Shown here: positions 1 through 64,000 of the stretch, piece after piece | Layout of the letters: the number at the start of each line of letters is the position of its first letter | How positions within the stretch are numbered: the first letter of the stretch is position 1 | Origin: Mariniphaga sp. | GTDB taxonomy: Bacteria; Bacteroidota; Bacteroidia; Bacteroidales; Prolixibacteraceae | Direction of reading: 5' to 3' | DNA: 64,000 nt | Assembly (NCBI GenBank): GCA_024636975.1 | Contig: JAGXGA010000027.1 | Location: 1 to 64,000, forward strand | Translations under genes and position numbers: made by a program | The notes under the pieces: generated by a model | Seen by the model: the letters and a program-made list of their open reading frames with translations, nothing else | Database searches by the model: none | What the model was told of the DNA's origin: nothing

Positions 1-10
1 CCGGAAAATA

Positions 11-119
<109 letters not shown>

Positions 120-130
120 GATTTATCCAA

Positions 131-163
131 AGCCCATGTTCATCTGAGCATGGGCTTTTTTAT
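131..163 (+). terminator. rRNA operon terminator
   Basis: An 8-bp perfect stem AGCCCATG (131-138) / CATGGGCT (149-156) with a 10-nt loop is followed by a T-rich run. It lies 12 bp after the 5S rRNA, so it probably ends the rRNA operon transcript. Confidence 0.9.
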
Positions 164-253
164 TTATAGCTGTTAATTTTTATGAAAAATTAGTGAGTTG
201 TTCCTTCCATTCACTTGCTTTTTTTAGTTTTGCTTCAGCTTTTGCACAATGAT

Positions 254-2245
254 ATGCGCACATTACATTTCTTAATTTTATCTGTTGTATTTGTAGCTGC
301 TATTACATCACCTATATTTTCCCAGGAAAACATCCGGGGAATGAATGATGAAGGTACGCAGCCTCAACAACCTACAGAACAAAAAGTTGTCAAGCCTGGC
401 GTGAATGCCTGGAAGCTTGATGGATATGGTGCGTTTGTGGATTCAATCCCTATGGATACTACAATTAATAATTTTCATTTGTATCATCCTGTTTTTCAGG
501 ATGCATTAACAGTAACTTATGTTGGCAACTATGCGACACCCTACCTTAACAATAACTTTTTTAACAGGCAGGCCAATGTCGATTTCTATTTGCTCAGAAC
601 CAGAGATGCTTACCTGCTTACCCCTGATGAAGTAAAATACTATAATACCCGAACTCCTTATACATTGCTCGATTTCTCTCAGAGTGAACACAGAACACGA
701 AAAAACGAAACCAGGTTTAATGTATTTCATTCCCAAAATGTGAGTCCATATTGGAACTTTACATTTCGTTTCGATCAGGCGCGCTCTGCCGGACAATACA
801 AAAACCAGGAAGCTAAAAATAACTCAGTAACGCTCTATTCGAGCTATAACCGTGACCGGCTGAACATCTACGGAGGGTTTATCAGCAACAGCATCGTAAA
901 TAACGAAAACGGGGGTTTAGACAGTGCTGCAAATCTGCTGGGAGAACCGGATACCGATTTTCTGACTGTAAATCTTTCCTCGGTGCGCTCGGAATTTGGT
1001 AACATGTATTTCTATACTACCGGCGAATATCAGTTTGGACGGTTTATAGAAGTGGAAGTGGATGAAATTCCGGAGGAAGAGGAATTAGAAGACGAAGAAC
1101 CAATTATTCCTACACTGTTTAAACCCTTTGCAGGAATAATTTATTCATTCGAATATCAAAATCACACCAAATATTATATTGATCAGGAAGATACCTCCAG
1201 CACATTCTTTGAGCATGCCTATTACGGTCCGGGTTATGAAAAGGATTCTATACGTTTTGGGAAAGTAAAAAATGTGCTTCAGCTTAAACAATATGAGAAC
1301 CCTGACCGAAAGACAAGCTTTGGAAAACGTGCTTTTATAGGGCAGGAATTTGTACGCATATCTATGCCGGGGCCCAAATTGAATATATACAACCATCAGG
1401 TCAGGCGGTATTCCAATATATATGCCGGTGGAGGGATATTTCGCCAAACGGGTAGTTTCTGGAGGTGGAATTTTGACGGGCGCATTTTTCTCCTGGGAAG
1501 AAATGCCGGGCAAACTGAACTCTCGGGTATAATAACCAAGCCTTTATCGTTGCTGGGTGATTCTCTTGCCTCAATTAACATTAACGGCAGGATTGAAAAC
1601 CTTATGCCTGATTTTTTTCAGGAAGAATATTATTCAAATCGGATACGTTGGAATAATGATTTGAAAATGGAACAACGTATGACAGTTAACGGCAGCATTA
1701 AATTACCTGGCAGAAATGCAGAGCTGAGCGCAAACTATGCACTCATTAACAATTTTATTTACAACGATGGTGAAGGTACACCTTCACAATTTGGTGGTCA
1801 GCTGCTTGTTTTATCTGCTTATGCTGATAAAAACTTCACCCTTGGTAATTTTAATTTTAGAACACGGGTTCTTTGGCAGAAAGCTGGTAATGAGGATGTG
1901 CTGCATCTGCCTGATTTGTCTGCCTTTGTTTCCGCTAAATACCGGTTTGTAATATCCAAGGTTCTGTTTACTCAGCTTGGTGTTGATACCAGGTATAATA
2001 CCGAATATTATGCCGATGCCTATGATCCGGTAACAGGTTTTTTTTATTTGCAGAATGAAGAGAAACTTGGCAATTATCCATACATCGATGTTTATGCCAA
2101 TTTACGCTTGAAACGCACCCGCGTGTTTTTTAAGATGATAAATGTCGGAACTGAATTTATTAATGAGGAGTATTACACAACTCCCGGCTACCCTATGAAC
2201 CGCAGAACCTTCAGGATGGGTGTGGCATGGTCGTTCTACGATTGA
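254..2245 (+). CDS. Putative outer-membrane porin (Porin_10 type)
   Basis: This is a 663-aa protein with an N-terminal signal peptide (MRTLHFLILSVVFVAA, cleavage near SQEN). A long body of alternating aromatic and polar stretches, rich in Y, F, N and R, ends in an aromatic residue region (VAWSFYD), as in outer-membrane beta-barrels. Length and composition match the Bacteroidota putative porin family. An acidic patch (EEEELEDEE) near residue 280 may be an exposed loop. The ATG at 254 is preferred over an upstream in-frame codon at 215 because it puts the signal peptide at the N-terminus. The stop overlaps the next ATG (TGATG), so translation is coupled to mltF. Substrate is unknown. Confidence 0.75.
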   Translation: MRTLHFLILSVVFVAAITSPIFSQENIRGMNDEGTQPQQPTEQKVVKPGVNAWKLDGYGAFVDSIPMDTTINNFHLYHPVFQDALTVTYVGNYATPYLNNNFFNRQANVDFYLLRTRDAYLLTPDEVKYYNTRTPYTLLDFSQSEHRTRKNETRFNVFHSQNVSPYWNFTFRFDQARSAGQYKNQEAKNNSVTLYSSYNRDRLNIYGGFISNSIVNNENGGLDSAANLLGEPDTDFLTVNLSSVRSEFGNMYFYTTGEYQFGRFIEVEVDEIPEEEELEDEEPIIPTLFKPFAGIIYSFEYQNHTKYYIDQEDTSSTFFEHAYYGPGYEKDSIRFGKVKNVLQLKQYENPDRKTSFGKRAFIGQEFVRISMPGPKLNIYNHQVRRYSNIYAGGGIFRQTGSFWRWNFDGRIFLLGRNAGQTELSGIITKPLSLLGDSLASININGRIENLMPDFFQEEYYSNRIRWNNDLKMEQRMTVNGSIKLPGRNAELSANYALINNFIYNDGEGTPSQFGGQLLVLSAYADKNFTLGNFNFRTRVLWQKAGNEDVLHLPDLSAFVSAKYRFVISKVLFTQLGVDTRYNTEYYADAYDPVTGFFYLQNEEKLGNYPYIDVYANLRLKRTRVFFKMINVGTEFINEEYYTTPGYPMNRRTFRMGVAWSFYD

Positions 2246-3669
2246 TGAAATTATCCGGAACATATAAATTTGATTATAACCCCTTGCTTGTAGTTCTGGT
2301 TACACTATTTTTATTTTCATGCGGTGGCAGTAAAAAAAAGGTCGAATCTTCCGACCCTGAAGTAAACGATCTGCAGCGCATCAGGCAAAGTGGCATTTTA
2401 AAAGTGGCTGTCGACTACAATTCAACAAATTACTTTGTTTACAGGGGTAAACCTATGGGTTACCAGTACGATCTTATACTGGCATTATGCAATGATCTTG
2501 GAGTGAAGCCTGAATTTATTGTAAGCAATAATCTGGCTGAAACGTTTGAGGAGTTAAATAGCGGCAGCTTCGACCTGGTGGCTAAAAACCTTACGGTTAC
2601 ACGTATGCGTCGTCAGGAAGTAACCTTCACTAAACCCCTGAAGCAGACCCGACAGGTAATCGTTCAAAGAAAGCCCGTTAAAACAGCACCTGATTCCCTT
2701 TATCTGAGAACTACTCTTGACCTGGCAAACAAAACAGTTCATGTTCAGCACAGAACAACATATTACCGCCGGTTATTGCACCTTTCTGAAGAAATCGGGC
2801 AGCCGATTCATATTGTACAGGATTCAGTCAACGGGGTGGAGCAACTGGTGGCAATGGTTTCACAAGGTGAAATTGATTATACAGTTTGCGATGAAAACGT
2901 GGCAATTCTTAACAGGTCGTATTATCCTAATCTCGATGTTTCGCTTAAAATTAGTTTTCCGCAAAACATTGCATGGGCTGTACGGAATGGTTCCAACGAA
3001 TGGAAAGCTTTCCTCGATGAATGGATTGAAGTGTTTAAAAAGACTGATCAATATCGGCAGATATATTTCCAGTATTTTGTAATGGCCCGGACTTCAGGGC
3101 GTTTTAACAGCGGATACCACAGCATTTCGGGCGGTAGAATATCAGATTACGATGAGATGGTTAAAGAAATTGCATCGAAACACGGCTGGGACTGGCGTCT
3201 GATCTCCTCTATTATGTTTCATGAGTCGAGGTTTAAGAATGAAGCTGAATCGTGGGGAGGGGCTGTGGGGCTCATGCAGCTTATGCCGGCTACTGCTGAA
3301 TCATTGGGGGTGACCGATATTAACGATCCGAAGCAGAATATTGAGGGGGGTGTGTTGCTACTGAACTGGCTTGATAAACAACTGAAGGCTACGTTGCCCG
3401 ATTCATCTGAAAGAGTAAAATTTGTTCTGGCTTCATATAACATCGGCCTGGGGCATGTAAAGGACGCACAGCGTCTTGCAAAAAAATACGGCAAGGACGA
3501 AACTGTCTGGGAAAACAATGTCGATTATTTCCTGAAAAATAAATCGGCCGAAAAATACATAGAAGACCCCGTAGTTAAGTGGGGCTATGCACGGGGCGAG
3601 GAAGCTTATAATTTCGTAAACCGTGTAACTGGTAATTATGAGCACTACCGAAACCTAATTCCTGAGTAA
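2245..3669 (+). CDS. mltF: Membrane-bound lytic murein transglycosylase F-like lipoprotein
   Basis: This 474-aa protein has the two-domain MltF layout. A lipoprotein signal (LFLFSCGG) is followed by a periplasmic solute-binding-protein type 3 domain (about residues 45-270, LKVAVDYNSTNYFVYRG). A C-terminal SLT lysozyme-like domain carries FHESRFKNEA and AVGLMQLMPATA. Glu327 in HESRF is the expected catalytic residue. MltF cleaves peptidoglycan glycan strands to 1,6-anhydro products, and the binding domain is thought to modulate activity. The start at 2245 overlaps the porin stop by one base. The pairing with a porin suggests envelope remodelling, which is an inference. Confidence 0.9.
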   Translation: MKLSGTYKFDYNPLLVVLVTLFLFSCGGSKKKVESSDPEVNDLQRIRQSGILKVAVDYNSTNYFVYRGKPMGYQYDLILALCNDLGVKPEFIVSNNLAETFEELNSGSFDLVAKNLTVTRMRRQEVTFTKPLKQTRQVIVQRKPVKTAPDSLYLRTTLDLANKTVHVQHRTTYYRRLLHLSEEIGQPIHIVQDSVNGVEQLVAMVSQGEIDYTVCDENVAILNRSYYPNLDVSLKISFPQNIAWAVRNGSNEWKAFLDEWIEVFKKTDQYRQIYFQYFVMARTSGRFNSGYHSISGGRISDYDEMVKEIASKHGWDWRLISSIMFHESRFKNEAESWGGAVGLMQLMPATAESLGVTDINDPKQNIEGGVLLLNWLDKQLKATLPDSSERVKFVLASYNIGLGHVKDAQRLAKKYGKDETVWENNVDYFLKNKSAEKYIEDPVVKWGYARGEEAYNFVNRVTGNYEHYRNLIPE

Positions 3670-3832
3670 AAAAGTTGTAATCTTTTCTTGATTATAAATC
3701 AAAATTCCAGAAGAGCACTCCCGTTCTGGTTGTTTTTATATTGCTCGTTGAAAGAAGATGGGGGTTAGATCAGATAAACCAGCTGTTTGATAAATACAAA
3801 GTCATTTTGCTGACGTTAATCGTTTAAAAAAG

Positions 3833-3840
3833 TATTTTTG
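3833..3840 (+). promoter_or_regulatory. Orphan -7 box, possible sRNA promoter
   Basis: TATTTTTG matches TAnnTTTG exactly. A TTTG lies 23 bp upstream (3806-3809), somewhat farther than usual. No plus-strand gene follows, but a strong terminator does, at 3931. The box could drive a short RNA of about 120 nt. Confidence 0.25.
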
Positions 3841-3930
3841 CTAACGGAAAAATAAGTGTTGAAAGAGTTTGAATAATAAAAATATTTTCCCCGGATAACA
3901 TTAGTACAAAGCTATAGCTTGCTTATATAT

Positions 3931-3966
3931 ACCTTCAAGGTTTCATTGACCTTGAAGGTTTTTCTT
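3931..3966 (+). terminator. Strong rho-independent terminator between convergent genes
   Basis: An 11-bp perfect stem ACCTTCAAGGT (3931-3941) / ACCTTGAAGGT (3949-3959) with a 7-nt loop is followed by a T-rich run on the plus strand. It overlaps the last codons of the minus-strand kinase gene. It would stop transcription coming from mltF or from a possible promoter at 3833. Confidence 0.85.
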
Positions 3967-5674
3967 TAGGCAAAATTTTTAATTCTACCTGTGTTCCTGA
4001 CTGATTATGCTGCACCGGATTTAAATCAATTATTTTGACCTTGATCTGGTAGCCCTGATATTTTTCAAACAGCCGGTAGAATTCATTCATTACAGCCAGA
4101 CCATGCCCCGTTGAATCATGGTATTCCGATGCTGCCTTCCGCCCCATTCCATTATCGGTGACAGTAATTAAAACACCTGACTCAACTGGTGAAACATTTA
4201 CCCGGAGCAATCCATCGCTTTTTGTATTGCGGAATCCATGTTTTACCGCATTCTCCACATAAGTATGAATGCACATTTTGGGCACTTTAATAGATAAATC
4301 AACGTCAGGATGAAGGTTGAATTCGGCCCTGAACCGTTCTTTAAACCGATGCTGCTGTACTTTCAGGTAATCTTTTGTAAAATTGATTTCGGCGCTCAAG
4401 GTACGATTTACCTCCCGGGCATCATCCATTACCTGCTGTATCATTCTTGAATTAACTGTAAGGAAATCGTAGGCTTCTTCCTTTTGCCCGGTATTAACCA
4501 TGAAGGCAACCGAGTTTAATGCATTGAACATGAAATGCGGGTGCAACTGGCTCTTTACCGAATTAAACTGAAGTTCCGAGAGTTGTTTTTCAATATCCCA
4601 TTTTTTTTCCAGTCGCTGTTGCTGCAAGAAAAGTAGCAGGTAAGTAACTCCTGAGAAGAAGGCGAACAGACCGAAATGAATCAGGTAAAATACAAAATAC
4701 CAAGGGTTTCTTTTATAATTGAAGGAGAAATAGGATGGTCCTGAAAGGAAAAGGTAATTGTGTAATTCTCCTTCCTTTGTGAGGGGGATAATTTCCGGAG
4801 TGAATTGAACAGGTACCGGCAGCTCTGATGAAGTGAAATGTTTGTACCGGGAATTGTATATCCACATGCTCTGGTCTGGGACTAAGGAAATTACTTCATC
4901 AAAACCATCTTGATCCAGATCGTGAACGGCAATCAGATGGTGCAGATGGTTTTGTGAAGCTGGGATTTCATGCTCAGGGACATATTCAAGCCCGGGTGAT
5001 AAAGGAAACCAGCCATAATTATTTATAAACAGGTGGGGCTTATTGTTTAGCGTTTTTAATAAAGTGCCATTTAATTCATAATTTAAAGGAGGAAGATTTT
5101 TTCTACTTATCAATTTACCTGTGGGGGATACGACTGCAATCTGATGTTCTGCACCGGAATATGTTTTTACATAAAGCAGTGCGTCCGCACCATCAGCACA
5201 ACATTTCACGTGTGAATATTCATTTTTTACCGGAATTGGAGGAAACATGAATTCCAGTGAAGAATTGTACACAGCAATGTAAGACTGGTTATCGGGATAT
5301 TCTGTTTCGAATGCAACATTAAAGGGGGCATAGGTATTTGTAATAATTTCCTTTTCTCCATCATTATCCAGATCCTGAAATTGAGCGACATGAAAAGGGG
5401 AGTATGTTTTTTGAGGAATTGTGAAAATGCATGATTGTAAATTAAGTTTAAACAGGCCCCTGGGATACAAACCATAACCTGCATCGAAACGAAAAAGAAG
5501 CTCATTTTTAAATTCGGTCATAGATAAACTTTGAGGATAAAATTCCGAAAGGACAGCCATTTTTTTTGAATGCCGTTCTACCTGCATGAAAAACAAATGG
5601 TCGATCACAATCTCATCATTAACAACATCTACTGCTGTGAAGAAAATTGAATCACTGATCAGGCTGAAAAACAT
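3935..5674 (-). CDS. LytS-type sensor histidine kinase, C-terminal part of an interrupted gene
   Basis: This 579-aa open frame is the larger part of a sensor kinase split by an in-frame TGA at 5732-5734. It holds two FG-GAP/VCBS-like calcium-type repeats (QDLDNDGEKE, HDLDQDGFDE), one membrane helix (about residues 330-352, YLIHFGLFAFFSGVTYLLLF) and a His_kinase domain. That domain has HPHFMFNALNS with phospho-accepting His378, the N box VENAVKHGF and the G box TDNGMG. The frame between the TGA and this ATG is open and reads PAFADVNNDGVKDF, another repeat, so the ATG at 5674 is probably not the original start. If translation re-initiates here, the kinase core and one membrane helix remain but the N-terminal anchor is lost. 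It is downstream of its LytTR partner. Confidence 0.85.
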   Translation of the reverse strand: MFFSLISDSIFFTAVDVVNDEIVIDHLFFMQVERHSKKMAVLSEFYPQSLSMTEFKNELLFRFDAGYGLYPRGLFKLNLQSCIFTIPQKTYSPFHVAQFQDLDNDGEKEIITNTYAPFNVAFETEYPDNQSYIAVYNSSLEFMFPPIPVKNEYSHVKCCADGADALLYVKTYSGAEHQIAVVSPTGKLISRKNLPPLNYELNGTLLKTLNNKPHLFINNYGWFPLSPGLEYVPEHEIPASQNHLHHLIAVHDLDQDGFDEVISLVPDQSMWIYNSRYKHFTSSELPVPVQFTPEIIPLTKEGELHNYLFLSGPSYFSFNYKRNPWYFVFYLIHFGLFAFFSGVTYLLLFLQQQRLEKKWDIEKQLSELQFNSVKSQLHPHFMFNALNSVAFMVNTGQKEEAYDFLTVNSRMIQQVMDDAREVNRTLSAEINFTKDYLKVQQHRFKERFRAEFNLHPDVDLSIKVPKMCIHTYVENAVKHGFRNTKSDGLLRVNVSPVESGVLITVTDNGMGRKAASEYHDSTGHGLAVMNEFYRLFEKYQGYQIKVKIIDLNPVQHNQSGTQVELKILPKEKPSRSMKP

Positions 5675-5731
5675 AAAATCCTTTACTCCGTCATTATTAA
5701 CATCAGCAAAGGCAGGAGATAACTTTCGTGT

Positions 5732-6055
5732 TCAGAAGTCATCTCTGAAATGAATAGTAGAAACAATCCGATTTTGATGGTTATAACTGACTATGGTAAA
5801 GCGCTCACCAATTGAATTGTTGAAACACCTTAACCGATCAGTATTGCCATCGTTGTCCAGATCCTCAAAAAGCCAAAGTTTCTCTTGTTCTGTGCTTTTA
5901 TTAATATCTCCCGATAGCTTAATCTCAAACCGTTCAACAGGAACATCCCACACCAATGAAACCACAAACGTAATGAAAGTTCCAAACAGCAGGCTTTGCA
6001 GAAGGCGATTATTAAGGATATTTTTAAAACGACGCTGCATCCGTCTTACAAGCAC
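5732..6055 (-). pseudogene. N-terminal fragment of the LytS-type kinase, ends at an in-frame TGA
   Basis: This 107-aa fragment has a basic N-terminus (MQRRFKNILNN), one membrane helix (LLFGTFITFVVSLVW) and one DxDxDG repeat (FEDLDNDGNTD). It then stops at TGA (5732-5734) after HFRDDF. The same frame continues without another stop through TRKLSPAFADVNNDG into the kinase frame at 5674. Together they make a normal-looking 706-residue kinase with four propeller-type repeats. The start overlaps the end of the response regulator gene by 10 bp, so the pair was translationally coupled. The TGA may be a nonsense mutation, a read-through site or a sequencing error (TGG Trp to TGA is one transition). 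Confidence 0.7.
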
Positions 6056-6759
6056 TGTTTTAAATCTTTAAGCTTTATGCTCACCTCAAGTTGGTACTCT
6101 TTCCCAGTGGCTGAAACGGTGCACTGCTTTTTACAAAAATTCATAAATGTGAGGTAACTTATGTTGATTATGTACTTGCGGCTTATGCGTACAAAAAGGC
6201 TCTGCGGCAACTGTTCATAAATCCGTCCCAGGTTCACGCCCGAAAACAGCTTTTTTTCGTCGGTTAAAAATAAATGGGTATAGTTGCCCTCTGCTTCCAG
6301 AAATAGAATCTTCTCTACCGCAACATAATGATGGCCCTCGTTGGTCTTTAGTAACAGGTGGCTGCTTGCTTCTTCCATCCGGGAGTTGGGCTTTCCTGAG
6401 GCAACCAATTTATGCACCACCCGGCGCAGGTCATCTTTACCAACAGGTTTGGGGATAAAATCGAATGCTCCGTTTTGCAGCGCTTCCAGTGCATATTTTT
6501 TATAAGCCGATACAAATATCACCTTTGTTTGCGGTGAAAACTTGCTGAGTTGTTGTAAAAACTCCATGCCCGTAATTTCCGGCATGGTTATATCCAGAAA
6601 AACAACATCGGGTTGTTCGGTAACGGCACGGTCAAGTGCACTCAGTGCATCAGTAAACACTCCTTTAATAAGTACTGGCGAAAACTCAATCAGAAGGCTC
6701 TGCAGCAATAGGCCTGCATCTTTTTCATCGTCGATTATGAAAGTATTGAAATATGTCAT
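6046..6759 (-). CDS. LytTR-family response regulator
   Basis: This 237-aa protein has an N-terminal receiver domain (acidic pocket IDDEKD, phospho-acceptor in VVFLDITMPEITGM, switch region VIFVSAYKKYALEALQ). A C-terminal LytTR DNA-binding domain follows (ILFLEAEGNYTHLFL, VRISRKYIINISYL). It is the transcriptional output of the two-component pair formed with the adjacent LytS-type kinase. The ATG at 6759 is chosen over a TTG at 6813 because a -7-like box (TATCTTGC, 6820-6827) would put the transcript start inside the longer frame. Targets are unknown. LytTR proteins usually bind paired direct repeats upstream of envelope or export genes. Confidence 0.9.
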   Translation of the reverse strand: MTYFNTFIIDDEKDAGLLLQSLLIEFSPVLIKGVFTDALSALDRAVTEQPDVVFLDITMPEITGMEFLQQLSKFSPQTKVIFVSAYKKYALEALQNGAFDFIPKPVGKDDLRRVVHKLVASGKPNSRMEEASSHLLLKTNEGHHYVAVEKILFLEAEGNYTHLFLTDEKKLFSGVNLGRIYEQLPQSLFVRISRKYIINISYLTFMNFCKKQCTVSATGKEYQLEVSIKLKDLKQCL

Positions 6760-6819
6760 AAGCTGTGGTCTTCTATCAGTTAACCGGATCTTACATTTAG
6801 TTTTATTTGACAAAGGTTT

Positions 6820-6827
6820 GCAAGATA
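6820..6827 (-). promoter_or_regulatory. Possible -7 box for the LytTR operon
   Basis: On the minus strand TATCTTGC is one mismatch from the Bacteroidota -7 consensus TAnnTTTG. It lies about 60 bp upstream of the ATG at 6759. I see no convincing -33 box at the right distance. Confidence 0.35.
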
Positions 6828-7002
6828 AAAAAATTATGAAGATAAGAAAGGACTTTTATAAGATTCTTCGTTGAAAAATTGAGGGGTTGGATAAGTGAAA
6901 GTGCAGGCTCAATAAAAGTCACCTAAATAACTTTCATAACAGCCGATCGATGTTTAGATTAGCGCTCTTATCATGTTGATCCATTTTAAAGCTTAATTTC
7001 TT

Positions 7003-7713
7003 ATGAAGAATCTCACTGAGCAAGAAATAATTCTAGAGAGCCAGGCCAACCTGTACCTGATGGAAAACAGCATACGAAACAGCAAATATTCACTGGAAGA
7101 ATTTTCAGAACTGGGACCTGGACGAATTCATATTAATTGGGTTGATGATATAGCTACTAACTTTATTAGCAGGTATGCTGATAAAAAGAACAAGAAATCC
7201 ACGGCGGAATTAATTGAACAAGGAGCAGCATTTGTGAAAATGCTGTTTAAACCCGATAGCTTTGAGTTTATTTCACAGCCGCTCATACAAATGGTGAAAC
7301 AGGATGATGAAACTCTTATCATTTCAATTTTGCAAAAGGTTAAGTTAGCCTGTGACTATGAGCATAGATGGTTGCTGGTTACTTCTAGATTTCAGAAGGA
7401 AAGTAAGGAAGTAATCTCGGTTTCCCAGATGTTTCCGAATGAAGATAATTTAGTTCATACCTTAAACAAGTTATTGAAAGATAACATCGGCGTACGGAAA
7501 AACATAAACAAATTTAATTCTCTCACCAAACGTGAAAAGCAAATCCTGAAACTGGTGGCAAAAGCATATTCAACCAAACAAATTGCAGAGCAACTGTTTT
7601 TATCGCCCTACACCATTTCCACTCACAGGAAAAATATAAAACAAAAACTTCAAATTCAATCATTAACAGATTGGCAAATTTATGCCGATGCACTGGAAAC
7701 AACTTTGATATGA
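7003..7713 (+). CDS. LuxR-family transcriptional regulator, first of a tandem pair
   Basis: This 236-aa protein has a C-terminal GerE/LuxR helix-turn-helix (LTKREKQILKLVAKAYSTKQ and AEQLFLSPYTISTHRKNIKQKL, about residues 168-225). The N-terminal domain of about 150 residues is uncharacterised and has no phospho-acceptor receiver motif. It begins with a conserved SKYSLEEFSELGPGRIHINW-type stretch that the next gene also has (KKYTLEEIGELIPGMLHLN). It is divergent from the LytTR gene across 243 bp and its stop overlaps the next ATG. The N-terminal domain may be a PAS-like ligand sensor, by analogy with other Bacteroidota LuxR proteins. Confidence 0.85.
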   Translation: MKNLTEQEIILESQANLYLMENSIRNSKYSLEEFSELGPGRIHINWVDDIATNFISRYADKKNKKSTAELIEQGAAFVKMLFKPDSFEFISQPLIQMVKQDDETLIISILQKVKLACDYEHRWLLVTSRFQKESKEVISVSQMFPNEDNLVHTLNKLLKDNIGVRKNINKFNSLTKREKQILKLVAKAYSTKQIAEQLFLSPYTISTHRKNIKQKLQIQSLTDWQIYADALETTLI

Positions 7714-8414
7714 AACGATATAGAACTGAAACTGATCAGCTAGTAGAAAATCAGATTTCACTTTGTAAGTTGGAAAATGAAATAGCTGCTAAAAAATATA
7801 CATTGGAAGAAATCGGAGAGCTCATTCCTGGAATGCTGCATTTAAACAGATCTGAGGATCTAGTACTGACACAATTTAATAGTTGGGCTGAAAAACGATT
7901 CGAAATGACGGTTGAGGAGGTTGCTGTGGCAGGTATGGAATTTATGCTATCCCGTTTTGAACCGGGGACAGCTCAACTATTCAGCAAGTCGTTGATTTCG
8001 TTTGTAAATAATGAAGACCTTCATTCCTGTCATGGATTTTTTCAAAAACTCCGCTTCAATCCTAAAAGGAATTTTGAGTGGGTGTATACAAGTTCCAGAT
8101 TGTTTGATAAAGCCAAGTATGTCTTTTCTTATACCATGCCTTTAGGTGATCTTGAAAATAATAACAGGTTTCTGTTACGAAATCTGGAAGATAACTTGTT
8201 TTTACGAAAGAATTTTCTAAAACTGCAATCCTTAACAATAAGAGAAAAACAGATACTAAACCTGGTTGCTAATGGGTTAACCACAAAACAAATTGCAGAG
8301 CAACTTTTCGTATCGCATCATACCATCTCCACCCATCGAAAAAATATAGGTCAAAAACTGGAATTAAAAAGTATAACTGATTGGGAGCGATTTGTAAATG
8401 CTTTTGATCTTTAA
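7710..8414 (+). CDS. LuxR-family transcriptional regulator, second of a tandem pair
   Basis: This 234-aa paralogue of the preceding gene has the same layout: a sensor-like N-terminal domain and a C-terminal LuxR helix-turn-helix (LTIREKQILNLVANGLTTKQ, AEQLFVSHHTISTHRKNIGQ). The two helix-turn-helix regions are almost identical in the recognition helix, so they may bind the same or overlapping sites, or form heterodimers. The N-terminal halves have diverged, which would allow two different inputs. The start at 7710 uses the ATGA overlap with the upstream stop. An upstream in-frame codon at 7671 would need a 43-bp overlap and adds nothing conserved. Confidence 0.85.
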   Translation: MKRYRTETDQLVENQISLCKLENEIAAKKYTLEEIGELIPGMLHLNRSEDLVLTQFNSWAEKRFEMTVEEVAVAGMEFMLSRFEPGTAQLFSKSLISFVNNEDLHSCHGFFQKLRFNPKRNFEWVYTSSRLFDKAKYVFSYTMPLGDLENNNRFLLRNLEDNLFLRKNFLKLQSLTIREKQILNLVANGLTTKQIAEQLFVSHHTISTHRKNIGQKLELKSITDWERFVNAFDL

Positions 8415-8437
8415 GTGATTATACAAGAGGGGCATTA

Positions 8438-8461
8438 AAAATACCTAGCGCTAGGTATTTT
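8438..8461. repeat. 24-bp perfect palindrome after the LuxR pair
   Basis: The half-site is AAAATACCTAGC followed by its exact complement, with no spacer. It lies 24 bp after the second LuxR gene. It could be a terminator hairpin (stem 10 bp with a GCGC turn, then TTTT) or a dimer-binding operator. LuxR-type proteins bind dyads of about this size, but the link is inference. Confidence 0.5.
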
Positions 8462-8842
8462 AAGTCCAGTGTTAATAACCTAAATTTGCTGTCATAAAAA
8501 TTTTTTGAACAGCAGGATGTCCCTCAAAATAGTTATAACTCAAATATCAACTGGTTTCATCCGCCAGGCATATTTAACCTTCATGGCTTAAAACGCCCTG
8601 GAGGTTTTTTTTGAAAAAAAATCGGAAATCGCACCACCTGTAAGCGATTCGGAAACCACCTGCAGGAAAAACCTCAACTACAAAATCTAACATTTGGTAA
8701 CAACTGAGGTTACCACCATATTTGTGTAACGGGTGCAGCGAATTCCCTGCCCGATGGCAGATAGACGATTCCATGATAAATAGATTTTAATTGTGCGAGT
8801 CGAAACCCACCACCCAATATAGAAAGTTCATTGAAAAATGGT

Positions 8843-8850
8843 TATCTTTG
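8843..8850 (+). promoter_or_regulatory. -7 promoter box of the toxin-antitoxin operon
   Basis: TATCTTTG is a perfect match to TAnnTTTG and lies 23 bp before the antitoxin ATG. No -33 TTTG is seen at the canonical spacing. Confidence 0.6.
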
Positions 8851-8873
8851 TTTATAGCAGAAAATAAAATAAA

Positions 8874-9080
8874 ATGACATTTCATTATAACGATATTGTA
8901 GATAAGATTTACAGCCTTCCACTGGAGGATAAAGTGCAATTAAAGAATTTATTGGAGAATAATATTGCTGATACAAGAAGAACTGAAATAGCTGCAAATT
9001 ATAAGCAGTCAAAAGAGGATTATAAAGCAGGTAAATTAAAGTTTTCCTCCAATATTCAGGATTTAAAAAACATGCTGTAA
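8874..9080 (+). CDS. Putative antitoxin of a type II toxin-antitoxin pair
   Basis: This 68-aa charged, helical protein (IVDKIYSLPLEDKVQLKNLL, then a basic TRRTEIAANYKQSKEDYKAG linker) lies directly upstream of a RelE-type toxin. Its stop overlaps the toxin ATG (TAATG). Small size, gene order and coupling identify it as the antitoxin; the sequence alone shows no named DNA-binding fold. By analogy it would neutralise the toxin through its C-terminal part and repress the operon from the promoter at 8843. Confidence 0.75.
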   Translation: MTFHYNDIVDKIYSLPLEDKVQLKNLLENNIADTRRTEIAANYKQSKEDYKAGKLKFSSNIQDLKNML

Positions 9081-9349
9081 TGGAAGTTTCATTTAGTAAT
9101 TCGTTTAAAAAAGAATTTAAGAAGAGAATAAAATCAACAAATATCGAAAAAGAATTCTGGTTTAAGCTGGAAATTTTCATGGCAGATCCCTTCGATGCAA
9201 GACTTAAAACGCATAAATTATCAGGTAAATTAAAAGGCTCCTGGAGTTTTTCTGTTGAATTTGATACAAGGGTGATCTTTTTCTTTACACGTGAAAAGCC
9301 AAAAAAAGCTGTTTTTATTGATATCGGAACACATCACGAGGTTTATTAA
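9080..9349 (+). CDS. RelE/YafQ-type toxin (mRNA interferase family)
   Basis: This 89-aa basic protein has the RelE/ParE-superfamily pattern: SNSFKKEFKKRIK at the N-terminus, THKLSGKLKGSWSFSVEFDTRVIFFF in the core and FIDIGTHHEVY at the C-terminus. The HKLxGxxxGxWS pattern and the terminal GTHxxVY are typical of the YafQ/StbE branch, whose members cleave ribosome-bound mRNA. The C-terminal His pair is a plausible catalytic element. It is coupled by one-base overlap to the antitoxin. The small two-gene module sits between unrelated genes, consistent with horizontal mobility. Confidence 0.85.
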   Translation: MEVSFSNSFKKEFKKRIKSTNIEKEFWFKLEIFMADPFDARLKTHKLSGKLKGSWSFSVEFDTRVIFFFTREKPKKAVFIDIGTHHEVY

Positions 9350-9460
9350 ATAGCCTAAAAAAATCTAATTTTATAAAAACACATGCAATTATCACTAGCT
9401 TGTTTCAAGTCCATAGGCAGGCGGATGATTCGTTATTTGCAAATTTACAATGTGCGGTTA

Positions 9461-9485
9461 GCCCGACTGAATGACACAGTCGGGC
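9461..9485. repeat. REP-like palindrome
   Basis: A 9-bp perfect GC-rich stem GCCCGACTG (9461-9469) / CAGTCGGGC (9477-9485) encloses a 7-nt loop, preceded by GTTA. There is no T run on either side, so a terminator is unlikely. Size and base composition resemble REP-type extragenic palindromes. Only one copy was noticed in this window. Confidence 0.4.
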
Positions 9486-9518
9486 ATGGAAATCGCACCA
9501 ACCGAAACCCACGCTACC

Positions 9519-10127
9519 TTAATCCTCCATCGCATCAAAAAACTCTGCTAGTATCATGGCCGTTGCCCCCCATATTATTTCCCCTTCGAAATGAAAACAT
9601 GGAACCATTAATCTTCCCGATACCGTTTCCAGTTCAGTTTCTTCCAGTTGATCCTTGTATTGCAGCAATGGGAAGAGGAGGATTTTTTCCACTTCGGCTT
9701 TATTTATTGTAAAGACAGGTTTTTCAGTAAGCCATCCAACGAAGGGTTGAATGAGAAAGCCGCTTACATCGACAAATAATTCTGAGAGGGAACCCAGTAC
9801 TTCAATCTTTTCTGAAGGTATGCCTATTTCTTCGTTGGTTTCCCTGAGGGCCGTTTCCACAGGTGTTTCTCCCGGATCAATGCGCCCTCCGGGGAAGGCC
9901 ACCTGCCCTGCGTGGTGTTTCATGGTGACAGGGCGTTTAATGAGGCAGATATACAGCTCATGATCTTCTTCGAATAACAGCAGCAGCACACTGCTTGGCT
10001 TAAGTCGTGATGTGTCTCCTGCAACAGCTTTCAACTTACGGTTGAGCGGCATCATCCGTTGATGCGATTCAATTCCACGGAGGTTTTCCGAAAGCGCTTT
10101 TTTGATATTTTCAGGTGTAACTTGCAT
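9519..10127 (-). CDS. NUDIX hydrolase, CoA pyrophosphatase type
   Basis: This 202-aa protein has a complete Nudix box GGRIDPGETPVETALRETNEEIGI-type motif (G-x5-E-x7-REtxEEiG; about residues 85-107). It also has the upstream LIKRPVTMKHHAGQVAFPGG segment that marks the CoA pyrophosphatase (NudL/YeaB) group. These enzymes cleave CoA and related dinucleoside pyrophosphates using Mg2+ or Mn2+ bound by the Glu residues. It is the last of three minus-strand genes and starts 15 bp after the permease stop. The substrate is inferred from the family motif only. Confidence 0.85.
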   Translation of the reverse strand: MQVTPENIKKALSENLRGIESHQRMMPLNRKLKAVAGDTSRLKPSSVLLLLFEEDHELYICLIKRPVTMKHHAGQVAFPGGRIDPGETPVETALRETNEEIGIPSEKIEVLGSLSELFVDVSGFLIQPFVGWLTEKPVFTINKAEVEKILLFPLLQYKDQLEETELETVSGRLMVPCFHFEGEIIWGATAMILAEFFDAMED

Positions 10128-10142
10128 GCGTGTTCCGTAACA

Positions 10143-11396
10143 TCAGTCGAACCGGATTGTTTTTTCAGGCGATATCTTACTCACAAGGTAACTCGGTACC
10201 ACCAGCATAAGTACTGTAACCGCTACAGTCCCTATATTCAGGAGCAATATGTACATAAACGAAAAATTAACCGGCACAACATCTACGTAATATAACGTGG
10301 GGTTAAGCTTTATAACTTCAAAATAATGCTGTACGATAACAAACCCGATTCCAACTACATTTCCCCACAGCATACCTCGTGAGGTAAGAAAAACCGAAAG
10401 GTAAAGAAACACTTTGCGGATGCTCCAGTTGGCGCTGCCAAGCGCTTTCAGCGTACCGATCATTTTACTCCGTTCAAGTATCAGGACAAGCAGCCCCGAT
10501 ATCATATTAAATCCGGCAACCAGCGCCATCAGTATAAGAATCACCCATACATTCATGTCGAGTATGGCCAGCCAGTCGAAGATCTGCGGATATTCGCGGG
10601 TGATGTTGGTGGTGCGCAGAATGGCATCGTTTTCAACGCTGTAGTTGAGTACAGTATTGCGGACCACCTGTTCAATTGCATCAATGCGGTCGAAATCGGT
10701 AATGGCCACCTCAAAACCGCTAACCAGGTCGTTTTGCCAGTTGTTGAGCCGCTGTACCTGCTGCAGGTCGCCCATTACAAACAGGTTGTCGAACTCTTCG
10801 AGACTGGTACGGTAAAACCCGCTTATGGTTAATTGCAGCAAACGTGGCAGGCTTTCGTCTTCATTTATAAAATAAAGCACCACGCGTTCACCAACTGATA
10901 CTTCCAGCAATTCGGCCACCTGTTCCGAAATCAAAATCTGGTCCGACCGTGCCGAATCGCTTATTACCGGCAGGGCTCCTTCAATAAGGTTATTCCTGAA
11001 AAATGTCCAGTCGTATTGTGAATCCACTCCTTTAAATACTATTCCCTGAATGTATTCATTGGTTTTAATCATGCCCGGTTTAGTAGCAAAAACCTGCACG
11101 TTCTTTACTCCGCCGAGTGTTTGTAATTCTTCCAGAAAGGGCTGCTTCTTCGATACCGGTTGTGTTTCATAGGAATTGCTCGAATCGAAATTCACCACCT
11201 GGATGTGCGACCCGAATCCGATAACTTTATTCCGTATTTCACTCTTAAACCCTGTAATTACAGCAACAGAAATAATCATTACCGCCAGCCCGAGGGCAAT
11301 TCCTACCAGGGCAATACGGATAATTCTATGAGATAAAGACTTGTTTGTGCCTTTCTCAAAAAATAACCTGCGCGAAATGAAAAGTTCTGTGTTCAT
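10143..11396 (-). CDS. FtsX-like ABC permease, LolC/LolE type
   Basis: This 417-aa protein has one N-terminal membrane helix (IIRIALVGIALGLAVMIISVAVITGF), a large periplasmic MacB_PCD-like domain (about residues 50-260) and three C-terminal helices of the FtsX fold. Length and layout match the lipoprotein-releasing LolC/E group. Those proteins pass lipoproteins from the inner membrane to LolA with the ATPase LolD. No ATPase gene is adjacent, so the partner must be encoded elsewhere. It lies 22 bp after the flippase-like gene and 15 bp before the NUDIX gene. Confidence 0.85.
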   Translation of the reverse strand: MNTELFISRRLFFEKGTNKSLSHRIIRIALVGIALGLAVMIISVAVITGFKSEIRNKVIGFGSHIQVVNFDSSNSYETQPVSKKQPFLEELQTLGGVKNVQVFATKPGMIKTNEYIQGIVFKGVDSQYDWTFFRNNLIEGALPVISDSARSDQILISEQVAELLEVSVGERVVLYFINEDESLPRLLQLTISGFYRTSLEEFDNLFVMGDLQQVQRLNNWQNDLVSGFEVAITDFDRIDAIEQVVRNTVLNYSVENDAILRTTNITREYPQIFDWLAILDMNVWVILILMALVAGFNMISGLLVLILERSKMIGTLKALGSANWSIRKVFLYLSVFLTSRGMLWGNVVGIGFVIVQHYFEVIKLNPTLYYVDVVPVNFSFMYILLLNIGTVAVTVLMLVVPSYLVSKISPEKTIRFD

Positions 11397-11418
11397 TCAA
11401 ATGGAATGTAATTATAAT

Positions 11419-12435
11419 TTATTCGTTCACAGTTACCGGATCAGATGGAATATCATTCCTTCGGTTAATAAACGGTAAAGCAAGCAGTGAAAGTATACCT
11501 AGAAGAATTATCATCACTGTCATGGAAGCATGTGCCACAAAAGCAAAAATTACAGCATTTTCATATACAATCCCGTATAGCGACAGACCTTCAATAGCCA
11601 TAAAATGCCAGGCACCTATTCCACCCTGAACAGGAGCCACCATTCCAAAACTCGCAAGTACAAAAGTGGTGAGGGCTGCAATAGGGCTCAGATCACTTGT
11701 AAACTCGAATGCAAAAAACACCGAGTAAAGCATCAGGTAGTATAGAAACCATATGGCCACTGAATGAAAAACAAACCATCCTTTGCCTTTTATGGAACCA
11801 ATTGAAATAAACCCTTCCTTGAGGTCCTTCACTATTCCATGAACTTTCTTGTAAAACAGGGTATTTTTAAGTGCCTTCCTGAAAATAAACACTGCTATAA
11901 TCAATACCACGATTACGATAATCAGCACCGGGGATGTAATTACACTTATAAGCTTCGATTCGATTCCAGGATTTTGTTCCAGGAAAAGCAGCATCTGGCC
12001 AAACTGTGAAATGATAACTATTCCCAGCAGTGCCAGCAATGAAACCATATCAACTGCCCGCTCGGCTACCACTGTTCCCAAAAGTTTGCTGAAGTTTACC
12101 TTCTCATATCTTGCCAATACTCCGCAACGTGTAATTTCACCCATCCGCGGAAAGGCCATGTTCATAAGGTACCCCACCATCACCGAAAGAAATGTATTAA
12201 CGAACCTTGGTTTATGGCTTACAGGCTCAATCATAAGACCCCAGCGGATTGTGCGGCTGATATGGCTAAGCAGGCCTATAAGCAGGGAAATCACGATCCA
12301 GAAGTAATTGACTTCATTTCTTAGTACCGTTTTAATACGATCAATATCCTGGTCTTTGTATATAAACCAGAATATGAAACCGCCGATGGCAAGAAACAAT
12401 GAAAATTTAAGGGTTTTAAATAGTATGCCTTTCAA
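11419..12435 (-). CDS. Lysylphosphatidylglycerol synthase TM-region / flippase-like membrane protein
   Basis: This 338-aa integral membrane protein has about eight hydrophobic helices and the conserved loops of the LPG_synthase_TM (UPF0104/YbhN) family: RTIRWGLMI, MGYLMNMAFPRMGEITRCGVLARYEKV (only part quoted as a motif) and APVQGGIGAWHFM. The family includes the flippase half of MprF and many stand-alone proteins of unknown substrate. No aminoacyltransferase domain is attached. It is first of a three-gene minus-strand set with the permease and NUDIX genes. It is divergent from rsmA across 170 bp. Confidence 0.85.
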   Translation of the reverse strand: MKGILFKTLKFSLFLAIGGFIFWFIYKDQDIDRIKTVLRNEVNYFWIVISLLIGLLSHISRTIRWGLMIEPVSHKPRFVNTFLSVMVGYLMNMAFPRMGEITRCGVLARYEKVNFSKLLGTVVAERAVDMVSLLALLGIVIISQFGQMLLFLEQNPGIESKLISVITSPVLIIVIVVLIIAVFIFRKALKNTLFYKKVHGIVKDLKEGFISIGSIKGKGWFVFHSVAIWFLYYLMLYSVFFAFEFTSDLSPIAALTTFVLASFGMVAPVQGGIGAWHFMAIEGLSLYGIVYENAVIFAFVAHASMTVMIILLGILSLLALPFINRRNDIPSDPVTVNE

Positions 12436-12547
12436 AACGAGTGCTTTATGTTAAAAATATTTCTGAACCAATATTCCCTGAAAGTTATTAATTTCGTTGT
12501 GCGAAAAATAAAAAACTTTTTCTGCTGTTCCGTAGTTGACAAAAATA

Positions 12548-12555
12548 TAAATTTG
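12548..12555 (+). promoter_or_regulatory. Possible -7 box for rsmA
   Basis: TAAATTTG fits TAnnTTTG exactly and lies about 50 bp before the rsmA start. No -33 TTTG is seen at 19-21 bp spacing. The region is AT-rich, so a chance match is possible. Confidence 0.35.
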
Positions 12556-12605
12556 TTTTGTTTTAACTTCTATAAAGAGAATATTAGCAAGTACACAAAT
12601 AATGA

Positions 12606-13376
12606 ATGAAGCAGACGAGAATGAACATTGTCAGGCCCAAAAAGAAGTTAGGTCAGCATTTTCTGAAAGACGGTAACATTGCACGTAAGATTGTTGACAG
12701 CCTGAGCGCTACAAATTCCGACGTATTGGAAGTAGGGCCCGGGATGGGTGTATTGACCGGACTGCTGCTTCAAAAGCCCGAACTGAAGGTCCATGTGGTG
12801 GAAATCGATTCTGAATCGGTTGAGTATCTGAACAGCCACTTTCCTGAATTGAGTGGCAGGATTTATTTCAATGATTTCCTGAAATGGGATGCCCCTGCGT
12901 TTGCCGGTACCTTCAGCATAATTGGCAATTTTCCATACAACATCTCCTCCCAGATTTTTTTTCGCATCCTGGAATGGCGCAACCGGGTCACCGAAACGGT
13001 TTGCATGGTTCAGAAGGAGGTGGCTGAACGCATCAGTTCACCTCACGGAAACAAAACCTACGGCATTCTGAGTGTATTACTTGGTGCTTTTTATACTACC
13101 GAATATCTGTTTACAGTTTCTGAACAGGTTTTTATCCCTCCCCCGAAAGTAAAGTCAGCGGTCATCAGGCTCCGGCGCAACAACGTAGAGAAGCTGCCCT
13201 GCAATGAACAATTGTTTTTTAGAGTGGTAAAGGCGGCTTTTAATAAACGACGAAAAATGCTCCGGAATTCCCTGAGTGAAACAGGGATGCACATCCCGGA
13301 GCAATTTGCCGATAAGCGGCCGGAGCAACTTTCTGTTGCTGATTTTATTGAACTGACAAAATTGATGGAAACCTGA
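12606..13376 (+). CDS. rsmA: 16S rRNA dimethyladenosine transferase RsmA/KsgA
   Basis: This 256-aa methyltransferase dimethylates the two adjacent adenosines in the 3' hairpin of 16S rRNA and checks small-subunit assembly. The SAM site (LEVGPGMGVLTGLL), the acidic ribose-binding turn (VHVVEIDSE) and the catalytic NFPYNISSQIFF (NxPY) are all present, as is the N-terminal KKKLGQHFL. The first in-frame ATG is at 12606, and an internal ATG at 12621 (MNIVRPKK) is equally possible. mgtE follows after 91 bp. Confidence 0.95.
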   Translation: MKQTRMNIVRPKKKLGQHFLKDGNIARKIVDSLSATNSDVLEVGPGMGVLTGLLLQKPELKVHVVEIDSESVEYLNSHFPELSGRIYFNDFLKWDAPAFAGTFSIIGNFPYNISSQIFFRILEWRNRVTETVCMVQKEVAERISSPHGNKTYGILSVLLGAFYTTEYLFTVSEQVFIPPPKVKSAVIRLRRNNVEKLPCNEQLFFRVVKAAFNKRRKMLRNSLSETGMHIPEQFADKRPEQLSVADFIELTKLMET

Positions 13377-13467
13377 ACGTGGGCACGGCTGTTGTTATCA
13401 ATGTTCAATGGGCATTTAAACAGTATGTTCACTGCGTGCAGGAGTAATGAGTTGAAAAAAACAGATT

Positions 13468-14826
13468 ATGGAATTCGAAATTACACGGGAATACATCGAC
13501 CGGTTAAAGGAATTAGTCGAAGAAAACAATACCGATGAACTGAAAGCTACCATGGAGCCGCTCCATCCTGCCGATATTGCTGAGGTGATGGATGATCTGA
13601 CCATGGATGAAGCAAAATTTATTTACCTTTTGCTGGAAGGTGAAAAGGCTTCCGATGTTTTGATTGAAATTCCGGAGCAACACAGGCGAAGGTTCCTGAA
13701 AGTGCTTCCTCCAGAACTTATAGCCAGTAAATTTATCGAATACATGGACTCGGATGATGCGGCCGACATTATGGCCGACCTCGACGAGGATATGAAGCAG
13801 GAAGTACTCAAGGAGATCGAGGATACCGAGCAGGCCGGTGATATTGTCGACCTCATGGAATATGAGGAAGACTCTGCCGGTGGAATCATGGCCAAGGAGA
13901 TGGTATCGGTGAATGAAAACTGGACCGTGGCGACCTGCCTCAAGGAAATTAGCCGCCAGGCCGAGGAAGTGGACGAGATTTACTACATTTATGTTACCGA
14001 TGACCAGGACCGGCTCAAAGGAGTCCTTTCGCTGAAAAAACTGATCCTGAATTCTACCAACACCAAAATATCAAATCTTTTCGAGCCCGATGTGATTAGT
14101 GTGCGCACAAGCGCACGGCAGGAAGAGGTGGCCGAAATGATGGACAAGTACGACCTTGTGGCCATTCCGGTGATCGATGGAATCGGAAGGCTGAAAGGAA
14201 GGATCACATTCGACGACGTGATCGACTTTGTGCGTGAGGAAGCCGAGCGCGACTACCAGATGATAGCTGGTATTGCAGGCGACGTGGAACCCGACGACCG
14301 CGCATGGGAACTTATCCGTGCCCGATTTCCCTGGCTGCTGATCGGTATGATTGGCGGAATCATGGGAGCGCTGGTACTTGGTAGTTATGAAACGGAATTG
14401 AGCCGCGTTACCGAACTGGCATTTTATATTCCCCTTACAATGGCAATGGCCGGAAACGTAGGTGTCCAATCTTCGTCCATCGTAGTGCAGGGAATCGCCA
14501 GCGGGGTGAAGGACGTGGGAGCAACCGGAAAGCGCCTGCTGAAAGAACTTACAGTTGCATTTACGACTGCTTCCATCTTTGCAGTTCTCATATTTATTTA
14601 CAACTATTTCGCACAGGGAAATATGGATCTTACACTTTCGGTTTCCATTTCTCTGTTTATTGTTATGTTATATGCGTCTTTTTTCGGAACTTTGATTCCG
14701 CTATTACTGCACAAACTTAAAGTAGATCCTGCACTGGCAACCGGGCCGTTCATTACAACTATGAACGATATACTGGGCTTGTTCATCTATTTTGTTATAG
14801 GAAAAATGTTTTTTGATATTTTATAA
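13468..14826 (+). CDS. mgtE: Magnesium transporter MgtE
   Basis: This 452-aa protein has the full MgtE order: an acidic N-terminal superhelical domain (about 1-125; ADIAEVMDDL, DSDDAADIMADLDED), two CBS domains (about 130-255) and five membrane helices with the conserved MAMAGNVGVQSSSIVVQG pore segment. In characterised homologues the cytosolic N and CBS domains bind Mg2+ and close the pore when Mg2+ is abundant. The dense Asp/Glu content here fits that role. The stop lies 16 bp before the rimB-like gene. Confidence 0.95.
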   Translation: MEFEITREYIDRLKELVEENNTDELKATMEPLHPADIAEVMDDLTMDEAKFIYLLLEGEKASDVLIEIPEQHRRRFLKVLPPELIASKFIEYMDSDDAADIMADLDEDMKQEVLKEIEDTEQAGDIVDLMEYEEDSAGGIMAKEMVSVNENWTVATCLKEISRQAEEVDEIYYIYVTDDQDRLKGVLSLKKLILNSTNTKISNLFEPDVISVRTSARQEEVAEMMDKYDLVAIPVIDGIGRLKGRITFDDVIDFVREEAERDYQMIAGIAGDVEPDDRAWELIRARFPWLLIGMIGGIMGALVLGSYETELSRVTELAFYIPLTMAMAGNVGVQSSSIVVQGIASGVKDVGATGKRLLKELTVAFTTASIFAVLIFIYNYFAQGNMDLTLSVSISLFIVMLYASFFGTLIPLLLHKLKVDPALATGPFITTMNDILGLFIYFVIGKMFFDIL

Positions 14827-14842
14827 AAAAGGATATTACCAG

Positions 14843-15298
14843 ATGGCGCGAATAATTATCGGTAGAAAAGATACGGCAGATTTTCCACAGCTTGAGTTGG
14901 AAGGGATTGCTGTGAAAACCGATTCGGGCGCCTATACCTCCAGTTTTCACTGCCATCAGATCGAACATTTCAGCAAGGAAGACCAGGAGTGGGTAAGGTG
15001 CCGTTTTCTCGACCCGCTTCATCCCCTGTATCATGAGAAACAGTTTGTGTTTAAGATTTATAAAATGCGTAATGTAAAAAGCTCAAACGGTTCGGTGGAG
15101 CAACGGATAGCTATAAAAACAGAAATAATTTTATTCAACAATACTTACCCCATAGAACTTACGTTAACGGAAAGAGCCGATATGAAAATCCCGGTCTTGC
15201 TGGGCCGGAAATTCCTGTCAAAAAAATTTTTAATCGATACCTCGCGAAAGAACCTTTCCCAAAAGGGCCAGATCGTAAAGTTGAGAGTACAACTATAA
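14843..15298 (+). CDS. RimB-like retropepsin-fold ATP-dependent zinc protease family protein
   Basis: This 151-aa protein belongs to the ATP-dependent zinc protease (PF05618) family. It has a single retropepsin-like Asp motif (KTDSGAYTSS), a matching second half (TERADMKIPVLLGRKFL) and the family N-terminus RIIIGRKD. In pseudomonads such a protein (RimB) is co-encoded with RimK and removes or controls the glutamate tails that RimK adds to ribosomal protein S6. The start at 14843 has an AAAGGA sequence upstream. rimK starts 9 bp after the stop, which supports a joint function. Confidence 0.85.
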   Translation: MARIIIGRKDTADFPQLELEGIAVKTDSGAYTSSFHCHQIEHFSKEDQEWVRCRFLDPLHPLYHEKQFVFKIYKMRNVKSSNGSVEQRIAIKTEIILFNNTYPIELTLTERADMKIPVLLGRKFLSKKFLIDTSRKNLSQKGQIVKLRVQL

Positions 15299-15307
15299 AC
15301 TAAAGAA

Positions 15308-16180
15308 ATGAGAATTGCCATATTGTCGAGGAACCCAAACTTGTATTCAACCAGAAGACTGTATGAAGCCGGTATACAGCAAAAGCATGAGGTGTTGATT
15401 ATTGACCATACCAAATGCGACCTGATTATTGAAAAGCGAAACCCCACTATCATATACAAGGGCAAGAAACTGGAGAAAGTCGATGCCGTCATTCCCCGTA
15501 TCGGCGCCTCGGTTACTTTTTACGGCACAGCTGTGGTACGTCAGTTTGAAATGATGAAGGTGTTTACCGCAATTGAGTCGCAGGCATTACTAAGGTCACG
15601 TGATAAGCTTCGGAGTCTGCAGATCCTTTCACGTGCCGGACTGGGCCTCCCCAAAACAGTGTTCACCAATTACTCAAGGAACGTGAAGGAAATTATTCAG
15701 GCAGCAGGAGGCGCTCCTATTGTTATAAAATTGCTTGAAGGTACCCAGGGACTCGGCGTTGTTTTGGCTGAGACCGACAATGCCGCCGAATCAGTAATTG
15801 ATGCCTTCAACGGGTTAAAGGTAAGGGTAATCGTGCAGGAGTTTGTTGAAGAGGCGCAGGGTGCCGATATACGTGCATTTGTTGTTGATGGGGTAGTGGT
15901 AGGGGCCATGAAACGGCAGGCCAAAAAAGGAGAATTTCGCTCGAACCTGCATCGCGGAGGAACAGCACAGGTAATAGATCTCAGCGAGGAAGAGGAAAAT
16001 GCAGCGCTGAAAGCAGCAAGGATAATGGGACTGGGCATCTGCGGTGTCGACATGCTCCAGTCGAAACTCGGACCGCTTATTCTCGAAGTGAACTCTTCGC
16101 CCGGTCTGGAAGGAATAGAACACGCTACCGGGAAAAATATTGCCAAGAACATAATACGGTATGTGGAAAGACATATATAA
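15308..16180 (+). CDS. rimK: RimK-family ATP-grasp ligase (ribosomal protein S6 glutamylation type)
   Basis: This 290-aa ATP-grasp enzyme has the RimK N-terminal domain ([31 protein letters not shown]). The ATP-binding core includes [13 protein letters not shown] and [18 protein letters not shown], and the metal site ICGVDMLQS and [13 protein letters not shown] is intact. RimK adds glutamates to the C-terminus of ribosomal protein S6 in Escherichia coli; some homologues use other substrates. It is tightly packed between the RimB-like and aspartoacylase-like genes. Confidence 0.93.
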
Positions 16181-16183
16181 AAT

Positions 16184-17149
16184 ATGAGATTAAACCGAAA
16201 AAAAATTACCATTCTGGGGGAAAACATTCTTCCCGGAACCCGTAAATTACTAAACCTCGACATAGCCCGGCTGCATACATACACTAAACTTGAAATTCCT
16301 GTAATTGTTGACCGTGCAAAAGCCGACGGTCCCTGCCTGCTCCTGGTTTCGGGTATTCATGGAAACGAATTAAACGGAGTGGAAATCGTAAGGGAACTGC
16401 TTGCCCAAAAATATACCAAACCTGCAGTAGGAATGGTTATCTCTATTCCTACAGTGAATATATTTGGATTTGTTAATCAAACCCGTGAATTCCCCGACGG
16501 CAAAGACCTGAACCGGATGTTCCCGGGATCTCAGAAAGGTTCGCTGGCAAGTATTTTTGCCTATCACCTGATGAATGAAATCATTCCCCATGCTGATTAC
16601 TGTGTCGATTATCATACAGGCGGCGCCCGCAGGTTCAATTCCTCGCAGATAAGGGTTTCAAAAGGCGACAATGATCTGATGGCCCTGGCAAAAGTGTTTA
16701 ACCCCAGGTTTATTCTTTCAGCAGGTGAACGCGAAAAATCGTTCCGTGAAGCGGCAACCAAAGCCGGGAAAAAGGTATTACTGTTTGAGGGTGGCAAATC
16801 GCACGATTTTAACCAGCGCATTACCCAGCGAGGAGTTACAGGCACCATGCGCCTGATGCAGCACCTCGGAATGCGTGACTTTTCTGCTCAACTTGCCGGT
16901 AAGGATTATCCCCCGCCAGTGGCTATAAATGAATCGATGTGGCTAAGGGCAAAGCAGGGAGGATTGTTCCGTTTCTTTATAAAAGACGGGGCCAAAGTCG
17001 CAAAAGGACAGGTTGTAGGAACAATTTCCGATCCGTACGGCAAGCATGAGTTCAAAGTTAAGATTCCACACTGCGGTTACATCATTGGGCTGAACCATGC
17101 CCCTGTTGTTTATAAAGGGGATGCCCTTATGCACCTGGGGGTATGCTGA
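16184..17149 (+). CDS. Succinylglutamate desuccinylase/aspartoacylase family zinc hydrolase
   Basis: This 321-aa protein has the AstE/AspA zinc-carboxypeptidase fold: the HGNELNGVE zinc motif (His and Glu ligands), NRMFPG and the third ligand in DYHTGG. A C-terminal beta-barrel-like part is rich in Gly (KGDALMHLGVC end). Starting 3 bp after rimK it is surely co-translated. Because RimK makes amide-linked glutamate or related products, a zinc amidohydrolase here may trim or recycle them, which is inference. True succinylglutamate or aspartate specificity is unlikely from this context. Confidence 0.85.
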   Translation: MRLNRKKITILGENILPGTRKLLNLDIARLHTYTKLEIPVIVDRAKADGPCLLLVSGIHGNELNGVEIVRELLAQKYTKPAVGMVISIPTVNIFGFVNQTREFPDGKDLNRMFPGSQKGSLASIFAYHLMNEIIPHADYCVDYHTGGARRFNSSQIRVSKGDNDLMALAKVFNPRFILSAGEREKSFREAATKAGKKVLLFEGGKSHDFNQRITQRGVTGTMRLMQHLGMRDFSAQLAGKDYPPPVAINESMWLRAKQGGLFRFFIKDGAKVAKGQVVGTISDPYGKHEFKVKIPHCGYIIGLNHAPVVYKGDALMHLGVC

Positions 17150-17588
17150 CCCTGTAACTGAAGGGTGAATTGAATTTGTAACCGGCTCCTACCTATATTT
17201 ATCACCTGGTCATTCTGCAGCATCACTTCTGCCTGTTAATGTTTTACAGAGTGAGTACTTAAATCTGTAATCCGGTAAGATCATTAATCTTTAAGATCAA
17301 GGTTGTCTGATTATTCTCTTAAACAAAGGGAGGGATTTTACCATAATTCAGGAAATATAGATGATACCTTCTACGGACTAAACTCAATGTAAACTCAATA
17401 TAAACTCAGTGTTAACTCAATGTAAATTCAATTATAATTGAATTTACATTGAGTTAAAATTGAATATGCACTGAGTTAACATTGAGTTTAATTAGGCGAA
17501 GATATAGGATTTTCCCGGAGATTATATATTTTGTGGGATAAATGGGACAGTTAGTGAGGCTCTTTAATCGTTTGTAATTCCACTGAAT
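17150..17588. other. 439-bp intergenic region holding the palindromic element
   Basis: Apart from the 136-bp element I see nothing to annotate in this convergent gap. There is no classical terminator with a T run after the aspartoacylase-like gene. The palindrome may therefore serve as the terminator for both sides. Confidence 0.5.
17367..17502. repeat. 136-bp palindromic element, copy 1
   Basis: This long imperfect palindrome is centred between 17434 and 17435 on CAATTATAATTG. Each arm has five 11-bp units of the type TAAACTCAATG: CTCA occurs at 17383, 17394, 17405 and 17416 and TTCA at 17427, exactly 11 bp apart. The inner 46 bp (17412-17457) pair perfectly. About 14 of 68 outer positions mismatch. 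The ends are related to CCTTCGCCTGA. It lies between convergent genes. A second copy with the same length and centre is at 37080-37215. Confidence 0.9.
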
Positions 17589-18842
17589 TTAAACCGTATT
17601 CATTGCCGCCACCGGGTTTAGTTTTGCTGCGGTGCGGGCCGGCATAAGTCCTGCAATGAAACCGATCACGCTGGAAATTAACAATCCCCTGATGATGTTG
17701 GCAGGTGTGAGCGAGATGGTGAAATCGGTAACTGCGTTTACGGCAAGTGTTCCGAAGAAAATCAGCAGAAGGCCAACAACTCCGCCAATAACGGAGAGGA
17801 CCACTGCTTCAAAGATAAATTCCAGCAGGATAAAGTACTTTTTTGCCCCCAAAGATTTCTGAATGCCTATAATACGGGTGCGTTCCTTTACTGAAACAAA
17901 CATTATGTTGGCAATTCCAAAGCCACCTACCAGTATGGAAAACCCCCCGATGATCCAGCCGGCCATATTGAAGACCACGAAGAACTGGTCGAACTGATTT
18001 GAAATGATGCTCACCTCGTTCAGTGCAAAGTTGTTTTCTTCCCTGGGTTGTAGTCTTCGGATACTGCGCATTATTCCTTCCAGTTCAGCGGTGAACCTTT
18101 CCTGCGAGATATTTGGTTTGGCTTTAACACATATGCTTTGCCCTACGTCACTGTTTCGGATATCTGTCATGTAAAACGACTGTACAGCGCTTATGTGGAT
18201 ATTGTTGTCCATGCTGGTGCCAAACATATCCTGCCCTGATTTTTCATAGATCCCGATGATGTTGAACCGGAAGCCCTGGATTTTTATGGACTGCCCAATT
18301 GGATTGATATCGGGGAATAGCTTTTCGCTAACTACTGCGCCGACAAGAGCAACCGGAGTGCCGGAATGCATTTCATTTTCGGTGAAATACCTTCCCGAAG
18401 AAAGTTTAAGGTTCCATACATCGAACATATCGTAAGTGGAGGCCAATACAGTGGCATTTTCAATTTTATTGCTCCCGTGCTGCACGGTACGGTTAAAGCC
18501 GTAAAAGAATACTGAACTCTGAATAGAGGCACTGCGGCGCATAATGTCATCAGCTTCTTCAATGGTTGGTACCGGCCGGTTCATGTATTTCCACCAGGGG
18601 TATTCGGTTTCTCCTTCCGGAGGCGCCCACGGCCATTTCTGGATGTATGCCATGTTATTGCCAAGAGCATTCAGGCTTTGGCGGATGTAACTTTCAAGTG
18701 AATCGATAACCGTGAATACCGAGATGATGGCAAAAATACCAATAGTAATTCCAAGCAGCGATAAAAGTGTCCGCAACTTATTTGCTTTCAGTGAGGTGAA
18801 GGCAAATGAAAAGCTTTCGTAAATAAGCCTGATAAACAGCAT
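17589..18842 (-). CDS. MacB-type ABC transporter permease
   Basis: This 417-aa permease has an N-terminal helix (LRTLLSLLGITIGIFAIISVF), a periplasmic MacB_PCD domain (about residues 50-250) and a C-terminal FtsX domain with three helices (GFGIANIMFVSVKERTRIIGIQKS-type signature followed by RTAAKLNPVAAMN). It belongs to the MacB/FtsX mechanotransmission family. These proteins couple a cytosolic ATPase to efflux or envelope work. No ATPase or membrane-fusion gene is adjacent in this window. It is distinct in sequence from the LolC/E-type permease at 10143. Confidence 0.85.
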   Translation of the reverse strand: MLFIRLIYESFSFAFTSLKANKLRTLLSLLGITIGIFAIISVFTVIDSLESYIRQSLNALGNNMAYIQKWPWAPPEGETEYPWWKYMNRPVPTIEEADDIMRRSASIQSSVFFYGFNRTVQHGSNKIENATVLASTYDMFDVWNLKLSSGRYFTENEMHSGTPVALVGAVVSEKLFPDINPIGQSIKIQGFRFNIIGIYEKSGQDMFGTSMDNNIHISAVQSFYMTDIRNSDVGQSICVKAKPNISQERFTAELEGIMRSIRRLQPREENNFALNEVSIISNQFDQFFVVFNMAGWIIGGFSILVGGFGIANIMFVSVKERTRIIGIQKSLGAKKYFILLEFIFEAVVLSVIGGVVGLLLIFFGTLAVNAVTDFTISLTPANIIRGLLISSVIGFIAGLMPARTAAKLNPVAAMNTV

Positions 18843-19008
18843 TCTTTTTCACTTATTTTAATCTGCAAAAAACCTGATCAGCTATATTAGTGTTGATTTT
18901 TTTGTACAATTACAGCCTGATTGTAAAGTAACAAGATAAAGTTTTTCTTAATCAAATAATATTAATCTAAACCTTGTGTTTTATAACAGTATTGTAAATT
19001 GAATTTTT

Positions 19009-19016
19009 TATCTTTG
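19009..19016 (+). promoter_or_regulatory. -7 promoter box of purH
   Basis: TATCTTTG followed by CAAA is a perfect Bacteroidota -7 element, about 25 bp before the purH ATG. A -33 TTG at the canonical distance is not evident. Confidence 0.65.
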
Positions 19017-19041
19017 CAAACGAATTAGAAAAATGGAATAA

Positions 19042-20628
19042 ATGGCTGATAATAAAAAAATTAAGACCGCCCTTATTTCGGTTTACCATAAACAAAACCT
19101 TGATGGCATAATCCGGAAGCTGAACCAGTTCGATGTTAAAATCATCAGCACCGGTGGAACTAAAACCTTTATTGAATCATTGGGAGTTAAGGTAACATCA
19201 GTGGAAAGTCTTACCGGTTACCCTTCCATTCTGGGAGGACGCGTTAAGACCCTTCATCCGAAAATATTTGGTGGTATTTTGTCACGGCGTGAAAACCAAG
19301 GCGATGTCAGCCAGCTTACCGAATACGAAATCCCGGAAATTGATTTGATAATTGTGGATCTATACCCGTTTGAAAGCACTGTTGCTTCGGGTGCATCCGA
19401 ACAGGAAATCATCGAAAAAATTGATATAGGTGGTATTTCACTTATCAGGGCAGCAGCCAAAAACTACAGCGATGTAGTTATTATACCCTCGCAAACCGAT
19501 TACCAACCTTTGTTAGATTTACTTGAAGAAAAGCAGGGTATGTTTTCACTTGAAGACAGGAAATGGTTTGCCTACAGGGCTTTTGCCGTTTCATCGCATT
19601 ACGATGCGGCCATTTTCAGTTATTTTAACAACCAATCAGATAGTGAAAGAATAAGTTTTAACGAAGGGCAGGTACTTCGCTACGGCGAAAACCCGCATCA
19701 GCAGGCAATATTTTACAAATTTCAAAATGTTCCCACAGGGGTTACCATTTCAAATGCAAAGGTTTTACAGGGGAAAGCGCTTTCCTATAATAACATGCTC
19801 GATGCCGATGCAGCATGGAAGGCAGCAAGCGATGCATATCATTCAGTTACCCATTTAAACAATAAAGTTGCAGTTTCGGTAGTTAAACATCTTAATCCAT
19901 GTGGCCTGGCGGTTACAGAAAATATAATGGAATCGCTTGAACTGGCCTGGGCCGGTGATCCTATAAGTGCCTTTGGTGGTATAATATGTTTTACCGGTGT
20001 AGTTACAGGAGAGGTGGCAGAGTGGTTTCAAAATAAATTCGTGGAAATACTGATAGCTCCTGAATTTACTGCTGAAGCTCTCGAAGTACTTGGCAAGAAA
20101 AAGAACCTGCGCCTTCTTGAAACTCCGGTAAAGGATGAAATGACCGGCGAAAAATTGTACCGGTCGATAAGCGGAGGTATGTTGGTGCAGGACGAGGACG
20201 AGGGGATGGATACCCAATTTGACGTTGTGACAGAAATGAAATTTAATTCAGATAAAATAAACCTTGCGAAATTTGGTGTTACTGCATGTAAACATCTAAA
20301 AAGTAATGCCATTGCCATTGTTACTCAAACCCCGGCAGGTGCTTACTGGCTTACAGGTGCGGGAATGGGGCAACCCAACCGGCTCGACAGCATGCGCCAT
20401 CTGACCATGCCTCGTTTCGATATGAAAGAAGGCGTGAGCATGGAAGATTCGGTTGTGATATCCGATGCCTTTTTCCCTTTTCGCGACAGCATTGAAGCGG
20501 CCAACGAGTACGGAGTGAAGTACATTGTGGAACCCGGTGGCAGTATTCGCGACAACGAGGTAATTGAAGCCTGTAATGAATTTGGGATTGCAATGGTTTT
20601 TACCGGCAGACGACACTTTAAACATTGA
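19042..20628 (+). CDS. purH: Bifunctional AICAR transformylase / IMP cyclohydrolase
   Basis: This 528-aa enzyme does the last two steps of IMP synthesis: formyl transfer from 10-formyl-tetrahydrofolate to AICAR, then ring closure. The N-terminal cyclohydrolase (MGS-like) domain has ISTGGTKTFIESLG and RVKTLHPKIFGGIL. The C-terminal transformylase has the KHLNPCG motif and ends with EPGGSIRDNEVIEACNEFG and FTGRRHFKH. Length is normal for the family. It is followed after 21 bp by mreB, so the mre operon may be partly transcribed from the purH promoter. Confidence 0.97.
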   Translation: MADNKKIKTALISVYHKQNLDGIIRKLNQFDVKIISTGGTKTFIESLGVKVTSVESLTGYPSILGGRVKTLHPKIFGGILSRRENQGDVSQLTEYEIPEIDLIIVDLYPFESTVASGASEQEIIEKIDIGGISLIRAAAKNYSDVVIIPSQTDYQPLLDLLEEKQGMFSLEDRKWFAYRAFAVSSHYDAAIFSYFNNQSDSERISFNEGQVLRYGENPHQQAIFYKFQNVPTGVTISNAKVLQGKALSYNNMLDADAAWKAASDAYHSVTHLNNKVAVSVVKHLNPCGLAVTENIMESLELAWAGDPISAFGGIICFTGVVTGEVAEWFQNKFVEILIAPEFTAEALEVLGKKKNLRLLETPVKDEMTGEKLYRSISGGMLVQDEDEGMDTQFDVVTEMKFNSDKINLAKFGVTACKHLKSNAIAIVTQTPAGAYWLTGAGMGQPNRLDSMRHLTMPRFDMKEGVSMEDSVVISDAFFPFRDSIEAANEYGVKYIVEPGGSIRDNEVIEACNEFGIAMVFTGRRHFKH

Positions 20629-20649
20629 TACTTAATACCAATACAGAAG

Positions 20650-21672
20650 ATGGGACTATTTTCGTTTTTAACCCAGGAAATTGCCATTGACCTGGGAACA
20701 GCAAATACGATAATCATTTACAACGATAAAATTGTTGTTGATGAACCCTCCATCGTAGCCATTAACCTGAAAACAGAGAAGATGGTGGCGATTGGAGAAA
20801 AAGCCCGGCAAATGCAGGGTAAAACACACGCCAACCTTAAAACAATCAGGCCTTTGCGCGATGGTGTAATTGCCGATTTTAATGCGGCCGAACAAATGAT
20901 CAGGGGAATGATTAAAATGATCAACCCCAAACCCAGGTTTTTTTCGCCTGCTTTGAAAATGGTCATTTGCATCCCTTCAGGAAGCACCGAGGTGGAGATA
21001 CGTGCCGTGCGCGACTCGGCCGAACATGCCGGTGGCCGTGAGGTGTACATGGTGTATGAACCGCTGGCAGCTGCAATAGGCATTGGCCTTGATGTGGAGG
21101 CCCCCGAGGGAAACATGGTTGTGGATATCGGTGGTGGTACTACCGAGATTGCAGTTATTTCGCTGGGCGGTATCGTTACCAATAAATCAATCCGCATTGC
21201 TGGCGACGACCTTACTGCCGACATCATGGAATATATGCGTCACCAGCATAACATCAAGATTGGTGAACGTACAGCTGAGGAAATAAAAATACATGTGGGC
21301 TCTGCACTCTCACAGTTGCAGGACCCGCCGCCCGATTACATTGTCCAGGGACCGAACCAGATGACTGCCCTTCCCATTGAAGTGCCTGTATCCTACCAGG
21401 AGATTGCCCATTGCCTCGAGAAATCGATTTCAAAAATAGAAACTGCTGTGTTGGGCGCCCTGGAGCAGACACCTCCCGAACTGTATGCCGACATCGTTTC
21501 CAAAGGAATATGGCTCGCCGGGGGCGGGGCATTGCTCAAAGGACTGGATAAGCGACTTACCGATAAAATCGGTATCCCTTTCCGTGTTGCTGAAGATCCT
21601 TTGAGGGCCGTGGTGCGCGGAACCGGAGTTGCACTTAAAAATGTAGATAAATTTTCATTCCTAATCCGTTGA
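20650..21672 (+). CDS. mreB: Rod-shape-determining protein MreB
   Basis: This 340-aa bacterial actin has the phosphate-1 loop (AIDLGTANT), connect-1/phosphate-2 (VVDIGGGTTEIAVISLGG) and adenosine loop (GIWLAGGGALLKGLD). It polymerises on the inner membrane and directs the elongasome. First gene of mreB-mreC-mreD-mrdA-rodA, in the classic order, so the cell is probably rod-shaped. Confidence 0.98.
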   Translation: MGLFSFLTQEIAIDLGTANTIIIYNDKIVVDEPSIVAINLKTEKMVAIGEKARQMQGKTHANLKTIRPLRDGVIADFNAAEQMIRGMIKMINPKPRFFSPALKMVICIPSGSTEVEIRAVRDSAEHAGGREVYMVYEPLAAAIGIGLDVEAPEGNMVVDIGGGTTEIAVISLGGIVTNKSIRIAGDDLTADIMEYMRHQHNIKIGERTAEEIKIHVGSALSQLQDPPPDYIVQGPNQMTALPIEVPVSYQEIAHCLEKSISKIETAVLGALEQTPPELYADIVSKGIWLAGGGALLKGLDKRLTDKIGIPFRVAEDPLRAVVRGTGVALKNVDKFSFLIR

Positions 21673-21692
21673 AAGGCAGATTGATTTAAAAG

Positions 21693-22523
21693 ATGAGAAG
21701 CCTCTTCAGGTATTTACTGAGAAATTATGCTTTTGTGCTTTTTATTCTGTTGGAAACCCTTGCCCTGGCAATGGTCTTTAATTACAACAGTTTTCAAAGA
21801 GCCAAGTACCTGAATTCTGCAAATTTTTTATCCGGCAACGTATTCAGCATGTATAATTCTGTGGCCGGATATTTTGGACTTCAACGTGACAACAGGGAGC
21901 TGGCAGAGGAAAATGCACGGTTACGCATGTTGCTTGAAAACCAGGGATACACGGTTCCTGTAAACGATTCACTCGATCTGGCCGTTCAACAGGGAGATTC
22001 GTTAATCCGTTTTACAACTGCACAGGTTATTAATAATTCAGTAAACAGCGCTTTTAATTACATTACCCTTAACAAGGGTAGTAAGCATGGAATCAGGCCC
22101 GATCAGGGGATTATCTCCGCCAAAGGCATTGTGGGGGTTGTAGGGCAGGTTTCTGAGTCGTATGCAATGGGGCTTTCTGTGCTTAACCGCCGCTGGAGTA
22201 TTTCCGCCAAACTTAAAAACAACGGGTATTATGGATCACTGATGTGGCCCGGAACAGATTACCGCTTTGCCCGTTTATCGGAGATCCCCCTGCATGTGGA
22301 TATAGCACCGGGCGATACAGTAATTACAAGCGGCTATTCTTCCGTTTTTCCAGAAGGTATACTTGTAGGGACCATCAGCGATTTTACACGTCCGGATGGT
22401 GAAAACTATTATTCTATTAACGTGCTGCTGTCAGTCGATTTTAAATCGTTGTCGCATGTGGAGGTTGTGGAAATAATGGATAAGCAGGAGATTAATGAAC
22501 TCGAAAATATCATGGAAAGATAA
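21693..22523 (+). CDS. mreC: Rod-shape-determining protein MreC
   Basis: This 276-aa protein has a short cytosolic tail, one membrane helix (FVLFILLETLALAMVFNYN), a coiled-coil stretch (RDNRELAEENARLRMLLENQ) and a periplasmic double-barrel domain (GIISAKGIVGVVGQVS, VITSGYSSVFPEGILVG). MreC links MreB to PBP2 and RodA in the periplasm. The stop overlaps the mreD ATG. Confidence 0.95.
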   Translation: MRSLFRYLLRNYAFVLFILLETLALAMVFNYNSFQRAKYLNSANFLSGNVFSMYNSVAGYFGLQRDNRELAEENARLRMLLENQGYTVPVNDSLDLAVQQGDSLIRFTTAQVINNSVNSAFNYITLNKGSKHGIRPDQGIISAKGIVGVVGQVSESYAMGLSVLNRRWSISAKLKNNGYYGSLMWPGTDYRFARLSEIPLHVDIAPGDTVITSGYSSVFPEGILVGTISDFTRPDGENYYSINVLLSVDFKSLSHVEVVEIMDKQEINELENIMER

Positions 22524-23023
22524 TGGGAACCCTGCTGAAATACGGTATAATGTTTGTCGCGCTGGTTTTGGTGCAGGTCCTGATATTTAACCAGGTGCAC
22601 CTGGGCGGTTACATTAATCCGTTCATCTACATCCTGTTTATAATGCTGCTGCCTGTATATACCCCCAGGTATCTGCTTCTGTTTGCAGGTTTTTTTCTTG
22701 GCCTGGCAATTGATGTATTTTCAAACACGCTGGGAATGCATGCTGCAGCAACAGTTTTTATTGCTTACATCAGGCCGTTTGTAATCAGGTCAATTTCAAA
22801 CCGCGAGGAAGACAGGCATGAATTCCCTGGATTGAAGCAAAATTCATTTTCCTGGTTTTTGTATTATGCAATAATTATGGTTTTTTCACACCATATTATT
22901 TTTTTCTACCTCGAATTTTTTACTTTCACCCATTTTCTTACGACACTTTTGCGGGTTGTGCTGAGTTCGTTATTCTCAGTGTTTATTATTGTTTTGAGTC
23001 AGTTTTTAATATTTAGGGAGTAG
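22523..23023 (+). CDS. mreD: Rod-shape-determining protein MreD
   Basis: This 166-aa protein has five or six predicted membrane helices (LVLVQVLIFNQVHLGG, PFIYILFIMLLPVY, LLLFAGFFLGLAIDVF), the usual MreD layout. MreD is poorly conserved, so the call rests on topology, length and position between mreC and mrdA. It overlaps mreC by one base. Confidence 0.9.
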   Translation: MGTLLKYGIMFVALVLVQVLIFNQVHLGGYINPFIYILFIMLLPVYTPRYLLLFAGFFLGLAIDVFSNTLGMHAAATVFIAYIRPFVIRSISNREEDRHEFPGLKQNSFSWFLYYAIIMVFSHHIIFFYLEFFTFTHFLTTLLRVVLSSLFSVFIIVLSQFLIFRE

Positions 23024-23028
23024 GAAGA

Positions 23029-24846
23029 GTGAATAAGTTTTCAAAAAGAAGTTATATCATTATTGGCCTTTTCGCTCTGGTAGGGTTGATCTTTATTATC
23101 GGGCTTTTCAGGTTGCAGATGCTTGATCCGACTTATAAGGTTTTTGCTACCAACAACGTCTTGCGCGAAATTGTGCAGTATCCTGCACGGGGCCTGATCT
23201 ATGACCGTAATGGAAATCTTCTCGTGCATAATAAGCCTTCATACGATTTAATGATTACTCCCCGGGAGGTAGGCGTATTTGATACACTTTATCTTTGTAA
23301 CCTGCTTGCAATACCCAAAGAAGACCTTGAGGAAAGAATAGAAGATGCCAAGAAATATTCGCGATATAAGCCTTCCATCATTGTAAAGCAGATTGCACCC
23401 GAAACCTATGCTATCTTGCAGGAGAAGATCTACCGTTTTAAGGGGTTTCATACGCAGTCGAGAACATTAAGAGAGTACAATTATCCGGTTGCAGCGCATG
23501 TACTGGGGTACGTGGGAGAAGTGAATTCCTCCGATCTGGAAAACGACATTTATTACAGCCTGGGCGATTATATTGGTGTAAGTGGTATCGAGAAAACATA
23601 CGAGGAATGGCTGAGAGGCCTTAAAGGCAAAAAGAAATACCTGGTGGATGTTCATAACCGCATTCAGGGAAGCTTTCTGGAAGGTAAGGAGGATTCACCT
23701 GCCAAAGTTGGCAATAACCTTGTCACATCCATTGATATTGAATTGCAGATGTATGCCGAACAACTGCTTCAGAATAAAAGAGGAAGTGTTGTTGCCATTG
23801 AGCCTTCAACAGGAGAATTACTTGCAATTGCAAGCGCACCCGGTTACCATCCCAATTTGCTGGTGGGACGGCAAAGAGGTACCAACTATGGCTTATTGCT
23901 TACCGATACGTTAAAGCCATTGTTTAACCGGGCGCTGCTGTCGGAATATCCTCCCGGATCAACATTCAAGGTTATTAATGCCCTGGTTGCATTAGAAGAA
24001 CAAAGTATAACTGAGCATACCCGTTTCTCATGTGCCGGCAAAGGTTCATCTCCTATACGTTGTACACACGATCACTCATCGCCGCTTGATGTAGTGACTG
24101 CAATTAAGGAATCGTGCAATCCGTTTTTGTGGAATACCTATCGTTCAATACTGGCAAAATACCCTACTACAGCCGAAGGTTACAATGCATGGAGGGACCA
24201 TGTGCTTAAATTCGGGATTGGAAAAAAGCTCGGTATGGACGTTCCGGTTGAATCGAAAGGCAGCCTTCCCGAAGTATCGTACTATGATAATATATACGGC
24301 AAAGGGCGTTGGAGACCTTTGACAGTGCGTTCGATGGCAATCGGACAAGGGGAACTTGGCGTTACACCTGTGCAAATGGCTAACTTTGCGGCTGCCATTG
24401 CCAACAGGGGTTACTACTATACCCCTCATGTGGTGAAAGAAATTAAGAATTTAGGGATTGATAGCCAATTAAAGGAAAGGCACACTGTTGGAATTTCTGC
24501 TGAGCATTTTGAGCCGGTAATAAGTGGAATGGAAATGTCGGTTGCAATGTCAGCTTCGGGTTCGCTTATTAAAGTGCCTGGTGTTGTTATGTGCGGAAAA
24601 ACAGGTACGGTGCAGAACAATCAGGGTTCCGACCATTCTGTTTTTATGGCCTTTGCTCCCAAAGACAACCCAAAAATTGCCATATCAGTTTATGTGGAAA
24701 ATGGAGTTTGGGGCGCCAGGTATGCCGCACCTATTGCCAGTTTGCTTGTTGAGAAGTATCTGAACGATTCCATTACTCCCAACAGGGAATGGGTGGAAAC
24801 CCGTATGATTGATGCTAATTTATTAAACCCAAACCAACCAAAGTAG
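23029..24846 (+). CDS. mrdA: Penicillin-binding protein 2 (elongasome transpeptidase)
   Basis: This 605-aa class B PBP has an N-terminal membrane helix, a dimerisation domain (PARGLIYDRNGNLLVHNKPSYDL) and a transpeptidase domain. The active-site motifs are SxxK (PPGSTFK), SxN (SCN in KESCNPF) and KTG (GKTGTVQNN). It cross-links peptidoglycan during elongation with RodA. It starts with GTG at 23029, 5 bp after mreD, with GGAAGA upstream. The stop is 1 bp before the rodA ATG. Confidence 0.97.
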   Translation: MNKFSKRSYIIIGLFALVGLIFIIGLFRLQMLDPTYKVFATNNVLREIVQYPARGLIYDRNGNLLVHNKPSYDLMITPREVGVFDTLYLCNLLAIPKEDLEERIEDAKKYSRYKPSIIVKQIAPETYAILQEKIYRFKGFHTQSRTLREYNYPVAAHVLGYVGEVNSSDLENDIYYSLGDYIGVSGIEKTYEEWLRGLKGKKKYLVDVHNRIQGSFLEGKEDSPAKVGNNLVTSIDIELQMYAEQLLQNKRGSVVAIEPSTGELLAIASAPGYHPNLLVGRQRGTNYGLLLTDTLKPLFNRALLSEYPPGSTFKVINALVALEEQSITEHTRFSCAGKGSSPIRCTHDHSSPLDVVTAIKESCNPFLWNTYRSILAKYPTTAEGYNAWRDHVLKFGIGKKLGMDVPVESKGSLPEVSYYDNIYGKGRWRPLTVRSMAIGQGELGVTPVQMANFAAAIANRGYYYTPHVVKEIKNLGIDSQLKERHTVGISAEHFEPVISGMEMSVAMSASGSLIKVPGVVMCGKTGTVQNNQGSDHSVFMAFAPKDNPKIAISVYVENGVWGARYAAPIASLLVEKYLNDSITPNREWVETRMIDANLLNPNQPK

Positions 24847-24847
24847 C

Positions 24848-26275
24848 ATGGCAAAAAGATACAGCCTTTGGGCAAATCTCGATTGGTTTACAGTGCTGCT
24901 TTACATTGCACTGGTATTTATGGGTTGGGTGAATATTTATTCTGCAGTATACGATGCAGAGCACCAAAGCATCTTTGATGTATCCCAGCGTTACGGCAAG
25001 CAATTGATTTGGATTGGTGCTGCCTTGCTTATCGCTTTTGTGATACTTATTATTGAATCCGATTTTTATGTGTTTTTTTCGTATTACATATATGGCACTG
25101 TCATTCTGCTGCTGGTAATGGTTTTGTTTATCGGTACTGAGGTAAATGCTTCAAAATCATGGTTTGTAATTGGTGGATTCAGCATTCAGCCTGCGGAATT
25201 TGGAAAGTTTGCAACAGCATTGGCCCTTGCCAAATATATGAGTTCTTACGGTTTTAAACTGAAAACTGTTAAATCATTGTCGGTAATTGCTGGCATCATA
25301 TTTTTACCAGCCTTGCTTATTTTAATGCAAAATGATACAGGTTCTGCACTTGTATATTTTGTGTTTATTCTGGTATTGTATCGCGAAGGACTTTCTGAAA
25401 GTGTATTGTTTTTTGCTACACTTGGAGGATTGTTGTTTGTTTTTTCACTGGTGTTGCCCCCGCTTGTCCTGTTTTCAGTCATAACAGGGGTGACTTTGCT
25501 GGTTTTTTTAATTGCCAGTCCGGGAATGAAGCATTATACTAAAATAGTACTGTTTCTGGGTGCTGCATTTATAGTGCTTGCTGTTGTAAATTACGCAACA
25601 AGGTCGGGTTACAAGATTGAACTTTTACTTGCCGGAATGTTGGTACTTGGAGGAGTTATGATTTTGATTTACAGCCTTCGAAAAAACCTGAAAGTATATG
25701 CTTTAACAGCAGTGGTATTGATAGGCTCAGTATTGCTATCGCTTTCTGTTGGCTACGCATTTGAACAAATACTTGAGCCTTATCAGCAGGCGCGTATCAA
25801 TGAGTTGTTTGGAATTGAATCCGATCCGCTTGGCATAGGATACAATGTAAATCAGAGTAAAATTGCCATAGGATCAGGGGGTTTCTGGGGTAAAGGGTTT
25901 TTGAACGGTACCCAAACCAAGTTTAATTTTGTACCTGAGCAAAGCACTGACTTTATTTTCTGTACGGTAGGAGAAGAATGGGGTTTTGTAGGTAGTTCAG
26001 TGATCGTAGTATTATTTTTAATCCTTTTCACCCGTTTGGTTTTGCTGGCAGAAAGACAACGTTCAGGATTTTCACGGATTTATGGATATTCAGTAGCCTC
26101 TATTCTGTTTTTTCATTTCATGGTGAATATAGGAATGACAATTGGTTTGATGCCTGTTATTGGGATTCCCCTGCCATTTTTCAGTTATGGAGGCTCTTCG
26201 CTGTGGTCGTTTACCATTTTACTGTTCATATTTTTGCGTCTTGATGCAAGTCGCTTTGATTATCTGTCGAGTTAA
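24848..26275 (+). CDS. rodA: Rod-shape-determining protein RodA (SEDS glycosyltransferase)
   Basis: This 475-aa polytopic SEDS protein polymerises lipid II and partners with PBP2. Family landmarks are WFVIGGFSIQPAEFGKFATAL, LPALLILMQNDTGSALVYF, an extracellular loop with FVPEQSTDFIFCTVGEEWGF, and the C-terminal GIPLPFFSYGGSSLW. It is longer than the roughly 370 aa of E. coli RodA because of an extra hydrophobic insertion around residues 180-290. Last gene of the mre operon. Confidence 0.95.
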   Translation: MAKRYSLWANLDWFTVLLYIALVFMGWVNIYSAVYDAEHQSIFDVSQRYGKQLIWIGAALLIAFVILIIESDFYVFFSYYIYGTVILLLVMVLFIGTEVNASKSWFVIGGFSIQPAEFGKFATALALAKYMSSYGFKLKTVKSLSVIAGIIFLPALLILMQNDTGSALVYFVFILVLYREGLSESVLFFATLGGLLFVFSLVLPPLVLFSVITGVTLLVFLIASPGMKHYTKIVLFLGAAFIVLAVVNYATRSGYKIELLLAGMLVLGGVMILIYSLRKNLKVYALTAVVLIGSVLLSLSVGYAFEQILEPYQQARINELFGIESDPLGIGYNVNQSKIAIGSGGFWGKGFLNGTQTKFNFVPEQSTDFIFCTVGEEWGFVGSSVIVVLFLILFTRLVLLAERQRSGFSRIYGYSVASILFFHFMVNIGMTIGLMPVIGIPLPFFSYGGSSLWSFTILLFIFLRLDASRFDYLSS

Positions 26276-26283
26276 CCGCGACT

Positions 26284-26320
26284 TTAAGTAATATGACAAA
26301 CGTCATATTACTTAATTTTT
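26284..26320 (+). terminator. Terminator of the mre-rodA operon
   Basis: A 14-bp perfect stem TTAAGTAATATGAC (26284-26297) / its complement (26302-26315) with loop AAAC is followed by TTTTT. It begins 9 bp after rodA. Confidence 0.95.
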
Positions 26321-26339
26321 ATAAAAGGGCAATTTTTAG

Positions 26340-26347
26340 TATATTCG
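26340..26347 (+). promoter_or_regulatory. Possible -7 box for the KamA-family gene
   Basis: TATATTCG is one mismatch from TAnnTTTG. It lies between the mre terminator and the KamA-family gene, leaving a leader of about 105 nt. The leader holds small inverted repeats (AGAATG/CATTCT) that I cannot assign to a riboswitch. Confidence 0.35.
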
Positions 26348-26455
26348 CGCAACTTTGAAAAAATCATCATTTTTTCGTAATTAAGAATATCTTCTCAGGA
26401 AGATGTTATCAACCTAATAAAGAATGGTTTAATCATTCTTATCAAAATATTGCCA

Positions 26456-27754
26456 ATGATGGAGTATAAATCTTATTCTTTGCACAATTTCAGAGAAATT
26501 CCCCAAATGCGTTATTTGAACGAAGAGCAAAAATTCAACATTGAAGTTGTTGGTACAGTTCTTCCTTTTAAGACCAATAACTATGTGTTGGATGAATTAA
26601 TCGATTGGGACAACTTTGAAACAGATCCTTCTTTTATTCTGAATTTCCCTCAAAAAGAGATGCTTGATAAGAGCAGTTATAAGATCATAGCATCATTGCT
26701 TGAGCGAAATGCGTCAAAGAAGGAAGTGCAGGATGCCGTAAGGAAAATCAGGCTGGGCTTAAATCCAAATCCGGCAGGGCAGGAAAGCAATGTACCAGTA
26801 TTCGAAGGGCAAAAGCTGAATGGTATTCAGCATAAGTACCGTGAAATCATGCTGTTTTTCCCTACGCAGGGACAAACTTGCCATGCCTATTGTACGTTCT
26901 GTTTCAGGTGGCCACAGTTTGCACTGAATGAGTTTAAGTTTGCAATGAAAGAGGCCGATACATTGGTGAAGTACCTTAAAGCTCACCCTGAAATTACCGA
27001 TGTTCTGTTTACAGGAGGCGATCCCGCAATAATGAAAACCCGCTTTTTTGAAGCTTATTTTGAGGCACTTGCAAATGCTGATTTACCTAATTTAAAAAAC
27101 ATAAGGATTGGAACAAAATCACTTGCATACTGGCCTTACAGGTTTACTATTGATCCGGATGCGGATGATTTACTTCGTCTGTTCAGGAAAATGAAAAGGA
27201 AAGGCTTTAACATTGCTTTAATGGCTCATTTTAATCACCCCGGTGAATTAAAAACCGGGGCCGTTAAGGAAGCGGTCGGCCGCTTAATATCAGCCGGTGT
27301 GCAAATACGTTCCCAATCACCTTTGTTGCGCCATATTAATGCAAATGCTGATATTTGGGCTGAGAACTGGAGGGAACAGGTAAAGCTTGGCATAATTCCT
27401 TATTACATGTTTATTGCCCGCGATACCGGGCCGCGTGATTATTTTGCAGTTACGTTGAACCAGGCCTGGCATATTTTCAGGAATGCCTATAACCAGGTAA
27501 GTGGTATCTGCCGCACTGTAAAAGGTCCCAGCATGTCATGTCATCCGGGGAAGATACAGGTAGTGGGAGTTACAGAAGTAAAAGGCCAAAAAGTATTTGT
27601 GCTTAACTTTCTGCAGGGACGTAATCCTTCATGGGTAGGTAAACCATTTTTTGCAAAATATAACACCGATGCTGTGTGGATTGATGATCTGGAGCCGGCT
27701 TTCGGTGAGACCAAGTTTTTCTTCGATGAAAACTATTATGTAATGCAGGCATAA
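26456..27754 (+). CDS. KamA-family radical SAM protein (lysine 2,3-aminomutase-like)
   Basis: This 432-aa protein has the radical SAM cluster motif CHAYCTFCF (CxxxCxxC, about residue 144), VLFTGGDPAIM and, near the C-terminus, SCHPGKIQVVG. The last may supply the PLP-binding Lys that KamA enzymes carry in PGGGGK. Overall length is close to lysine 2,3-aminomutase (about 416 aa). However, the residues after the cluster motif (FRW rather than TRRR-like) and the PLP loop differ, so the substrate may not be lysine. The frame opens at a TTG (26450); the ATG at 26456 or 26459 is more likely. Its stop abuts the acpH stop. Confidence 0.75.
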   Translation: MMEYKSYSLHNFREIPQMRYLNEEQKFNIEVVGTVLPFKTNNYVLDELIDWDNFETDPSFILNFPQKEMLDKSSYKIIASLLERNASKKEVQDAVRKIRLGLNPNPAGQESNVPVFEGQKLNGIQHKYREIMLFFPTQGQTCHAYCTFCFRWPQFALNEFKFAMKEADTLVKYLKAHPEITDVLFTGGDPAIMKTRFFEAYFEALANADLPNLKNIRIGTKSLAYWPYRFTIDPDADDLLRLFRKMKRKGFNIALMAHFNHPGELKTGAVKEAVGRLISAGVQIRSQSPLLRHINANADIWAENWREQVKLGIIPYYMFIARDTGPRDYFAVTLNQAWHIFRNAYNQVSGICRTVKGPSMSCHPGKIQVVGVTEVKGQKVFVLNFLQGRNPSWVGKPFFAKYNTDAVWIDDLEPAFGETKFFFDENYYVMQA

Positions 27755-28375
27755 CTATAATAAAAATCCCGCATCACTTGCGGGATTTCTAATTTCTCTG
27801 CCGGATTCCTGCTCTGCATAGGTTATTATCTCATGCATAAAGATTGAGAACCGGTTATTTATAAATTCCATATTATTCTGCATCGTTTCAATTGCATTAT
27901 CTGCCTTCTTCGGGAGCGAAGTGTAACGGCTCATAATGTCTATCGACTGATGAATTCCTTTAACGTGTGCATATGACTCCAGTCTTTTATTGGCTATCAG
28001 TACCGGTAAAAAGCCCTGAACGCGGGGAGGAAGATATACAAAGTTACGAAGCAATACAGCATGAACTTTTTTGGCAAACCCCGGAAGCGATAAATTACAG
28101 TATTTGTCCCATTGGCTGGCCAGCAGATGATCGAATATAAGGTCGGTTACCACCCCTGAGTAAAGACCAAACTCCCCTCTGAAAAGTACTTTGACTTCCC
28201 GAAAATGCGGGTGGGTGTCGGTAAAAGTATCAATAAGGCGGTGCAAAATAATGCCTTCCCTTATTTTACCGGGATACTTCAGAAAATTCTTGCCCTTAAC
28301 ATAATCGCCGATAAAGTTGCCGGTAAGCAACTTTTCATCATTTCCCGATAAGTATAAATGCGCCAGAAAATTCAT
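27755..28375 (-). CDS. acpH: Acyl carrier protein phosphodiesterase (DUF479 family)
   Basis: This 206-aa protein shows the AcpH signature: MNFLAHLYLSG, NFIGDYVKG, HRLIDTFTDTHP and VVTDLIFDHLLA. The His and Asp residues form an HD-like metal site. AcpH removes 4'-phosphopantetheine from acyl carrier protein. It stands alone, converging with the KamA-family gene. Confidence 0.9.
   Translation of the reverse strand: MNFLAHLYLSGNDEKLLTGNFIGDYVKGKNFLKYPGKIREGIILHRLIDTFTDTHPHFREVKVLFRGEFGLYSGVVTDLIFDHLLASQWDKYCNLSLPGFAKKVHAVLLRNFVYLPPRVQGFLPVLIANKRLESYAHVKGIHQSIDIMSRYTSLPKKADNAIETMQNNMEFINNRFSIFMHEIITYAEQESGREIRNPASDAGFLL
27764..27788 (-). terminator. Terminator inside the 3' end of acpH
   Basis: A 10-bp perfect stem AAATCCCGCA (27764-27773) / TGCGGGATTT (27779-27788) has a 5-nt loop. 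Reading on the minus strand it is followed by TTTTA. It overlaps the last acpH codons and may also slow plus-strand transcripts from the KamA-family gene. Confidence 0.75.
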
Positions 28376-28509
28376 TACTACAGCTGTTTTTCAAAAGAAC
28401 GCAATGTATTAAAAAATGTTTTGAGGAGGTATTTATATATGAAACTGAGTTTTATCCTGTTTTTTCTATAAAGATTCAGCTAAATTAACAGGATACAAAA
28501 TCAAAATCT

Positions 28510-29871
28510 ATGAAAAAGCAACGAGTTATAATTCTTGGAGCAGCAGGCCGTGATTTTCACAATTTCAACACATTTTTCAGAGCAAATGATATGTATGATG
28601 TAGTGGCTTTTACTGCGACCCAGATACCCGATATCGATGACCGCCGGTATCCACCTGAATTGTCCGGAGCGTTATATCCGAAGGGTATTCCTGTATATGC
28701 AGAAAGTCAAATTGAGGAACTGATCCGCGGGTTGAAAGTTGATGTGTGCGTGTTTTCGTACAGCGATGTAACCCATCAGCATGTTATGGAGGTGGGGTCA
28801 AGGGTTAATGCCGCCGGAGCTTCCTTTATGTTGCTGGGTACTGAACAGACGATGCTGCGGTCGACGAAGCCGGTAATATCGGTGTGTGCCACCCGTACCG
28901 GCTCAGGTAAAAGCCAGACAAGCCGGCGTATAGTGCAACTGTTAATGGAGAAAGGCTATAATGTGGTGGCTGTAAGGCATCCAATGCCCTATGGCGACCT
29001 TGCCAGGCAAAAGGTGCAACGGTTTGCCACAGTTAAAGACCTTGAGCTGCATAATTGCACCATCGAAGAAATGGAGGAGTATGAGCCGCACATTGCCAGG
29101 GGAAATGTAATTTATGCCGGTGTCGATTATGAAGCCATCCTGCGTGCTGCAGAAAACGATCAGGAGGGGTGTGATGTCATTCTTTGGGATGGTGGAAATA
29201 ATGATTTTTCATTTTATAAGCCTGACTTGTCGATTGCTGTAACCGACCCGCTTCGCGCAGGTGCCGAGCTTGTTTATTACCCCAGCCAGGTGGTGATGCG
29301 TTCAAGCGATGTTATTATTATAAACAAGATGGATTCGGCCTCTCCTGAACAGGTAGAAGAGGTCGAAAAAAACATTGCAGGAGTCAATCCAAAAGCCATC
29401 GTAATTCATGCTGAAAGCCCGGTTTATGCAGAGAGACCACAGGTAATCGAAGGCAAAAGGGTACTATGTGTTGAAGATGGCCCAACTTTAACTCATGGAG
29501 AAATGAAATTTGGAGCCGCAGTAGTGGCGGCTCACAAATATAAGGCTAAGGAAATCATCGACCCGCGCCCCTTCACCACAGGGGAACTTACACGTACCTT
29601 TGAAAAATACCCAAATATTGGAACATTGCTGCCTGCAATGGGTTATGGACCGGCCCAGGTGAAGGATCTGGAAGCTAGCATAAACCAATCCGATTGTGAT
29701 TCGGTTATTATCGGAACACCGATCGATTTGAGCAGGATAATCAGGATTAATAAGCCCTCCACCCGCGTACATTACGATTTAAAAGAAACAGGTCATCCCG
29801 ATCTCTCTGATGTACTAACAGATTTCGAGAAAAAATATCTGAAAAAAAATTCAATCAGTTATGCTGATTAA
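28510..29871 (+). CDS. Cyclic 2,3-diphosphoglycerate synthase-like P-loop protein
   Basis: This 453-aa protein has an N-terminal Rossmann-like half (VIILGAAGRDFHNFNTFF) and a P-loop NTPase half with TRTGSGKSQTSR (about residue 135). It also has ILWDGGNNDFSFYKPDL and VIIINKMDSA. This is the architecture of the archaeal cyclic 2,3-diphosphoglycerate synthetase family. In thermophilic methanogens the product stabilises proteins. In mesophilic bacteria homologues are common but untested, so the actual reaction here is open. It is a single gene with no clear operon partner. Confidence 0.75.
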   Translation: MKKQRVIILGAAGRDFHNFNTFFRANDMYDVVAFTATQIPDIDDRRYPPELSGALYPKGIPVYAESQIEELIRGLKVDVCVFSYSDVTHQHVMEVGSRVNAAGASFMLLGTEQTMLRSTKPVISVCATRTGSGKSQTSRRIVQLLMEKGYNVVAVRHPMPYGDLARQKVQRFATVKDLELHNCTIEEMEEYEPHIARGNVIYAGVDYEAILRAAENDQEGCDVILWDGGNNDFSFYKPDLSIAVTDPLRAGAELVYYPSQVVMRSSDVIIINKMDSASPEQVEEVEKNIAGVNPKAIVIHAESPVYAERPQVIEGKRVLCVEDGPTLTHGEMKFGAAVVAAHKYKAKEIIDPRPFTTGELTRTFEKYPNIGTLLPAMGYGPAQVKDLEASINQSDCDSVIIGTPIDLSRIIRINKPSTRVHYDLKETGHPDLSDVLTDFEKKYLKKNSISYAD

Positions 29872-29929
29872 TTTAATTCATTGTGTATATCTTGTTTGCA
29901 TTTTTTATGAAATACCTGTACGCCCAAAA

Positions 29930-29961
29930 TTTGAATTCTAGTTGATTTATCGCTATTTTTG
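29930..29961 (+). promoter_or_regulatory. Promoter of the PfkB-family gene
   Basis: A -33 box TTTG (29930-29933) and a -7 box TATTTTTG (29954-29961) are separated by 20 bp, the canonical Bacteroidota spacing. The transcript would start around 29968, inside the longest open frame, which supports the ATG at 29980 as the start. Confidence 0.8.
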
Positions 29962-29979
29962 TCGGCGGCAAAAATAAAC

Positions 29980-30900
29980 ATGAGAAAAAAAATTGTAGCA
30001 TTTGGTGAGGTAGTCTGGGATATCCTTGCTGACCGGAAGGTTTTGGGAGGGACACCATCAAATATGGTATATCGCTGCAATTCCTTTGGCGAAGAAGGTC
30101 ACCTGCTTTCACGGGTCGGTAACGACAGCCTGGGAATACAAGCTTTAAAGCGCCTGAAAGAACTGGATATTTTAGTTAACAACGTTCAGGTTGATACTGA
30201 ATTTCCTACAGGAACGGTTAATATAACCTTTGATGAAAATAACGAACCCATTTTTAATGTTACACCTGATGTGGCTTTCGATCACATCGAATTTTCTCCT
30301 GAAGCCCTTAAACTTGCCCGTAATGCTGACTGTCTTTTTTATGGCTTGTTACCGCAAAGATTTGGCATTTCCAAAAACACCATCCGCGAACTGATTAAGG
30401 AGTCGGCAGGTTCATGCAAATTTTTTGACCTTAAGCTGTTTCAGCATTTTTTTAATGTAGCCGTAGTTGAGCAGCTCCTGCAGTCGGCACATATTGTACG
30501 AATAAAGGAAAAGGAAATCGATTTTCTTACCGGCAAGCTGGGTCTCGAAAAAGGTAACCTGGCTCAGTTTGGTCAGCAACTGGTCGATAAATACAAGGTC
30601 GACGTGGTGCTTATAACCCGTGGTCCAAACGGAGTTTTTGCTTTTCACAAAGAACAGGGAGAATTCTACGATACAGGCTACCTTGTTGAAATGAAAGATA
30701 ATATTGGGTCGGGAATGGCTTTTGCTGCCGGGTTTATACATTACTATCTCAATGGAAAACCGCTTCAGGAAGCCTTGAAATTCGGGAATGCAGCTGGTGC
30801 TCTTAATGCCACCAAGGTTGGCGCTACCTCTCAGTTTACCAAAGACGAGGTTTTGAAGTTTATCAAAAAAACAGGGAAGAAAGATTTAGAAGCGGCCTGA
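29980..30900 (+). CDS. PfkB-family carbohydrate kinase-like protein lacking the catalytic Asp
   Basis: This 306-aa protein has the PfkB fold: VAFGEVVWDIL at the N-terminus, LGGTPSNMVYRCNSFG for sugar binding, and SRVGNDSLG. It resembles bacterial fructokinases. The second PfkB signature, normally DTxGAGDAF with Asp as catalytic base, reads DNIGSGMAF. Met246 replaces the Asp, encoded by a clear ATG codon (30715-30717). The rest of the anion-hole Gly residues remain. It may be a pseudokinase, a sugar-binding regulator, or use another base. It has its own promoter and is 80 bp downstream of the cyclic-DPG synthase-like start boundary region. Confidence 0.8.
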   Translation: MRKKIVAFGEVVWDILADRKVLGGTPSNMVYRCNSFGEEGHLLSRVGNDSLGIQALKRLKELDILVNNVQVDTEFPTGTVNITFDENNEPIFNVTPDVAFDHIEFSPEALKLARNADCLFYGLLPQRFGISKNTIRELIKESAGSCKFFDLKLFQHFFNVAVVEQLLQSAHIVRIKEKEIDFLTGKLGLEKGNLAQFGQQLVDKYKVDVVLITRGPNGVFAFHKEQGEFYDTGYLVEMKDNIGSGMAFAAGFIHYYLNGKPLQEALKFGNAAGALNATKVGATSQFTKDEVLKFIKKTGKKDLEAA

Positions 30901-31035
30901 ATTCATCCTTTGGTTCTTATTGGTTTGCCTGCTTTTCGCTTTTTCGGGCATTTTACATTTAAAAATTTACATTTTTATTTTCTTAAACATATTTTTTTAG
31001 GTAACCCTGTGATTCATTTATCAGTTTAACTGAAT

Positions 31036-31956
31036 ATGAAACGGACAATAAATGATGTTACAGCTGAATTGGTTGGAAAACTTTGGGAAAGCTTTCTCGA
31101 CCGTGTTTCCTATGCCCGTCAATTCAATGAATTGTTAAAACGTCGCAAGGGCAAAATGGTTATCGATCACATAGGGTTCCGCACCTTAAATACGCACACA
31201 GGTGAACAACCCGAGGGTATTTTGAGCATCAGGCATATTTTTGAAAGCCTTGGTTATGTACCGGCCGGAAAGTATAAATTTCATAGGAAAAAACTGAAGG
31301 CCATTCATTTCGAACCCGGCGTGGAGGGATTACCCAAAATATTTATCAGCCAGCTTGAAGTTTCACAGCTGCCACCTTGGGTTCAGCCGCTGTTTGCAGA
31401 AGCGCTGTCAAATACGCCCTACCTTCTTTCCGATACCGGCATTGAACTATTAAACCGGCTTGGAAAAGATCGTCAGCTAACACATGAAGCGGCTGATGCA
31501 TTGGTGCATGAACTCTTTAATTATTTCCGGCGGCCATGGAATCCTCCCAAAAAAGATACAATCCTTCAGTTAAACGATGTGTCGCATTATGCTGCATGGG
31601 TACTGTTACATGGTAATGCACCCAGCCATTTTGCTTCCCTTGTAAATGAGCAGAATATTTCTGAATGGCCCGATTTAAAAACTACGTGCCAGGCAATGCA
31701 GGATGCCGGAATTCCAATGAAGAAAAAAATTGAGGGGACAATGGAAAACGTGCTTCTTCAAACTGCTACCCTGGCAGTTAAAGAGGATGTGACGGTTAAA
31801 GATGATGGAGCCTTTATGGAAATCCCATGGACCTATGGGTACCTCGAACTGATTCAGCGTGGTTACGACAAAGACCATCATGAGGTGCTGTTTCAGAACT
31901 TTCTCGAAGATCAGGAAAGGCATCTGTATCAAATGACTATGACACTTGAAAATTAA
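31036..31956 (+). CDS. DUF1338 family protein (2-oxoadipate dioxygenase/decarboxylase-like)
   Basis: This 306-aa protein matches the DUF1338/HglS type of iron(II) enzyme. The first metal ligand region is DHIGFRT (His45, with Arg49 for substrate), the second HGNAPSHF near residue 199, and the acidic ligand is in TYGYLELIQRG near residue 277. Characterised HglS converts 2-oxoadipate to 2-hydroxyglutarate in lysine breakdown. The KamA-family gene 4 kb away also hints at lysine chemistry, but they are not in one operon. Substrate is inferred only. Confidence 0.75.
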   Translation: MKRTINDVTAELVGKLWESFLDRVSYARQFNELLKRRKGKMVIDHIGFRTLNTHTGEQPEGILSIRHIFESLGYVPAGKYKFHRKKLKAIHFEPGVEGLPKIFISQLEVSQLPPWVQPLFAEALSNTPYLLSDTGIELLNRLGKDRQLTHEAADALVHELFNYFRRPWNPPKKDTILQLNDVSHYAAWVLLHGNAPSHFASLVNEQNISEWPDLKTTCQAMQDAGIPMKKKIEGTMENVLLQTATLAVKEDVTVKDDGAFMEIPWTYGYLELIQRGYDKDHHEVLFQNFLEDQERHLYQMTMTLEN

Positions 31957-31992
31957 TTCAGTTGCAGGTAAAACCCTCTTTTGCTGTTTTCG

Positions 31993-32802
31993 CTAATAAA
32001 CTTCAGGAACATAAGTTATTTCATCGAGTGGCGGCCTTACGTACCCCTTGTGATCATTCCGTGGAGGCAGTTCAAAAGGATCGGGTGTAAGGTCTTTATA
32101 TTCAATCATCGACAGCAGGTGGTGAATGCAGTTTAAACGTGCTTTTCTTTTATTGTCGGCATCAACAACAAACCAGGGACTTATTTTGGTGTCGGTATAG
32201 GCAAACATCTCATCCTTTGCCTTCGAATATTCCACATACAATTCACGCGATTTCAAGTCCATCGGACTTATTTTCCAGCGTTTGGTAGGGTCCTCGTTGC
32301 GCGACTTAAACCTTTTTTCCTGCTCTTCCTCACTTACCGAGAACCAGTATTTAATCAGGATTATTCCTGAACGGATCAGCATCCGTTCGAAATTAGGGCA
32401 GGAACGAAGGAAATCCCAGTATTCATCGGTAGTACAAAATTCCATTACTTTTTCCACACCTGCACGGTTGTACCAGCTTCGGTCGAACAGTACCATTTCA
32501 CCACCGGCAGGCAACTGTTCGGCATAACGCTGAAAATACCACTGGGTTTTTTCTTTTTCAGTAGGGGTACCCAACGCTACAACACGGCATATGCGCGGAT
32601 TCAAAACCTGGGTTATCCTTTTTATTGTCCCTCCCTTGCCGGCTGCATCACGTCCTTCAAAAACAACCACAACTCTCAGCCCCTTATTTTTTATCCATTC
32701 CTGCAGCTTTACCAGTTCAATCTGCAATTTTCTCAATTCCGAGTTATAGGTTTTTTTCGAAACTTTCTTAGGCTTTCCCGTTTGCTTATTTGAATCTTCC
32801 AT
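31993..32802 (-). CDS. ppk2: Polyphosphate kinase 2
   Basis: This 269-aa protein has the PPK2 core: Walker A VFEGRDAAGKGGTIKRI, then NPRICRVVALGTPTEKEKTQWYFQRY and Walker B LFDRSWYNRAGVEKV with the lid DPTKRWKISPMDLKSRELYVEY. PPK2 enzymes phosphorylate NMPs or NDPs from polyphosphate, and the reverse. The single domain of normal length suggests a class I NDP- or class III-type enzyme. It converges with the DUF1338 gene. Confidence 0.93.
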   Translation of the reverse strand: MEDSNKQTGKPKKVSKKTYNSELRKLQIELVKLQEWIKNKGLRVVVVFEGRDAAGKGGTIKRITQVLNPRICRVVALGTPTEKEKTQWYFQRYAEQLPAGGEMVLFDRSWYNRAGVEKVMEFCTTDEYWDFLRSCPNFERMLIRSGIILIKYWFSVSEEEQEKRFKSRNEDPTKRWKISPMDLKSRELYVEYSKAKDEMFAYTDTKISPWFVVDADNKRKARLNCIHHLLSMIEYKDLTPDPFELPPRNDHKGYVRPPLDEITYVPEVY

Positions 32803-33023
32803 TCCAGAATTTTATTTTCTTATTAAAAAGAGGAACTTAAAATTACGAAAAAATGATAATAAGAAAGAATTTATTTTATTCATGATAGTGTCCTACCACA
32901 ATTTGGCCTCCTCTTAACAGGGGGAAACAGACCATGGCAAACCACTGCCAATTTCAGGAAGCTCAATTCTCGTTTTTTATCAGGTAAAATCGTAAATTGG
33001 GTTAAATTTCAAAATCATCCAAA

Positions 33024-34031
33024 ATGAAAACTTTTCTTATTGCAGTTTCACTTCTGTTTTTTACGACATTGAGTATGTCTCAGGAAATTAAACCTGAGGG
33101 TAAAATTATAGTTCATGATGAGCAAATACATAAAGTAATACCTGCTGACGCTGAAATGGAAATCCTTGGCAGTGGTTTTGAATGGACGGAAGGCCCGCTT
33201 TGGTTACTTTCTGAAGACAAACTTATTTTTTCCGATATCCCAAAAAATTCAATTTTTGAGTGGTCAGAAAAAGAGGGGATTAAGCTTTATTTAAAACCTT
33301 CCGGATATACAGGTAATGACGGGAGGGGAGGGGAGGCCGGTTCGAATGGGTTATTGATTTCACCTGAGGGAAAATTGGTGCTTTGTATGCATGGAGACAG
33401 GCGAATGGCTCAAATGACTTCACCGGTTAATAACCCTGAAGCTGAATTTGTAACACTTGCCGGAGAATATAAAGGGAAAAAGCTAAACAGTCCGAATGAT
33501 GCCGTTTATAGCAAAGATGAAGTGTTGTACTTCACTGATCCTCCCTACGGACTGGAGTTAAATGAAAAGGATCCAAAAAAGGAGCTTGATTTTCAGGGGG
33601 TATTTAAAGTGGGGAAAGATGATGAAGTAACATTGCTTACCTCAGAATTGTCGAGGCCTAATGGCATTGCTTTTTCACCGGATGAACAGAAACTGTATGT
33701 TGCCAACTCGGATCCAAAAAAGGCCATATGGATGGTTTATGATGTAAAAGATGACGGCAATTTTAGTGACGGCAAGGTTTTTTACGATGTAACAAACCTT
33801 GTGGGGAAATATAAAGGACTGCCCGACGGGTTAAAGGTTCATCCCAATGGCTGGTTGTTTGCAACCGGTCCGGGAGGAGTTTTGGTTTTTACTCCCGAAG
33901 GAAAGCATCTTGGAACGGTATTTACAGGTGAAGCTACCTCCAATTGTGCTTTTAATGAAGATTTTTCAGAGCTGTTTATGACGGCCGATGATTACCTGTT
34001 GCGGCTAAAATTGAAACCGTCCGGGCATTGA
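33024..34031 (+). CDS. Secreted SMP-30/gluconolactonase-family protein
   Basis: This 335-aa protein has a signal peptide (MKTFLIAVSLLFFTTLSMSQ) and a six-bladed SGL propeller. Motifs seen are EWTEGPLW, GSNGLLISPEGKLVLCMHGDRR, LNSPNDAVYSKDEVLYFTDPPYGL, RPNGIAFSPDEQKLYVANSD and GLPDGLKVHPNGWLFATGPGGV. The N of LNSPND and the D of GLPDG are the usual metal ligands. Family members hydrolyse sugar lactones; being exported, this one likely acts in the periplasm on aldonolactones or related compounds. Confidence 0.85.
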   Translation: MKTFLIAVSLLFFTTLSMSQEIKPEGKIIVHDEQIHKVIPADAEMEILGSGFEWTEGPLWLLSEDKLIFSDIPKNSIFEWSEKEGIKLYLKPSGYTGNDGRGGEAGSNGLLISPEGKLVLCMHGDRRMAQMTSPVNNPEAEFVTLAGEYKGKKLNSPNDAVYSKDEVLYFTDPPYGLELNEKDPKKELDFQGVFKVGKDDEVTLLTSELSRPNGIAFSPDEQKLYVANSDPKKAIWMVYDVKDDGNFSDGKVFYDVTNLVGKYKGLPDGLKVHPNGWLFATGPGGVLVFTPEGKHLGTVFTGEATSNCAFNEDFSELFMTADDYLLRLKLKPSGH

Positions 34032-34041
34032 TACTGCCGGG

Positions 34042-34341
34042 TTAGTCCATTCCTCCCATGCAATCGAGACAGGCAAGGGCGTAAGAATCATACTCGTCGT
34101 AGGCAGGTCCCGGCTTGCCGTTTATAACAATAATACGGTCAATTCGGATTCCTTTTCCATTGTCGAGGGTAACAAAATCTTCGTTTTGGTGACTTTTATT
34201 CACGCCTTTTATTTTACCCTTTTCTTCTCCAAGCGAATTTTCATTTTTAAAATAATGGATAACTGCCGTATCTTTTTCAGCCTTTTCCTTCTCAATCATT
34301 TCGTAATAATCCGGGTCAACCGGCATATATTTAGTGTTCAT
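34042..34341 (-). CDS. Small protein, possibly Rof/YaeO-like, in the ric operon
   Basis: This 99-aa protein starts YMPVDPDYYEMIEKE, has a charged middle and then FVTLDNGKGIRIDRIIVINGK. This pattern (short N-terminal helix, beta-barrel, IRLDxIVSVNGK-like end) recalls Rho-binding antiterminator (Rof) homologues, but it is weak. The C-terminus ends with a Cys pair (ALACLDCMGGMD). It is 23 bp after the small membrane protein and thus probably in the ric transcript. Unknown function is the safe call. Confidence 0.5.
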   Translation of the reverse strand: MNTKYMPVDPDYYEMIEKEKAEKDTAVIHYFKNENSLGEEKGKIKGVNKSHQNEDFVTLDNGKGIRIDRIIVINGKPGPAYDEYDSYALACLDCMGGMD

Positions 34342-34364
34342 AACATTGTGTTTTAGCGTTAAAC

Positions 34365-34832
34365 CTATTCGTTCTTCAAATCCATAATTCTTTTGCTGTT
34401 AAAAAGCTTATTTGAATAAAATCCAAGGTACAGCAAAACCAGCACCTTAATAATTTCAGCTATTCCAAACAGCATGTGAACAGACGACTCCCCCGGTGTA
34501 CCACCTGCAATTATTATTTCTGCCCTTTCATTAAGGACAGGCATTAAAAGGAAAGTCTGGATGATAAGAATAAACAAAACCATTGTAGACAACGAAATGA
34601 ATTTTGCAGACAAATTTTTAACACCGGGAACTGTCCATACCAATAAAAGAAAAACAAACACCCATTCCATCCGGTTCAATGCGGTAAAAATCAATTTGCC
34701 GATGCTGAGCCCTACCGGAAGGGTTACCCCGGGAGCCTGAAATTTAAGCCAGGCTTCCATAAAGCTGATAGAACATACGAATCCAGCCCAAAAGAAAAAT
34801 GTGCCGGAAATGGGAACGGGTGTTTTTCTCAT
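34365..34832 (-). CDS. Small four-helix membrane protein in the ric operon
   Basis: This 155-aa protein has four hydrophobic helices (FFFWAGFVCSISFMEAWL, WVFVFLLLVWTVPGV, LSTMVLFILIIQTFLLMP, IAEIIKVLVLLYLGFY). I do not recognise the family. It starts 13 bp after the ric stop. A conserved-looking first loop (FQAPGVTLPVGLSIGKLIF) and the operon with a nitrosative-damage repair protein suggest a stress-linked membrane role, which is inference. Confidence 0.65.
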   Translation of the reverse strand: MRKTPVPISGTFFFWAGFVCSISFMEAWLKFQAPGVTLPVGLSIGKLIFTALNRMEWVFVFLLLVWTVPGVKNLSAKFISLSTMVLFILIIQTFLLMPVLNERAEIIIAGGTPGESSVHMLFGIAEIIKVLVLLYLGFYSNKLFNSKRIMDLKNE

Positions 34833-34845
34833 GAATTAAAAATAA

Positions 34846-35565
34846 CTAAAAACTTTCTTCCAGTTGCTTTGCCCTGGTAAACAGAATATTATTTTCAAGA
34901 TGAATATGACGGTGTAAATCTTTTTCGAAATCAGCCAGTTGTTTCAGCGTTACTTCGTAGGTAGTGCACCCGTCTGCCGGAACATGGTAGTTGGCTGTCA
35001 GAAGTGATATCTTTTCAAAGCGTTCGCCTTCATTCTGATGTTCAACCATCATTTCTGAAATCGGACTTGAAACCGATCCGAAAGAGGCATTTGGAAGGTT
35101 TTGATTTTCTTTTTTGGCCTGCTCCATATTTTTAACGTAGGGAAACAGCAGAAGTTCTTCCTTTTGCATATGCATTGTAAGTTCGCCAGCCGATGCAAAA
35201 AAATGATCCCTGACCTCAACCAGTTCAGGATGATTTTCTCCATGAACCCGTGCTATTTTCTCCAGATTCTGCTTTAGAAAAGGAATGTTTTTCTGAACGT
35301 AAGAATGGTGGCGTTTTACGATGTAATCGGCCAGATCACCTAAATCCAGGTTGTTGATGTATTCAGTATCGGGGTCGTTGTTCTGGAGAATTTCTTCCAG
35401 CTGATCAACAAGCGATTCTGCTTTAATTCCTGCCTTAGTGCTTGCTTCTGAAATGGTCTGGTGCCCATTGCAGCAATAATCTATTCTATTAGCCTGAAAC
35501 AGGGTGGCAGCCTTGAAATTGTTTTTTACAACTTCGCCTACAGGTGTATCTAATGTAATCATCAT
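34846..35565 (-). CDS. ric: Ric/YtfE/ScdA iron-sulfur cluster repair di-iron protein
   Basis: This 239-aa protein has the N-terminal ScdA_N domain (TPVGEVVKNNFKAATLFQANRIDYCCNG) and a hemerythrin-like domain with the His/Glu ligand series: HHSYVQ, HGENHPEL, HMQKEELLLFPY, MVEHQNEGERF and HRHIHLENNILF. Ric proteins repair Fe-S clusters damaged by nitric oxide or oxygen. A full promoter (35592-35623) precedes it, and two small genes follow in the same direction. Confidence 0.93.
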   Translation of the reverse strand: MMITLDTPVGEVVKNNFKAATLFQANRIDYCCNGHQTISEASTKAGIKAESLVDQLEEILQNNDPDTEYINNLDLGDLADYIVKRHHSYVQKNIPFLKQNLEKIARVHGENHPELVEVRDHFFASAGELTMHMQKEELLLFPYVKNMEQAKKENQNLPNASFGSVSSPISEMMVEHQNEGERFEKISLLTANYHVPADGCTTYEVTLKQLADFEKDLHRHIHLENNILFTRAKQLEESF

Positions 35566-35591
35566 AATTAATTTGTATTAAATGGTAGGCG

Positions 35592-35623
35592 CAAAGATAG
35601 TAATTATTTTACTAAAAGACAAA
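35592..35623 (-). promoter_or_regulatory. Promoter of the ric operon
   Basis: On the minus strand a -33 TTTG (35620-35623) and a -7 TATCTTTG (35592-35599) are 20 bp apart, a perfect Bacteroidota promoter. Just upstream AAAGGTCCTTT (35623-35633) forms an odd dyad that could be an operator for a stress regulator. Confidence 0.85.
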
Positions 35624-35674
35624 AAGGTCCTTTAATAAAATATACATTTTTGCATGAATCATTTTTTAGACAAG

Positions 35675-36910
35675 CTATACACCAGCTAATATATAGGCAC
35701 CAAAAAATGTGCTTTCGTCAGCATGAGTGAGGGGATAAAAGCCCGATTCAATGCGTTTGTTCTTAAATTGAACGGGAAATTTTTCATGCATTTCATTTTG
35801 AAATGAAAGGAAGCTTTTACCTTTTTGAAACCAGATTTTAAAAACTCCCTTAACGCCTGGCACAAGCAACTTTTCGAGTTGCAGGGAAAGCAACCCCATA
35901 CTTTGTCGCATATTTATCTCGAGGCACGGGTTAATACGAAGCCGACCCTGCCCATCATTGAAAATTAATGTATCGGTTCCAAAATTGCCTTCGTAATATT
36001 TTGCCAGCAAGCTGTTTTCAATTAGCTCAGCAAGGGCAGGAACAAGAATGCCAGTAAAGGTTTCAGCAAATTCGGCTGCCTGAGGTTCAATTGTATCCGG
36101 CCAACCATTCAGAAAGTTTCCTTGATACTGTCCTTTTTCATCTGTAAAAAAGCGGCTGATGCCTTTGTAATGAACTTTTCCGTTCGATAAACTAAACTGT
36201 ATGGACCTATCGAGAACTTTATCGAGGTACGGCTCTACAATTGCATAGTCCTGTTCATTAATAATGCCAAGCAATTTTTCCCAGACCTTAGGTGCAACCG
36301 GAGTCTTTGTTATTCGCTGCAGTCCCCGGCCTGAGCTACTCCAGGGCGCTTTTACCATCAGTTTTCCCCACCGACTGAGCAATTCTTCCAACTCATTATG
36401 GGTGGTGCAGATTTCAGGAATGAGATCTGGGGGTAGTATCTTTTCCTCTGGGAGTAATTGCAAAACCCTTTTTAAAATACCTAAAGCAAATTTTTTCGAA
36501 TACATTTCTCTGTACTCAGGTTTCCATTCTGCAACAGGTGATGATTTAAATTCCGGTGAACACGATGGTTTAAGTGGTTTCAGCAACTGGTGAGCTGCCG
36601 GGCTCCAACCCCATGGCAACAGCCGGGATTTAGGAGCTTTTAAAAATTTTCTGTCAGTTGTGATGTCCTTCCTCCTGAAAAACCGGGGCGCTTCAATGCC
36701 AATAAGTTTTAGCTGTTCAATGTAACTTTCAGGCGGCAGTTTTTTTACAAGCACCACATCGGTGGGCCGGGAGAAAAAAAGAGGTAAGGTGCTCAAATCT
36801 TCTTCCATCTTTTGTAACAGGAGATTGGGCTGCCACGATGTGTGGCTGTTTGCAACAGCATACTCACAAGTAGGATTGAAAAGATATATATCGGGTAGTG
36901 CTTTTTTCAT
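35675..36910 (-). CDS. Uncharacterised ATP-grasp-like protein
   Basis: This 411-aa cytosolic protein has features of an ATP-grasp fold: LMVKAPWSSSGRGLQRI as a nucleotide loop, then AIVEPYLDKVLDRSIQFSL and a metal-site-like INPCLEINMRQSMG near residue 325. The N-terminus (LPDIYLFNPTCEYAVANSH) is distinctive. I do not recognise a named family or substrate. It is monocistronic, with the palindromic repeat copy 2 upstream of it. Confidence 0.65.
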   Translation of the reverse strand: MKKALPDIYLFNPTCEYAVANSHTSWQPNLLLQKMEEDLSTLPLFFSRPTDVVLVKKLPPESYIEQLKLIGIEAPRFFRRKDITTDRKFLKAPKSRLLPWGWSPAAHQLLKPLKPSCSPEFKSSPVAEWKPEYREMYSKKFALGILKRVLQLLPEEKILPPDLIPEICTTHNELEELLSRWGKLMVKAPWSSSGRGLQRITKTPVAPKVWEKLLGIINEQDYAIVEPYLDKVLDRSIQFSLSNGKVHYKGISRFFTDEKGQYQGNFLNGWPDTIEPQAAEFAETFTGILVPALAELIENSLLAKYYEGNFGTDTLIFNDGQGRLRINPCLEINMRQSMGLLSLQLEKLLVPGVKGVFKIWFQKGKSFLSFQNEMHEKFPVQFKNKRIESGFYPLTHADESTFFGAYILAGV

Positions 36911-37349
36911 AACTGCCGCTCAAAATTAGAATTATTTATCTGATGATAATACTTAGTCCCGACCCTAAAGTCTGATTAATCAACTGGCAGGATATATTTC
37001 TTTTTGCAATCTAATTTCATTTGGGGTTAAGGAAAAAGAATGCGTTCATGAATTAGATATACCTCTTGATTAAACACTGCCTTCGCCTGACTAAATTCAG
37101 TATTAACTCAGTTCAAACTCAATATTAACTCAATGTAAATTCAATTATAATTGAGTTTACATTGAGTTAATATTGAGTTTATATTGAATTTACATTGAGT
37201 TTAGTCAGGCGAAGGTATAGCGAATTACCCGCTTTTTGGTAGCTGGTTGACAGGTTTTGCAAATAGATGTTTTTGTTAAAATAGCTGGATTTTAAGCTTC
37301 TAATACATGGATTATGCAGATAAAGGAATAATGCTGGAAAATCCTGTGG
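36911..37349. other. 439-bp intergenic region holding palindromic element copy 2
   Basis: Between two minus-strand genes. Besides the 136-bp element I see no gene or T-run terminator. Confidence 0.5.
37080..37215. repeat. 136-bp palindromic element, copy 2
   Basis: Centred between 37147 and 37148 on the same CAATTATAATTG as copy 1. Units start at 37096, 37107, 37118, 37129 and 37140, exactly 11 bp apart. The outer ends CCTTCGCCTGACTAAA (37080-37095) and its complement (37200-37215) pair perfectly. The inner 66 bp (37115-37180) pair with a single G-T wobble. Only about 9 of 68 positions fail strict complementarity. The central 46 bp differ from copy 1 at very few bases. Confidence 0.92.
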
Positions 37350-38345
37350 TTAATTTTGATTTTTGGTTACAGTAAGCGGAATACCGTCCGGCCGGGTATG
37401 TTTCCACCGCCGGTGCGACCAAAGGTAATATTCGGGTTCCTGCCTTATAATCTCTTCCATTTTGCGGACGTAGGTCAGCAAAATATCTTTTTGATCCATT
37501 TCTGCCGGTTTTTCAATCAGCGGAACAAACCGGGCAATATAATGTCCACGTTTTATTTTGGTCACGTGCTGGAAGAAAACAGGCTGGTTGGTTTTGGCTG
37601 CAATTTTTTCGGGACCGGAAAAAAACGGCGCTTCGCGGTTAAGGAAAATTGTCCAGAACTTTGAGGAAGCAGGTGGTGTTTGGTCAGCTCCAAGCCAAAT
37701 GCCGGTTGGTATCTTTTTTTGATGGAATTCAAGAGTAACCCGAGCCGATAAATGAACCGGAACACATAGTCCGCCCCAACGTTCACGCGAGTGCAGAAGA
37801 AATTTCTCCATCGCCTGGTTGCCCCTGATTGGGTTATAAAGCATTAGCCCCTGATGTTTTACAGTGGTCATCATTGAACTGCACCACTCCCAGTTATTAT
37901 GGTGCATGGCAAAAATAATAATGCCTTTTCCCTGCCGGTGATTTTCATTAAGCAACTCGATCCCTTCAAACCTGAGGCGCCGGGTGATCTGTTTTTTACT
38001 TATCGTGTGCAGCTTTAGCGTTTCCATCATCAAGTCGGTGAAATGGCGATAAAACTTGTTGGAAATCTGTTTTTTTTCTTTTTCAGTTTTTTCAGGGAAG
38101 GCAAAATCGAGGTTTTCTTGTACGACTTTATACCTGTATTTAAAAAAATACCTGATCAACAGGTAGAAAATGTCGGATATGCCATACAGCACCCAAAATG
38201 GCAGGAGCGATACAAGGTAAAGAAACCCTGCAAGCAATTTATTAAGATTTTTTTTAAGTAAACCTTCCTTATATCGCTCGTCAGCAGGGCTTGTATTACG
38301 TATTTTTATTTTCAGGTTCTGTGAACCGTTATTTTCGGTATTCAT
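37350..38345 (-). CDS. LpxL/HtrB-family acyltransferase (1 of 2)
   Basis: This 331-aa membrane-anchored acyltransferase has an N-terminal helix (LLAGFLYLVSLLPFWVLYGIS), then YKVVQENLDFAFPEKTEKEK and the catalytic HHNNWEW (HX4E; His of the motif at about residue 148). The GADQTPP loop and LWSHRRWKHTRP end are also typical. The family adds secondary acyl chains to lipid A or acylates other lipids such as ornithine lipids. A 30-aa polar N-terminal extension (MNTENNGSQNLK) is unusual. It is a paralogue of the next gene, 31 bp away. Confidence 0.88.
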   Translation of the reverse strand: MNTENNGSQNLKIKIRNTSPADERYKEGLLKKNLNKLLAGFLYLVSLLPFWVLYGISDIFYLLIRYFFKYRYKVVQENLDFAFPEKTEKEKKQISNKFYRHFTDLMMETLKLHTISKKQITRRLRFEGIELLNENHRQGKGIIIFAMHHNNWEWCSSMMTTVKHQGLMLYNPIRGNQAMEKFLLHSRERWGGLCVPVHLSARVTLEFHQKKIPTGIWLGADQTPPASSKFWTIFLNREAPFFSGPEKIAAKTNQPVFFQHVTKIKRGHYIARFVPLIEKPAEMDQKDILLTYVRKMEEIIRQEPEYYLWSHRRWKHTRPDGIPLTVTKNQN

Positions 38346-38376
38346 AACTATTTAACTGATTAGCCAGTAAAACCGT

Positions 38377-39246
38377 TTAACCCAACATAGGAACGTTTTC
38401 CGGTCGTTTGTGTTTCCACCTTTTATGCGACCAGAGGTAATGCGCGGGTTGTTCCCTGACGGTTTCTTCCATCTTCCGGATATAGGCTTCCATAATCTGG
38501 GCTTCGCTGTAATCCTTCGGGTTTTCAAACAATACCTCAAATGAGGTTTCGTATTTCCCTCTGCCTGTTTTAATGGTTTTCTGAAAAATTACCGGATAGT
38601 TATAACGGCGCGAGATGGCTGCCGGTCCGGGATAGAACAGCGCTTCCTGGTTAAAAAACATCAGCCAGAACTTGTAAAAGTAAGGCGGGGTCTGATCACC
38701 TGCCAGCCATAGAAAAAATACTTCATCTTGTTCCCGTGCTTTAATAACACGCCGTAAAACCTGGTTGTTAGCGATCATCTCAGGCCCCATTTTACTTCTG
38801 TTACTGTTAAGGTAGTTATTGTATTTTTCATTGTGCAGCGGTTTATATACTGCGAATGGTTTATGTTTTACGTAATGTGTCAGGCAAGTGCTCCATTCCC
38901 AGTTATTGAAATGCATGGATAAGGTTACAACGCTTCTTTTTTGTTCAAAATAATGATGCAGCAAACCGGCATTTTTCACCACCACCCGCTTTTTGAAATC
39001 GGTCTCATTCATCGTTCTCATCTTAATAACTTCGAGGGTTAGGTCACTGAAGTGCCTGTAAAATTTTTTTCTTATATGCCTTATATCATTTTCAGTTTTT
39101 TCAGGGAAGGCATTTTTTAGATTTTCAATAACAACTTTCTTGCGGTAACCAACCACATGGTATACCATGATGTAAAGAAAACTGGAAAGCAGGTAAAGCA
39201 ACCCAAAAGGCAACCGGGCAATTTGTTTCAGTAAGAATATTCCCAT
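38377..39246 (-). CDS. LpxL/HtrB-family acyltransferase (2 of 2)
   Basis: This 289-aa paralogue of the neighbouring acyltransferase has the same sequence of motifs: YRKKVVIENLKNAFPEKTEND, the catalytic MHFNNWEW, AGDQTPPYFYKFW and LWSHKRWKHKRP. It lacks the N-terminal extension of its partner. Being upstream in a two-gene operon it may act first, with the second enzyme using its product or another acyl donor, as LpxL and LpxM do. That order is inference. Confidence 0.88.
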   Translation of the reverse strand: MGIFLLKQIARLPFGLLYLLSSFLYIMVYHVVGYRKKVVIENLKNAFPEKTENDIRHIRKKFYRHFSDLTLEVIKMRTMNETDFKKRVVVKNAGLLHHYFEQKRSVVTLSMHFNNWEWSTCLTHYVKHKPFAVYKPLHNEKYNNYLNSNRSKMGPEMIANNQVLRRVIKAREQDEVFFLWLAGDQTPPYFYKFWLMFFNQEALFYPGPAAISRRYNYPVIFQKTIKTGRGKYETSFEVLFENPKDYSEAQIMEAYIRKMEETVREQPAHYLWSHKRWKHKRPENVPMLG

Positions 39247-39368
39247 ATCATAAAAAAAGGCACCTGTTCATAACCGATTTTTCTGAGGGTAAAACTACAT
39301 TTTTTTTTGCCTAAAAACAGGATAAACACTTTTTCCTTTCTATCTTCGAAACATTAAATGATATTCTC

Positions 39369-40145
39369 ATGAAGACATATATGACGATACTTTTGGCTTT
39401 TTTTGGATTTGAGCTGTTGGCACAGCCTGCATTTATTGCGCATCGAGGCGCATCGTACCTGGCGCCGGAGAATACAGTTGCTGCTGCCCGTCTCGCCTGG
39501 GAACTGGGTGCCGACGCTGTTGAAGTAGATGTTTTCCTTACAAAAGATAACCGGGTAATGGTTATCCATGATAAGGATACCAAAAGGACGGCATTGGGAA
39601 AGAAAAACATGACCATAAGTAGTACCCCGTCGCTGGTATTGAAGGAACTGGATGTGGGCAGCTGGAAAAATTCAGAATATAAAGGGGAGAAAATTCCTTT
39701 TCTATCCGAAATCGTTGAAACAGTGCCTGAAGGCAAAGAACTTGTAGTTGAAATAAAAAGTGACAGCGAAATACTTCCACACCTTTTAAGGAGCCTGCAA
39801 AAAAGCGGCAAGCAGGACCAGGTTGTATTTATTAGTTTTGGCTGGGATACCATTCTCGATACAAAAAAAGAATTTCCCGATAACAAATGCTACTGGCTTA
39901 GTTCATCGAAAGGCGGGTTGGAAGCAAAAATGGAACAGGCAGCTGAAGCCGGCCTGGCAGGTGTGAACCTGAACTATAAAATTATTGACCGGGAAGTGAT
40001 GGAAATGGCAAAAGCCAATAATCTGGAAGTGTTAACCTGGACTGTAAACGATCCGGCAATAGCTAAACAAATGGCTGAGTTGGGTGTGAAAGGCATTACT
40101 ACCGACCGGCCAAAGTGGTTAAAGGAGGAGATGGACAAACTTTAA
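39369..40145 (+). CDS. Secreted glycerophosphodiester phosphodiesterase
   Basis: This 258-aa GDPD enzyme has a signal peptide (MKTYMTILLAFFGFELLAQ). The TIM-barrel catalytic motifs are IAHRGASYLAPENTVAA (His, Arg and Glu), EVDVFLTKDNRVMVIHD (Glu, Asp, His) and ELVVEIKSD. It releases an alcohol and glycerol-3-phosphate from glycerophosphodiesters, probably in the periplasm. A TATCTTCG box (39341-39348), one base off the consensus, may be its -7 element. It lies divergently next to the lipid acyltransferase pair, a possible link to lipid recycling. Confidence 0.92.
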   Translation: MKTYMTILLAFFGFELLAQPAFIAHRGASYLAPENTVAAARLAWELGADAVEVDVFLTKDNRVMVIHDKDTKRTALGKKNMTISSTPSLVLKELDVGSWKNSEYKGEKIPFLSEIVETVPEGKELVVEIKSDSEILPHLLRSLQKSGKQDQVVFISFGWDTILDTKKEFPDNKCYWLSSSKGGLEAKMEQAAEAGLAGVNLNYKIIDREVMEMAKANNLEVLTWTVNDPAIAKQMAELGVKGITTDRPKWLKEEMDKL

Positions 40146-40153
40146 TAAAAAAT

Positions 40154-40231
40154 GCTGCCGGGACATTATTGTGTTGCCTTTTGACTGCATACGAAAAATG
40201 CAGGCAGCAACCCGATAGATATCCCGGCAGC
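40154..40231. terminator. Nested inverted repeat between convergent genes
   Basis: Outer stem GCTGCCGGGA (40154-40163) / TCCCGGCAGC (40222-40231), inner stems GTTGC (40173-40177) / GCAAC (40207-40211) and CTGCAT (40185-40190) / ATGCAG (40198-40203). The three stems nest in order around a 7-nt loop. It may be a bidirectional terminator, though T runs are short, or a structured RNA. Confidence 0.5.
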
Positions 40232-40250
40232 TTTACTATTGTAAATGAGG

Positions 40251-42035
40251 CTATTTTGTGAGCCTTTCCAGTTTCTTCATAATAATAAAAATAAATGCCG
40301 CAGAGGCTAGGCAGCAGGCAACGAAAATTGCCCACAGTTGCCATAGTTCAAGCCTGTCCCAAAAATAACTGCCTATACCCAGCAACTTATTGCCTACAGC
40401 AGTAGCCAGCAACCAGCCCCCTTGCATAAGCCCCTGGAACCGTATTGGTGAAACCTTGGAAACGAATGACAATCCCATCGGACTTAAGAACAGTTCGGCT
40501 ATTGTAAGAACAAGGTAACTGCTCATCAGCCAGTAAGGCGATACCCTTGATGCATCGGGTACCGGTTCACCCTGTAACTGTACCGGAGAAATAACATCGA
40601 GTGAAGATACCAGCATTATCATAAATCCAAACGAGGCAATAATCATCCCTATTCCTATTTTTTTAGGAGTAGAGGGTTCTTTTCCACGATTTGCCAGCCA
40701 GGTAAATATTCCCATGACCATAAATGTGAGCGATACTATAAAAAGGGGATTATAAGACTGGAATATTTCAGGGGCAATGGCATTTTGAGCATCTTCCCTG
40801 CTGTAGAAATACCAGGTTAGGTATCCCAGCCCTAAAAGCAGTGTTCCGCCCAGGACCCTGGTTTTTGCTGCCGACTTTTTGCGGATAAGCAGAACCAGAC
40901 CGGCCACCGTGCCAATAAAGGCAAGGATATAATCGAGCCTGAAAAACAGGAAAGTAAACGGTCCTACAGATTGAACGGTATAGTCGCGTGCAAACATTGT
41001 TTGAGTAAGCCCGTTCTGGTGGAACGACATCCAGAAGAAAATAACCACCACAAATACAAGCAACAGGGCGGTTACACGTGGTCGTTCTTCTTTCGTCGAT
41101 ACCTGGAGTATCCAGGCAACAAAGCCGGCAAACAAACCGAATGCAAAGCCAATATCAACATTGCCAAAAATGAAGTATACACCAAGAGAAACAACTGCCA
41201 TTGCTCCAAGCGAAACGCCCATTTTTGAAACGCCCTTTTCAACCTGAACTTCTTTGGTTGCCTTATTTGCCTCTTTTTGGGGCAGATGCCTGTTGAAGAA
41301 GATGTAAACCAGCAGGGATATAAGCATTGCTCCGGCCGCAATGGCAAAAGCATAGTTGTAGCCCTGGGAAAATACATCAATGTATTCGCGGGCAAACTTA
41401 TCAAGATCGGTAACCGGGCCATTTAACGACACAGTACTTGCCAGTTCAGCAAAACGGGTTGAATCGGTAAGTTTACCGCTTAGCACCATATGGCACATAG
41501 CCGGCAAACTGCCATCGTGTTCAAAACCGTTGGTGTTCAGCCACCAGTTACGGATGCCTGTAGCAGCAAAAGGAGCAAAAAACGCGCCCACATTTATACC
41601 CATATAGAATATAAGGTAAGCTTTATCGCGTAGTGCTTCGTACTTTGGGTTGTCGTACATCTGGCCAACAACAGCCTGAAGGTTACCTTTAAATAAGCCG
41701 TTTCCCAGCGCGATTGTCAGCAGAAAGAGCACAGTCAGTGATATGGGCATTCCAGGAATGGCCATCATTACATAACCAAAAAACATAATAATGATGCCGG
41801 CTAAAATCACTGCCTTGTACTTTTTTGTGGCATCGGCAAGGATTCCGCCCACCAGGGCAAGGGCATAAATGGCAAAATAAAACCAACTGTAAATGCTGCC
41901 TGCTGTTTCAGCATTTACTCCATACTTTGCCTGCAGAAATAAAACAAGTATTGCCATCATGGTATAGAACCCGAAGCGTTCGCCCATATTGGCAAAAAAG
42001 GCTACAACAAGCCCTTTCGGATGATTTTTAAACAT
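40251..42035 (-). CDS. POT/PTR2-family proton-coupled peptide transporter
   Basis: This 594-aa protein has the POT signature ExxERFxxY (NMGERFGFYTMMAIL) in helix 1, then GGILADATKKYKAV and the long series of helices of the MFS fold. The extra length over the usual 460-500 aa reflects additional helices in the middle (KMGVSLGAMAVVSLGVYFIF and the following segments). It imports di- and tripeptides with protons. A peptide-use theme recurs in the MFS/PepD pair at 45738. Confidence 0.9.
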   Translation of the reverse strand: MFKNHPKGLVVAFFANMGERFGFYTMMAILVLFLQAKYGVNAETAGSIYSWFYFAIYALALVGGILADATKKYKAVILAGIIIMFFGYVMMAIPGMPISLTVLFLLTIALGNGLFKGNLQAVVGQMYDNPKYEALRDKAYLIFYMGINVGAFFAPFAATGIRNWWLNTNGFEHDGSLPAMCHMVLSGKLTDSTRFAELASTVSLNGPVTDLDKFAREYIDVFSQGYNYAFAIAAGAMLISLLVYIFFNRHLPQKEANKATKEVQVEKGVSKMGVSLGAMAVVSLGVYFIFGNVDIGFAFGLFAGFVAWILQVSTKEERPRVTALLLVFVVVIFFWMSFHQNGLTQTMFARDYTVQSVGPFTFLFFRLDYILAFIGTVAGLVLLIRKKSAAKTRVLGGTLLLGLGYLTWYFYSREDAQNAIAPEIFQSYNPLFIVSLTFMVMGIFTWLANRGKEPSTPKKIGIGMIIASFGFMIMLVSSLDVISPVQLQGEPVPDASRVSPYWLMSSYLVLTIAELFLSPMGLSFVSKVSPIRFQGLMQGGWLLATAVGNKLLGIGSYFWDRLELWQLWAIFVACCLASAAFIFIIMKKLERLTK

Positions 42036-42322
42036 GGATTTTGGATGTAAAGTTTAATTTTAGTTTATTAATTAAAGCAGCAAATGTCGGTATTCATTTG
42101 CTCTGCAAATTTGATTAAAAACAATTTATGTAAATCACTTTTATGAAATAAAATATTTCAGAAAATGAAAATAATATTCAGGCAGGAAATAACTAAGAAT
42201 GAATCTTTTTCGGGGTATTGACGTTGTTAAATGTCAACGGCAATAAAATTTTTAACAACAATTAAAAGTACTATGGATATTAGTTCTAATTTTAACGGCA
42301 CTAAATATAAAACTGATATGCG

Positions 42323-42829
42323 ATGTCTGAAAAGAAAAACAACCTGATTTTTGTTGTGGAAGACAACAAAATCTACAACAAGCTTATCGTTGAATTCCTT
42401 GCAAAAAATAAATTCTCCAATGTAAAGCCTTTTTTTTCCGGGGAGGAATGTGTTAAAGCCATTAAAAGTGGAGAAACGCCTGATATTATTATTCAGGATT
42501 ATTTTCTGGAGAAAATGAACGGAGTGGATGTGTTGCGAAAGGTTAAGCAGATTAATCCAAATCCGGAATTTATTTTTCTTACAAGTCACGAAGATATGGA
42601 AGTGGCAGTTAATACCATAAAATTCGGGGCATACGATTACATTATAAAGGATAAAATTACCCTTGACAAAGTATTGGATCGAATAAAGAAAATTATGAGG
42701 GTGAAATCGCTTGAGAGGAGGAATGAGGAAATTCAGAAATACATTTATTTGGCTTCAGGATTTCTCCTGATAGTTATCGTGTTTGCAATTCTTTACTTCG
42801 TTTTTGATATCTTTGGTATGAATACCTAA
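42323..42829 (+). CDS. Response-regulator receiver protein with a C-terminal membrane helix
   Basis: This 168-aa protein has a complete receiver domain (VVEDNKIYNKL, phospho-acceptor in IIIQDYFLEKMNG, TS in FLTSHEDMEV, K in YIIKDKI; residues 1-125). It then has a coiled linker (SLERRNEEIQKY) and a single hydrophobic helix (IYLASGFLLIVIVFAILYFVF). There is no DNA-binding or enzymatic output domain. A receiver tethered to the membrane by its C-terminus is unusual; it could be a phosphate sink or recruit partners to the membrane. No kinase gene is adjacent. Confidence 0.85.
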   Translation: MSEKKNNLIFVVEDNKIYNKLIVEFLAKNKFSNVKPFFSGEECVKAIKSGETPDIIIQDYFLEKMNGVDVLRKVKQINPNPEFIFLTSHEDMEVAVNTIKFGAYDYIIKDKITLDKVLDRIKKIMRVKSLERRNEEIQKYIYLASGFLLIVIVFAILYFVFDIFGMNT

Positions 42830-42904
42830 TAGTTGAATGGCTGGTTGAAAAAACCATACTTCCGCAATCTTGTTGGAAATCCTCAATTATTGAAACGCTG
42901 AGTT

Positions 42905-44413
42905 ATGAAACTGTTTACAACAAAACAAATCGCGGAGATTGACAGGTTTACCATTGAAAATGAGCCGATAGCTGATATCGACCTTATGGAAAGGGCAGCT
43001 CTGCAGATTACCGGTTGGGTGGTGCAGAACTTTCCTGCGGAACAAAAGATGATTGCTTTTGCCGGGCCAGGTAACAACGGAGGCGATGCTTTGGCTATTG
43101 CACGGCAACTGGCTGACCTGGATTACCAGGTTGAAGTTTACATTGCTGATTTAGGTAAGGAATTAAAAGGATCGCCTGCAGTTAACCTACAGCGGCTGAA
43201 GCAACAGGAAAGAGTAAAAATTTTAAATATAAGCCGGAAAAAAGATTTTCCCCGAATTCAATCAACAGATGTAATTCTCGATGGGTTATTTGGTTCAGGA
43301 TTAACCCGTCCCCTTGAAGGTTTTGCTGCGGAAATAGTTCAGCAAATAAATAACGTTTCATGTCAGATTGTGGCCATTGATATTCCCAGCGGTTTAATGG
43401 GAGAGGATAATTCAGGGAACCGGCCTGAAAATATCATCAGGGCTGATTATACGCTCACTTTCCAGTTTCCCAAGATCAGTTTTTTATTTCCGGAAAATGA
43501 GCAATACACAGGAAAGTGGGAGGTGCTCCCGATAGGATTGCATCCGGAAGGTATAAAGCAAATTCCTTCCGATTGGTATTTAATTGAAAAGGAAGAAGTA
43601 AAAAAATTAATTCCTGTCCGAAGTAAGTTTGCTCATAAGGGAACATTTGGCCATGCATTGCTTATTGCCGGCAGCTATGGTAAAATGGGAGCTGCCGTTT
43701 TGGCTTCAAGATCTTGCCTGAGGGCAGGTACGGGTCTGCTTACTGCTCATGTGCCCCATTTCGGATATTCAATTATTCAGACTGCCGTTCCGGAGGCTAT
43801 GACCAGTATTGATGCACATGATTCCATTTTTACTGAGTTTCCTGATGTATCGCAGTTCACTGCTGTGGGGGCAGGGCCAGGCATAGGTAAGAAAAGCAAT
43901 ACATGCAAGGCATTGCATGAACTGTTGATTGCATCGGATATACCGTTGGTGCTTGATGCAGATGCATTGAATATACTTTCGGAAAATAAGGACTGGCTTA
44001 AGGAATTACCTGCGAATTCAATTCTTACACCTCATCCCGGAGAATTTAAAAGGCTGGCAGGCGAAACTGCCGGTTCATGGGAGCGCATACAAAAGCAGAG
44101 GGATATGGCCAGGGAACTAAACGTAATTATTGTTTTGAAAGGGGCTTATACTTCGGTTGCCCTTGCCGATGGCAGATTGTTCTTCAATTCAACCGGAAAT
44201 CCGGGATTGGCAACAGCTGGCAGCGGTGATGTGCTTACCGGGTTTATACTTGGTTTGCTTGCCCAGCAGATTTCTCCTTCCGATGCAGCCTTAGCCGGTG
44301 TATTTCTGCATGGTCTTGCAGGTGATCTGGCTGAACGACAAAAATCGGCCAATGCATTAATAGCCGGTGATATAATTGAATCACTTGGAGCAGCTTTTTT
44401 CGAATTGAGGTAA
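42905..44413 (+). CDS. nnr: Bifunctional NAD(P)H-hydrate epimerase / ADP-dependent dehydratase
   Basis: This 502-aa protein repairs hydrated NADH and NADPH. The N-terminal epimerase domain (about 1-210) has FAGPGNNGGDALAIARQL and LDGLFGSGLTRP. The C-terminal dehydratase domain (about 220-500) has KGTFGHALLIAGSYGKMGAAVLA, LTPHPGEFKRL and the catalytic GNPGLATAGSGDVLTGFI. Both halves look intact, with the fused length typical of many bacteria. Confidence 0.95.
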   Translation: MKLFTTKQIAEIDRFTIENEPIADIDLMERAALQITGWVVQNFPAEQKMIAFAGPGNNGGDALAIARQLADLDYQVEVYIADLGKELKGSPAVNLQRLKQQERVKILNISRKKDFPRIQSTDVILDGLFGSGLTRPLEGFAAEIVQQINNVSCQIVAIDIPSGLMGEDNSGNRPENIIRADYTLTFQFPKISFLFPENEQYTGKWEVLPIGLHPEGIKQIPSDWYLIEKEEVKKLIPVRSKFAHKGTFGHALLIAGSYGKMGAAVLASRSCLRAGTGLLTAHVPHFGYSIIQTAVPEAMTSIDAHDSIFTEFPDVSQFTAVGAGPGIGKKSNTCKALHELLIASDIPLVLDADALNILSENKDWLKELPANSILTPHPGEFKRLAGETAGSWERIQKQRDMARELNVIIVLKGAYTSVALADGRLFFNSTGNPGLATAGSGDVLTGFILGLLAQQISPSDAALAGVFLHGLAGDLAERQKSANALIAGDIIESLGAAFFELR

Positions 44414-44461
44414 TATTCAGGCTTTTCTATAATTTAAAAGCTACTGGTTTAAAATTTTTTC

Positions 44462-44491
44462 TTGAATTGCGCAATAAAAATTCTATTTTTA
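44462..44491 (+). promoter_or_regulatory. Promoter of the DUF4831 gene
   Basis: TTG (44462-44464) and TATTTTTA (44484-44491) are separated by 19 bp; the -7 box is one mismatch from consensus. It lies before the ATG at 44513 and excludes the upstream TTG as translation start. Confidence 0.5.
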
Positions 44492-44512
44492 GGGTCTTTA
44501 TTTAAAGTGAGT

Positions 44513-45622
44513 ATGATGAGGAGCTTAATTTTATTTTTAGTTATTATTTTGGCTGTTCCAGCGTTCGGCCAAAGGAAAAAACAATCTGATAGCGAAGCAG
44601 TACCTGCATTTACCGAAGGAATTACTTATGCCCTTCCACGCACCGGTTTTCGAATTCATGTTGAAGCTGTTAAAGAAACTTTTGAACCGGGGCCTTATGC
44701 ACAGTATGCCTCGCAATTGCTTGGGATTACCGATGCAGGGAACAAGGCCGTTGTAAAATGGGTTATCAGCGGAGCCCACTTCGAAACCTTTTCAGAACCC
44801 GACCCCGATCAGGTATATAAAGCTATGGGAGATGCGGCTTTTTTAGTTAACCTTACTTCTGCTGGATGCCTAGCAGGAATTAATGCCGGAAATACACCTT
44901 CCGAAAAGCTTCAACAAAATACCTTTACCTTTTTGGATGAAGATATAGAAGATGATGGTTTCGATTTTTCACGGTTTAACCATTCGCCGGTTGTCACCCA
45001 GGGCGATTCAACAAATAATTACCGTCCGGTTCGCATGAATGACGAAAATAAAGCTGTTGAAGCTGCCAGGCGGATACTCGAATGCCGCAATACACGGTTT
45101 CATATAGCAGCAGGATTGATGGATGAATTTCATCCCGACGGTAAAGCTTACGAAGTAAGTATTGAGGAACTTGAGCGGATTGAAAAGAACTACCTGACTC
45201 TTTTTACCGGAAGAACAACCTATCAGAAACAAAAGGTTGGTTTTAATTTTGTTCCTGCTTCTTCATCAGAGAAAGGAGAAGTAGTATTCCGTTTTTCTGA
45301 AGAAAGTGGTGTATTGCCGGCCTCTGATCTTTCAGGTAAACCGGTTATGCTGAGGGTTGAACCGGAGAAAGCCCTGGTAGCGAAATTCTCGGGACTGGCT
45401 TCATCTTCAAATCCCGATGCAGGTTCCAGCGGGATCTATTACAGGATGCCGGTCGTTGCAAATATTAACCTGATTTATGAACTAAAAACCGTTGCAACAA
45501 CACGGGCTCTCCTTCCGCAATTTGGTAAGACCGCACCAATCCCTGAAGAGCTGCTTTTCGGCGAATTCAGCATTGAAATACATCCTGAAACCGGGGCAGT
45601 GAAATCGGTTTCGAGAAAATAA
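44513..45622 (+). CDS. Secreted DUF4831 family protein
   Basis: This 369-aa protein has a signal peptide (MRSLILFLVIILAVPAFGQ) followed by a body that resembles the DUF4831 family of Bacteroidota: YALPRTGFRIHVEAVKETF at the start, and AAGLMDEFHPDGKAYEVSIEELERIEKNYLTLFTGRT (only the family region is noted here). Function is unknown. The start could be either of two adjacent ATGs, 44513 or 44516. A strong terminator follows. Confidence 0.75.
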   Translation: MMRSLILFLVIILAVPAFGQRKKQSDSEAVPAFTEGITYALPRTGFRIHVEAVKETFEPGPYAQYASQLLGITDAGNKAVVKWVISGAHFETFSEPDPDQVYKAMGDAAFLVNLTSAGCLAGINAGNTPSEKLQQNTFTFLDEDIEDDGFDFSRFNHSPVVTQGDSTNNYRPVRMNDENKAVEAARRILECRNTRFHIAAGLMDEFHPDGKAYEVSIEELERIEKNYLTLFTGRTTYQKQKVGFNFVPASSSEKGEVVFRFSEESGVLPASDLSGKPVMLRVEPEKALVAKFSGLASSSNPDAGSSGIYYRMPVVANINLIYELKTVATTRALLPQFGKTAPIPEELLFGEFSIEIHPETGAVKSVSRK

Positions 45623-45634
45623 TATTTAATCCTG

Positions 45635-45665
45635 AAGGGTGGTTATTCGTAACCACCCTTTTTTT
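45635..45665 (+). terminator. Terminator after the DUF4831 gene
   Basis: An 11-bp perfect stem AAGGGTGGTTA (45635-45645) / TAACCACCCTT (45650-45660) with a TTCG tetraloop is followed by TTTTT. Confidence 0.95.
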
Positions 45666-45737
45666 GGTCATATTTATCGCATTTATTTTTTTTTATTTTT
45701 ACCCGCCAAAATTAAATACTTACTAAAAAAAACAAAA

Positions 45738-47102
45738 ATGAATGAACCTAAGTTAACTTTAAAAGATTCCAAAAGCATGCGCTGGACCATGCTTGTTATT
45801 CTCTCATTTACAATGTTTGCCGGTTACCTGTTCACGGAAGTTATTTCACCATTGAAACCAATACTTGAGAGGGTTTATGGATGGGATAGCGCCGATTATG
45901 GTATGGTTACCAGTGCCTATGGCTGGTTTAATGTGTTTTTTGTGATGCTGATTCTGGTGGGTGTATTGCTCGACCGGTTGGGCATACGGTTCAGTACCAT
46001 AACATCGGTGATAGTTATGATTATTGGCGGAACAATTAAATGGGCCGCTTTCAAAGGATTATTGCCTGTTGATGAAGTTATCTTTGGATTAAATTCCCAG
46101 GTGTTCTTTGCTGCATTTGGTTATGCTCTCTTTGGGGTAGGTGTTGAGTATGCAGGTATTACCGTTTCAAAAGCGGTAGTCAAATGGTTTCGTGGAAAAG
46201 AACTGGCATTGGCAATGGGCATGCAGGTAGCCATTGCCCGTTTGGGTTCGTTTGCTCCGCTGGCGTTTGGCGCTGCCATTGCAACAAAATATAATGTACC
46301 GCTTTATATTTTAATTTCACTGGGTTTTTTGATTATCGGGTTAATTGGCTTTGTGTATTACAATATCAAGGATAAACAACTCGATATGCAAATCAAATTA
46401 AACGATTCTTCAGAGGAAGAGCTTTTCCGTTTGAGGGATTTTGGGATAATTATTTCGAACCGGGGTTTTTGGTACATAGCATTGCTTTGTGTTCTTTTTT
46501 ATTCTGCTGTTTTTCCATTTTACAAGTATGGACCCGACCTGATGGTGAATAAGTTCGGCGTGGGTGAAAAGTGGGCAGGGTTGCTTCCCAGTTTTGTTCC
46601 TTTTGGAACTATGCTGCTAACCCCGTTTTTTGGAAGTATTTATGACAGGAAAGGGAAAGGTGCCTCAATAATGATACTGGGTGCAGTATTATTGTTTATT
46701 GTACATGTAATATTTTACCTGCCAATGATTACGAGTGTGGTAGCCGCATTTTTTAATGTTTTGCTTTTAGGAATTGCATTTTCACTTGTGCCTTCTGCAA
46801 TGTGGCCATCGGTTCCAAAAATTATTCCTGACAAACAACTGGGCAGTGCTTATGCACTAATTTTCTGGGTACAAAATTTTGGGCTTTGGGGAATTCCTCT
46901 CGCGGTAGGGATTGTGCTCGACCGCACCAATCCTGGGGTAGCAGCTGCCAAGGCGGCCGGTCAGAATGTTACATACAACTACCAAACCACATGGATGATT
47001 TTTGTGGGGCTTACCATATTGGCAATTTTTGTATCAATTCTTTTAAAAGCCGAGAACAAAAAGAAGGGTTACGGACTTGAATTACCAAACATTAAACAGT
47101 AA
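45738..47102 (+). CDS. MFS transporter, possibly a dipeptide carrier
   Basis: This 454-aa protein has 12 predicted membrane helices and MFS loop motifs (LVGVLLDRLGIRFST between helices 2 and 3; GSIYDRKGKGAS between helices 8 and 9). The SLVPSAMWPSVPKIIPDKQLGSAYALIF region and the neighbouring dipeptidase gene 5 bp downstream suggest an MFSD1-like dipeptide or amino-acid role. The first in-frame codon (45639) would run through the terminator hairpin, so the ATG at 45738 is the start. Confidence 0.8.
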   Translation: MNEPKLTLKDSKSMRWTMLVILSFTMFAGYLFTEVISPLKPILERVYGWDSADYGMVTSAYGWFNVFFVMLILVGVLLDRLGIRFSTITSVIVMIIGGTIKWAAFKGLLPVDEVIFGLNSQVFFAAFGYALFGVGVEYAGITVSKAVVKWFRGKELALAMGMQVAIARLGSFAPLAFGAAIATKYNVPLYILISLGFLIIGLIGFVYYNIKDKQLDMQIKLNDSSEEELFRLRDFGIIISNRGFWYIALLCVLFYSAVFPFYKYGPDLMVNKFGVGEKWAGLLPSFVPFGTMLLTPFFGSIYDRKGKGASIMILGAVLLFIVHVIFYLPMITSVVAAFFNVLLLGIAFSLVPSAMWPSVPKIIPDKQLGSAYALIFWVQNFGLWGIPLAVGIVLDRTNPGVAAAKAAGQNVTYNYQTTWMIFVGLTILAIFVSILLKAENKKKGYGLELPNIKQ

Positions 47103-47107
47103 TAGTT

Positions 47108-48571
47108 ATGACAAAAATTAAAGACATTCAGCCGAATGAAGTCTGGCAGATATTTGACCAGATGCTTCAGATTCCCCGTCCCTCCAAACATGAAGAGAAA
47201 ATTCAGGAATGGGCAGTAAATTTTGGTAAAGGGTTAGGCCTGGAAACAATTAAAGATAAAGCCGGAAATGTGGTGATTAAAAAACCGGCCACCCCTGGTA
47301 TGGAGAACAGGAAAGGGGTAATTTTGCAAGGGCACCTCGATATGGTTCCACAGAAAAACAGCGATAAAAAACATGATTTTGCTGCCGATCCGATCGAGGC
47401 ATTTGTTGACGGAGAGTGGGTAACCGCAAACGGTACTACCCTGGGAGCTGACAATGGTATTGGAGTATCAGCATCCCTGGCTGTGCTGGCTTCAGATAAA
47501 GTAAAGCATGGCCCTCTTGAGGTATTGCTCACTTCCACAGAGGAAACCGGTATGGACGGAGCAAATGGTCTGGGCAAAGGTGTTCTGGATGGCGATATTT
47601 TAATCAATACCGATTCGGAAGATGAAGGTGAACTGTATGTTGGGTGTGCCGGTGGTGAAGATGTCAACTTTAAGTTTGAATACACGGAAGAAGAGGCTCC
47701 GGTAGATGTTGAGGCTTATAAAATAAGTGTTACCGGATTAAAAGGAGGTCATTCCGGAATCGATATCCCACTTCAGCGTGGCAATGCAATCAAAATATTT
47801 TTCAGGATCCTCAATGCAGGTTTCGACGGATTTGGAGTGCGACTGGCTCATGTTGATGCCGGAAGCCTTAGAAATGCCATTCCGAGAGAAGCATTTGGTA
47901 CTGTTGTATGCGAAAAAGGCCGCACTGGTGATTTTGTAGCTTCTGTGTATGATTTAGCCAAGCTCATTAAATCGGAACTTTCGGCCACTGAACCCGATAT
48001 GAAAGTCACAGTTGAAGAAGCTGAACTACCGTTTGGGATCATAGATGCCGATTCGCAGGCAAACATTACCAAAGCAATTCTGGCCTTGCCCAACGGGGTT
48101 ATTCGTATGAGCGATTCGATGAAGGGGCTTGTAGAAACTTCAACAAATCTGGCTATTGTAAAATCGGATTCAAAAAGCAAAACTATAGATGGAGCCTGTC
48201 TGATGCGCAGTTCAGTTGATTCAGCGAAAGAAGAGCTGGGCATACGGATGAAGTCGGTATTAAGCCTGGCAGGAGCTAAGGTGACTTTGGCCGGTGCCTA
48301 TCCCGGCTGGAAGCCTAATCTTGATTCGCCGATTCTCAAGCTGATGCAAGAGGTATATGATAAGAAGTTTGGAAAGATTCCTGAGATAAAAGCTATTCAT
48401 GCCGGCCTCGAATGCGGAATCCTCGGCGGAAAGTATCCCAACTGGGATATGATTTCCTTTGGCCCGACCATTCGTTTCCCGCATTCACCTGATGAAAAGG
48501 TGAATGTTGAAACAGTTCAGAAATTCTGGGATTTTCTGGTGGCGACGCTGGAAAGTGTACCAAAGAAATAA
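47108..48571 (+). CDS. pepD: Aminoacyl-histidine dipeptidase (M20C)
   Basis: This 487-aa zinc peptidase has the M20 metal motifs HLDMVPQ, GADNGIGVSA, STEETGMDGA and NTDSEDEGE, plus a lid/dimerisation domain (about 200-390; GLKGGHSGIDI). The C-terminal histidine ligand is near HAGLECGIL. PepD splits Xaa-His dipeptides and a broad range of others. It starts 5 bp after the MFS gene, forming an uptake-and-cleavage pair for dipeptides. Confidence 0.95.
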   Translation: MTKIKDIQPNEVWQIFDQMLQIPRPSKHEEKIQEWAVNFGKGLGLETIKDKAGNVVIKKPATPGMENRKGVILQGHLDMVPQKNSDKKHDFAADPIEAFVDGEWVTANGTTLGADNGIGVSASLAVLASDKVKHGPLEVLLTSTEETGMDGANGLGKGVLDGDILINTDSEDEGELYVGCAGGEDVNFKFEYTEEEAPVDVEAYKISVTGLKGGHSGIDIPLQRGNAIKIFFRILNAGFDGFGVRLAHVDAGSLRNAIPREAFGTVVCEKGRTGDFVASVYDLAKLIKSELSATEPDMKVTVEEAELPFGIIDADSQANITKAILALPNGVIRMSDSMKGLVETSTNLAIVKSDSKSKTIDGACLMRSSVDSAKEELGIRMKSVLSLAGAKVTLAGAYPGWKPNLDSPILKLMQEVYDKKFGKIPEIKAIHAGLECGILGGKYPNWDMISFGPTIRFPHSPDEKVNVETVQKFWDFLVATLESVPKK

Positions 48572-48623
48572 ATTGGAATTGCCAGGCAGGTCGTGGTTAT
48601 CTGCCTGCCTGGTAACTTCTTTT

Positions 48624-48902
48624 TTATACTTTCAGGCTTCCCTGTTCATCAAATTCCCAGAAGGGAGCCCATGCAATTTCCCATGCATAACCATCGGGAT
48701 CAGCGAAATACGCTCCGTAGCCTCCCCAAAAAGTTTCATGAGGTTTGATAAGGTCTTTGGCTCCATTGTTTATAGCCTTTTTAAATACTTCATCCACTGC
48801 TTCTTTATGAGGTACAAACATTTGTTCGTCTATTGAATTTCCAGGATTAGAAGATGCATTTTTTTCTGCAACTTTTTCAGGTAAGAATGAGTAAGTTGCC
48901 TG
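48624..48902 (-). pseudogene. Truncated VOC/glyoxalase-family gene
   Basis: The C-terminal half of a VOC protein is clear: VDEVFKKAINNGAKDLIKP, then FWGGYGAYFADPDGYAWEIAW. An in-frame extension beyond the first Met (48821) continues with FLPEKVAEKNASSN up to about 48900, where a TAA stops it. The usual 120-140-aa VOC protein would need about 45 more N-terminal residues, which are missing. The promoter and start region of the next gene occupy that place. Probably a non-functional remnant. Confidence 0.75.
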
Positions 48903-48940
48903 AAAATTTTAAATTTGTGATTTCATTAAAACCAACCGAG

Positions 48941-50074
48941 ATGAGTAAATCATTTGTTGTACTAAGCCTTGTGGTATTTTTTCTTGCCTCATGTTCTTCC
49001 GGAAAAAAAGCCTTGCAAAAAGGTGATTACTTTTCAGCTGTTTCAAAAGCAGTTGATCGATTAAAATCCTCTCCCGACAATAAAAAAGCATTAAACGTTC
49101 TTAAGGACGGTTATCAATACGCTTTGGAATGGTCGCAGGAAGAGATTGACCTCGCGTTTGCATCCAATTCTCCTGAAAAATGGGAACGTGTGGCTCGTGT
49201 CATGCAGCAGGTGAACATGTTGTCGGGGCAAATAAGAAGCACTCCTGCTGCCCGTAATATTATCAGTAATCCTGTAACATATACCACCGAACTGAATGAG
49301 GTATATGAAAAAGCAGCCGAAGAGCGGTATGTTGCCGGAGTGACTGAGCTGGAAATTAGCACACGTGAGTCGGCACGAATTGCTTTCGACCATTTTTATG
49401 CAGCCGATCGGTTTGTTTCAGGATACAAGGATGCAAGGGAACTGATGGAAACGGCAAAAGAAATGGCAACCGTTAAAGTAGTGTTGCAAACAATACCTGT
49501 TCATACACAAAAGTACAGGCTTACATCGGAATTCTTTTACAATCAGATTTTCGGTTATCTGAACAACCAGTTTGACATGCACAGTTTTGTCAATTTTTAT
49601 TCACCTTACCAGGCTGAAACTGAAGGTTTGGAAACACCTGACTTTATAGTGAATATGGAGTTTTTTGATTTTTCAATCGGAAACCTTACTCATACTGAAA
49701 AGGAGGAAAGCCTCGAGAAACGGGTTAAACTGGAAACAAAAGATACGACTGTAGTTGAGTACGTTGATTATAAGGCAAAGCTTAAAACTTTTACCGATAA
49801 GGTAGAATCGGGAGGAAGCCTGAGGGTGCAAATTATTGAGCCTTTAACGGACAAGATGCTGTTGGATGAAATTGTTCCAGGTTCGTTTACGTGGATAAAT
49901 GATTATGCCTTATATGTTGGCGATCTGCAGGCCCTTGATAAAAAACAGCAGGAGCTGATCAAAAGAAAAGCTCTGCCGTTGCCACCAGAGCAGGATTTAT
50001 TCATTGAGATTACCAAGCGTGTATACAGCCAGGTTACCAACAGATTGAATACGTTTTTCAGAAGATACAACTGA
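48941..50074 (+). CDS. Conserved-looking lipoprotein of unknown function
   Basis: This 377-aa protein has a lipoprotein signal (MSKSFVVLSLVVFFLASCSSGKK). TPR-like helices follow (GDYFSAVSKAVDRLKSSPDNKKAL...) with further helical arrays in the first half and a beta-rich second half (VVLQTIPVHTQKYRL, RVQIIEPLTDKML). I do not recognise a function. The ATG at 48941 is chosen from three Met codons because it starts the lipobox peptide. The gene abuts the broken VOC gene, divergently. Confidence 0.75.
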   Translation: MSKSFVVLSLVVFFLASCSSGKKALQKGDYFSAVSKAVDRLKSSPDNKKALNVLKDGYQYALEWSQEEIDLAFASNSPEKWERVARVMQQVNMLSGQIRSTPAARNIISNPVTYTTELNEVYEKAAEERYVAGVTELEISTRESARIAFDHFYAADRFVSGYKDARELMETAKEMATVKVVLQTIPVHTQKYRLTSEFFYNQIFGYLNNQFDMHSFVNFYSPYQAETEGLETPDFIVNMEFFDFSIGNLTHTEKEESLEKRVKLETKDTTVVEYVDYKAKLKTFTDKVESGGSLRVQIIEPLTDKMLLDEIVPGSFTWINDYALYVGDLQALDKKQQELIKRKALPLPPEQDLFIEITKRVYSQVTNRLNTFFRRYN

Positions 50075-50194
50075 TTGCAGCAAGTTTTGGAAATTTATTT
50101 TTAAGCTTCAGTTAATGCAAGCTCTATCGGATTCACCAACTTCTTTTATCTGACTTAATATATCCAATTAGTCAGATACTTGTTAATGTTTTGT

Positions 50195-50221
50195 AATTGA
50201 TTGGTGTTAGCTGCATCAATT
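50195..50221. promoter_or_regulatory. Inverted repeat upstream of the terpenoid operon
   Basis: AATTGAT (50195-50201) and ATCAATT (50215-50221) form a 7-bp dyad with a 13-bp spacer, about 42 bp before the operon start. It could be an operator or the weak terminator of the lipoprotein gene. Confidence 0.3.
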
Positions 50222-50262
50222 AAGTAATTTTTATTTTCTTTAACTTCCGATATTGTGGTTAT

Positions 50263-51027
50263 ATGGAACAAAAAGCTTGTGTTATATTTTGCAGGTGTGG
50301 AGCGGGTATTGCAGAGACCTCGTATGATGAGATTTCAGAAGGATTAAAGGATCTGGATACAGACGTGTATGAGATGCATGATTTATGTGCTTTTTCATTA
50401 CATGAAAAGGATGTTCTGAATACTATTGGCAGTAAGTATCAAAAAAAAATAGTAGTAGCATGTTACCCCAGGGCAGTAAAAAACATGCTTATTCAGGGCG
50501 GTGTTGATTTGGGCAGTTATGATGTTTTAAACTTTAAAGAGCTGTCGGCAACAAAAATACTGGAGAACCTTAAAACTGAACATCATTTTAAGGATGGACA
50601 AGCTCATTACAATATACAAGTTTCCGGGCTCAAGGTTCCGGCGTGGTTCCCTGTAATCGATGAATCACTTTGTTCGCTTTGCGGGAAGTGTGCCCGGTTT
50701 TGTCTTTTTGGTGTATACAGCTTTAATAAAAGAAGCCTGAAAGTGGTAAATCCACTGGCCTGTAAAAATAACTGTCCTGCCTGTGGCCGTACTTGCCCGA
50801 CTTCAGCCATTATGTTTCCAAGGTTGAACGAAAATACGGTTTTGGCAGGCGCTGAACCTGGCAGCATGATGAAAAAAACCGGAGAAGGTGGTTTGATGAT
50901 GATGCTGAATGACCGAAACAGGGATCGTAAAAACATTTTCAGACAAGGTGTGATGCAGCAGGCGGAAGAAGAACGACGGAAAGCTGTTGCAGAAATAAGA
51001 GCAACTATGTTGAAGAAGAATCCCTGA
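50263..51027 (+). CDS. [4Fe-4S] ferredoxin-type protein, first gene of the terpenoid operon
   Basis: This 254-aa protein has an N-terminal HdrA-like domain (VIFCRCGAGIAET, then VVACYPRAVKNML). A ferredoxin domain follows with CSLCGKCARFC and the second half CKNNCPACGRTCP (residues about 145-190). The C-terminal part is helical and charged (QQAEEERRKAVAEIRATM). It could pass electrons to the adjacent radical SAM enzyme, which needs a reductant. No predicted membrane helix. Function beyond electron transfer is unknown. Confidence 0.75.
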   Translation: MEQKACVIFCRCGAGIAETSYDEISEGLKDLDTDVYEMHDLCAFSLHEKDVLNTIGSKYQKKIVVACYPRAVKNMLIQGGVDLGSYDVLNFKELSATKILENLKTEHHFKDGQAHYNIQVSGLKVPAWFPVIDESLCSLCGKCARFCLFGVYSFNKRSLKVVNPLACKNNCPACGRTCPTSAIMFPRLNENTVLAGAEPGSMMKKTGEGGLMMMLNDRNRDRKNIFRQGVMQQAEEERRKAVAEIRATMLKKNP

Positions 51028-51098
51028 TAGGCAGGTAATAATTTTCTCAGATAATTGGCGTATTTCTTAACTTTTACTTTTTTCTATAAAATTACATA

Positions 51099-52271
51099 TT
51101 GAAACGAATTATACAAAATACCGACAGGCGTTGTCTCTGGAAATTGTTTTACAATCTGGGCGTTAAGGGTATGCTTGGTTTTAATCGTTTTCAACGGCGA
51201 TTGAAAAAAGGGGAATTTTTTCCGGCATTTCATTTTATTTCAGTTACCGATGATTGCAATTTAAATTGCCAGGGGTGCTGGGTTACCGGAAAAAAACAGA
51301 ATAATCGCCTTGAAGAGGGACATTTGAACCAGATAATATCGGAGACAAAAGCCAAAGGATCCTATTTTTTTGGAATTCTGGGAGGTGAGCCGTTGTTGTA
51401 CAAATCCCTGTTTTCAGTTTTCAGGAAACATTCTGATTGTTATTTCCAGCTGTTTACAAATGGAACTCTGCTTAATGCTAAAGTAGCAGAAGAACTGCGT
51501 CAGTGTGCCAACGTAACCCCGCTTATCAGTTTTGAGGGTGACGAGCAAATAGCTGATGTGCGCAGAGGAGGAAAAAATGTATACCGCCGCACATGGGAAG
51601 CAATTGAGAATGCCACCCGGTCGGGATTGTTTACAGGGGTAGCCATGAGTGTTTGTAAATCGAACCTGGAACTGGCATTGTCTCCGGCATTCATAAATGA
51701 ATTGATTCAAAAAAAGGTGGCCTATTTATGGTATTATATTTACAGGCCGGTAGGAGAGAACTCTTCACCCGAACTGGCGTTAAGCAGAGAGGAAATACAG
51801 CAGCTGAGGGAATACATGGTGAACGCCCGTACAATGTACGATATAGTAATTATTGATGCCTACTGGGATGAAAATGGGAAAGGTCTGTGTCCGGCAGCAT
51901 CGGGTTTAAGTCACCATATAAATGCTTCGGGTTATGTGGAGCCTTGTCCTGTAATTCAGTTTGCTGCAGATAAAACTGGTACTCAACCACTGGATGAACT
52001 TTATCGGTCATCGGCTTTTCTAAAAGATTTGAAGCAGGAAATTCCACAGAAAACTTCAGGCTGCATAATTATGGAAGATCCTTCATGGGTCGCCAATTTT
52101 GCAGAAAAATATAAAGCAGCAGATACATCAGGCAGGGGCAATGAAGCAGAACGTTTGCGTAATATGTCCCCTGTTGCAAGTCATGGTTCGGGAACCCCTG
52201 TACCGGAGAAAAGCTGGATGTACCGGTTTGCCAAGAAGAAAGCATTTTTTGGATTAGGCGCATATGGATAA
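51099..52271 (+). CDS. Radical SAM enzyme of the terpenoid operon
   Basis: This 390-aa protein has a CNLNCQGC cluster motif (CxxxCxxC, about residue 52), GILGGEPLLYK for SAM binding and LFTNGTLLN. A SPASM-like C-terminal part carries CPAASGLSHHINASGYVEPCPV. It starts with TTG at 51099; the N-terminal block KRIIQNTDRRCLWKLFYNLG looks conserved enough to keep. The substrate is unknown. HpnH of hopanoid synthesis is a radical SAM enzyme acting on a polycyclic terpene, which offers a parallel but not an orthologue. 3 bp separate it from the DUF116 gene. Confidence 0.75.
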   Translation: MKRIIQNTDRRCLWKLFYNLGVKGMLGFNRFQRRLKKGEFFPAFHFISVTDDCNLNCQGCWVTGKKQNNRLEEGHLNQIISETKAKGSYFFGILGGEPLLYKSLFSVFRKHSDCYFQLFTNGTLLNAKVAEELRQCANVTPLISFEGDEQIADVRRGGKNVYRRTWEAIENATRSGLFTGVAMSVCKSNLELALSPAFINELIQKKVAYLWYYIYRPVGENSSPELALSREEIQQLREYMVNARTMYDIVIIDAYWDENGKGLCPAASGLSHHINASGYVEPCPVIQFAADKTGTQPLDELYRSSAFLKDLKQEIPQKTSGCIIMEDPSWVANFAEKYKAADTSGRGNEAERLRNMSPVASHGSGTPVPEKSWMYRFAKKKAFFGLGAYG

Positions 52272-52274
52272 TTT

Positions 52275-53846
52275 ATGTTTGAAATTAACCGCATATTAAA
52301 AGTACCACCCCTTTCAGGAATCAGGAATGATTTGCGGGACAGGGTACGATTGTTTGTCTCAGAACATAAGGTATTGCCTCCATCCACACTTGAGAAGCTG
52401 GAGGGCTTTGCAAATGTGATTCTGAATGATTCAGGCCTGGATAAGGAATTCCTGGATTTCACTATGGTGTTGCTTGGAAATGAAATCTGGCGGGAAACAG
52501 TTACAGCTACACCATATAACAGGCGATTGCTGTTGTTGCCGCAATGCCTGCGCAACGATCATTTGTGCCAGGGTACTTTTGATGAACTTGGGTTAATTTG
52601 TTCAGGCTGCAAAAACTGCCGAATAGATTCCATATTGGATAAGGCCGAAAAACTTGGGTACACCACACTGGTTGCTGAAGGTACAACTGTAGCCATCGGT
52701 CTGGTTGAGGAAGGAGCCATTGATGCTGTTATAGGTGTGAGTTGTATGTCGGTTTTGCAACGTTCGTTCGGGCCGGTAACCCGCGCAGCATTGCCTGGTA
52801 TTGGTCTTCCTCTTTTGGGCGATGGTTGTTCAAATACCGCAGTTGATTATTCCTGGTTATTTGAGGAAATGGAGAATTTTTCAGGCATCAGTAACCATAC
52901 GCCTTTGTCGGTTTCGTTGTTGAAAAATAATGTAGCCGATTATTTCCAGCCACCGGTTTTGAATTCTTTTTTTGCTAATGGAAACGAAACAGAAAAGCTT
53001 GCATTACAGGTAATGAGTATGGGCGGCCAACGTATTCGCCCACTCTTGGCTGCAATGGCATACAATTCCTATTGCAGCAGTCCCCCGGAGCTGATTCAAC
53101 AAACGCTTGCATTGGTGATCGAATGTTTTCATAAAGCATCGCTTGTGCATGATGACATTGAAGACGACGATGAAATGCGATACGGAAAACCTGTGTTGCA
53201 TCAAACAGAGGGTATTCCTGTTGCTATTAATGTGGGCGATTACCTTATTGGCAAAGGTTACAGCCTGCTTTCCCAACTACCACTTGATGCAGTTATACTT
53301 GCTGAATGTTTTTCAATAGTTTCGGCTTCACATGTTAAGCTTTCGCAAGGGCAGGGAGCTGATTTGTTGCTGAATGCGCAAATTGCCGGGAAATCAGTTA
53401 ACGATGTGCTTGAGATATTCCGTCTGAAAACAGGAGAGGCAGTAAAGGTAGCCTTGTTAATTGGTGCTGTTGCCGGGGAAGCATCGCAGGCTGAAAAAGA
53501 TACCTTAAGCAGATTTTCGGAGCTATTTGGAATTGCTTATCAGATCAGGGATGATTTGCTTGAGTTCCGTGAAGAGCCTTATACTTCTGATTTTTTCGAT
53601 TATCCATTTATTCTGACACTGTTGCAGCAGGAAATGCATGAAGACCTTGCCTCGTTTATGCACATGCTTGAAGCGAACGATGAGGAGCTTTTCAGAAGCT
53701 ACTGCAGCAGTTATGATGTGGAAAAAAAGGCAGATGATTATCTGAAGGAATACATTGATAAATGCTACCTTGAGCTGGATAATCTTCAGAATCAAAAGCT
53801 TCGTCTGGGTTTATACGGTGTAATGGGAAAGGTTTATAAATCGTAA
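52275..53846 (+). CDS. Fusion of a DUF116 domain and a polyprenyl synthetase
   Basis: This 523-aa protein joins two domains. Residues about 1-220 are DUF116-like with a Cys-rich site (LLLPQCLRNDHLC, LICSGCKNC) that may bind metal or a cluster. Residues about 235-520 are an isoprenyl diphosphate synthase: MSMGGQRIRPLLAAM (GGQR instead of GGKR), the first Asp-rich motif HDDIEDDDEMRYG and a second motif IRDDLLEF (DDLLE). The residue five before the first Asp motif is Ala, which in known enzymes permits chains longer than C15-C20. The degenerate second motif suggests altered specificity. Very tight in the operon. Confidence 0.75.
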   Translation: MFEINRILKVPPLSGIRNDLRDRVRLFVSEHKVLPPSTLEKLEGFANVILNDSGLDKEFLDFTMVLLGNEIWRETVTATPYNRRLLLLPQCLRNDHLCQGTFDELGLICSGCKNCRIDSILDKAEKLGYTTLVAEGTTVAIGLVEEGAIDAVIGVSCMSVLQRSFGPVTRAALPGIGLPLLGDGCSNTAVDYSWLFEEMENFSGISNHTPLSVSLLKNNVADYFQPPVLNSFFANGNETEKLALQVMSMGGQRIRPLLAAMAYNSYCSSPPELIQQTLALVIECFHKASLVHDDIEDDDEMRYGKPVLHQTEGIPVAINVGDYLIGKGYSLLSQLPLDAVILAECFSIVSASHVKLSQGQGADLLLNAQIAGKSVNDVLEIFRLKTGEAVKVALLIGAVAGEASQAEKDTLSRFSELFGIAYQIRDDLLEFREEPYTSDFFDYPFILTLLQQEMHEDLASFMHMLEANDEELFRSYCSSYDVEKKADDYLKEYIDKCYLELDNLQNQKLRLGLYGVMGKVYKS

Positions 53847-53850
53847 CAGT

Positions 53851-54684
53851 GTGACTGACCAATATGTACTTGCACCGGTTTATCAGCAATTCACAGGATT
53901 TGTGAAAAAAGGATTTGCCGCATTGAATGAAGAACATCAGGAAGAGGTAAAGAGGTTTATTAAATCATGTAAGCAGGGGAATGGTATGTTTACTGATCGT
54001 GCGGGTACCCCTGATTATTATTATTCATTGTTTGGTACATGGCTTTCATTGGGCGTGGGATTAATAGCTACAAAGGAAGACTCTACACAATTCACCCGGC
54101 AGTATGATGGCAAATTTAAAAACCCAATAGATGAGTTTGCTTCTTTGTTGATTAAGGCTTCATTGCCGGGAGATAACTTTGATAAACCTTCTTACTTTTA
54201 TTTGCTGAAAAGATTATTTTTAAATAAAAGTCATGTAAGCTTTTTTTACCGCCTTTTTTTGTTTGTCCTGATTGATGATGCCATTTACCGGAAAAAGTGG
54301 CTGTATACAGCAGCCCGTTGGATTTTAATTTTTACTTCACCTCCTGCAGGCGCTCCGTGCAGCATACAGGCTGCTTATATTGTGGGCAGGCATGAGACAG
54401 GGCTGGATACTAAAAAAGAACAGAAAATATTACTTGATTTTTTTGTTGCAGGAAAAGGATTCAAAGCATTTATGGATATTGGTGAGGTCGATTTGTTATC
54501 AACAGCTGTTGCTTTATTTGCCCTGAAAACTACAGGCGCTGATTTAAGGAAGATTGCTCCTGATTGTCTGGAATTGATTCAGCAGAATTATGATGGCGGA
54601 GCTTTTTTAGCAGGAAATGGTGATCAGGTCCGCGATTTGGAGTATACGTTTTATGGACTGCTGGCACTGGGAATTTTAGTTTAA
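53851..54684 (+). CDS. Short prenyltransferase/squalene-oxidase-repeat-like protein
   Basis: This 277-aa protein begins with GTG at 53851, 4 bp after the fusion gene. It has a mostly helical composition with weak alpha-barrel repeats (SLFGTWLSLGVGLI, DLEYTFYGLLALGIL) as in prenyltransferase or squalene-cyclase beta domains, but I see no DxDD motif. It may be a partner subunit of the next gene's cyclase. The call rests mainly on position and repeat-like ends. Confidence 0.55.
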   Translation: MTDQYVLAPVYQQFTGFVKKGFAALNEEHQEEVKRFIKSCKQGNGMFTDRAGTPDYYYSLFGTWLSLGVGLIATKEDSTQFTRQYDGKFKNPIDEFASLLIKASLPGDNFDKPSYFYLLKRLFLNKSHVSFFYRLFLFVLIDDAIYRKKWLYTAARWILIFTSPPAGAPCSIQAAYIVGRHETGLDTKKEQKILLDFFVAGKGFKAFMDIGEVDLLSTAVALFALKTTGADLRKIAPDCLELIQQNYDGGAFLAGNGDQVRDLEYTFYGLLALGILV

Positions 54685-56486
54685 TGATGGAAAAGAAAGA
54701 TCTGGAACAACGTTTAAATGAATTGGGAAGGCTGCTGGTTTCTGAATTAAAACCGGAAGGATACTGGGAAGGCAGGCTTTCATCGAGTGCTTTGGCAGTA
54801 GCGGTTTCAGTTACTGCTTTGTATTTTGATAGTGAGAAGGAGCATGCTTCCCGCATTGAGAGAGGGCTGAACTGGTTGAAACGGAGCATAAATCAGGATG
54901 GTAGCTTTGGTGATACACCTGAAAGTCCGGGGAATGTGAGCACTAGTCTGTTGGTTTATGCAGCGGCTAACCTTTTTTCTGAGAAGCTGGACTGGATAAA
55001 AACTTTCCAGGTAAAAATTGCTGATTACCTGTCCAGTCAAAATATCGATGTGCATTCATCACAGGTTTCTGAAGCAATTTTGAGACACTATCAAAATGAT
55101 TATACCTTTTCGGTACCCATACTTGCAATGTGTGGTTTGTGCGGAATTCCCGGCCAAGATGCTTTTGACCATATTCCTCAATTGCCTTTTGAACTGGCCT
55201 TACTTCCCAGACGTTTTTACCGGCTACTAAATCTGAGTGTTGTAAGTTATGCTATACCTGCCCTGGTGGCGGTTGGTATCGTTATCTTCAAAAAAAAGAA
55301 TTCCGGTTTACTATGGAAGAGCATCCGAAAGTTCTCCATACCCAATGCTATGGCGATTCTTCAGCGTATGCTTCCTGCCAGCGGAGGGTACCTTGAGGCA
55401 AGTCCTTTAACAGCATTTGTTTCATTAAGCCTTATTAACTCTGGATATCGTGACACAGAAGTGGTTAAACAAGGAATTCATTTTTTGAAAACCACTCAGC
55501 GGGAGGATGGCAGCTGGTCAATTGATGTTGATTTGTCGACATGGGTTACTTCGCTTGCAGTTAAAAGTTACCGCTCCGGGTTATCAGGCTTTGTGAATAC
55601 CGATTTACAGGATAAAATAACCGATCACCTCAAACTGATTCAAAACCAAAAGTTACATCCCTTTAACGGAACGGGGCCCGGTGGCTGGGGATGGACCAAC
55701 TTTTCAGGTTCGGTTCCTGATGGCGATGATACTCCGGGGGTTATTCTGGCGCTGATGAAACTTCAGCCGAAAGACAGAATAATGAAGGAGGTACTTGCAG
55801 GCTGCTACTGGTTATCTAAGCTGCAAAATAAGGATGGAGGATTTCCAACCTTTTCCCGAGGGTGGGGGAAACTGCCTTTTGACCAAAGCTGTGCCGATTT
55901 AACAGGTCATAATCTTCTGGCATTTTCATCAGTGATTGAAAATTACCACAGTGAGTTGCCTGCAACTACAAGAAAAGAACTTATTGCATCATTAAAAAAG
56001 GCATTGCAGTACCTTACCCGGCACCAGCGAAAGGATGGAAGCTGGCTGCCACTTTGGTTCGGCAATCAGCAGATGCAGGACCATACCAATCCGGTTTACG
56101 GCACTGCCAAAGTGTTAACCTATTTAAAAGATGCATCTGCCCATGTATGGTTGCCGGAGAATCTGAAAGAACAGCTTAAATCATTATATGTAAAAGGCAC
56201 ATCCTATCTTATTGCTGTGCAAAATCAAGATGGAAGCTGGGGTGGCGGAAAAGATATCATTGGAACAACGGAGGAAACATCACTGGCTTTATCAGCACTT
56301 GCTTCCGTTGCAAATTTTGATGCTTGCATCAGGGGCTTAAAATGGCTGGATTCTGTTTATTCTGAAAAAGGGTTGAAACCTGCACCTATTGGATTGTATT
56401 TTGCCTCGTTGTGGTACGACGAGCAATTATATCCGTTAACGGCTTACCTTGAAGCTGTTTCAAGAGTACTTGAAGTTCAGGAATAG
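54684..56486 (+). CDS. Squalene-hopene-cyclase-like class II terpene cyclase
   Basis: This 600-aa protein has alpha-barrel QW-type repeats (INQDGSFGD, QREDGSWSI, QNKDGGFPTF, QRKDGSWLP, QNQDGSWGGG). It also has the class II acid motif DGDDTP (Asp346-Gly-Asp-Asp349), close to where DxDDTA lies in squalene-hopene cyclase. The Asp-Asp pair protonates a double bond to start polycyclisation. The length is a little below the usual 630-730 aa. It overlaps the previous gene by one base. No squalene synthase is nearby, so its substrate may be a polyprenyl chain made by the fused synthetase. Confidence 0.85.
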   Translation: MMEKKDLEQRLNELGRLLVSELKPEGYWEGRLSSSALAVAVSVTALYFDSEKEHASRIERGLNWLKRSINQDGSFGDTPESPGNVSTSLLVYAAANLFSEKLDWIKTFQVKIADYLSSQNIDVHSSQVSEAILRHYQNDYTFSVPILAMCGLCGIPGQDAFDHIPQLPFELALLPRRFYRLLNLSVVSYAIPALVAVGIVIFKKKNSGLLWKSIRKFSIPNAMAILQRMLPASGGYLEASPLTAFVSLSLINSGYRDTEVVKQGIHFLKTTQREDGSWSIDVDLSTWVTSLAVKSYRSGLSGFVNTDLQDKITDHLKLIQNQKLHPFNGTGPGGWGWTNFSGSVPDGDDTPGVILALMKLQPKDRIMKEVLAGCYWLSKLQNKDGGFPTFSRGWGKLPFDQSCADLTGHNLLAFSSVIENYHSELPATTRKELIASLKKALQYLTRHQRKDGSWLPLWFGNQQMQDHTNPVYGTAKVLTYLKDASAHVWLPENLKEQLKSLYVKGTSYLIAVQNQDGSWGGGKDIIGTTEETSLALSALASVANFDACIRGLKWLDSVYSEKGLKPAPIGLYFASLWYDEQLYPLTAYLEAVSRVLEVQE

Positions 56487-56510
56487 ATGATTTATGAATT
56501 AATCATTTTT
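56487..56510 (+). terminator. Weak terminator after the terpenoid operon
   Basis: ATGATT (56487-56492) pairs with AATCAT (56501-56506), followed by TTTTT. It overlaps the end of the convergent PLP-enzyme gene. The stem is only 6 bp. Confidence 0.4.
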
Positions 56511-57589
56511 ATTTCCTCTCCTTGGGTAGTGAGGTATCTTCTTGCAAGATTGGCAGTCAGGCATGAATGTATGGGAATGATTTCCACCAGTTCTCCAATC
56601 TTGAAAAAATCAAAATTTTTCTGTGAGACTTTTATTATACCATGTTCCTGTGAAAGCCGGGCAACATAATTTCGTTCATTAAGTATTTTTTTTTCACCTT
56701 TTTTGTTGATAGCAATGCGACCGTAAAACTCTTTCCCATCAGTGTTCTGCATCGAATCTTTTGAAAGGTGAATGGCACCACCGTAAATTACAACTTCATT
56801 TCGGGAAGGATGTTTGGCAACAATAGGGCAAACCATCCGAACTGCGATATCATCGAATGTACATACTCCCAGGCTTTGTTGCATTAAATCATAAAAAACA
56901 AAATTTCCTGGTCTGATTTCATCTACCTCGCTGAAATTGTTGCAAATTGAACAGGAAGGCGTATCGCCAATGCTGATTTCAACATTCGGAAAATCGGAGG
57001 CATACCGTTGTTTCAGCGACTTAAGTTTTAGCAGGGCATCAAAATGTCGACTGAAGATTTCATTGGTGGAAAGCGCTGAATATGTTAACCCGTTATGGGT
57101 TAGGAAACCTTTGAAATTTAGCTTTTTATTGGTGGCAATAACTTCAAGGATTGCATCAAGTTTACTTGTTTTTGAAGTAATAATACCAGTTCGGTTATAA
57201 CCTGTATCAACTTTTATATAAACTCCAGCAGGAGCAGAAATGTGTTTTGCCAGTATTTCTGCTGTCTCCTTATTCTCCAGTGTCAGGTTCAGATTAATAT
57301 TTGCGGCCAACCGATTAATGTTATTCATTTCAAGTACATTCAGAGGGAAGGCAATTGTAATGTCGTCCCATTCGTCGGCAGCAAAGTATTCTGCCATTTG
57401 AACCGAAGAAACAGTAATGGCACTTACGCCAAAATTGCGAAACCATTCTCCAACAACCACCGATTGATGGGTCTTAAAATGGGGTCTGAAATGCAAATTG
57501 TTATCACTGGCTTTTTGTGCCATGCGCTCAATATTTCTAAGGCATATTTCTTTATCAATCACCAATGTTGGCCGTGTTATATTTGTCAT
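56492..57589 (-). CDS. D-threonine aldolase / D-serine dehydratase-like PLP enzyme
   Basis: This 365-aa protein is of the alanine-racemase-like DSD1 fold. The PLP Lys is in FRPHFKTHQ (about residue 39). A C-terminal metal motif is IPIHSCLTANLARR (His and Cys ligands). Typical substrates are D-threonine or D-serine. It is the last gene of the minus-strand group and its stop lies 5 bp from the end of the terpenoid operon. Confidence 0.85.
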   Translation of the reverse strand: MTNITRPTLVIDKEICLRNIERMAQKASDNNLHFRPHFKTHQSVVVGEWFRNFGVSAITVSSVQMAEYFAADEWDDITIAFPLNVLEMNNINRLAANINLNLTLENKETAEILAKHISAPAGVYIKVDTGYNRTGIITSKTSKLDAILEVIATNKKLNFKGFLTHNGLTYSALSTNEIFSRHFDALLKLKSLKQRYASDFPNVEISIGDTPSCSICNNFSEVDEIRPGNFVFYDLMQQSLGVCTFDDIAVRMVCPIVAKHPSRNEVVIYGGAIHLSKDSMQNTDGKEFYGRIAINKKGEKKILNERNYVARLSQEHGIIKVSQKNFDFFKIGELVEIIPIHSCLTANLARRYLTTQGEEIKMINS

Positions 57590-57600
57590 TTTCCCTGAAA

Positions 57601-59019
57601 TTATTTTTTTAATCTTTTTGCCAACCCATCACGTAGTTCCAAAAGATCAGATGAGATTCCTACTTTATATATATGAGGACTGATAAAACGTTTATGTTCT
57701 TCGGGCAATTGTTCTGCTCTTTTGACCAGATAGCGGTGTATTTCACACGGTTTTTCCCGTTCAGAAAAGACCTTCCCATTTTTTACCACATAGTGTAACA
57801 ACGGTTCTTTTATAAGGGTTTTTATGCTTTTTTTCCGTTCAGTATAAACTGGATGATGAATTATTTCAACTTTTTCCGGATCTTCATGGCTTAGCAAAAT
57901 GGCATCACAGTAAAAACTGTTTTCTTTATCGTAACATCTATAAAGTTGCTTTTTACCGGGAAGGGTCATTTTTTCTATGTTTTCAGAAAACTTCATTTTA
58001 GGTTCACCATTATTTTCTGATAGCTTATATACACCATCCAGGGCTGCATTGTCTTTGCCTGTGATCAGTTCTGTTCCCACTCCAAAGAAATCAATCTCGG
58101 CATCCTGATCCTGTATTAAACTTTTAATTACATATTCATTGAGCTGGTTGGATGCGATAATTTGAACATACTCCAGACCTGCATCGTTTAGCATCCTGCG
58201 GGCTTTTTTGCTTAAGTAGGCCAGGTCACCGCTGTCGAGCCGAATAGCTTTTAACCTGTGCCCTTCTGCTTCCATCTCCTTAGCAACGCGAATGGCGTTA
58301 GGCACTCCTGTGTTTAAGGTATCATATGTATCGACCAGAAGAACTGAATTCCCTGGGTTTGTTCCGACAAAAGCACGAAAAGCTTCCAGTTCGTTATCAA
58401 AGCTTTGAATCCACGAGTGGGCCTGTGTGCCTGATAAAGGAATGTCAAATAGTTTTCCTGCCATAACATTTGAAGTAGATGATGCCCCACCAATTGCAGC
58501 TGCCCTGCTGGCATGAATGGCTCCCAGGCCCTGGGCGCGACGCAACCCGAAGTCTGAAAACATTCTGTTGCCTGCTACCTGGCTGATTCGGAATGCTTTG
58601 GTTGCTATTAATGACTCGAAATTCAGAATATTAAGCAACAGGCTCTCTATGAGCTGGCATTCGATTATGTTACCTTCTACTTGTAAAACCGGTTCGTTTG
58701 GGAAAACTATTTCTCCTTCATGTACGCTTTGGATGGTTCCCGAAAACCGAAAGCTTTTCAGGAACTCTAAGAACTCTTTCTGCAAACCTTGTTCCGACAG
58801 GTAGTTTATATCTGATTCACTAAAAGTAAAGTTTTCGAGAAGTTTCAAAAAATCATCGAGCCCGGCAAACACAGTAAAGCCTCCTTTGAAAGGGTTTACC
58901 CTGAAAAAATAGTTAAATACACTGGTATCATTTTTCTTGCCACATAAGTAATAACCCTGAGCCATGGTTAACTCATAGAAGTCGGTGTAGAGGCCCCAGT
59001 GATTAATTGATAATGGCAT
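57601..59019 (-). CDS. pncB: Nicotinate phosphoribosyltransferase
   Basis: This 472-aa enzyme makes nicotinate mononucleotide from nicotinate and PRPP in NAD salvage. The N-terminal LYTDFYELTMAQGYYLCGK, the FSDFGLRRAQG phosphoribosyl motif with the regulatory His region, and IRLDSGDLAYLSKKAR are typical. The C-terminal domain is long as in the larger bacterial type. Upstream is purA, also nucleotide-related, 89 bp away. Confidence 0.93.
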   Translation of the reverse strand: MPLSINHWGLYTDFYELTMAQGYYLCGKKNDTSVFNYFFRVNPFKGGFTVFAGLDDFLKLLENFTFSESDINYLSEQGLQKEFLEFLKSFRFSGTIQSVHEGEIVFPNEPVLQVEGNIIECQLIESLLLNILNFESLIATKAFRISQVAGNRMFSDFGLRRAQGLGAIHASRAAAIGGASSTSNVMAGKLFDIPLSGTQAHSWIQSFDNELEAFRAFVGTNPGNSVLLVDTYDTLNTGVPNAIRVAKEMEAEGHRLKAIRLDSGDLAYLSKKARRMLNDAGLEYVQIIASNQLNEYVIKSLIQDQDAEIDFFGVGTELITGKDNAALDGVYKLSENNGEPKMKFSENIEKMTLPGKKQLYRCYDKENSFYCDAILLSHEDPEKVEIIHHPVYTERKKSIKTLIKEPLLHYVVKNGKVFSEREKPCEIHRYLVKRAEQLPEEHKRFISPHIYKVGISSDLLELRDGLAKRLKK

Positions 59020-59107
59020 ATAAACTATTATTTACCGTGATTCAATAAATATAGCCAGTATATTCTGATAAAAAAAGGATTGGTATTACTTTAATACCTT
59101 CCGGAAT

Positions 59108-60379
59108 TTAATCCAGGTGAATTGTTTGTTCCCGGTTTGGTCCAACAGACGCTATTGTGACCGGTATGCCCATTTCATCTTCAATGAAACTGATATACTT
59201 GCTCAATTCTTTCGGAAATTCATTCTGGTTCTTTATGTTGGAAAGATCAGTTTTCCAGCCTGACAATTCAACATATACCGGCTTTACATCATCCGACAGT
59301 TCAAAAGGAAAATGCTCCACAACTTCGCCTTTAATTTCGTAACCTACGCACACCTTAATGGAGTCGAAACTGTCGAGGACATCAGCTTTCATCATTATCA
59401 GTTCGGTAACGCCATTCAGCATCACTGAATATTTCAATGCCACCAGGTCGAGCCATCCACAACGGCGGGGCCTTCCTGTAGTTGAACCGTATTCGTTCCC
59501 TGCATCGCGCAGTTTCTTTCCTGTTTCATCGTGCAGTTCAGTGGGGAAGGGGCCCATCCCGACACGTGTGCAGTAGGCCTTAAATATGCCATAAACACGA
59601 CCAATTTTCTGAGGTGCAAGTCCAAGACCAGTACAGGCTCCGGCACAAATTGTATTTGAACTTGTTACAAACGGATATGAACCAAAATCAATGTCGAGCA
59701 TAGTACCCTGTGCACCCTCGGCCAATACGGAGCGATTCTCGTTAAGCAGATCATTCAGAAAATGCTCTGAGTCAATAAATTGAAATGATTTAAGTACTTC
59801 CACTCCTTCAAACCATTCTTTCTCACAATCAGCAAGAATACTTTTATAATCGTACCGAAAGTAATCAGTCAGCAGGCTTTTGTGGTTATCGATGCGTTCC
59901 TGGTATTTTGAATTGAAATTTTCAGTTAAATCACCTACACGTAATCCCTCCCGACCAATTTTATCTTTATATGTGGGACCAATTCCTTTGAGTGTTGAGC
60001 CGATTTTAGTGATGCCTTTTTGTTCTTCAGATGCAGCATCCAGTAAGCGGTGAGTAGGCAAAATCAAATGTGCTTTTTTAGATATGTAGAGATTTTTTGA
60101 GAGCTCCACTCCGATTTTTCTCAGTCCTTCGATTTCCTTTTTAAAAACTATAGGATCGATCACTACGCCATTTCCTATGATGTTGATTTTATTTTCCCTG
60201 AATATACCTGAAGGTATGGTATGCAACACCTGTTTTATGTTGTTGAATTCCAATGTATGGCCTGCATTTGGGCCACCCTGAAAACGGGTAATTACATCAT
60301 ATTTAGGTGTTAAAACATCCACAATTTTACCTTTTCCTTCATCGCCCCATTGAAGGCCCAGCAGAACATCTACTTTCAT
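59108..60379 (-). CDS. purA: Adenylosuccinate synthetase
   Basis: This 423-aa GTP-dependent enzyme joins IMP and aspartate on the way to AMP. The P-loop-like GLQWGDEGKGK at the N-terminus and the GGPNAGHT IMP loop are present. GTTGRPRRCGWLD near residue 300 is the family signature. Length is normal. Together with purH and NAPRTase it gives a nucleotide cluster theme, although the genes are not all in one operon. Confidence 0.97.
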   Translation of the reverse strand: MKVDVLLGLQWGDEGKGKIVDVLTPKYDVITRFQGGPNAGHTLEFNNIKQVLHTIPSGIFRENKINIIGNGVVIDPIVFKKEIEGLRKIGVELSKNLYISKKAHLILPTHRLLDAASEEQKGITKIGSTLKGIGPTYKDKIGREGLRVGDLTENFNSKYQERIDNHKSLLTDYFRYDYKSILADCEKEWFEGVEVLKSFQFIDSEHFLNDLLNENRSVLAEGAQGTMLDIDFGSYPFVTSSNTICAGACTGLGLAPQKIGRVYGIFKAYCTRVGMGPFPTELHDETGKKLRDAGNEYGSTTGRPRRCGWLDLVALKYSVMLNGVTELIMMKADVLDSFDSIKVCVGYEIKGEVVEHFPFELSDDVKPVYVELSGWKTDLSNIKNQNEFPKELSKYISFIEDEMGIPVTIASVGPNREQTIHLD

Positions 60380-60650
60380 TTTGCAAAAATTAAATTTTCA
60401 TTGTTTTTTAAGTGAAACAGCATGAGTTTGTTGACTGCGTCAATTCAAAAAATATTTAATTGCAGCAGTACCCGTTTTTCAAAAATAGAACGCCGAAAAT
60501 AACTAATGGCGCCCGGATTAAGCTTTTAAAAGTACAATTATTTTTGTTTGAGAAAACAAAATGCGGAATTATCATGGCCATCTTTATAAAATAGTAATCT
60601 TAATCGCTGTCAGATACAGGGATTACAAATGAATTACCGGGTACAACAAA

Positions 60651-60670
60651 ATATCAGTCTTTACTGATAT
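60651..60670 (-). terminator. Weak terminator of the Fur-like gene
   Basis: ATATCAGT (60651-60658) pairs with ACTGATAT (60663-60670) with a 4-nt loop. On the minus strand TTTTG follows. It overlaps the stop codon of the Fur-like gene. Confidence 0.45.
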
Positions 60671-61097
60671 GCTGGCCATAAATATATAAGGTGTGATGTG
60701 ACAGTTTAAAGTTATTTTTTCTGCAGGTATCTTCAATGATTTCCCGAATCCGGGGATCATAAAATTCGGTGACATCACCGTTTGATGTATCAATAAGGTG
60801 ATCGTGCTGCATAGTGGCAAATGCTTTCTCAAACTGGGCTATGTTTTTGCCAAACTGATGCTTTACGACAAGCTTGCATTCCAGCAGAAGATCAATGGTA
60901 TTGTATAGCGTTGCCCGGCTAACGCGATACTTTTTGTTTTTCATTGAAATATACAGCGATTCGATGTCGAAATGCCCTTCTCTCGAATAAATTTCATCGA
61001 GGATAGCAAAACGTTCGGGAGTTTTTCTATGCCCATTTTTTTCCAGGTATTCAGTAAACATATTTCTTACAGTTTCTCTGGTTTTGTGGCTATTCAT
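60654..61097 (-). CDS. Fur-family regulator lacking the structural zinc cysteines
   Basis: This 147-aa protein has the Fur winged-helix domain ([43 protein letters not shown]) and a dimerisation domain starting QHDHLI (97-102). Positions 103 and 106, normally the CxxC of the zinc site, are Asp and Asn ([10 protein letters not shown]), and no second CxxC is seen. The HDH metal ligands remain. So it is probably a Fur or PerR-type regulator without the structural Cys4 zinc. Downstream of rel by 68 bp and in the same direction. Confidence 0.85.
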
Positions 61098-61165
61098 ATT
61101 TAAACCAATTTAAAACAGATGCCAAAAATAGGAATATTTTTTTGATTATTAAGACTAATTATAAA

Positions 61166-63397
61166 TTAATCGTTAAGGTTCTCATCCCGCGTAACAAGGT
61201 CTATCCCTTTTATTTTTTCAAGTCTTGATATAAGGCTGTGCAAATCCTCGGCATTGTGAATATACAGGAACATATCGCCATTAAAAATTCCTTCATGCGT
61301 ATCGAACTTAACTGAACGCATGTTTATGCTGTGCTGTTTTGAAATTACATTGGTAACTTCATTAACAATCCCCATTCTGTCGAAACCTTCGAGCCGGAGC
61401 CGTGTCAGGTACGATTGTTTTTTAAATCGGGTCCATTCAGCAGTAATGATTTTGTTTCCATGGCTCGACAAAAACTTTTCAACTTCCCTGCAGCCGGTTT
61501 TATGTATTATAATATGATCATCAGTACTCAGATAGCCGATAACCTGGTCGCCGGGAATCGGATTGCAGCATTTGGCCAAAGAATAGGTGATTTCATCCTG
61601 GGCTTCCTTCAATAAAAAAGGCTTTCCTTTATCCAGCCTTTTCGGATTACTAAGTACTTCCTCTTCCTGGAGTGCGGGTTCTTCCTTCTTTTTGCGATTA
61701 AAAGTAATGTTCCAGTATTTAACCAATTTATTGGGTGATTTCTTTCCCAGTATTTCATCGATGTTGTTTAACTTCAGGAATCCCATTCCTGCTTCAGAAT
61801 ACAACTGTTCCTTATTGTTCAGATTGAAATGGGCAATTAATTTTTTGAGGTTATTGGAGGTAATTGGCGCCTTTGCTGCTTTCATTGCCTCTTCAACAAT
61901 TTCCCTACCTTTATCGAGGTGTTTCTTCTTCTCAAGCTTGAAGGCATCCTTAATTTTTGAACGCGATTTAGCTGTTGTGGCAAATTTAAGCCACTCCATT
62001 TTTGGTATTTGTTTTTCAGAGGTGAGAATCTCTATCTGGTCGCCATTCTCAAGCGGATGATTAATGGGCACCAGCCTGAAGTTAATTTTTGCGCCAATGC
62101 ATTTGTTGCCCAGGTCGGTATGGATATCATAAGCAAAATCAATAACGGTTGAACCTTGCGGGAGAGAAACCATATCGCCTTTGGGCGTAAACAGGTTAAT
62201 CTCGGTGGCATACAGGTTCAGTTTAAAGTCATCCAGAAATTCGAAGGCATCGGAATCAGGAGATCGCAGGTGTTCGCGAATGCGTTCCATCCAGGTTTCC
62301 AGTTCATTTTCAAAGGTACTGATGTCTTTGTAGCGATAGTGGGCTGCAAATCCATGCTCAGCAACCTCATCCATACGTTCGGTACGGATCTGCACTTCCA
62401 CCCATTTCCCCTGTGGCCCCATAACAGTAACATGAAGCGATTCATAGCCATTTGCTTTGGGCATGGTAATCCAGTCGCGTATCCTGTCGGGGCGGGGTTT
62501 ATATATGTCGGTTACCAATGAGAGTACATCAAAACATTGCCGTTTTTCTGAGATTCCCGGCTTTGCCTTTATAACAATCCGTACAGCAAGAATATCGTAT
62601 ATTTCATTAAAGGTGACTCCTTTTTTTTGCATCTTTTGCCAGATTGACCAGGTTGACTTCAATCTGTGGCTTACTATGCTGTCGATTTGTTCCGTTTCCA
62701 GTTTTTCCTGTATAGGACGTATAAATTCGTTCACCAGGTAGTTTCTTTTCTCCTCCTGGTTATGCAGCATGTACAATGTTTTTTTATACTCTTCCGGATG
62801 CTTGTGCTTAAAACTTAGTTCTTCAAGCTCACTTTTTATAGCATATAAACCCAGCCGGTGAGCCAGCGGAACATATAGGTACAGCGTTTCCCCTGCAATT
62901 TTTATTTTTTTATTGACCGGCATCGAATCCAGTGTCTGCATGTTGTGAAGCCGGTCGGCAATTTTTATTAATATAACCCTGACATCATCGGAAAGTGTCA
63001 TGAGTATTTTTTTCAGGGTAAGTACCTGTCTTGAATCAAAATCTCCCGAGAGTTTTGTCAGCCCGTCGACGATACGAGCCACTCTTGGGCCAAACATATT
63101 TTCGATATCGCTCACAGAATATTCGGTATCTTCTACTACATCGTGCAGTATGGAAGCACAGATGGATGTGGCTCCAAGGCCCAGATCTTTTGCAACAATA
63201 CGGGCAACAGCAATCGGATGAATGATGTATGGTTCTCCCGACCTCCGCTTAATACCATCATGCGCAGCATTGGCAAAACGAAATGCTTTTTCGATTCGCG
63301 CAAGCCGTTCCTCATCGAATTTACTCTTTATTACTTTTAGAAAATCCTGGTAACGGTCTTCAATCTGTCGTATTTCAGCTTGATTAAAGTGTTGCAA
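61166..63397 (-). CDS. rel: Bifunctional (p)ppGpp synthetase/hydrolase Rel/SpoT
   Basis: This 743-aa protein has the long RSH order: HD hydrolase (HPIAVARIVAKDLGLG, ILHDVVEDTEYS, IKIADRLHNMQTLD), RelA_SpoT synthetase (YDILAVRIVIK, WITMPKANGYESLHVTV), TGS (TPKGDMVSLPQGSTVIDFAYDIH) and a C-terminal ACT domain (RLEGFDRMGIVNEVTNVIS). The conserved HD motif (HDVVEDT) implies an active hydrolase, and the synthetase motif appears intact. It makes and degrades the alarmone (p)ppGpp. Confidence 0.96.
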   Translation of the reverse strand: MQHFNQAEIRQIEDRYQDFLKVIKSKFDEERLARIEKAFRFANAAHDGIKRRSGEPYIIHPIAVARIVAKDLGLGATSICASILHDVVEDTEYSVSDIENMFGPRVARIVDGLTKLSGDFDSRQVLTLKKILMTLSDDVRVILIKIADRLHNMQTLDSMPVNKKIKIAGETLYLYVPLAHRLGLYAIKSELEELSFKHKHPEEYKKTLYMLHNQEEKRNYLVNEFIRPIQEKLETEQIDSIVSHRLKSTWSIWQKMQKKGVTFNEIYDILAVRIVIKAKPGISEKRQCFDVLSLVTDIYKPRPDRIRDWITMPKANGYESLHVTVMGPQGKWVEVQIRTERMDEVAEHGFAAHYRYKDISTFENELETWMERIREHLRSPDSDAFEFLDDFKLNLYATEINLFTPKGDMVSLPQGSTVIDFAYDIHTDLGNKCIGAKINFRLVPINHPLENGDQIEILTSEKQIPKMEWLKFATTAKSRSKIKDAFKLEKKKHLDKGREIVEEAMKAAKAPITSNNLKKLIAHFNLNNKEQLYSEAGMGFLKLNNIDEILGKKSPNKLVKYWNITFNRKKKEEPALQEEEVLSNPKRLDKGKPFLLKEAQDEITYSLAKCCNPIPGDQVIGYLSTDDHIIIHKTGCREVEKFLSSHGNKIITAEWTRFKKQSYLTRLRLEGFDRMGIVNEVTNVISKQHSINMRSVKFDTHEGIFNGDMFLYIHNAEDLHSLISRLEKIKGIDLVTRDENLND

Positions 63398-63507
63398 TTA
63401 TCTGTTTATTAATTTATTCCAAAACTACTCCCTCTCTCTCCAGATGTATCCCAAAGTTTTTAATTTTTCGGGTTCCGGCCATTCATTTTTCAATAAAATG
63501 AAGATTA

Positions 63508-64000
63508 TTAACTCTTTTTTAATCCTGAAGAGTTTTCAAACAGGCTACTTTCAACCTTTTCGCAAATTATGTGCCCAAGAATAAGATGCATCTCCTGGAT
63601 CCTGGGAACATTCTCCGAAGGGATGCATATAATATAATCGGAAAGGGTGCGTAACAAGCCTCCTGTTGTTCCTGTAAAAGCAACCGTAATTATTTCTTTT
63701 TCCCTTGCCGAGCGAAAAGCTTCAACAACATTTTCTGAGTTTCCTGATGTAGACAAACCAATAAGCACATCTCCTTTTTTTCCGACACCGGTAATATAGC
63801 GTGAATAGATTTTACTGAATGCATAGTCGTTTGCAACAGCGGTTATATATGATGTGTTTACATGCAACGCCTCAGCTGGCAATGGTTGGCGGTCGAGATA
63901 AAACTTGCCTGATAATTCAGCCGCAAGGTGTTGAGCTTCGGCCGCGCTTCCACCGTTTCCGCAAAACATAACTTTATTGCCGCTGCGGAAGCAGGAAACA
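63508..64000 (-). CDS. gmhA: Phosphoheptose isomerase GmhA, 5' end outside window
   Basis: The frame stays open to the window edge (codons upstream of the first internal Met read FRSGNKV), so the true start lies beyond 64000. About 163 residues are present. The SIS-domain signature FCGNGGSAAEAQHLAAELSG, ANDYAFSKIYSRYI, GLSTSGNSENVV and QEMHLILGHIICEKVE is typical of GmhA. It makes D-glycero-D-manno-heptose 7-phosphate for lipopolysaccharide core. The C-terminal 15 residues (ENSSGLKKS) are not conserved. Confidence 0.9.
   Translation of the reverse strand, partial: VSCFRSGNKVMFCGNGGSAAEAQHLAAELSGKFYLDRQPLPAEALHVNTSYITAVANDYAFSKIYSRYITGVGKKGDVLIGLSTSGNSENVVEAFRSAREKEIITVAFTGTTGGLLRTLSDYIICIPSENVPRIQEMHLILGHIICEKVESSLFENSSGLKKS

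Follow-up and report, generated by a model that had tools for sequence, protein, structure and literature searches.

A conserved five-gene cassette of Bacteroidales and planctomycetes encoding a candidate squalene-independent pathway to a polycyclic isoprenoid

The cassette described here comprises five open reading frames of the 64-kb window (the whole stretch of DNA that was analysed), all on the plus strand and separated by gaps of 71, 3, 4 and -1 bp (Table 1). An earlier note on this DNA had described exactly this arrangement, and the ORF coordinates reproduce it. Domain searches likewise agree with the contents that it had assigned to the genes, namely an Fe-S protein, a radical SAM enzyme, a DUF116-synthase fusion, a cyclase-fold protein and a protein resembling squalene-hopene cyclase (SHC). 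Promoter and terminator scans were uninformative, giving 18 and 10 hits, compared to the expected 15.1 and 7.2, respectively. Residue conservation was assessed in alignments of the window protein with length-filtered relatives, which numbered 39 of 72 for gene 1, 42 of 75 for gene 2 (plus the protein from locus L077), 43 of 74 for gene 3, 42 of 65 for gene 4 and 42 of 66 for gene 5.

Table 1. Coordinates of the cassette genes and of their main domains and motifs within the window
Feature	Coordinates	Strand	Basis
Gene 1: HdrA-like Fe-S protein, probable electron donor	50263..51027	+	ORF list, Pfam/NCBIfam, PDB profile
Gene 2: radical SAM enzyme, first start TTG	51099..52271	+	ORF list, Pfam/NCBIfam, PDB profile
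Gene 2: radical SAM cluster motif CX3CX2C, residues 53-60	51255..51278	+	alignment
Gene 3: DUF116-polyprenyl diphosphate synthase fusion	52275..53846	+	domains, structure model, Foldseek
Gene 3: DUF116 domain, residues 48-198	52416..52868	+	Pfam, alignment
Gene 3: polyprenyl synthetase domain; first Asp motif DDIED, residues 293-297	52995..53585	+	Pfam, alignment
Gene 4: single alpha/alpha-toroid (Prenyltrans-like) protein without DxDD, start GTG	53851..54684	+	profile, alignment, model
Gene 5: squalene-hopene-cyclase-like class II terpenoid cyclase	54684..56486	+	Pfam, PDB profile, alignment
Gene 5: DGDD catalytic-acid motif, residues 346-349	55719..55730	+	alignment

The Pfam matches of the gene 1 product to 4Fe-4S domains are weak and fall under the curated cut-offs, and its best NCBIfam match, to HdrA (1.7e-11), is far under the cut-off of that model; HdrA (5odc, 4e-9) is also the top match in the PDB profile search, and in this respect the protein resembles HdrA of methanogens. 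Twelve cysteines, C10, C12, C42 and C67 along with eight within two ferredoxin-type motifs, are invariant in all 40 aligned relatives. The gene 2 product contains a Radical_SAM domain (Pfam, 7e-15), with SkfB (6efn, 1.5e-18) as the top match in the PDB profile search. Its CX3CX2C motif is followed by C264-X13-GX4C-...-C322, and these cysteines are invariant in 44 of 44 aligned sequences. The protein fits the radical SAM/SPASM-twitch pattern, CX3CX2C plus a C-terminal CX9-15GX4C...C, the latter being what we take to define SPASM/twitch domains, with a putative auxiliary cluster. The earlier note had cited HpnH, the adenosyl-hopene transferase, as a precedent for the radical chemistry, but gene 2 scores only 39.1 bits against the HpnH model (cut-off 225.05), SkfB- and ScmF-type radical SAM models score higher, and we reject this assignment.

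The third gene joins DUF116 (3.1e-32) to a polyprenyl_synt domain (1.6e-39). Seven cysteines of the DUF116 half (C91, C98, C109, C112, C115, C157 and C185) are invariant in the alignment. Foldseek comparison of the predicted structure (pLDDT 90.8) placed isoprenyl diphosphate synthases best, with geranylgeranyl diphosphate (GGPP) synthase on top; the synthase matches took up the whole list, and the comparison is therefore uninformative for the DUF116 half. In the profile search, the best match was heptaprenyl synthase. The first Asp motif is preceded by small residues (HKASL) in 64 of 64 gene 3 proteins, which is presumably the long-chain synthase type, and the second is DDxxD in the other sequences shown but DDxxE in the window lineage, the final E being a point against the pathway proposed below. 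With two Asp-rich motifs and a predicted synthase fold, gene 3 has the features of a polyprenyl diphosphate synthase; two further polyprenyl synthases are encoded in the window genome. Literature search yielded no paper on the cassette, although a domain fusion of the same kind was mentioned in 2015 for Psta_0175 of Pirellula staleyi (PMC5898192). The passages of that paper on Psta_0175 give no link to a cassette, a cyclase or a radical SAM enzyme; electron transfer is suggested there for DUF116.

For the gene 4 product, Pfam detects only a sub-threshold Prenyltrans match (0.019), but the planctomycete homolog L105:8092-8985 matches PF00432 at 1.3e-12, and the structure model is all-helical and confident (pLDDT 92.3). 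The profile search gave a match to the RabGGTase beta subunit (6e-6), and in the structure comparison, where no match reached E<=0.001, the model matched the same protein at E 2.5e-3 and TM 0.43. These similarities are what would be expected if gene 4 were a bacterial protein related to the beta subunit of protein geranylgeranyltransferase and acting in protein prenylation. However, its consensus contains conserved D-x-E-Y-T motifs that, compared at the level of motifs, seem to lack the expected zinc-ligand His of that family, no alpha subunit is seen, and gene 5 is a DxDD cyclase, so that protein prenylation appears extremely unlikely.

The gene 5 product matches SQHop_cyclase_C (3.5e-28) and SQHop_cyclase_N (3.3e-17) in Pfam and, in the PDB profile search, SHC best over the whole protein (7e-27); against the NCBIfam hopene_cyclase model it scores 84.4 bits, below the cut-off of 431.1. 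The DGDD motif and the QW-type repeats pointed out in the earlier note are both present, the latter as four QW-like repeats. The DxDD motif is conserved without exception in the 43 aligned sequences and present in all 16 planctomycete copies, and the invariant H409 aligns with the His of the SHC DVTAH motif. By these sequence features, the protein qualifies as an SHC-type cyclase with DxDD; no relative of it was found on viral contigs. Its C-terminal domain scores 54.4 bits against drimenyl diphosphate synthase (7xq4), which shares the DxDD motif, and its best single domain 53.6 bits against SHC, a sequence-level likeness between a protein of about 600 residues and one of 514. Combined with the GGPP synthase match of gene 3, this might indicate a di- or sesterterpenoid-type secondary metabolite, with gene 3 producing a C20-C25 chain and gene 5 resembling drimenyl or copalyl diphosphate synthases in function. 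We regard this possibility as rather unlikely: both the residues preceding the first Asp motif and the best profile match of gene 3 appear to point to longer chains, neither tailoring oxygenases nor a class I terpene synthase were recognised at the loci, and the cassette persists over deep lineages, which most secondary metabolite clusters do not.

A single-protein search of 395 genomes of the class produced matches only in the window genome and one other, and therefore a radical SAM alignment was used for the genome scan, from which 80 loci were fetched. All five genes are present in the same order in 68 of these loci, mostly at most 120 bp apart (58 of 66 to 70 of 75 neighbouring pairs). Contig ends cut 8 of the remaining 12 loci, and four (L069, L070, L077 and L081) have an incomplete set without a clear contig-end cause. 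Given this retention of gene order and the pN/pS values of 0.13-0.43 among close relatives, the cassette is beyond chance; separation of the genes in relatives, which the earlier note would have taken as refutation, is not what these loci show. The hosts include gut Bacteroidales, such as a strain of Parabacteroides distasonis. An apparent occurrence in Bacillota (L068, called Eubacteriales) was not accepted: the fusion is found in 1 of 249 Bacillota genomes, the L068 genome itself, and misbinning is likely because the L068 neighbourhood matches the Parabacteroides locus L072. The co-occurrence proposed as a check, of the fusion with a DxDD cyclase and a radical SAM gene, is borne out among 246 sampled Planctomycetota genomes, where the cyclase is found in 56 of the 62 fusion-bearing genomes and without the fusion in one only, and a close radical SAM homolog in 51 of the 62 and in no genome without the fusion. 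The latter count sets aside nine of 60 genomes, all fusion-free, with weaker matches (E 1e-61 to 1e-70); if these are included, the overlap with the fusion is 51 of 60. The planctomycete genes are sometimes unlinked, with pairs 116-544 kb apart (distances from 52 and 49 genomes, split matches excluded). Lipoyl and CobW genes are located near planctomycete versions of the cassette. Thus, the five genes are a conserved unit in Bacteroidales and adopt other arrangements in planctomycetes. In the trees of genes 2 and 3, under midpoint rooting only, Bacteroidota do not form one clade, and accordingly an old transfer of these genes is possible.

The squalene/phytoene synthase family (PF00494) is absent from 20 of the 39 searched genomes that have the radical SAM gene, a count made partly on draft genomes, which can miss genes, but including six Parabacteroides isolate genomes. 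The other 19 have a match. The window genome has one PF00494 gene, which lies outside the window, on contig C38, next to CrtI-like and other genes that we take from family resemblance to be of carotenoid type. The absence of a squalene synthase from the window, stated in the earlier note, is consistent with this genome-wide search, and the requested look elsewhere in the genome led to a carotenoid-type cluster, not to a squalene synthase serving ordinary hopanoids, which would have spoken against the proposal. Because of the 20 genomes without PF00494 and the carotenoid context in the window genome, squalene cannot be the general substrate; given that gene 5 scores best with SHC over the whole protein, a squalene-like substrate may still be used where a synthase exists. 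An ordinary hopanoid-type route, in which the SHC-like gene 5 would cyclise squalene, or else a carotenoid precursor, supplied by another locus, could draw on the 19 PF00494-bearing genomes, but fits neither the other 20 nor the carotenoid-type surroundings of the window genome copy, and a prenyl synthase is already encoded by the cassette; we consider it very unlikely. With Alicyclobacillus SHC (1gsz) and the hopanoid pathway, gene 5 has in common the DxDD class II cyclase, the QW repeats and the DVTAH-type His region, but the cassette differs in requiring no squalene synthase, in having its own prenyl synthase and in a radical SAM enzyme outside HpnH by cut-off, and assignment to the hopanoid pathway is rejected. 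The other suggested precedent, the Bacillus C35 (sesquarterpene) route of heptaprenyl synthase, tetraprenyl-beta-curcumene synthase and SqhC, shares the idea of a regular polyprenyl diphosphate passing to an SHC-family cyclase, in line with the best profile match of gene 3. It is rejected too, since PF10776, the tetraprenyl-beta-curcumene synthase family, is missing from all 38 genomes searched (the B. subtilis control was positive), and the cassette adds Fe-S and radical SAM genes. What survives of the proposed different route to a cyclised polyprenyl chain is the theme of isoprenoid cyclisation, with the DxDD intact and squalene synthase not generally needed. The HpnH and C35 parallels do not survive, and the hopanoid- or sesquarterpene-like membrane lipid put forward there as product is conjectural.

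In all 23 testable loci of a second Bacteroidales lineage, a propeller/NapGH redox block comes after the cassette. This block is adjacent in only 1 of 27 loci of the first lineage, which includes the window, and in the window genome, the one genome inspected in full, a related block lies on another contig; next to the cassettes of planctomycetes, no NapG/NapH-like genes were found. The linkage between cassette and redox block is newly found here and, together with the conserved gene order and the planctomycete co-occurrence, upholds the view of one linked system. Genes 1-3 and a lipoyl protein might alternatively constitute an electron-transfer unit for which the isoprenoid genes only provide a lipid anchor or carrier. 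The HdrA-like gene 1, the lipoyl-type GcvH relative carried by 12 of 20 planctomycete loci and the NapGH-type block are compatible with such a unit, the gene set presumably resembling sHdr/lipoate-binding protein systems. Unlike in sHdr/HdrA systems, isoprenoid genes are present, and HdrB/HdrC partners were not recognised in a non-exhaustive look at the cassette neighbourhoods. The archaeal neighbours of DUF116 given in the 2015 paper, redox genes, also fit (PMC5898192). However, such a unit leaves the radical SAM enzyme and both toroid proteins unexplained unless the lipid itself is the carrier, and we assign this scenario a low probability.

From the gene contents, we lean towards the interpretation that the cassette encodes a dedicated pathway by which a polycyclic isoprenoid is made from a precursor other than squalene. 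An all-trans polyprenyl diphosphate, with a chain length probably above C20, would come from the synthase domain of gene 3. Gene 1 would supply the Fe-S (DUF116) domain of gene 3 with low-potential electrons, and this domain might perform a reductive step on the chain made by its fused partner. The toroid protein of gene 4 could assist by binding the chain or passing it on, the DxDD acid of gene 5 would protonate the chain end to trigger cyclisation, and gene 2 would modify an unactivated carbon of the scaffold. The Bacteroidales product probably operates together with an extracytoplasmic redox chain of NuoEF/NuoG-like, NapH-like, NapG-like and propeller proteins. A bolder and quite unlikely version is that it represents a new class of cyclic redox-active isoprenoids shuttling electrons between an NADH-linked NuoEF/NapH complex and extracytoplasmic Fe-S and propeller proteins in anaerobic Bacteroidales. 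In this version, the DUF116 half would be an Fe-S reductase that either strips the polyprenyl chain of its diphosphate or couples the chain, as an oxygen-free substitute for squalene synthase.

Hopanoids and sterols, both derived from squalene, are the classic cyclic isoprenoids of membranes and serve as geological biomarkers. Squalene-free cyclisation in gut Bacteroidales and planctomycetes, if true, would imply a lipid class missed by current markers, and DUF116 would gain its first testable function as well as a tie to an electron-transfer block.

On re-examination, the five plus-strand ORFs of the earlier note and the gaps between them agreed exactly. Pfam and NCBIfam searches identified a 4Fe-4S/HdrA-like protein (gene 1), a radical SAM enzyme (gene 2), a fusion of DUF116 with a polyprenyl synthetase domain (gene 3) and a squalene-hopene cyclase (SHC)-like protein (gene 5). 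For gene 4, the domain search gave a weak Prenyltrans match. The window genome belongs to Bacteroidales and comprises 5.76 Mb in 67 contigs, and the named cassettes closest to that of the window come from Mariniphaga and Sunxiuqinia.

Coordinates of the cassette and of associated features
Feature	Location	Strand	Content
Five-gene cassette	window 50263-56486	+	
Next gene 3' of the cassette	window 56492-57589	-	convergent
Redox block of the window genome	L126:2298-17686, contig C21		PQQ-type propellers, NHL-type, NapG-like and NapH-like Fe-S, NuoEF-like, NuoG/GltD-like
Carotenoid-type cluster of the window genome	L008:8745-14774, contig C38		
Draconibacterium orientale locus	L046, about 12.7-15.7 kb		
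Culturomica MAG locus	L081:9662-17684		

A radical SAM alignment of two sequences, run against 84,980 species genomes, yielded 96 relatives; among the best 80 of these, 68 loci contain all five genes in unchanged order and strand. Of the 12 incomplete loci, 8 stop at a contig border, and L069, L070, L077 and L081 lack part of the gene set with no clear truncation by a contig end. In L081, other genes separate genes 2, 3 and 4, and gene 5 was not found. Neighboring cassette genes are typically spaced by no more than 120 bp (67/73, 70/75, 67/69 and 58/66 loci for the four junctions). The pN/pS values against close relatives, 0.13 to 0.43, are rough because synonymous sites are close to saturation. 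Since the fusion is present in only 13 of the 295 Bacteroidales genomes sampled, the cassette is a minority trait in this order. Genes 4 and 5 are each represented by two ORFs in Draconibacterium orientale, which may reflect decay of the cassette in this species or errors in its sequence. Upstream of the cassette, L034 carries an additional gene-3-family ORF (334 aa), the Bacteroidales locus L026 has a CobW-like gene immediately before gene 1, and several gut Bacteroidales loci (within L050-L085) encode a histidine kinase and a LytTR regulator.

The cassette extends to Planctomycetota, where, among 246 genomes, 62 matched the fusion profile (E<=1e-40), 57 the cyclase profile (E<=1e-60) and 60 the radical SAM profile, 51 of them strongly. 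The fusion occurs together with the cyclase in 56 genomes and with a strong radical SAM match in 51 (Fisher p 3e-47 and 2e-42, respectively, ignoring kinship between genomes); all three are found in 50. Among genomes with recorded positions, the fusion lies within 12 kb of the cyclase in 45/52 and of the radical SAM gene in 33/49; in 7 of these 49, the fusion and the radical SAM gene share a contig at a distance of 116-544 kb. Of 20 planctomycete neighborhoods, 16 contain the cyclase, 13 gene 4, 12 a GcvH-like protein (all 12 of which, judged by eye, retain the lipoyl-lysine) and 9 a CobW-type GTPase.

Both the DxDD and the DVTAH region of SHC have aligned counterparts in gene 5, whose DxDD motif is invariant in all 43 aligned sequences and present in all 16 planctomycete copies. 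All 64 gene 3 proteins contain DDxxD with Ala at -5 and Ser at -4, residues that favor long chains in such synthases. Invariant cysteines number seven in the DUF116 half of gene 3, six in gene 2 and twelve in gene 1. The predicted structures of genes 3 and 4 are confident (pLDDT 90.8 and 92.3); the synthase half of the former matches known synthases, and the matches of the latter are distant, with RabGGTase beta on top (E 2.5e-3).

Squalene/phytoene synthases (PF00494) were sought in 39 of 40 selected genomes with this radical SAM gene, L085 excepted. No match was obtained in 20, including six Parabacteroides isolate genomes, and at least one in 19, of which one is weak (G414) and one comes from a doubtful bin (G429). 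Because the L081 genome, whose locus lacks gene 5, is counted among the 20, 19 of the 38 genomes with an observed cyclase lack PF00494. The tetraprenyl-beta-curcumene synthase of the Bacillus C35 route (PF10776) was absent from all 38 genomes searched. The single PF00494 gene of the window genome lies in the carotenoid-type cluster, followed by genes that we take to be CrtI-like and CruF-like. Because this genome encodes two further polyprenyl synthases, gene 3 is not the housekeeping one. Squalene independence of the cassette is well supported for half of the searched genomes.

Gene 5 and 5.5 kb or more of sequence downstream of it are available at 23 loci of the second Bacteroidales lineage (L048-L088 without L077); at these, the cassette is followed by PQQ-type propellers (23/23), an NHL-type protein (22/23) and NapH-like (19/23) and NapG-like (18/23) proteins. 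In L048, NapG, NapH, propeller, NuoEF-like and NuoG/GltD-like genes immediately precede gene 1. Among 27 loci of the first lineage, which includes the window, propellers were detected in one and NHL-type, NapH-like and NapG-like proteins in none. The window genome encodes a NapH-like homolog on contig C21 (43% identity, 7e-110), in a block related to, and with the same internal order as, those adjoining the cassette in other Bacteroidales. Propellers occur in 3 of the 20 planctomycete neighborhoods, and NapG and NapH in none. We read these arrangements as pointing to a functional tie between the cassette and the redox block, and not as proof of one.

Judging from listings and abstract openings, mostly outside subscription journals, we found no paper on the cassette. 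PMC5898192 describes DUF116 as metal-binding and probably flavodoxin-like, associates it with electron transfer, and notes that in Pirellula staleyi the domain is fused to polyprenyl synthetase. The terpenoid reading of the cassette is strong; its redox role and the proposed DUF116 step are hypotheses. The cassette is a widely conserved, uncharacterized pathway whose novelty lies in how it combines known enzyme families.
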